The position numbers and the translations under genes were made by a program. 24,281 bases of DNA from a virus: IMG/VR virus record IMGVR_UViG_3300025598_000174, positions 1 to 24,281 of that record; one strand, given 5' to 3'. The notes beneath the pieces are model-generated. The model was not told the origin of the DNA, made no database searches, and worked only from the letters and a program-made list of their open reading frames with translations. This document shows, piece after piece, positions 1 to 24,281 of the stretch; position 1 is the stretch's first letter; each line of letters starts with the position of its first letter.

Positions 1-2
1 AT

Positions 3-179
3 TCCTATCAAGAATCAGAAATCGTTGCACGAAAAGCCTTGACAGAACCAGATGTTCATGATACAATTGCAAGAACAAATGCGTTATACTATCATAACAC
101 ACAGGTGAATCCAGGTTGGAACTTACAAAAAGTTACACAGATTGGGCACCATATATTTTATAAACCGAAGAATATTTAA
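3..179 (+). CDS. SleB-type cell-wall hydrolase, C-terminal end (partial)
   Basis: The frame is open from the window edge to a TAA at 177-179 and gives 58 residues. It contains ARKAL, an ALYYHNTQVNPGW segment and a final IGHHIFYK. This is the typical end of the SleB / Hydrolase_2 family (spore-cortex-lytic type), which phages use as an endolysin to cut peptidoglycan. The start and catalytic glutamate lie outside the window. The stop is one base before the gp33 start, so the genes are probably cotranscribed. The family call rests on recognising the conserved C-terminal motif. The role in lysis is inferred; it could also be virion-associated. Confidence 0.72.
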   Translation, partial: SYQESEIVARKALTEPDVHDTIARTNALYYHNTQVNPGWNLQKVTQIGHHIFYKPKNI

Positions 180-180
180 A

Positions 181-402
181 ATGCCTACAAGAGACGAGAT
201 TAAACAATTTAGTATGATGATTGAGGAGTTGGCAGCAAAAGAAAATTTAGGTCTGATGGATGCCATCGTGCATCATTGTAAAGAAACCGAATTAGAAATT
301 GAAGTTGCTGCCTCTCTAATTAGTTCTGCATTAAAAGCCAAGATTAAAGAAGAAGCACAAAACTTAAATTTAATTAAGAAAACATCTAAACTGCCGATAT
401 GA
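181..402 (+). CDS. 33: gp33-like late transcription co-activator
   Basis: A 73-residue acidic helical protein. In T4, gp33 bridges host RNA polymerase and the sliding clamp gp45 and, with the sigma-like gp55, activates late promoters. The segment GLMDAIVHHCKETELEIEVAASLIS resembles the core of T4-like gp33 (an SY/LMDAI helix followed by E-V-A-A-L-I). The start at 181 is preferred over the in-frame ATG at 142, because 142 would overlap the upstream hydrolase by 38 bases and adds a tail (MGTIYFINRRIFK) not typical of the family. T4 gp33 is longer (112 aa) and ends in an acidic-hydrophobic clamp-binding tail; this one ends KLPI, so clamp binding is uncertain. Its position directly before gp59 matches the T4 order 33-59-32 and strengthens the call. 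Confidence 0.78.
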   Translation: MPTRDEIKQFSMMIEELAAKENLGLMDAIVHHCKETELEIEVAASLISSALKAKIKEEAQNLNLIKKTSKLPI

Positions 403-1004
403 GTGAAAACACAGGCTTTGCGGCCTTTGCTTTATATAATGCTTTAAAATTACATTTTACATCCGAATCTTACGATTACTTTAAATATCATGGTAAGACG
501 AATGTATCAAAGCAATCGTTTATGGTACGCAAAGATAAGTACCAATTCTATAAGTTGTCTCGTAAATATGGTTTGGAAGAACTGAAAGATTTTTATGTGG
601 CAAACTTCCTACAAGGTGATAAGTGGGTAGGTGATATGAATGGTCCTGAAGGTGAAGATAATTACCTACAATGGCAAAAACGGCAACAAAGCTTGACTTA
701 TACTTTTGAAAATGATATAATGTCCTTGTTAGATAGAGTTGATAACCCAAATGATTTACTTGTGGTTAAAAAGAATGAGTTTCCAAAATTGATGATGCAC
801 ACCACTTATGGTGACATCGCATTAGAAACTCTGGTCATAATGAATGATATATTGAATTTCTTTCCTATGTGGTCAAAAGAAATATATGATGACCTTATAT
901 GGCCTAGTTTTAAAATGAAGTGCGTGAAGTATGCACCATTTATACATTATGATAAGGATAAGTTTAAAGAAATATTGAAAGAAAAGATTAAAGAACATGC
1001 GTAA
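399..1004 (+). CDS. 59: gp59-like helicase loader
   Basis: 201 residues, close to T4 gp59 (217 aa). In T4, gp59 binds fork DNA and gp32 and loads the replicative helicase gp41; it is all-helical. The N-terminus (AFALYNALKLHF, then DYFKYHGKT) and the middle (FYVANFLQGDKWVGDM) are the conserved gp59 pattern: helix, Y-x-Y-F-K-Y-x-G-K, then F-x-A-N-F. The ATG overlaps the gp33 stop (ATGA), and the end overlaps the next gene by 8 bases, so translation is probably coupled. A strong call from sequence and from order beside gp33 and gp32. Confidence 0.88.
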   Translation: MSENTGFAAFALYNALKLHFTSESYDYFKYHGKTNVSKQSFMVRKDKYQFYKLSRKYGLEELKDFYVANFLQGDKWVGDMNGPEGEDNYLQWQKRQQSLTYTFENDIMSLLDRVDNPNDLLVVKKNEFPKLMMHTTYGDIALETLVIMNDILNFFPMWSKEIYDDLIWPSFKMKCVKYAPFIHYDKDKFKEILKEKIKEHA

Positions 1005-1488
1005 ACCACAAATTAGTTGTATTTACTTGGACATGGATGGAGTTATTGCTGACTTCAATAAGAGATATCAAGAACTATATCACATGGTACCAAGAGAAGC
1101 AGAAAAGAATAAACAGTTTGATAAATTCTTTGATGAGTTTATTTCTACTGGTCAGTTTGCAACATTAGATTTAATGCCAGGTACTATGGATGGTGTTGAT
1201 TTTCTCCGTAAGGCCTCGGCACCAACACAGATTTTATCTTCAACATCAAATGAAACAAGATATGATGAAGTTTCTAAACAGAAATTGGTGTGGTTACAAA
1301 CACACGGCATCACATTTACTCCAAATTTTGTTCCAGGTAAAAGATTGAAGCAAGAATATGCAGCACCTGATAAGATTATTATCGATGATACTGAAAGTGT
1401 TATTGACCAATGGAGAGCCAAGGGAGGTATTGGTATACTTCACAAAGATTGGCCTTCCACATTGGCAATATTGTCTATGTACGTTTGA
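997..1488 (+). CDS. HAD-superfamily 5'(3')-nucleotidase-like phosphatase
   Basis: 163 residues. Motif I is YLDMDGVIADF, with nucleophile Asp12 and acid/base Asp14. Motif II is probably Ser81/Ser82 in ILSSTSN. A lysine at 115 or 119 (GKRLKQ) fits motif III, and IIIDD (Asp130, Asp131) fits motif IV. This is the layout of small 5'(3')-deoxyribonucleotidases and phage HAD phosphatases, which dephosphorylate nucleotides in the cytoplasm. It overlaps gp59 by 8 bases. It lies between gp59 and gp32, where T4 has no such gene, so it is an accessory gene of nucleotide metabolism. The substrate cannot be deduced; polynucleotide 3'-phosphatase activity is an alternative. Confidence 0.78.
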   Translation: MRKPQISCIYLDMDGVIADFNKRYQELYHMVPREAEKNKQFDKFFDEFISTGQFATLDLMPGTMDGVDFLRKASAPTQILSSTSNETRYDEVSKQKLVWLQTHGITFTPNFVPGKRLKQEYAAPDKIIIDDTESVIDQWRAKGGIGILHKDWPSTLAILSMYV

Positions 1489-1506
1489 CAATGGATAAAT
1501 ACCAAT

Positions 1507-1926
1507 ATGGATGATATTTTAGATAATCTTAAAGAGTTCTGTAAAACATATAAGTTTGAACAAAAAGAATTTATACAATCCCCTAGGGATGAAGGTAACC
1601 CATTTTATGGTTGCAAACATGATGAAGAAACAAAAAAACATATATCATATATGCAATCAACCAAAATTGGTAATTTAAATCAATTTTATGGTAAAAAACA
1701 TAAACCCGAAACAATAGAATTAAATAGAAAAAAGAATATTGAAATACTCACCAAATTAAAAGGTAAAAAAGTAAATCAATATGATTTGAATGGTAACCTA
1801 ATAAACACATATGATGGTATCCGTTCAGCAGCAAGAAGTGTAAACCTAAAATGTTACAATCAAATTTCTCTTTGTTGTAGAGGTATAAAAGAAAATTATT
1901 GTGGCTATATTTGGAAATACGCTTGA
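1507..1926 (+). CDS. orphan NUMOD-domain protein, homing-endonuclease remnant without a nuclease domain
   Basis: 139 residues. Two NUMOD3-type motifs are visible, NPFYGCKHDEETKKHIS (31-47) and NQFYGKKHKPETIELN (58-73). A NUMOD1-type helix-turn-helix follows: VNQYDLNGNLINTYDG then IRSAARSV (89-112), and a C-terminal CCRGIKENYCGYIWKY block (123-138). These are DNA-binding modules of GIY-YIG and HNH homing endonucleases. No GIY-YIG, HNH or other catalytic motif precedes them; the first 28 residues are unrelated. No Shine-Dalgarno sequence is visible before 1507, and a 7-codon frame at 1491-1514 overlaps the start. It is either a decayed endonuclease or a DNA-binding protein kept without its nuclease. 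Its place beside gp32 is typical for a homing gene. Confidence 0.72.
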   Translation: MDDILDNLKEFCKTYKFEQKEFIQSPRDEGNPFYGCKHDEETKKHISYMQSTKIGNLNQFYGKKHKPETIELNRKKNIEILTKLKGKKVNQYDLNGNLINTYDGIRSAARSVNLKCYNQISLCCRGIKENYCGYIWKYA

Positions 1927-1951
1927 TTTATTTGAGAAGTTGTTATATAAT
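1923..1951 (+). promoter_or_regulatory. sigma70-like promoter for gp32
   Basis: TTGATT at 1923-1928 and TATAAT at 1946-1951 are separated by exactly 17 bases. This gives a perfect -10 and a -35 matching TTGACA at four of six positions. The -35 overlaps the stop codon of the NUMOD gene. A transcript would start near 1958 and give a leader of about 75 bases before gp32. It implies transcription by unmodified host polymerase, as expected for an early or middle replication gene. Confidence 0.6.
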
Positions 1952-1987
1952 ACTACAAGTAAATGATTATGAGAAGTTTGTGGATAA

Positions 1988-2019
1988 TCCGTTATACATT
2001 TAAATATACTCCGTTATAC
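1988..2019 (+). repeat. direct repeat TCCGTTATAC in the gp32 leader
   Basis: The 10-mer TCCGTTATAC occurs at 1988-1997 and at 2010-2019, 22 bases apart (about two helical turns). The AT-only stretch ATTTAAATATA lies between the copies. The second copy ends 13 bases before the gp32 ATG and just ahead of the AAAGG ribosome binding site. In T4, gp32 represses its own translation by binding an AU-rich leader, so this is a plausible operator. That role is inferred from position. Confidence 0.55.
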
Positions 2020-2032
2020 GAAAGGCAATAAA

Positions 2033-2932
2033 ATGAGTTTTGCAAATCTAAAAAGACAGTCCGGCAATCTGGACAAACTATCAAAAGCCATTGAGGCACT
2101 CAACACATCTTCTGAAGGTAATGAAAAATCCGACAACTTCTGGCGTCCTGAAGTTGATAAAGCCGGCAATGGCATGGCAGTAATTCGATTCTTACCCGCA
2201 TCCGAAAAAGATGGTGACGATGCGTTACCTTGGGTAAAAGTTTTCTCACATGGATTTCAAGGTGCGGGCGGATGGCTTATCGATAATTGTTTGACCACTA
2301 AGAATCAACAATGTCCAGTTTGTGAACACAATTCTACATTATGGAATTCTGGCATTGAAGCTAACAAAGATGTAGTTCGTAAACAAAAACGTAAGTTGAA
2401 TTATATTGCTAACGTCTATATCATTTCCGATCCAAAACATCCTGAGAATGAAGGTAAAGTGAAGTTGTTCCGTTTTGGTAAAAAGATTTTTGATAAAATC
2501 TCTGAAGCAATGAATCCACAGTTTGAAGATGAACAAGCAATCAATCCATTTGATATGTGGAAAGGTGCTAACTTTAAGTTGAAGATTCGTAAAGTAGAAG
2601 GTTATCAGAATTACGATAAATCTGAATTTGATTCACCAGCACCATTGTTAAGTGATGATGATGAGTTAGAGAAGATTTGGAAATCTGAGTTCTCTCTATC
2701 TGATTTGATTTCTGATAAAGAGTTCAAGTCTTACGATGAGTTGAAGAAACGTCTTGATAAAGTTCTAGGTTTAAATGGTGAAACACCAACACCTAAGACT
2801 ACTGTTGAGACAATCAAAGAACAGGCTAAGTCTGCACCTAAACCAGTTGCAGAAGATTCACCTTTCGTTGAACCAGACTTATCAGAAGATGATGACCTGA
2901 GTTATTTTGCTAAACTAGCAGAAGAAGATTAA
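2033..2932 (+). CDS. 32: gp32 single-stranded DNA-binding protein
   Basis: 299 residues, against 301 for T4 gp32. It coats single-stranded DNA during replication, recombination and repair. A basic N-terminal segment (MSFANLKRQSG, the self-association domain) is followed by the zinc-binding set His73, Cys86, Cys94, Cys97 (SHGF ... NC ... CPVC). The basic KQKRKLNYIANVYIISDP block corresponds to the T4 OB-fold segment with its LAST-like basic patch, and HPENEGKVKLFRFGKKIFDK is nearly diagnostic. A proline-rich linker leads to an acidic tail (DLSEDDDLSYF...AEED), which binds partners such as gp59. The ribosome binding site is AAAGG. A terminator follows the stop at once, so gp32 can be a single-gene unit under its own promoter. 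Confidence 0.96.
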   Translation: MSFANLKRQSGNLDKLSKAIEALNTSSEGNEKSDNFWRPEVDKAGNGMAVIRFLPASEKDGDDALPWVKVFSHGFQGAGGWLIDNCLTTKNQQCPVCEHNSTLWNSGIEANKDVVRKQKRKLNYIANVYIISDPKHPENEGKVKLFRFGKKIFDKISEAMNPQFEDEQAINPFDMWKGANFKLKIRKVEGYQNYDKSEFDSPAPLLSDDDELEKIWKSEFSLSDLISDKEFKSYDELKKRLDKVLGLNGETPTPKTTVETIKEQAKSAPKPVAEDSPFVEPDLSEDDDLSYFAKLAEED

Positions 2933-2953
2933 ACCTATAACCCCTTGGTTTAG

Positions 2954-2977
2954 AACCCACCTTAAGGTGGGTTTTTT
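2954..2977 (+). terminator. Rho-independent terminator after gp32
   Basis: AACCCACC (2954-2961), a TTAA loop and GGTGGGTT (2966-2973) form a perfect 8-bp stem running into six T residues (2972-2977). It ends gp32 transcription 22 bases after the stop, before the convergent minus-strand operon. Read from the minus strand the stem is followed by TCTAAACC rather than a T run, so it should act mainly in the plus direction. Confidence 0.85.
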
Positions 2978-2982
2978 ATTGG

Positions 2983-4134
2983 TCAAACTAATCTTGTAGA
3001 GTATACAATCATTTTTTGGAATGATTCTTCCAAATTTCTTACTGGTGGTATCTTAGCTCTACCTGGATTGTTTGTTGTATTTTTGTTTGCACTTGCAGTT
3101 GTATTATTGATTGTTGAAACTGAAGGTGCTGTTGCCTCATCTATTTTTGCATTATTATTTTCTGCTTGTACAGCATTTAATTTTGATGAAGGTGGTGTAG
3201 AAGTTTGTGGTTCGGCTCCTGCAGATTGTGCTGGTGTTGCCGTAGGTGCGGCCGCCGGAGTTGCTGCAGCTGGTGCTGATGCCGGGGCAGATTGTTCGGA
3301 TTTTCTCGATTCAATTTCTTTTTTAAGTTCTGCAACCAAAGGACTCTTAGCGTGTCCATAATCCATCTCTTGTTGAAGTTTAGCTTCAAGTTCTTCTAGA
3401 GAGGCTTTTTTCAATCCTTTTTTATCTACTTGTTCGGCCTTTGCTTGTTGTGCTTTATCTGCCTGTTCCTCATCGGATGATTTGTATTGAGCACCGCCAG
3501 GTCCAACAACAGCAGCACCGGCAGGTCCTTCTCCTCTTAATGCGGCTTGAGGATCGGCTTTTATTAAACTTGCTATCCAAGCAGTGACACCACCTGCAGC
3601 AATCAATCCACCTAATAATGTAATTGTTATAGGATTAATTAAAAAAGCTCCAATGGTACCCAACATTTCTAAACCACCAAAAGCACCTAAGATTGAATTG
3701 ATTATTCCACCAATACCCATACCAGTATCATCTTCTACTTTTTCGGCAGTATCATCTTTAAGGCCTTTTTGGTCTTTCATTAAATTTTCAATAGCGAGCA
3801 TTAAAGCTTTATGTCTTTTTTCTGCTTCTATCTTGGCTTCTTCTTTGAAGTTTTCTATTTTTTCACGATGTAACTTATCTTCTTCAAAATTTTTGTTCAT
3901 GAAAGTATAAATCTTCATGAGCATGTCAATCAGTTCATTACCTTGTTTTAAAGGTTTAATTTTAGATGCGGTATCTTTACCATCTTTTTTAACTTTGGCT
4001 TTACCATCAAAATTTATTTTTTCTTTAGATGCTGATCCGCCTTTGGTAACAGCTTTAATAAAACCGAGAGTAAACTTACCCGTCAGTTCTAAAACTGTAT
4101 TGACTGTTTTTTCTCCTACACTAGGTTTGGCCAT
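2983..4134 (-). CDS. coiled-coil tail protein with membrane segments, candidate tape-measure or hub protein
   Basis: 383 residues, no firm family match. Residues 66-120 form a charged helix (IYTFMNKNFEEDKLHREK...). Residues 139-192 contain two hydrophobic segments rich in Gly, Ile and Leu (GIIN...GAFLI and ITLLGGLIAAGGVTAWIASLI). A second coiled coil (240-280), an Ala-Pro linker (282-320) and an Asn/Thr-rich tail follow. Coiled coil plus membrane-active segments is the usual design of tape-measure proteins, which fill the tail tube and help form the DNA channel. In lambda-type order the tape measure follows the tail assembly chaperones; here it comes two genes after gp26. It is shorter than T4 gp29 (590 aa), so the gp29 equivalence is an inference. 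AAAGG precedes the ATG. It shares an N-terminal module with the upstream GH19 protein. Confidence 0.5.
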   Translation of the reverse strand: MAKPSVGEKTVNTVLELTGKFTLGFIKAVTKGGSASKEKINFDGKAKVKKDGKDTASKIKPLKQGNELIDMLMKIYTFMNKNFEEDKLHREKIENFKEEAKIEAEKRHKALMLAIENLMKDQKGLKDDTAEKVEDDTGMGIGGIINSILGAFGGLEMLGTIGAFLINPITITLLGGLIAAGGVTAWIASLIKADPQAALRGEGPAGAAVVGPGGAQYKSSDEEQADKAQQAKAEQVDKKGLKKASLEELEAKLQQEMDYGHAKSPLVAELKKEIESRKSEQSAPASAPAAATPAAAPTATPAQSAGAEPQTSTPPSSKLNAVQAENNNAKIDEATAPSVSTINNTTASANKNTTNNPGRAKIPPVRNLEESFQKMIVYSTRLV

Positions 4135-4138
4135 TTAA

Positions 4139-5440
4139 TTAACCTTTTTTCTTCATCTGTGGATTTCTATCATCATAGTCTGCATCATTTGATGTGGCTG
4201 ATGTTTGTGTATTAGTTTGATTGATACCAACATTATTTACTATTTGTTGTTTTTTGGCATTGGCTGCCGCATCTTTCATATCTTTATTTTGTTTAGACGA
4301 TTGGTCTATTTGATTACCTGTGCTTATATTATCAGACTGCACGGCTTTTGGTAAATTTTCTGAAAATTGTTTGGCATACTCTGCTCTTTTTGCCGATTCT
4401 TCTTGGCCGCCAGCAAAACCAACTGCTTTGTTAACTTCTACCATGTTTTCTAATTGTTCTGGTTTTTTCTTTTTATAATTCAAAAAGAACCAGGCAACCG
4501 CTTTAGCAGCTACTTTAGGATCATTTAATAAATCTGGATTACTAACAACATCAACGCCTGTATATTTTGCAATGGCTTTGTATTGATTTTTACCTGTGTG
4601 TTGTAAGTAACCTCGGCCTCGGTATTTCCAACCATCTCCTGGTTCTGAATTGCCATCAGTAGTAGCATAAACATGATTAGCCAAGGCTTCTGGATTACCA
4701 ACAAATTGTTGAGCAAACTGTTCAGAAGGTATTCTAGGAGGTTTAAACACCTCAAAAATACGTTTTGCACTCTTGTAATTTAAATTTTCACTTTTAGGTG
4801 TAAAATTAGATTCTGCTTTTACTTGTGCTAGAATGTTCGCCTGACCTTTTTCAGTAACACCGGCTTCAGCTAATGATGATGCCAATAAACCTGCAGCACC
4901 AGCAACGGCAACAGGAATAGCAGGAGTAACTTTGGCTGCAGTAGGCGGTTTACCAGCAGGAGCTTTTGGTGCAGTAGGTTCTGCCTTAGGTGGTACTTCT
5001 TTTGGTTTTACTGCTTCGGCTTTAGGTTTAACTTCTTTAGGTGCAGGTTTCTCTGCGGTAGGCTTTGCCTGTTTAGTAACTTCTTTAGGTGGTGTAAGTT
5101 TTTCTTTTGGTGCTTCTTTAGTAGGCTTCTTTTTTTTCTTTGGTTTTCTACGAACAGTTAGTGCTTTAACGAGTTCATCATTTCTGTCATTCTCGCCTTT
5201 TATATTATCTTTATGTTCTTTTTCCAAATCAGCTCTATGGCTCAGTTCTTCTTCACGAGCTCGTTGCATAGTCATATAGATTAAACCAAGAACTTTTGTA
5301 GAAGAATCAATGGCGGCATAATCAATAGGCTCGGTTGCTTGATGACCTTTAGGTACTTTTTGTCCGCCAAGTAAAGCTTTAACGACTTCTTTACCTACAT
5401 CAGCAGTTTTTTTAGCAATTTTTGCGAGAGCGCCTAACAT
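4139..5440 (-). CDS. tail-associated GH19 muramidase with N-terminal coiled coil
   Basis: 433 residues. Residues 43-95 are a charged coiled coil; 98-172 are a Lys-Pro-Ala-Glu linker; about 178-360 are a glycoside hydrolase family 19 (chitinase/lysozyme-like) domain; the tail is Asn/Thr-rich. In the GH19 domain ILAQVKAESNF carries the probable catalytic Glu210, and SENLNYKSAKRIF, EALANHVYA, GDGWKYRGRGYLQHTGKNQY and NPDLL are the conserved blocks of phage GH19 endolysins. It should cut the glycan strands of peptidoglycan. The long helical N-terminus and its place in a tail gene cluster, without a holin nearby, suggest a virion enzyme for entry rather than a free endolysin. That fits the missing lysozyme domain in the split gp5. 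The GH19 call is firm; virion location is inferred. Confidence 0.82.
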   Translation of the reverse strand: MLGALAKIAKKTADVGKEVVKALLGGQKVPKGHQATEPIDYAAIDSSTKVLGLIYMTMQRAREEELSHRADLEKEHKDNIKGENDRNDELVKALTVRRKPKKKKKPTKEAPKEKLTPPKEVTKQAKPTAEKPAPKEVKPKAEAVKPKEVPPKAEPTAPKAPAGKPPTAAKVTPAIPVAVAGAAGLLASSLAEAGVTEKGQANILAQVKAESNFTPKSENLNYKSAKRIFEVFKPPRIPSEQFAQQFVGNPEALANHVYATTDGNSEPGDGWKYRGRGYLQHTGKNQYKAIAKYTGVDVVSNPDLLNDPKVAAKAVAWFFLNYKKKKPEQLENMVEVNKAVGFAGGQEESAKRAEYAKQFSENLPKAVQSDNISTGNQIDQSSKQNKDMKDAAANAKKQQIVNNVGINQTNTQTSATSNDADYDDRNPQMKKKG

Positions 5441-5443
5441 TTA

Positions 5444-5632
5444 CTATTTTCTTTGTCGTTCTTTAATCTTTTGATTTTCTTCTTCAATGTATTGTATCAG
5501 CATGGAGACGTAAATATCCCTCTCCCAAGGTAACATACTCTCAAGTTCAAACAAACTATACTTATGGTGTTGCATCAATGAAAAGTTTGTTTTGTAATAA
5601 TTGCTCAGATTGTCATGACGAAAAATTAACCG
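5444..5632 (-). CDS. 51: gp51-like frame, probably reached by -1 frameshift from gp26
   Basis: This frame lies -1 to gp26 and runs from the gp26 end to a TAG at 5444-5446, adding 62 codons after the slip site. It includes SLFELESMLPWERDIYVSML and a charged end (QYIEEENQKIKERQRK). The first ATG in frame is at 5575 and would give 43 residues, but no Shine-Dalgarno sequence precedes it (upstream is AAACAAACTTTTCATTG). T4 gp51 is a small hub-assembly factor coded next to gp26, so position supports the gp51 name. The LPWERDIY pattern resembles the C-terminal extensions of tail assembly chaperones. Expression as a 302-residue gp26 fusion is an inference from the slip site. Confidence 0.6.
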   Translation of the reverse strand, partial: RLIFRHDNLSNYYKTNFSLMQHHKYSLFELESMLPWERDIYVSMLIQYIEEENQKIKERQRK

Positions 5633-6351
5633 AAAAAACTTTCAAGTCCTTCGGCTTCAATAGTATGATGATACCCACATTTACTACAATCCATCTCTAA
5701 TACTTCTTTTAACTTTGGTAAATTATTAAAAAATTCTTCTATTTTACCAAACTGTGCTTGGTTCATTCCTTCAACAAAAGACAACATTTCACCAGGTTGT
5801 GCTTCGCTAGCATAATAAAATTGTTCACCATCATAAATGTATTCAATAGATTGTGCCACCATATTAAATGTAACTTCATTAACAGTTTCATAATTTAAAG
5901 AATCTTGTACAATACTAAATTCAGGATACTTTAATTTAATACTAATTTTGTCATCCAATTGAATTTCAGGTGATACAGGATTTTCTTGTGTAACTTTGAT
6001 ATCAGTTAAGTTAATGTCTTTTTCCATGATATTACCACAAACTTTACCATCAACCTCATTATTACACTTGTATCTTGATTCAACAACTTCACCAACAGAT
6101 TTGGCACGAAGATTGATGAAATAATATTCTACATCAATAATAGGCAGTTTACGAACATCAACATTTTCTGTTAAAGTACAGTTATGTAGAATATCTTCAA
6201 CCGCCAAATTGATGGCTTTTGCTTCAGATGCTTCCATGGCCATCAATAGATTGCGTTGTTCTTTTACTAAGAATGGCCGATATTTAATCTTTTTCTGTGA
6301 AACTGGCAATTCAATTTCATATGTTGGTACATCAAGTTTAGGTAATGCCAT
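5626..6351 (-). CDS. 26: gp26-like baseplate hub assembly protein
   Basis: 241 residues (T4 gp26 is 208). It matches the T4 baseplate gp26 family: LPVSQKKIKYRPFLVKEQRNLL near the N-terminus, IIDVEYYFINLRAKSVGE in the middle, and a C-terminal part rich in Phe and Glu. Two cysteine pairs, Cys96/Cys105 and Cys222-x-x-Cys225, look like a split zinc ribbon. In T4, gp26 helps to assemble the hub. AGGAG lies 7 bases before the ATG. The end carries a slippery heptamer leading to the next frame, so two products may be made, in the manner of tail assembly chaperones. Confidence 0.82.
   Translation of the reverse strand: MALPKLDVPTYEIELPVSQKKIKYRPFLVKEQRNLLMAMEASEAKAINLAVEDILHNCTLTENVDVRKLPIIDVEYYFINLRAKSVGEVVESRYKCNNEVDGKVCGNIMEKDINLTDIKVTQENPVSPEIQLDDKISIKLKYPEFSIVQDSLNYETVNEVTFNMVAQSIEYIYDGEQFYYASEAQPGEMLSFVEGMNQAQFGKIEEFFNNLPKLKEVLEMDCSKCGYHHTIEAEGLESFFG
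5632..5652 (-). other. candidate programmed -1 frameshift site
   Basis: On the minus strand the last gp26 codons are AGT TTT TTC GGT TAA. T TTT TTC (5638 to 5632) is a perfect X XXY YYZ slippery heptamer in the gp26 reading frame, three bases before the stop. A Shine-Dalgarno-like GAAGGA (5652 to 5647) ends 8 bases upstream, similar to the stimulator of E. coli dnaX frameshifting. A -1 slip enters the gp51-like frame, open for 62 more codons. No strong downstream hairpin was seen. Confidence 0.6.
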
Positions 6352-6376
6352 AATTAACTCCTATAATAAAAAATCA

Positions 6377-6982
6377 TTAAAAACCAGGCGCCCCACCAAA
6401 AATACTTGATACTGCTGAGGTGATAACCTGTTGTGCCAATTCTTGGCCAAGGTTCTGCAACGAATTGTTTTGCCAACGAGTATAGGCAAAAGTTACTACT
6501 AATTTATGATTACCATCTGAACCCCAATCTAAATCTAATTGGTTCATGGAAACAGGATAAGCGTCAAACAGGTCTACTGTGTAAGACAATTGATTTGTTA
6601 CATCATATTGATTAATGGTAATAACTGTAGCATAATTACTTTTATATTGATAATTAAAAGTAAGTGATGGGTTTATTAATTCAAGCCATCTATCAAAATA
6701 GATTTTTTGTGACATATCATCATCAACAATAAATGTTAAATCAATGTCATTATATGTTGTCAAGTATGGATACTTTTCAATAGGATTAGAACCAATTTTT
6801 TGTTCTGCTGTGGCAAAAGTTCTGCCTGGTAATTGAGCATTTTCACAACGATAAGTCAATTGTTTTGCATCACCAATATAAGGCAATAAAATTAATGGTG
6901 TTGCAATTGTGACATCGAAACGACTTGGTCTTGCCAAGTCTTTTACAAATGTTGATTTAAATTCGCTAATTGAGCCAGCCAT
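6377..6982 (-). CDS. 54: tail-tube-fold protein, probable gp54 baseplate-tube initiator
   Basis: 201 residues. It has the order seen in the gp19/gp54/gp48 tube family: LARPSRFDVTIATP near the N-terminus, LTYRCENAQLPGRTFAT, DIDLTFIVDDDM, FDRWLELI, then AYPVSMNQLDLDW and VVTFAYTRWQ near the end. Tube proteins stack as hexamer rings. The C-terminal extension (SAVSSIFGGAPGF) and the gene's place beside baseplate genes favour gp54, the ring that starts the tube, over the major tube protein gp19. T4 gp54 is longer (320 aa), so gp19 or the tail terminator gp3 cannot be excluded. AAGGA precedes the ATG. It shares the minus operon with gp4 and gp26. Confidence 0.65.
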   Translation of the reverse strand: MAGSISEFKSTFVKDLARPSRFDVTIATPLILLPYIGDAKQLTYRCENAQLPGRTFATAEQKIGSNPIEKYPYLTTYNDIDLTFIVDDDMSQKIYFDRWLELINPSLTFNYQYKSNYATVITINQYDVTNQLSYTVDLFDAYPVSMNQLDLDWGSDGNHKLVVTFAYTRWQNNSLQNLGQELAQQVITSAVSSIFGGAPGF

Positions 6983-6984
6983 CT

Positions 6985-7584
6985 TTAACTATTCCTTATG
7001 TCTTGAATCGATTCTCTCCAAACTGTGGTATCTCTAGCTTTTTTGAATTGCTGAAGTGGCAATAAAGCAGCGACTTCCCACTCGTTTGGCTGAATGGTAA
7101 GTAATCTTGATCTAATATGACTAAACAAATACTTTTTAATACATGGTTGAAACTCACGGAGGCGTCTGGAGGTACTCAAAATATCATAGGTGACCCTCAA
7201 CCTTTTAATTTCATCATCTTTGTCTAGGATTGCGTATTGAACTAGTTTTTTTAGGAATGCCACTCTGTAACGGTATGGCAAATAATGTAGGTTTAAACCT
7301 AAAAATCCATCGGCATGCCTGTCCAATATTAATACCATTGGGAATCTATCATAATAAGGCAAATCATCTTTACCTTTTGGATCATAATAAAAACAATATA
7401 ATTGTCCCATTTTAAATCTGGTCGTTTGACGAGATTTTTCTTTAGCAATACTTAAAGCTAATGATGCAGGTGAACGAATTTCTTTAATCTTATCCTTTAA
7501 CCAATCTAAAGATTCAGTAGATAGTCTAGCCATCTCCTGTTGAGAATATTCTTGTCCGAGTTTTGTAAGTTTAGATATTGCCAT
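6985..7584 (-). CDS. conserved T4-like phage protein of unknown function
   Basis: 199 residues. A helical N-terminus (1-55) precedes a probable small beta-barrel with FKMGQLYCFYYDPK (57-70), LPYYDRFPMVLIL (75-87) and GFLGLNLHYLPYRYR (93-107). A basic helical C-terminus follows, with many Arg and Lys. The G-x-x-Y-x-F ... YYDxFPxVL ... GFxGLNxHYLP pattern looks like a conserved phage family, but I cannot name it with confidence. T4 has gene 2 (DNA end protector) beside gene 4, so gp2 is one possibility by position only. The ATG is 8 bases after the gp4 stop and has no clear Shine-Dalgarno sequence; translation is probably coupled to gp4. Confidence 0.6.
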   Translation of the reverse strand: MAISKLTKLGQEYSQQEMARLSTESLDWLKDKIKEIRSPASLALSIAKEKSRQTTRFKMGQLYCFYYDPKGKDDLPYYDRFPMVLILDRHADGFLGLNLHYLPYRYRVAFLKKLVQYAILDKDDEIKRLRVTYDILSTSRRLREFQPCIKKYLFSHIRSRLLTIQPNEWEVAALLPLQQFKKARDTTVWRESIQDIRNS

Positions 7585-7592
7585 TTAATTAT

Positions 7593-8030
7593 TTAGGTGA
7601 GCCCCAAATGTTCTTCTGTAAGTATTTTAAACTCCCAACCACGATCCAAACAATATTCATTGGCAGCTTTCCATTTGGCTTCATTAACCACATAAGTGGT
7701 AACCTCGTTAATATATTGTTTTGTTACTCGTTTACGAACAGTAGGCTGAACAGTTTGTTTTTTAGGTTTAACTTCCAACATCATTGTTCTATGCGAACCA
7801 TCTTTGGTTTTTACTTTAACAAGAAAGTCAGGAAAATACCTGTGAGTTCGATTGTCAACCGGCGAGACATAAGGAACAATAACTTCTTCACTTGCCCAAG
7901 ATATAATATCATCATTTTGGTCAAGCCAATTCATCACCCTACACTCCCAACTGGAGCGGTAGATGATATTTTTGTAATCTCCAACATATTTTGCTGGGTT
8001 ACGGGGTATAAATCGTCCTGAATATGCCAT
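7593..8030 (-). CDS. 4: gp4 head completion protein
   Basis: 145 residues, close to T4 gp4 (150 aa). MAYSGRFIPRNPAKYVGD, IIYRSSWECRVMNWLDQNDD, WASEE and HRYFPDFLV match T4 gp4 almost block for block. In T4, gp4 (also 50/65) finishes the DNA-filled head before tail joining. Glu29, Asp68 and Glu86-x-Lys88 form a PD-(D/E)xK-like nuclease signature related to TnsA, so it may trim DNA at the portal; that activity is inferred. It is the first gene of the minus-strand operon. Its ATG is not preceded by a Shine-Dalgarno sequence (ACATACTATTT precedes it), so initiation may be weak. Confidence 0.9.
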   Translation of the reverse strand: MAYSGRFIPRNPAKYVGDYKNIIYRSSWECRVMNWLDQNDDIISWASEEVIVPYVSPVDNRTHRYFPDFLVKVKTKDGSHRTMMLEVKPKKQTVQPTVRKRVTKQYINEVTTYVVNEAKWKAANEYCLDRGWEFKILTEEHLGLT

Positions 8031-8035
8031 AAATA
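8028..8035 (+). promoter_or_regulatory. candidate T4-type late promoter CATAAATA before gp48
   Basis: CATAAATA matches the T4 late promoter TATAAATA at seven of eight positions. It lies 28 bases before the gp48 ATG, leaving room for a start point and for the ribosome binding site AAGAGA (8054-8059). It overlaps the start codon of the divergent gp4 gene. A gp33 homologue in this window makes gp33/gp55-type late promoters likely. The same octamer also occurs inside coding sequence near 20274 and 23838, so chance cannot be excluded. Confidence 0.5.
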
Positions 8036-8063
8036 GTATGTATATTCATTTTTAAGAGATACC

Positions 8064-9050
8064 ATGGCAATTATATCAATTCCAAGTTCAATCGGTGGCG
8101 TAACAATTCCAGGACTTGCCACAAATGGTCCTTTGGGAGCATTGTTTAATAATGCTTTTGGCACCAGCAATCTACAATATCCTAGAGATTTGCAGTCTTT
8201 GACCCGTGGCCATTATGTAATATTTCAAATCAGAGATATTAATCCTGTTGGTTATGAAAATGATACCACATACACTTTAGGTGGCGGTTTACTTAATGCT
8301 GGAACTTCAGCAGTAACTTCAGCAGTAACTTCAGCAGTAAACACAATCACAAATTTTATTACAGGATCAAATTCTGTAGCTTCTAGTGCAACTTTGACTC
8401 CACAAACATATACAGATAGAGGTACAATTTCTCTGTATATTCCAGAAACAATGAATTTTACATATAATCAACAATATAATAGTGTGAGTGCAACAGCAAT
8501 TGGTGCAGGCGCAGCAGGTGCGGTTTTAAGTGGCATATCAAAATTGATTCCAGAATCAAAAAGTGCAGCAGGTAAAGCTATCACATCTACTCTTTCAGAT
8601 TTACCTGCTGGCGATTTGTTTAAATTAGGATTACAAAAAGAAGCAGGTTTGGCAATTAATCCAAAATTACAACTATTGTTTGAAGGTATTAATTTTAGAG
8701 AATATCAAATGGCATTTACATTTACGCCATATTCACAACAAGAAGCCGATACTGTTAATCAAATTATTAAAACATTTAAAATGTATGCTGCTCCTAGAAT
8801 TGTCAAAGGTGCTGGCGGTATGTTCTTTATTCCACCTGCAGTATTTCAACCAACATTCTACTTTAATGGTCAAGTAAATGATAAGGTCAATGCGGTAACA
8901 GAAAGTGTAATTACTAATATTGATGTTAATTATGGTCCAAATGGTTGGGCAACATTTAGTGATGGTAATCCAGTACAAACTACATTAACTCTCCAATTTC
9001 AAGAGACCAAAATTCTTGATAGAGGTACGATGGTTGAAGGAAACTACTAA
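8064..9050 (+). CDS. 48: gp48-like baseplate tail-tube cap
   Basis: 328 residues (T4 gp48 has 364). It caps the baseplate and receives the first tube ring, together with gp54. The N-terminal LQYPRDLQSLTRGHYVIFQIRDINP block is typical of the gp48 family in T4-like aquatic phages. The middle has TISLYIPETMNFTYNQQYN. The C-terminal half has FREYQMAFTFTPYSQQEADTVNQIIKTFK, a tube-fold strand pattern, and NGWATFSDGNPVQTTLTLQFQETKIL. A 12-base tandem repeat lies in the variable region near residue 85. It heads the long plus-strand baseplate operon after a late-type promoter. Its stop overlaps the gp53 start (TAATG). Confidence 0.82.
   Translation: MAIISIPSSIGGVTIPGLATNGPLGALFNNAFGTSNLQYPRDLQSLTRGHYVIFQIRDINPVGYENDTTYTLGGGLLNAGTSAVTSAVTSAVNTITNFITGSNSVASSATLTPQTYTDRGTISLYIPETMNFTYNQQYNSVSATAIGAGAAGAVLSGISKLIPESKSAAGKAITSTLSDLPAGDLFKLGLQKEAGLAINPKLQLLFEGINFREYQMAFTFTPYSQQEADTVNQIIKTFKMYAAPRIVKGAGGMFFIPPAVFQPTFYFNGQVNDKVNAVTESVITNIDVNYGPNGWATFSDGNPVQTTLTLQFQETKILDRGTMVEGNY
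8070..8078 (-). promoter_or_regulatory. candidate extended -10 promoter for the minus-strand tail operon
   Basis: The minus strand reads TGATATAAT across these positions, a perfect TGnTATAAT extended -10. The -35 at 17 bases (CCACCG) is poor, which extended -10 promoters tolerate. Transcription would start near 8063 and give a leader of about 33 bases before gp4. The motif lies inside the first codons of gp48 on the other strand. Confidence 0.35.
8304..8339 (+). repeat. 12-base tandem repeat, three copies, in gp48
   Basis: ACTTCAGCAGTA occurs three times in a row without a mismatch (8304-8315, 8316-8327, 8328-8339). It encodes TSAVTSAVTSAV in the variable loop of gp48. The length is a multiple of three, so copy changes would keep the frame. 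Confidence 0.9.
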
Positions 9051-9652
9051 TGCAGTATTTCAATACTTTACCAAAAATAATCAAGACCGATGGTTCAGGA
9101 AATTCTATAATTCTTACCAATTTATTGGCAAGGTCTAGTGTTATACCATCTATACTTAATAACGCATCACTCTATTATCAATATGATATACAAGATGGTG
9201 ATACACCAGAATCAATTGCATACAAATATTATGGCGAATCATATAGATATTGGATTGTTTTATTTGCAAATCAAATTATAGATCCACAATGGCAATGGCC
9301 AATGAATTCTGCTGTATTCAATGATTATATCAATGACAAATATCCATCAATTAATGTTTACAATACTGTACATCATTATACTCAAACAACCACTAGCGTT
9401 GATAGTTTAACAAATACTGTTACAACAAATACAATTACAATTGACGAAGCCACATATAATTCAGCAACCAATTTAACTCAAACTTATACATTACCATCTG
9501 GTTATACTGTAACCGTAACAAACTCTGTAGGTGTGGTAAGTATCTATGACTATGAAGTTTCTTTAAATGAAAAAAATAGAACAATTAGTCTTTTAAATAA
9601 CAATTATGTTAATGAAATAGAAGAAGAATTTAAAACTCTGATGGCAGCATAA
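9050..9652 (+). CDS. 53: gp53 baseplate wedge protein
   Basis: 200 residues (T4 gp53 has 196). In T4 it links wedges to the central hub. YYQYDIQDGDTPESIAYKYYG followed by YRYWIVLFANQIIDPQWQWPM is the conserved LysM-like core of gp53. The C-terminal half is Thr- and Asn-rich and variable, ending in an acidic helix (NEIEEEFKTLMAA). It starts at the last base of gp48 and is followed 4 bases later by gp27. In T4, gp53 lies beside gp5; here it sits between gp48 and the hub gene. Confidence 0.88.
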   Translation: MQYFNTLPKIIKTDGSGNSIILTNLLARSSVIPSILNNASLYYQYDIQDGDTPESIAYKYYGESYRYWIVLFANQIIDPQWQWPMNSAVFNDYINDKYPSINVYNTVHHYTQTTTSVDSLTNTVTTNTITIDEATYNSATNLTQTYTLPSGYTVTVTNSVGVVSIYDYEVSLNEKNRTISLLNNNYVNEIEEEFKTLMAA

Positions 9653-9656
9653 TACT

Positions 9657-11039
9657 ATGGCAACAATTACCAATGATTTTAGTGTAACGCAAGCTCCTGC
9701 TGGTATTTTTTACCCGCAAGACTTTTCATTAGAAAAATTAAACTTTGTTACTGCATCAGGACAAAGATTTCAAATGAAAAAAACAATGATTGAAATGTCA
9801 TATTATGAGGACATTTATAGTTTTTGTGTATCAGGTTCAATCACTATTCGTGATGCACAAAACTTTATTGAAGTATTGCAATTAACCGGCAGTGAATATA
9901 TAGAAATTAATTTTGGTAAAATTAAAGGTGCGCCAAACACCGATGATCAAGTATTTCATGTATACAAAATTGGTAAAAGAACACCAACAGGAAATTTGAA
10001 TGATGAATTTTACACCATCTATTTTTGTTCAGAAGAATTATATCTATCAGAACAATTAAAAATTAGTAAATCATTTAAAGGTATAAAAATATCTGATATG
10101 ATTACTAATATATTAACAGATGTTTTAAAAGTTAATACAAAAAAAATTAATAAAATTGAACCAACAACAGGCGTATATGATTTTATTGTGCCTCGTTTTA
10201 AACCATTGGAAACCATCAGTTGGATATCAACATATGCTAGACCAGAAAAAGGTAGTGGTTCAGATATGTTATTCTATGAAAACCGTTATGGTTTTAATTT
10301 TAGATCATTACAATCAATTTACAAAGATAATGTCTACGCCACATACAAGTATCAACAAAAGAATTTATCTAACGATTTAGAACAACCTGAAGATAAAGCT
10401 TCTACAGTATTAGACTATGAGTTTGTTAAAGCTTATGATATATTAGAAAATACCAGTTCTGGTGTTTTTGCAAATCAATTAATATCTTTAGATCCAGTAA
10501 CTAGAAAATCAAGTATTACTAATTTTGATTACAGTAAGTATCAAAAAAGTAACGACTCATTGAACGGAAAATCTGTTTTAAATCCTGCACCTAATCGTTT
10601 AGGTATTACTCAAAATCAAGCATATAATGCAACAACTAAAGTTGCTATTGGTAATTCTGGTCAAGCTCAATTACCATATATCAAACAATCAGCAGGTTCT
10701 GTCGCAGGCGATATTTTTATTGAAACATATATTCCAAATAGAACTGCACAGATATCATTGGCCAATCACACCGTATTAAAATTAATGATTCCTGGTGATC
10801 CAGGTATAACTGCTGGTGTAATTATTAATCTTGATTTAATGACCACAAAGCCAACAAACTCAACAAGAGACAAAGATAAATTTTACTCAGGTAAATATTT
10901 GGTAACTGCCGTGCGTCATGTTCTATCTGATGGTGGCTCATATATAACTATATTGGAGATAGCCAAAGATAGTAATAAAACGAATTTGGATTCAGTTAAT
11001 ACAAATTCTCCTAATATTCAAAGTGCGGTGAAAGAATAA
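9657..11039 (+). CDS. 27: gp27-like baseplate hub protein
   Basis: 460 residues (T4 gp27 has 391). In T4 the gp27 trimer forms the hub torus that holds the gp5 spike. The N-terminal FVTASGQRFQMKKTMIEMSYYEDIYSFCVSGSITIRD, then VFHVYKIGKR, IYFCSEELYLSEQLKISKSFKG and FIVPRFKPLETISWISTYA, are the usual hub blocks of this family. The C-terminal part includes TVLKLMIPGDPGITAGVIINLDL and YSGKYLVTAVRH, a beta-barrel pattern found at the end of myovirus hub proteins. Its stop overlaps the next start (TAATG), and the next gene codes for the gp5 OB domain that docks on gp27. Confidence 0.85.
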   Translation: MATITNDFSVTQAPAGIFYPQDFSLEKLNFVTASGQRFQMKKTMIEMSYYEDIYSFCVSGSITIRDAQNFIEVLQLTGSEYIEINFGKIKGAPNTDDQVFHVYKIGKRTPTGNLNDEFYTIYFCSEELYLSEQLKISKSFKGIKISDMITNILTDVLKVNTKKINKIEPTTGVYDFIVPRFKPLETISWISTYARPEKGSGSDMLFYENRYGFNFRSLQSIYKDNVYATYKYQQKNLSNDLEQPEDKASTVLDYEFVKAYDILENTSSGVFANQLISLDPVTRKSSITNFDYSKYQKSNDSLNGKSVLNPAPNRLGITQNQAYNATTKVAIGNSGQAQLPYIKQSAGSVAGDIFIETYIPNRTAQISLANHTVLKLMIPGDPGITAGVIINLDLMTTKPTNSTRDKDKFYSGKYLVTAVRHVLSDGGSYITILEIAKDSNKTNLDSVNTNSPNIQSAVKE

Positions 11040-11332
11040 TGGAAAATTTTATTGGAAAAGATGGTTTCGTCTGGTGGATGGGAATTGTTGAAGCTCGTAA
11101 CGATCCTTTAGGATTAGGTCGATGCCGTGTTAGAATTTTTGGCTGGCACACCGATAATAAATCAGAATTACCAACAGATGATTTGCCATGGGCTTTACCA
11201 ATGTACCCAATAAATAACTCAAAATCATTTTCATCACCAAGAATTGGTGAATGGGTTGTAGGTTTCTTTATGGATGTTGCTTCAGCTCAATCTCCGGTGA
11301 TGATGGGCGTAATACCAGGAATACAAACATAG
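11039..11332 (+). CDS. 5: gp5 OB-fold domain as a separate small protein
   Basis: 97 residues. FVWWMGIVEARNDPLGLGRCRVRIFGWH followed by LPTDDLPWALPMYPI, GEWVVGFFMD and SPVMMGVIPG matches the N-terminal OB-fold of T4 gp5 (GVVEDRxDPLxLGRVRVRxxGLH...LPW). In T4 this domain joins the spike to gp27 and continues into lysozyme and beta-helix. Here the gene stops after the OB fold; a helical protein and a separate beta-helix protein follow. The T-A-G at 11330-11332 is a clean stop, and the reading frame shows no sign of a recent break, so the split looks established. AGGAAA after the stop serves the next gene. Confidence 0.85.
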   Translation: MENFIGKDGFVWWMGIVEARNDPLGLGRCRVRIFGWHTDNKSELPTDDLPWALPMYPINNSKSFSSPRIGEWVVGFFMDVASAQSPVMMGVIPGIQT

Positions 11333-11340
11333 GAAATTAA

Positions 11341-11988
11341 ATGGCAGAACTACAAACACTTCCACAAACCGCCAATGAGAATGCAACGGCACCAAATACA
11401 AATGATGGTCCAACATCAGGCAATCCTACAACTCCAGCAATCTCTAGAGGACAAATAGCAAATACATCTATTGCTGTATCTAATAGTAATTTGGCTCACG
11501 TTTGTGACATTTCTGCTGGCATGAAAAAAAACATTGCTTGGGTATCATTACAAATTAAAGAATTAATTGAAACAATTAGAAATGCAATTCAAAAATTATG
11601 GAGTGGAGTTTCTGGTAGTCCTTTTAGTGATGGTGTATCAAATGCTGTTACTGCCATCAAAGCTATGGTTAAACAAATACAAAAATTAATAGCAAAAGCA
11701 CAAGAAGCACAAGCTGCAGTACAAGGATATATTACACAATTACAAGAATTATTGATTTATATTCAATCTATACCTGCCAGAATTGCTGAATTTTTAAAAG
11801 ATTGTTTATCTGAAGTCACTGCTAGTATTAAAGATGCCATTGGTAATGCTCAATCAATTGTTAATTCACAATCTGGTGGAGCATTAAGTACCGCAACTTC
11901 TTCAGTAACGACTGCTAGTAATATGTTAGCTGCAACTCAAAGTATGGGTGCCGGATCCTCTAGTGGTCCAGCAATACAAAGACCTTAA
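11341..11988 (+). CDS. helical protein of unknown function between the two gp5 halves
   Basis: 215 residues, not recognised. The first 45 are Asn, Thr and Pro-rich and probably disordered. Residues 50-170 are a long amphipathic helical region (NIAWVSLQIKELIETIRNAIQKLW, AIKAMVKQIQKLIAKAQEAQAAVQGYITQLQELL, IAEFLKDCLSEVTASIKDAI). The end is Gly/Ser-rich. Two cysteines are present, at CDIS and DCLS. It lies 8 bases after the OB gene and 8 bases before the beta-helix gene, with AGGAAA before the ATG. Cotranscription with the spike genes suggests a hub or spike component or a chaperone. It shows no lysozyme motif, so it does not replace the missing T4 gp5 lysozyme. Confidence 0.6.
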   Translation: MAELQTLPQTANENATAPNTNDGPTSGNPTTPAISRGQIANTSIAVSNSNLAHVCDISAGMKKNIAWVSLQIKELIETIRNAIQKLWSGVSGSPFSDGVSNAVTAIKAMVKQIQKLIAKAQEAQAAVQGYITQLQELLIYIQSIPARIAEFLKDCLSEVTASIKDAIGNAQSIVNSQSGGALSTATSSVTTASNMLAATQSMGAGSSSGPAIQRP

Positions 11989-11996
11989 GGAATATA

Positions 11997-12740
11997 ATGG
12001 CATCTTTAACATGGACAGAACCGGAATCATCGGCTAATGCTGATTTTCAACCAGTCTATCCTTATAATAATGTAACACAAACCGAATCTGGACATTCATT
12101 TGAATTGGATGATACCCCAGGTCGTGAACGTGTGCGACTTCACCATAGGTCTGGCACTTTTACAGAGATGCATCCTAATGGTGATGTTGTACACAAAATT
12201 ATGGGCAAAGGTTATGAAATCATTGCTTCGGATAAAAATGTATTGATTAAAGGCGTCTGTAATATTACCATACAAGGAGACTCAGTACTTCATGTGCAAG
12301 GAGATTCTTACAATCAAATTGATGGTAATGTTTATCAACAAGTAAATGGTAAAATGAATCAGTTGGTTCAAGGTAACTGTGAGCAAACTGTTCAAGGCGA
12401 CCTTGATATTAATGTTTCAGGTGACACCAATATTTCTGCCACTAGCGTAAATATCAATGGTGATTTAAATGTTCGTGGTAATATATCAGGCACACAAAGT
12501 TTAGGTGTTGTTGGTAATCTTTCTGCAGGACTTTCAGTTTCAGCCAATAAGAGTGTCGAAACTTCTGGTTATATGATTGCTGCAACAACAATTAATGCTG
12601 GCATTTCTATGTTTGCACCAACGGTTTCAGATATGTTTGGTCCAATGGAACAAATGAGACTTCTCTACGATCAACATAAACATATTGGCAATAAAGGTTA
12701 TCCAACCTCTCCACCAATTAATATTTCTCCGGCAATGTAA
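11997..12740 (+). CDS. 5: gp5 C-terminal beta-helix spike protein
   Basis: 247 residues. ELDDTPGRERVRLHHRSGTFTEMHPNGDVVHKIMGKGYEI is the linker found before the gp5 needle. Residues 97-146 are octads of the VxGxxxxx type (VQGDSYNQ, IDGNVYQQ, VNGKMNQL, VQGNCEQT, VQGDLDIN, VSGDTNIS), the repeat that builds the triple-stranded beta-helix in T4. A second beta stretch follows. Near the end, His227-Lys-His229 (DQHKHIG) is an HxH pair like the metal-binding tips of spike proteins such as P2 gpV. In T4 this part is cut from the lysozyme after synthesis; here it is a gene of its own. GGAAT precedes the ATG. Confidence 0.86.
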   Translation: MASLTWTEPESSANADFQPVYPYNNVTQTESGHSFELDDTPGRERVRLHHRSGTFTEMHPNGDVVHKIMGKGYEIIASDKNVLIKGVCNITIQGDSVLHVQGDSYNQIDGNVYQQVNGKMNQLVQGNCEQTVQGDLDINVSGDTNISATSVNINGDLNVRGNISGTQSLGVVGNLSAGLSVSANKSVETSGYMIAATTINAGISMFAPTVSDMFGPMEQMRLLYDQHKHIGNKGYPTSPPINISPAM

Positions 12741-12743
12741 AAA

Positions 12744-13550
12744 ATGAGTGTATACGGCAGATTAGGTTACAATTTTAACACATCAAATTTTAATGGTGTT
12801 GACCAATTACCATCGGGTGTTATTAACTACCTCGGTAATACAAGTATTTACTTGTCTCAATGGCAAGTTGGTGTTCTGGCCAATTCTACTGTTGGTGGAT
12901 ATTATCAAAATCCACACCAATATACTCTAGCGTCTCTTGCAATATATTTAAATGGCCTTTATACATTAGCAAATACAGCTAATATAACTTTTACAAATGC
13001 TACAAGTAATGCTAATAATTTATTGCCTGCATTAATTAATGTATCATCTTCAATGATTAGTTTTACTACTCATACAAACAATTTATCTGGTGTAACTCGG
13101 TCATCCAATACGGCTCTTTATCCAGATTTGAATTCTGCTTTAGGCGTTGGCCGGCAGATGTTAAATATTACCAATCAGACTGATGCGGTACAAAATAATA
13201 CTCCTATTTTAGGTAATTTTACCAGTTTGTATATTGGTAATACTATAAATGCTTTGAGTATATCAATTACCAACGATTACATAACTTTGAATAATAGTAT
13301 TTCTATTGTTAGTGGAAATTCCGTCAGTAACATTTCAGATGCCGCCATGAATACTATTGTTAGTGATGTGCAATCATTACAAACTTTATTGGATACAACA
13401 AGAACTGGTGACTGGACTTTCTATCAAAACTCATTGTCAGTTTTACAAGATTATCAAACATTATTACAATTTAGTAATATGGGTTACACACAAAACACAC
13501 TTATTATGCAAATAGGTACTCCAAAATTACACAATGAGTTAGGATACTAA
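12744..13550 (+). CDS. uncharacterised structural protein
   Basis: 268 residues, not recognised. It is rich in Asn, Ser and Thr, with few charged residues. The first 85 residues look globular (YNFNTSNFNGVDQLPSG, YLSQWQVGVLANSTVGGYYQNPHQYTLASLAIYL). Residues 90-250 are mostly amphipathic helices with Asn-rich turns (SNANNLLPALINVSSSM, QSLQTLLDTTRTGDWTFYQNSLSVLQDYQTLL). The composition matches virion proteins of this phage type. It lies 3 bases after the spike gene and overlaps the fibre gene by one base (TAATG), so it may be a baseplate component connecting fibre and spike. That is an inference from order only. Confidence 0.6.
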   Translation: MSVYGRLGYNFNTSNFNGVDQLPSGVINYLGNTSIYLSQWQVGVLANSTVGGYYQNPHQYTLASLAIYLNGLYTLANTANITFTNATSNANNLLPALINVSSSMISFTTHTNNLSGVTRSSNTALYPDLNSALGVGRQMLNITNQTDAVQNNTPILGNFTSLYIGNTINALSISITNDYITLNNSISIVSGNSVSNISDAAMNTIVSDVQSLQTLLDTTRTGDWTFYQNSLSVLQDYQTLLQFSNMGYTQNTLIMQIGTPKLHNELGY

Positions 13551-14680
13551 TGGCCAATTTTAATTTACCTTTAGATCCTGCGGTTATTTCTTCTGTATCA
13601 ACTGGTGGTGTAGTTGGCAGTTCAAACGTTGTTGGGACATTATATGTTTCTTCGCCTGTTTTGGATCCTGCGTACATACAAGCCAATGCGGCATTTGCTC
13701 AAGCAAATGCAGGAATAGCATTTACACAAGTTGTATATAATTTTGCTAATACTATTAGTGGTGGTGCGGCTATTGACAATGTGGCAAGACAATTAGCTAT
13801 TTCTGCCAATTCTTATGCTAAAACAGTTTCAACAAATACTGTTATTATTCAAGGTATAGTTTCAACACAAAATACAAATATTATTAATTTACAGTCTCAA
13901 ATTAGTTCTAATGTGGCTAATTTACAATACCAAATTAGTTCTAATGTAAATAATTTACAATCTCAAATTAATTCTAATGTATCATCTTTGCAATCTCAAA
14001 TTAATTCAAACGTAACTTCTTTGCAATCACAAATTAGTTCTAATGTAAATTATTTGACTGGAGTAACTTCAACACAAAATAATAGTATTTCATATTTAAA
14101 TAGTTTTATACAAAGTTCTTTTAATCAAGCAAACTCAGCCGTAACCAATGCATCAAACGCCAGTTTTCCCTCAGGAACAGCATTAATGTTTCAACAATCT
14201 TTTGCACCAACAGGCTGGACAAAATCAATGGATCATAATGATAAAGCGTTGAGAGTTGTGAATGGCACGGCTGGTTCCGGTGGATCGGTAGCATTTAGTT
14301 CAGCTTTCAACATAAGATCAGTAACAGGTTCAGTTAGTGTTAGCGGTTCACCTGGTGTTAGTGGTTCGGTTGGCGCTACAACCTTGGATTCTTCAATGAT
14401 ACCAAGTCACGCCCACATATATCCAGGTGACGATCAGTTGGGCTCAGCTGCAGGATTGGCAGGTTGGAATGGCTATTCAGCTAGTGGATTTAATTATGAT
14501 GCAGTTTCAAATTTAAGTGGTGGTGCTCAAATGTGGTACACTACATATAGTGGTGGAGGTGGCGCACATAGCCACGGATTCTCAGGATCAGGATCATTTT
14601 CTGGTGCTGCTTCATTTGCCGGAGATTCTATGAACCTTCAGGTAAATTATGTTGATGTTATTATTGGTACTAAAAATTAA
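13550..14680 (+). CDS. short tail fibre with hendecad coiled coil and collar-type tip
   Basis: 376 residues. An N-terminal attachment region (1-40) precedes an AYIQANAAFAQANAG motif common in aquatic-phage fibres. A coiled coil has five 11-residue repeats (114-168). A C-terminal tip (about 206-376) starts FPSGTALMFQQSFAPTGWTKS, as in phage tail-collar and short-fibre tips. The tip holds two HxH motifs, His287-Ala-His289 and His340-Ser-His342, which may bind a metal as in T4 gp37. It is Gly/Ser-rich, and VNYVDVIIGTKN is a typical fibre end. It probably binds the host surface. A strong GAGGAG precedes the next gene. Confidence 0.78.
   Translation: MANFNLPLDPAVISSVSTGGVVGSSNVVGTLYVSSPVLDPAYIQANAAFAQANAGIAFTQVVYNFANTISGGAAIDNVARQLAISANSYAKTVSTNTVIIQGIVSTQNTNIINLQSQISSNVANLQYQISSNVNNLQSQINSNVSSLQSQINSNVTSLQSQISSNVNYLTGVTSTQNNSISYLNSFIQSSFNQANSAVTNASNASFPSGTALMFQQSFAPTGWTKSMDHNDKALRVVNGTAGSGGSVAFSSAFNIRSVTGSVSVSGSPGVSGSVGATTLDSSMIPSHAHIYPGDDQLGSAAGLAGWNGYSASGFNYDAVSNLSGGAQMWYTTYSGGGGAHSHGFSGSGSFSGAASFAGDSMNLQVNYVDVIIGTKN
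13889..14053 (+). repeat. five 33-base repeats coding for an 11-residue coiled coil
   Basis: Five successive 33-base units encode LQSQISSNVAN and close variants (LQYQISSNVNN, LQSQINSNVSS, LQSQINSNVTS, LQSQISSNVNY). Hydrophobic residues fall at 1, 5 and 9, the 4-4-3 spacing of a hendecad coiled coil. The DNA copies have diverged mainly at third codon positions. Confidence 0.88.
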
Positions 14681-14694
14681 TTGAGGAGATTATT

Positions 14695-15003
14695 ATGGAA
14701 CTTAAACCTGGAAAATTTTGTCCACTTATTAAAAAAGATTGTATAGAATTACAATGTTCATGGTTCACTCAGATAAGAGGCATGAATCCTAATACAGGTA
14801 AAGAAGTTGATGAATGGGGTTGTGCTATTGCTTGGATGCCAATTTTAATGATTGAAAATAGCCAACAACAAAGGAGTACAGGTGCGGCCGTAGAATCTTT
14901 CAGAAATGAAATGGTTAAGAGTAATGAAGTTGGCCAAAAAGTTTTATTGGCGGCCGCAGGAATGTCAAATAATCAACAAACCTTAACATTGGATATTAAA
15001 TGA
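14695..15003 (+). CDS. small four-cysteine protein of the tail module
   Basis: 102 residues. Cys9, Cys16, Cys21 and Cys43 lie in FCPLIKKDCIELQCSWF and EWGCAIAWMP. The spacing C-x6-C-x4-C-x21-C, with tryptophans next to two cysteines, suggests a zinc or iron-sulfur site. The rest is helical (NSQQQRSTGAAVESFRNEM). The pattern looks like a small conserved phage family, but I know of no assigned function. It has the clearest Shine-Dalgarno in the region (GAGGAG, 8 bases before the ATG), lies 14 bases after the fibre gene and overlaps the next gene by 4 bases (ATGA). A tail-tip or fibre-assembly role is an inference from the neighbours. Confidence 0.65.
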   Translation: MELKPGKFCPLIKKDCIELQCSWFTQIRGMNPNTGKEVDEWGCAIAWMPILMIENSQQQRSTGAAVESFRNEMVKSNEVGQKVLLAAAGMSNNQQTLTLDIK

Positions 15004-15296
15004 TATTAACGATTACTAGAAATGATGGTGCCGTATATCTAGACGGATCGGTATATCCTAATTTAAATTTATCTTTTGTTCCATCAAATGTTCACGCATT
15101 ACAATGGAGAGATACTTATGGGTGGATTGAATATTCTGAAGATTCCGATGGAAATAAACAACAAAACGATAAAATTACAGTTTTACCTGATTGGGCAAAT
15201 ACAGCTATTGAAGTTTGGAATACAGCCAACACAACAACTTATTCAACAAATTTAGCAGCAAATACGTATTATAACCCCTACAACACTAATAAATAA
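15000..15296 (+). CDS. small conserved protein before gp25, unknown function
   Basis: 98 residues. MILTITRNDGAVYLDGSVYPNLNLSFVPSNVHALQWRD is a beta-rich start, and YGWIEYSEDSDGNKQQNDKITVLPDWANTAIEVWNTA follows. The W-I-E-Y then LPDWA pattern recalls small proteins coded beside fibre genes in aquatic phages, but I cannot assign a function. It overlaps the four-cysteine gene by ATGA and ends 3 bases before gp25. A fibre chaperone or small fibre component would fit the context; this is unproven. Confidence 0.6.
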   Translation: MILTITRNDGAVYLDGSVYPNLNLSFVPSNVHALQWRDTYGWIEYSEDSDGNKQQNDKITVLPDWANTAIEVWNTANTTTYSTNLAANTYYNPYNTNK

Positions 15297-15299
15297 AGA

Positions 15300-15692
15300 A
15301 TGGCAAATATACAAAAAATCTACTCCGATATCGATTTTACTTTCGCCAAGCGTCCGGTAGTAGGTGATGTTGCTCTAAGTTATGATTCACAGGCAGTTAT
15401 TAGGTCAATTCGTAATCTATTATTAACTAGACATTTTGAAAGACCCTTTAATCCACAATTAGGATCTAATCTAGACGCTATTTTATTTGAACCGGTATCG
15501 CCTATTTCCGCAGCGTTATTGGAAAATGAAATTAAAACTACAATAAAGAATTACGAACCTAGAGCAACTTTACAATCGGTATTGGTTGACGCTTTGCCGG
15601 ATCAAAATGCTTTTAACGTTACCTTGAGTTTTTATATCGAGAACGCAACTTTACCAACTACAGTAACCCTTCTATTAGAGAGAAATAGATAA
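15300..15692 (+). CDS. 25: gp25 baseplate wedge protein
   Basis: 130 residues (T4 gp25 has 132). DIDFTFAKRPVVGDVALSYDSQAVIRSIRNLLLT, then ERPFNPQLGSNLDAILFEP and NYEPRATLQSVLV (Glu86-Pro87-Arg88) are the diagnostic gp25 blocks. In T4 the EPR motif closes the wedge core with gp6 and anchors the first sheath disc. The protein belongs to the same family as type VI secretion TssE. It is followed one base later by gp6, its direct partner. Confidence 0.95.
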   Translation: MANIQKIYSDIDFTFAKRPVVGDVALSYDSQAVIRSIRNLLLTRHFERPFNPQLGSNLDAILFEPVSPISAALLENEIKTTIKNYEPRATLQSVLVDALPDQNAFNVTLSFYIENATLPTTVTLLLERNR

Positions 15693-15693
15693 A

Positions 15694-17775
15694 ATGGCAG
15701 GCGCTAATTCAAATATTCAGATAACAGATTTAGATTTTAATAATATTAAATCGAATCTAAAAAAATACCTACAGTCACAATCTGTATTACAAGATTATAA
15801 TTATGAAGGTTCAGCACTTTCAACTCTTTTAGATATTCTTGCTTATAACACTCAATATAATGCTTTCTATTTGAATATGGTTGCCAATGAAATGTTTTTG
15901 GATTCTGCCATATTGCGTTCCTCAGTCGTTTCTCAAGCAAAAGTATTAAATTATGTGCCAAAATCTTCAATTGCACCTTCTGCTACAATTACATTAACAA
16001 TGCCTGGTGTGTCTACATCTTCTTTGACATTACCAAAATTTACTCGTTTTATGTCAGAAGCTATCGATGGCATAAACTATACTTTTGTGACTGAAGATTC
16101 ATATACTGTTAATACTGTAAGTAATGTTGCAACTTTTAATGATATTGTATTGAAACAAGGAATACCAACTACTTTGGCTTTTACAGTAGATTCAATTAGT
16201 AATCCGACATACACTTTTGAAATACCAGATACCAATATTGATACAACTTCTCTTGTTGTATCAGTTCAACAGTCTGGTTCAAATAATACATCACAAATTT
16301 ATAATTTAGCATCAAACTACTTAACATTAAATAGTGATTCAAAAGTATATTTTATACAAGAAAGTTTAACTGGCACTTATGAAATTTACTTTGGTGATGG
16401 AGTACTAGGTACTTTATTGTCTGATGGTAATGTTGTTAATGTTTCTTATATTGTTACACAAGGAAGTGCGGCCGCAGGCGCCAATAGTTTTGTTTTAATG
16501 GATACTATTTCTGGTTATTCAGTTTCAACTGTTACACCAATTACTCCAGCATCACAGGGTGGTAATAAAGAATCTATTGATTCAATTAAATTTCAAGCAC
16601 CTAAATCATATGCTGCACAAGGTCGTGCCGTTACAAAAAATGATTATATCACAGCAATTCAACAAAATAATTTAGGTATTTCATTTGATGCCGTTAATGT
16701 ATGGGGCGGTGAAGAAAATAGTCCTCCAGTATATGGCCAAACATTTATTTGTTTAAAACCTACAGGTTCTTATCTTTTGACAACAACTCAAAAACAAAGA
16801 TTGATCTCAGAAGTAATTAAACCTATTTCTGTATTAACTGTAAGTCCTACTATTGTTGATCCTGACTATACTTACATCCAATTAGTTGTTAATATAGTTT
16901 ATGATCCAACTCAAACAACTTTAACATCTTCACAAATTCAATCAGGCGTTGCTGCAGCCATTCAAAATTTTGGTACAAATACATTAAACACATTTAACTC
17001 TACATTTAATTCGTATGACTTGTTAACATACATACAAAATTATAGTAATTCAATTGTTTCTAGTGATTTTACACTTAAATTACAGAAAAAGTTCTTTCCT
17101 AATTTAACCACAACACAGACTTATAATCTTTATTATAACACTCCGTTAGAACGAGGGGTATTGTTAAGTGGTATTACCAATTCTCCAGATTTGGAGTTTT
17201 TAGATCCAGCAAATTTGGCAAATACAATTTCTGGTGTATACATTGAAGAAGTACCATCTTCAACATATGGTGTAGACACAATCTCTGTTATTAATCCAGG
17301 ATTTAATTATCAATCTACACCAACTGTTACAATTTCAGGCGATGGTTCTGGTGCTACAGCACAAGCAGTTATTGTAAACGGAGCAATTACCGCTATCAAT
17401 GTATTAACTTCTGGCAACAACTATACATCGGCTATTGTGACTATTACACCGCAAGCTGGTGATACTACAGGTCAAAATGGTGCCGCAGTTGTAAATCTTC
17501 AAGGTCGTTATGGTACATTGAGAACTTACTATTATAATTCAAATCAAGTAAAAACAGTTTTGAATTCCAATATTGGTACCGTTGATTATACAAAAGGGAT
17601 TATTACATTAAATAATTTTAATCCTTCAGGTATCAATTCTGCTTTAGGTCAATTAGCTCTTACAGCAACACCATCATCAACCATTGTTTCATCAACATAT
17701 AATGGTATTATTACGATTGATCCGTATGATCCTACGGCAATTACTGTTAATGTTACGGCCAAAACCAATAAATGA
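15694..17775 (+). CDS. 6: gp6 baseplate wedge protein
   Basis: 693 residues (T4 gp6 has 660). The start, ITDLDFNNIKSNLKKYLQSQ then DYNYEGSALSTLLDILAYNTQYNAFYLNMVANEMFLDSA, is diagnostic. The middle has YEIYFGDGVLGTLLSDGNVVNVSYI and FQAPKSYAAQGRAVTKNDY, as in the gp6/J-type family. VIKPISVLTVSPTIVDPDY opens the C-terminal domain. In T4, gp6 dimers form the ring that joins wedges. A Gly-rich beta repeat (about residues 527-590) lies near the end and is also present in gp7 and gp8. The stop overlaps the gp7 start by ATGA. Confidence 0.93.
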   Translation: MAGANSNIQITDLDFNNIKSNLKKYLQSQSVLQDYNYEGSALSTLLDILAYNTQYNAFYLNMVANEMFLDSAILRSSVVSQAKVLNYVPKSSIAPSATITLTMPGVSTSSLTLPKFTRFMSEAIDGINYTFVTEDSYTVNTVSNVATFNDIVLKQGIPTTLAFTVDSISNPTYTFEIPDTNIDTTSLVVSVQQSGSNNTSQIYNLASNYLTLNSDSKVYFIQESLTGTYEIYFGDGVLGTLLSDGNVVNVSYIVTQGSAAAGANSFVLMDTISGYSVSTVTPITPASQGGNKESIDSIKFQAPKSYAAQGRAVTKNDYITAIQQNNLGISFDAVNVWGGEENSPPVYGQTFICLKPTGSYLLTTTQKQRLISEVIKPISVLTVSPTIVDPDYTYIQLVVNIVYDPTQTTLTSSQIQSGVAAAIQNFGTNTLNTFNSTFNSYDLLTYIQNYSNSIVSSDFTLKLQKKFFPNLTTTQTYNLYYNTPLERGVLLSGITNSPDLEFLDPANLANTISGVYIEEVPSSTYGVDTISVINPGFNYQSTPTVTISGDGSGATAQAVIVNGAITAINVLTSGNNYTSAIVTITPQAGDTTGQNGAAVVNLQGRYGTLRTYYYNSNQVKTVLNSNIGTVDYTKGIITLNNFNPSGINSALGQLALTATPSSTIVSSTYNGIITIDPYDPTAITVNVTAKTNK

Positions 17776-20618
17776 TTCAAAGTAATCAAAAAACTTCGTT
17801 ACTAGTACCGTCACAACTTCCTGCCTTTGTGCGGGAAGATCCCAATTATGAAAATTTTGTTTTATTCCTTCAAGCTTACTATGAATGGATGGAACAAAAT
17901 GGTGGTGTAACTGATGGCGCAAAAAATATTCTGACATATAAAGATGTTGATGAAACATCTAATACTTTTATTAATTATTTTACTAATGAGTTTTTGCCAT
18001 ATTTTCCTACAGATATATTGGCAGATAAAACAAAAGTTATTAAAATAGCAAAAGATTTATATCAATCTAAAGGTACACCAGCTTCTTATCAATTTTTGTT
18101 TAGAGTTTTATATGGTACTGATGTAGATTTTTTCTACACAAAAGATGCCGTTCTAAAAGCTTCTGCAGGAACTTGGTATGTTGCAAGAAGTCTTAATTTA
18201 GCAACTACTGATACTAGATTTTTAAATATTGCTAATTATAGAATTTTTGGTGAAACCACAAAAACAATTGCTACGATTGAAGCAACTACTTTTGATGGTA
18301 TAAAAACTGAAGTATTCATTTCTAACATTGAACGATTATTTCAATCAGGCGAATATGTTCGTGTGGTGGATTCAAACAATCAAGATGTGATTATTGATGG
18401 AAGTAATCTAAGAGCAAAAATTGTTGGTCAGATTAATCAAGTTACAATTGATCCAAATAACAGAGGGTTGACTTACCAAGTTGGTGACCCTATTGTATTT
18501 TATGGTGGTTTGAATTCAAATACTGGCCATGGCGCAACTGCTGTAGTAGGTTCAACAACTTCAGGAGCATTGCAACGAATTTCTGTGGATAATGGTGGTT
18601 ATGGTTATACTGCTAACCCAAATACAATTATTTCATTTTCAAATTTAAATTCTGGTTCACAATCACCTGTGGCTGTTGTTGGTTCTTTGAATCCTTTAAA
18701 TTCTGCAAATGCAACTTATGTTCCTACGGATATTATTGGAGTTAAAAGAAATATAACATTAGGCAACACAAGATATAATTTTGCAAATAATGCAGCGGCC
18801 AACGCCAACACTTCTTTAGCCAATGCACTTACATTCCTTTCATTTACAACATATCCTTTATCTTCTGTTCTTGTTCAAAGTGGCGGTGGAGGTTTAACGC
18901 AAGCTCCAACAATTACACCACAATCTTTATTTCCTGCTGAAAATTCTTTGACTGGCAATCTAGGAAGTTTGGGAATTTTGGCACCGATACAAATTGTTTC
19001 TGGTGGATTAGGTTATCGAGCAAATGATACTATTGTATTTACTGGCGGATCTGGTTATGGTGCTCGGGCTAATGTAACCTCTGTAGCGGCTAACGGTATG
19101 ATTACAGGCATTAGTTATGTGTATCCTGTTGTTGATACGCCACACCATACACCTTTAGGTGGATTAGGTTATAAGTTAAATTATTTACCAACAGTTACAG
19201 TTCATTCTGCAAATACTCAAGCAAACGGAGCTTCAATTTATGTGCCAGGCATTTTAGGTGCAGGGGCTGTACTTTCATCCATTGTAAACCGTGTTGGATC
19301 AATTTCTACAATTAATATTACTGATTATGGCACAGACTACATTGCTACCCCTAATGTTTCATTAAAAGTTCAAGATATTTGTGTATCTAATGTATCCGTA
19401 AGTAATTTACCAGTTAAAGGCGACATTGTTTATCAAGGCACAAATGTTGCAAATAATAGTTATTTGGCTACGGTAGATTCTATACAAACTCTTTATGCTT
19501 TTGCTAATTCTAATCAAACAATATACAATATTCGTGTTTACAACTACAATAATATACCAAATTATAATTTACCTTTGTATGTTCAATCCCCAGGATCAAT
19601 TGGCCAAAATGCTTATATTTCTGCTGTTTTAAATTTAACTAATCAATACAACACATTAAATCCATCATCACGATACAATTCAAGCGGTGTGATTACTTAT
19701 GGTGACGGTACCGCCAAAGCGGCCGCTTCATTCTTAAATGGTTTAACAATTAGCCAAGGTCAATATCTTGATACTTCTGGTCAATTAAGTTCTTATGATG
19801 TTATTCAAAGTGACAAATACAATAATTATACTTACGAAATTACATTAGAAAAAGAAATTGCCAAGTATAGAAAAACATTATTAGATTTGTTACATCCAAC
19901 AGGCATGCAGGTCATTGGTCGTTATGCCATGAAAGCTAATGCTCATGTTAATTTTACTGGTGCCGGTCTTTTGGAAGAAGGTCATACATTAGGATACTAC
20001 ACAGGTAATCCAGGTTCTTATGCCAACATGACATCAAATTATACCAATCAAAGTAATAATATTGTTACTTTTGGTGGTCTTTCTGGTGCTAATTTACAAA
20101 CCATTATTATTCCTGGTGACAGTTTAACATTAGTAACAAATTACGGATTTAAAATTCATTCGGAAGTTGTTTCTGTTTTGGATGGTGGAGCAAATACAGT
20201 AACACTTAAAGATAATGTTTGGTTGACTTATGCAAATGTTGCTTATATAACAGCAAATGCTGGTAGTAGCGTCATAAATATATCGAGTTTAACCGGTTCA
20301 TATAATATTGTCAATAACGGCAATTACAGTAATACCGCAGCCCCATTATTAGATATCGTAAACGTTGGTGATTATGTACTGGTGGCCAATAATGTAGAGA
20401 AAGTAGTTATTGGAGTTACTGCTAATACAATTACTCTTGGTTCAAATTTAGCTAATAATGCAACAGGATTGATGTCTGCTAGAAGAAATATGTATGCTTC
20501 ATTAGACGGAAACATTCAAATTGATGGATTTGTAGGTCAAACATATCAATCTAATTTAACAGATGAAGCTGGAAACAGTTTAATAACAGAAGATGGAAAT
20601 CTAATTATTTTAGGATAA
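17772..20618 (+). CDS. 7: gp7-like baseplate wedge protein with Gly-rich beta repeats
   Basis: 948 residues (T4 gp7 has 1032). The N-terminus (LPAFVREDPNYENFVLFLQAYYEWMEQNGG, then FLPYFPTDILADKTKVIKIAKDLYQSKGTPASYQFLFRVLYGTDV) is typical of gp7 in T4-like aquatic phages. The middle (about 215-540) has several GG-x-GY-x-x-x-P/D beta repeats, such as GGYGYTANPNTIISF, GGLGYRANDTIVFTGGSGYGARANV and YGTDYIATPNVSL. A helical block (YEITLEKEIAKYRKTLLDLLHPTGMQVIGRYAM) precedes the C-terminal beta region. It follows gp6, as in T4, and should bind gp6 and gp8 in the wedge. The end (DEAGNSLITEDGNLIILG) resembles ends of other aquatic-phage virion proteins. Confidence 0.83.
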   Translation: MIQSNQKTSLLVPSQLPAFVREDPNYENFVLFLQAYYEWMEQNGGVTDGAKNILTYKDVDETSNTFINYFTNEFLPYFPTDILADKTKVIKIAKDLYQSKGTPASYQFLFRVLYGTDVDFFYTKDAVLKASAGTWYVARSLNLATTDTRFLNIANYRIFGETTKTIATIEATTFDGIKTEVFISNIERLFQSGEYVRVVDSNNQDVIIDGSNLRAKIVGQINQVTIDPNNRGLTYQVGDPIVFYGGLNSNTGHGATAVVGSTTSGALQRISVDNGGYGYTANPNTIISFSNLNSGSQSPVAVVGSLNPLNSANATYVPTDIIGVKRNITLGNTRYNFANNAAANANTSLANALTFLSFTTYPLSSVLVQSGGGGLTQAPTITPQSLFPAENSLTGNLGSLGILAPIQIVSGGLGYRANDTIVFTGGSGYGARANVTSVAANGMITGISYVYPVVDTPHHTPLGGLGYKLNYLPTVTVHSANTQANGASIYVPGILGAGAVLSSIVNRVGSISTINITDYGTDYIATPNVSLKVQDICVSNVSVSNLPVKGDIVYQGTNVANNSYLATVDSIQTLYAFANSNQTIYNIRVYNYNNIPNYNLPLYVQSPGSIGQNAYISAVLNLTNQYNTLNPSSRYNSSGVITYGDGTAKAAASFLNGLTISQGQYLDTSGQLSSYDVIQSDKYNNYTYEITLEKEIAKYRKTLLDLLHPTGMQVIGRYAMKANAHVNFTGAGLLEEGHTLGYYTGNPGSYANMTSNYTNQSNNIVTFGGLSGANLQTIIIPGDSLTLVTNYGFKIHSEVVSVLDGGANTVTLKDNVWLTYANVAYITANAGSSVINISSLTGSYNIVNNGNYSNTAAPLLDIVNVGDYVLVANNVEKVVIGVTANTITLGSNLANNATGLMSARRNMYASLDGNIQIDGFVGQTYQSNLTDEAGNSLITEDGNLIILG

Positions 20619-20621
20619 AAG

Positions 20622-22658
20622 ATGTCAACAGTAAAAATTTCACAACTACCGCAAATTAATACAATTAATGCAAATACATCAAATACTTTATTTGCCGGAG
20701 TAGATATTCCAACAAGTGCAACATTTAGAATGACTGCACACACTTTGGCACAAGGTCTTTATTCTAATGAAATTTTGAATGTTGGACAAAATAATCAAAA
20801 TTTACCTAATACAATTGCTCAATTTGCTTTAAGTGGAAATTCTTATGTACAAACCAATCTAGTTAATACTAACGATGGCGGTTCTGCTGATATGGTTGTA
20901 ACGGCAAACGTTGGTTCTGGTGGTAGTGATTCTACTAACTTTATTGACATGGGCTATGCTAACAAATATTATCAACCAGGTCAAGAATTCAATAATATTG
21001 GTACTGCAATAAATCCATTAGATGGTTATTTGTATGTACAAGGTGGAGCATATTCTAATGGTGGTAACTTAATTGTTGGCACTACAACATCAAATACAAA
21101 TTTAAAATTTATTGTTGGTGGTGGTTCTGCACAAAATATTGTTGCTAGAATGACCTCGACCGGATTGGTATTAAATACTCAGTCATCAATTACATTTTCT
21201 GATGGTACGGTACAAATTACTGCGCCAGCAACTAATGCGTATTCACAAGCAGCTTTTGCTTTGGCCAATAATAACACCGCTAATATTGCTTCAATATTTC
21301 CAACTGTTAATTCATTAGGATCAAGTGTATCTACATTACAAACACAAGCATTGGTGTTTAATTCTCAAATTACTAATTTACAAGCTAATTCCGTTTATAA
21401 TAACGGTGTTAATTTAACACAAAACGCATATTCACAAGCAGCCTTTGCTTTAGCAAATACTTCGGTTCAAAACACCGCAATTATTCAATTACAAGCATTG
21501 ACTTTGACTGGTAATCTTATTGCCAACTCACCAAATCAAGGTATCTTTGTTGATACATTTACTTCTAATAATGCTACATTTAGTAGAAATATGGTTGTGT
21601 TCGGTAACCTTACTGCTAATACCTTGCTTGGTAATATTTTCTTCTCTAACGTTGTTACACAAACTTCACAATCCAATTCTATTATTTGGTACCCACAGGC
21701 GACAACACTAACACAACAAGTTGGACAATTATGGTATTATTCTAATACACAGTCATTAATTTTAGATACAGACATTGCTGGTGATAGACTGTCTATCTCA
21801 AAAGTTCTTTTCTTCCGTGGTTTCAATTCTACTGGTGCAACAATACCTGCCAACTCTTTTGTTCGTTTAGTTACAGGTGTTACAACTAATAATATTCCAT
21901 ATATTGCTTTGGCTGATGCAACAAGTTCTGTTAATGCAACTGTTGCTGGTTTTGTTAAAAATGCAATTGCAAACGGTGCATATGGTTTTGCATATTCACA
22001 AGGTATTGTTGAAGAATTTAATTCAACTGGTTTAGGCAATACTGGAGATATTCTTTTCTTGTCTACAACACCAGGCGTTGCATCTAACGTGGCACCAGGT
22101 GGTGCTAACACAGTAGTTCAGTTAGGTAGAATTATTCTAAGTGACACAGTTCAAGGCAAGATATTTGTTCAAAATCAATTACGTCAAGCATATGGCAGAC
22201 CAAATGGTCAATTGTTATATGCTTATGCAAATAATATTATTGGTAGTAATACTGTGAGTGTTAATGATACAACAGGTATTTTAACAGCAAATACAATAGT
22301 TGCAAACACAGTTATTCAATACAACGCAGCTGTAAATAATAATACTGCAACTCAATTAACTTCTAAATCAACCGCAGTTACCTCTAACGGTAGAACTGGT
22401 CAGATTACAACCAATAGTGCAAACCTTAATAAAGGTACTGCTGTAACATTTACAGTAAATAATAGTTATATTGTTAGTAATAAAGACGTTGTAATAGTTA
22501 ATATTGCAAGTGGTGCTTCTGTTGGTTATGCATTAACAGTAACCGCTGTAACTCCTGGTAGTTTTAATATAACTATAAACAATGCTGATGGTACTCCTTC
22601 TGGTTCTAACGCAGCAGATACACTTGTAATTAACTATGCAATCATCCGGGTGGCTTAA
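20622..22658 (+). CDS. long fibre-like virion protein
   Basis: 678 residues. The N-terminal MSTVKISQLPQINTINANT is a start common in phage fibre and baseplate proteins. A beta domain (90-180) is followed by LVLNTQSSITFSDGTVQIT. Two NAYSQAAFALAN repeats (residues 205-216 and 268-279) flank a coiled coil (SLGSSVSTLQTQALVFNSQITNLQ). The C-terminal half has FFRGFNSTGATIPANSFVRLVTGV, GAYGFAYSQGIVEEFNSTGLGNTGDILFL and VVQLGRIILSDTVQGKIFVQNQ, blocks that recur in fibres of aquatic phages. It sits between gp7 and gp8, while T4 goes 7-8-9-10-11, so it may replace gp10/gp11 or form a fibre bound to the wedge. The exact role is not known. Confidence 0.66.
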   Translation: MSTVKISQLPQINTINANTSNTLFAGVDIPTSATFRMTAHTLAQGLYSNEILNVGQNNQNLPNTIAQFALSGNSYVQTNLVNTNDGGSADMVVTANVGSGGSDSTNFIDMGYANKYYQPGQEFNNIGTAINPLDGYLYVQGGAYSNGGNLIVGTTTSNTNLKFIVGGGSAQNIVARMTSTGLVLNTQSSITFSDGTVQITAPATNAYSQAAFALANNNTANIASIFPTVNSLGSSVSTLQTQALVFNSQITNLQANSVYNNGVNLTQNAYSQAAFALANTSVQNTAIIQLQALTLTGNLIANSPNQGIFVDTFTSNNATFSRNMVVFGNLTANTLLGNIFFSNVVTQTSQSNSIIWYPQATTLTQQVGQLWYYSNTQSLILDTDIAGDRLSISKVLFFRGFNSTGATIPANSFVRLVTGVTTNNIPYIALADATSSVNATVAGFVKNAIANGAYGFAYSQGIVEEFNSTGLGNTGDILFLSTTPGVASNVAPGGANTVVQLGRIILSDTVQGKIFVQNQLRQAYGRPNGQLLYAYANNIIGSNTVSVNDTTGILTANTIVANTVIQYNAAVNNNTATQLTSKSTAVTSNGRTGQITTNSANLNKGTAVTFTVNNSYIVSNKDVVIVNIASGASVGYALTVTAVTPGSFNITINNADGTPSGSNAADTLVINYAIIRVA

Positions 22659-22668
22659 TAAATAAATC

Positions 22669-24033
22669 ATGGCAAATATAGACCTTTTAACTTATGGCGC
22701 AAAAGTTTCTCAAGTAGAGCAAACTTATTATTCTCCTGTGGCTGTTTTACCGGTAACAGGAACTCCTATTGGAACACTCTATGTGTTTTTATCCCGTGTC
22801 GATCCGTGGAGTAGTGATTCATCTCCACCAACACCAACACAAGACCAACAATACATTAAAACCGTTTTCAACAATATGTTTGTTGCAAAATTGGTCAATT
22901 CAAATAATATTTCTCCCGTAATCCAAAGAATTGATTGGGTATCTGGTACTGTTTATGATTATTATCAAGATAGTATTGATATGTTTTCATTTGACCAAAA
23001 TGGTTATTTAAATTTACGTTTTTATGTTAGAAATCGTTATGACCAAGTATTCAAATGTTTGTGGAATGCAAATGGCGGCGCTTCTGTAAATGAACCATTC
23101 TTTCAACCAGGAAGTTACGGAACAGATAACATCTACATTGGCACAGACGGATACAAATGGAAATACATGTATACGATTGATGCGGGAACCAAAAAGAACT
23201 TTATGGATGCCAACTGGATTCCTGTTCCAGTAGGACAAAATACGCCAAATCCATTAGGTTCTGCTGCTGGTCGTGGTGATATTGAAGTAATTAATGTTCT
23301 CAATGGTGGTTCTGGTTATGATCCAGCCAATGCGGCAATTAGCATTACAATTTCTGGCGATGGTAGTGGTGCAGCTGGTACTCCACAAGTGGCAAATGGT
23401 ATTATTACCGATGTCTCTGTAACCAATCCAGGATCAAATTATACTTATTATAGTATCTCAGTAAGCAGTGCGCTTGGATCAGGCGCCATACTTGACGCCA
23501 ACATCTCTCCGATTGGTGGTCATGGATTTGATCCTGTTTCAGAATTAGGATGTTCATATGTAATGCTTACCTGTGAGTTCAATGGCTCTGAAGGCGGTAT
23601 TATTCCAACTGATATTGATTACCGACAAGTTGGTGTTCTTGCCAATCCTACCACAAATAGTCTCTATCCACTTCCAGCAAACGGCTCAATTTATAAAGTT
23701 TCTACCGATTTAATTGTTGCCCCAGGATTTGGTTCTTATGTTTCTGATGAGTTAGTTTATCAGGGCACTTCTTTAGAAACAGCATCTTATGTTGGAACAG
23801 TTTTAAGTTTTAATCAAGCAACCAATGTGGTTAGCATCATAAATATATCAGGAACTCCAACACTTAACGCAACACTTTACGGAAATAATTCTGGAACAGC
23901 AAGAACATTATTAGCCGTTAGCACACCAGACTTTGTACCATTTTCAGGATATTTGTCAGTTATTGAAAACCGAAGCGGCGTTACAAGAAGTTCTGATGGA
24001 ATTGAACAATTTAGATTTGTGCTCGGGTTCTAA
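22669..24033 (+). CDS. 8: gp8 baseplate wedge protein with inserted repeat domain
   Basis: 454 residues (T4 gp8 has 334). SPVAVLPVTGTPIGTLYVFLSRVDPW, then LNLRFYVRNRYDQVFKCLWNANGG, PFFQPGSYGTDNIYIGTDGYKWKYMYTIDAG and WIPVP are the conserved gp8 blocks. In T4, gp8 dimers join gp7 and gp10 in the wedge. The extra length is mainly at about residues 204-285, where a Gly-rich beta repeat (NGGSGYDPANAAISITISGDGSGA, then NGIITDVSVTNPGSNYT) has been inserted. The end has the conserved NRSGVTRSSDGIEQFRFVLGF. It is the last gene of the baseplate operon in the window. Confidence 0.92.
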   Translation: MANIDLLTYGAKVSQVEQTYYSPVAVLPVTGTPIGTLYVFLSRVDPWSSDSSPPTPTQDQQYIKTVFNNMFVAKLVNSNNISPVIQRIDWVSGTVYDYYQDSIDMFSFDQNGYLNLRFYVRNRYDQVFKCLWNANGGASVNEPFFQPGSYGTDNIYIGTDGYKWKYMYTIDAGTKKNFMDANWIPVPVGQNTPNPLGSAAGRGDIEVINVLNGGSGYDPANAAISITISGDGSGAAGTPQVANGIITDVSVTNPGSNYTYYSISVSSALGSGAILDANISPIGGHGFDPVSELGCSYVMLTCEFNGSEGGIIPTDIDYRQVGVLANPTTNSLYPLPANGSIYKVSTDLIVAPGFGSYVSDELVYQGTSLETASYVGTVLSFNQATNVVSIINISGTPTLNATLYGNNSGTARTLLAVSTPDFVPFSGYLSVIENRSGVTRSSDGIEQFRFVLGF

Positions 24034-24046
24034 AAGACTTTTTGCA

Positions 24047-24077
24047 TATATACTCCTATAATCTATTAGGAGATATA
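24047..24077 (+). promoter_or_regulatory. RNA hairpin covering the endonuclease ribosome binding site
   Basis: CTCCTA (24053-24058) is the exact reverse complement of TAGGAG (24067-24072), which contains the ribosome binding site AGGAG. With A52 bulged, TATAT (24047-24051) pairs with ATATA (24073-24077), giving 11 base pairs around an 8-base loop, 2 bases before the ATG at 24080. The sequence TATAAT (24057-24062) lies across the loop and could be a -10 element starting transcription inside the 3' arm. T4 I-TevI and similar homing endonucleases use this hairpin design. Confidence 0.55.
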
Positions 24078-24079
24078 AA

Positions 24080-24281
24080 ATGGCTATAATTTATACAGTA
24101 ACAAATGTGGTAACAGGTAAAAAGTATGTTGGTTTTACTATTAATGCGTTGAAAAAGAGAAAATATCAACATAAACAGAAAGCAAAACATAATAGTCCTT
24201 TTGTTTTTCATAAATCAATCAGAAAACATGGTTGGGACAATTTTAAGTGGGAAGTAATATATGAAAGTTGGGACGTAGAAC
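24080..24281 (+). CDS. GIY-YIG homing endonuclease, N-terminal part (partial)
   Basis: 67 residues are visible before the window edge. IYTVTNVVTGKKYVGFT is the GIY-YIG signature (Tyr5 and Tyr16-Val17-Gly18), followed by the basic LKKRKYQHKQKAKH with the probable catalytic Arg27, and FVFHKSIRKHGWDNFKWEVIYE. The catalytic Glu and the DNA-binding domain lie beyond the edge. Such phage enzymes cut an endonuclease-free allele and spread their gene by repair. It lies 46 bases after gp8, is free-standing rather than intron-borne as far as can be seen, and has AGGAG 8 bases before the ATG inside a hairpin. Confidence 0.88.
   Translation, partial: MAIIYTVTNVVTGKKYVGFTINALKKRKYQHKQKAKHNSPFVFHKSIRKHGWDNFKWEVIYESWDVE

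Follow-up and report, generated by a model that had tools for sequence, protein, structure and literature searches.

A T4-type phage locus predicted to encode short and long tail assembly chaperone forms through a -1 frameshift on T TTT TTC

The slippery site of the lambda tail assembly chaperones G and GT is G GGA AAG. In E. coli dnaX, a -1 frameshift on A AAA AAG gives the shorter product and is accompanied by a downstream hairpin and a Shine-Dalgarno-like (SD-like) element that precedes the slip site by about 10 nt. The locus described here lies on a virus record of 24,281 bases that carries T4-type genes and was analysed over its whole length (hereafter the window). It resembles dnaX in having an SD-like element upstream of the slip site but differs from it in that no hairpin was found downstream. 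Its gp26 shows no detectable sequence similarity to lambda G/GT or to other tail assembly chaperones made by -1 frameshifting; compared with chaperones of the G/GT type it is larger (241 residues) and contains cysteine pairs of the zinc-ribbon type.

Within the T4-like phages, Vladimirov, Gautam and Davidson reportedly found in 2022 that frameshifting is conserved in several groups, T4 itself using separate genes. According to PMC10885494 and PMC12846349, the reading proposed for the window has already been published by these authors (Virology 2022), and PMC12846349, citing that paper, treats poly-T -1 signals as known in the TAC-N genes of T4-like phages. The published system agrees with the one described here in the gene family, in the short and long forms, in a poly-T -1 signal that occurs in several T4-like groups, and in the separate short and fused long genes of the T4 group; no contradiction between the two was found. 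The main proposal of the first-pass annotation, a frameshift joining gp26 to a gp51-like frame, was thus correct and, judging from what these sources relay of the 2022 paper, already in print. The window phage is a clear new example of the described arrangement and represents no new kind of system. The synonymous-site statistics, the fixed-spacing SD-like element and the Ackermannviridae exception presented below were worked out independently of that paper, and we further add the lack of downstream RNA structure in the window and a weak structural likeness to the HK97 tail assembly chaperone.

The features of the locus are collected in Table 1. At the 3' end of gp26, codons 238-241 read AGT TTT TTC GGT and are followed by TAA, so that the in-frame heptamer lies where the first-pass annotation had placed it. 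From CGG (first base 5632) onward, the -1 frame comprises 62 open codons, contains the motif LPWERDIY and is closed by a stop whose last base is 5444. The predicted products are an unshifted protein of 241 residues and a fusion of 240 + 62 = 302 residues. Re-reading of the sequence returned the same lengths, the same number of open codons and the same spacing of 8 bases between GAAGGA and the heptamer as had been noted at first.

Table 1. Coordinates of the features of the gp26/gp51-like locus (window positions unless a locus is named).
Feature	Position	Strand	Remarks
gp26, short form of the predicted chaperone (TAC-N)	6351-5626	minus	241 residues; TAA stop at 5628-5626
Slippery heptamer T TTT TTC	5638-5632	minus	gp26 frame; 3 bases before the gp26 stop
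SD-like GAAGGA, possible stimulator	5652-5647	minus	8 nt before the heptamer; the anti-SD peak at this spacing in relatives is explained in part by a conserved Glu-Gly
-1-frame extension, gp51-like domain (TAC-C)	5632-5444	minus	joined to gp26 residue 240
First -1-frame ATG	5575-5573	minus	unconserved and lacking a ribosome-binding site; unlikely to be a start
Loci without the heptamer	L094:3205-3405, L189, L190, L191, L194		Ackermannviridae and Vibrio phage D504

Profile searches assigned both parts of the locus. The window gp26 matches PF12322 (T4_baseplate) with an E-value of 1.4e-58 and 198.6 bits against a gathering cut-off of 24.5, and phrog_150 with 8.9e-64. The -1 peptide matches phrog_634, "baseplate hub assembly catalyst" (3e-28), and also the tail portion of the gp26 family phrog_150 (1.4e-5). 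Since T4 gp51 matches phrog_150 along nearly its whole length, this profile holds the joined form. In T4, gp26 (208 aa) matches PF12322 over its full length (8.8e-64), residues 1-201 of gp51 (249 aa) also match full-length PF12322 (3.9e-52), and phrog_634 is matched by the C-terminal part of gp51. When the profile of the window family was compared with that of T4-type gp51, the probability was 96.7% and the E-value 4e-10. AlphaFold2 models of the window gp26 (mean pLDDT 87) and of T4-type gp51 were both confident and present a common order of elements.

T4 gp26 and gp51 are therefore homologous to the window locus in both of its parts, the difference being that T4 has two divergently placed paralogous genes whereas the window has one gene with a frameshift site. 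Because both T4 proteins contain the full PF12322 domain and gp51 has an additional C-terminus, T4 encodes separately the two forms that other T4-like phages would make from a single gene. The idea that gp26 and gp51 are the T4-type form of a chaperone pair was borne out insofar as both belong to the gp26 family. One correction is that T4 gp51 comprises more than the -1 domain: it is a whole paralogous long form, an in-frame counterpart of the predicted fusion, with a gp26-like N-terminus and the extra domain. In an unrooted tree with long branches, the gp51-type N-domains form one well-supported group and the gp26-type proteins another, a grouping that is consistent with one duplication.

In order to evaluate conservation of the slip site, related loci were gathered from viral contigs and phage records by similarity to gp26, starting from the gp26 of the window, of S-PM2 and of KVP40 and from individual phages (in viral contigs the KVP40 gp26 yielded only two loci). 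This gave 173 loci, 120 of them distinct, falling into 53 clusters at 85% identity; none was discarded for a missing heptamer. An in-frame T TTT TTN was found near the gp26 stop in 173 of 173 loci; this set excludes the T4-type records and L094 from the Ackermannviridae, all of which lack the heptamer. The distance from the start of the heptamer to the stop is usually exactly ten bases. Among the distinct sequences the heptamer is TTTTTTC in 115, TTTTTTT in 4 and TTTTTTG in 1, and thinning at 85% identity left the same picture (TTTTTTC in 48 of 53 clusters). A control Phe pair of the same gene, in the motif FFxxxP, is encoded by TTT TTC in only 11 of 106 cases, TTC TTT being the commonest choice. 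The invariance of T TTT TTN beside a variable control pair indicates that synonymous freedom is absent exactly at the -1 slip site. Both the heptamer and the -1 relation are kept in Kyanoviridae, in T4-like phages of Vibrio, Aeromonas, Cronobacter and Stenotrophomonas, and in phages of Sinorhizobium, Caulobacter, Pseudomonas and Rhizobium; the conservation expected among T4-like relatives was thus found. In the Pelagibacter phage Mosig (L083:2980-3040), 31 bases separate the start of the heptamer from the gp26 stop, which means that the usual distance of 10 is not obligatory. In the window itself only 2 in-frame T TTT TTC occur in about 7,810 codons of coding sequence, so that the expected frequency of one falling among the final five codons of any particular gene is about 0.1%.

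The -1 peptide matched 568 of 50,697 phage records by tblastn, and most of the listed alignments begin at its residue 1, immediately after the slip. The -1 frame is open in all collected loci. Within the window clade, pairwise differences over codons 5-19 past the slip amount to 1499, 747 and 7314 at -1-frame positions 1, 2 and 3 respectively, counts that are descriptive only as sequence pairs are not independent. In most of this clade no ATG precedes the stretch. This distribution shows that, at the level of sequence comparison, the -1 frame of the window clade is under purifying selection as a protein ahead of any ATG. The position of the first -1-frame ATG varies, and an Ile codon is found instead in L009, L010, L012, L021 and L042. 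At its two commonest positions the mean anti-SD energy is -0.9 and +0.2 kcal/mol, compared with -4.6 kcal/mol at the gp26 start; where the first ATG lies elsewhere, six sequences show a good anti-SD match (-6.3 kcal/mol). The first ATGs of the relatives are therefore unconserved and mostly devoid of a Shine-Dalgarno sequence, and the window ATG, for which the first-pass annotation had reported no ribosome-binding site, occupies a position of near-zero anti-SD energy in them.

In KVP40 (L086), Cr30 (L089), Marzo (L091) and Vibrio F86 (L193), an ATG in the -1 frame overlaps the gp26 stop, as TAATG or TGATG, and the slip site is present as well. The same overlap is seen in phiM12 and Rhizobium phages, and in S-PM2 an ATG comes close after the stop. 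Reinitiation in KVP40, Cr30, Marzo, F86 and others might add a separate gp51 besides the slip product.

No downstream RNA structure was detected in the window: in pseudoknot-free folding, the sequence that follows the slip site is no more stable than its shuffled versions (z = +1.1 and +1.9), and a downstream hairpin was rejected as stimulator on this basis. Many bacterial -1 frameshift sites have no downstream structure, a feature that is not strictly defining. Upstream of the slip, the best anti-SD match within the last 90 nt of gp26 falls at one fixed spacing (windows starting at -18 to -14), with a mean of -6.2 kcal/mol. This peak follows in part from a conserved Glu-Gly. With clade-specific codon use, the match is 1.2-1.7 kcal/mol stronger than synonymous recoding predicts, 38 of 53 clusters lying above the median; with pooled codon use and no clustering, the excess is present in the S-PM2 group and absent in the window clade. 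An upstream SD-like contact acting as in dnaX is plausible but unproven. Of the stimulator suggested at first, the GAAGGA element 8 bases upstream was recovered, and its role beyond the conserved protein motif has moderate support.

The Ackermannviridae STML-13-1, KpS110, Ds3CZ and fGh-Ecl02, as well as Vibrio phage D504, contain a recognisable gp51-like domain in the -1 frame. Their gp26 genes end in ATT TTC ATT TAA or CTT TTC AAG TAA and have no canonical heptamer. An ATG overlaps the gp26 stop in some of the heptamer-less phages but not in STML-13-1 and KpS110. We tentatively propose, as a possibility held with some doubt, that the slip is stimulated by a dnaX-like SD contact in the Glu-Gly codons and not by downstream structure, and that the Ackermannviridae -1 domain would be expressed through a replacement recoding or coupling mechanism.

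Concerning function, the two PDB entries whose folds best match the window gp26 model are both chains of the HK97 chaperone for tail assembly (2ob9), with E-values of 0.7-1.0 over about 60 residues; this likeness of the modelled fold is suggestive only. A fold search of the PDB with the T4-type gp51 model found nothing, chaperones included, and when the gp26 and gp51 profiles were run against the sequences of solved structures, only chance matches came up. In HTVC008M, Cr30 and phiM12, the next large gene after the locus is tape-measure-like by annotation or PHROG. The window proteins downstream of the locus have no similarity to the HTVC008M tape measure, and the gene next to the locus, which carries a GH19 domain, showed no link to a tape measure. 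Two forms with a common N-terminus are predicted from the slip, the long one corresponding to gp51 in T4. By analogy, we infer that gp26 and its fusion would serve as chaperone of the tape measure.

The gene directly after the frameshift locus (4139-5440, minus strand) encodes a protein that combines a linker rich in Lys and Pro with a chitinase-like domain of the GH19 type. This product matches PF00182 (2.6e-8) and the endolysin family phrog_181 (7e-38), from which it is likely to be a tail-associated lysin. Elsewhere in the window, a small protein (1507-1926, plus strand) adjoining a gp32-like gene carries NUMOD3 and NUMOD1 motifs without a recognised nuclease domain and has the appearance of a decayed homing endonuclease or of a partner to one.

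How far do these observations admit other explanations? A chance poly-T run in AT-rich DNA, lying beside an unrelated open frame, would fit the abundance of slippery-type sites in the AT-rich window, where about 60 other X XXY YYZ heptamers were counted, in line with the initial caution that the heptamer alone is weak evidence. Conservation across phage families and 53 clusters, next to a control Phe pair that varies, speaks against coincidence; its probability is negligible, and we regard it as effectively excluded by the divergent relatives. A separate gp51 protein, translated through termination-reinitiation or from an independent start behind gp26, with the poly-T run incidental, agrees with records that annotate gp51 as its own gene and with the ATGs that overlap the gp26 stop or, in S-PM2, closely follow it. 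In the window clade, however, the -1 frame is selected at the protein level before the first ATG, that ATG is unconserved and mostly lacks a ribosome-binding site, and the codons of the Phe pair are locked as TTT TTC. For the first two of these reasons reinitiation is not the general route: selection ahead of the ATG and near-zero anti-SD energies lead us to reject a separate start as general mechanism, and the explanation as a whole is very improbable.

A frameshift could also be real and its products be structural or catalytic hub proteins instead of tape measure chaperones. The T4 annotation, in which gp26 is called a subunit of the hub and gp51 a catalyst of its assembly, is compatible with this, as is the weak fold likeness to known chaperones. 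On the other side, what typifies tail assembly chaperones is a short/long pair generated by a -1 slip immediately ahead of tape-measure-like genes, and the pair was reportedly published as such in the 2022 paper. We consider hub proteins unlikely, with a small chance of being right. Together, these comparisons make it highly probable that the locus encodes a tail assembly chaperone with a short form of 241 residues and a long form of 302 residues produced by a -1 slip on T TTT TTC. Points that weigh against this reading are the lack of downstream structure in the window, the weak HK97 likeness beside the empty search with T4-type gp51, and the heptamer-less -1 domains of Ackermannviridae and Vibrio D504.

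In the mechanism that we propose for this chaperone, most ribosomes would read gp26 to its stop and release the short form. At the slippery site identified here, a fraction would move back by one base, probably helped by the upstream SD-like contact and by the stop codon located one codon later. The slipped ribosomes would bypass this stop and add the 62-residue C-terminal domain, giving the long form. By analogy with lambda G/GT, both forms may bind the tape measure protein during hub and tail assembly. In T4 the same two forms come from separate paralogous genes, 26 for the short and 51 for the long one.

These findings bear on how the family is read. Annotations routinely present gp51 as an independent hub assembly catalyst whose start is arbitrary, or overlook it entirely: the gp51 part is unannotated in S-WAM1 (L082), ACG-2014b (L087) and LPCS28 (L192), though the -1 frame is intact in each. 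In a large group of marine and freshwater phages, the gp51 product is likely a fusion, and the classical T4 genes 26 and 51 can be read as short and long chaperone forms that now reside on two genes.
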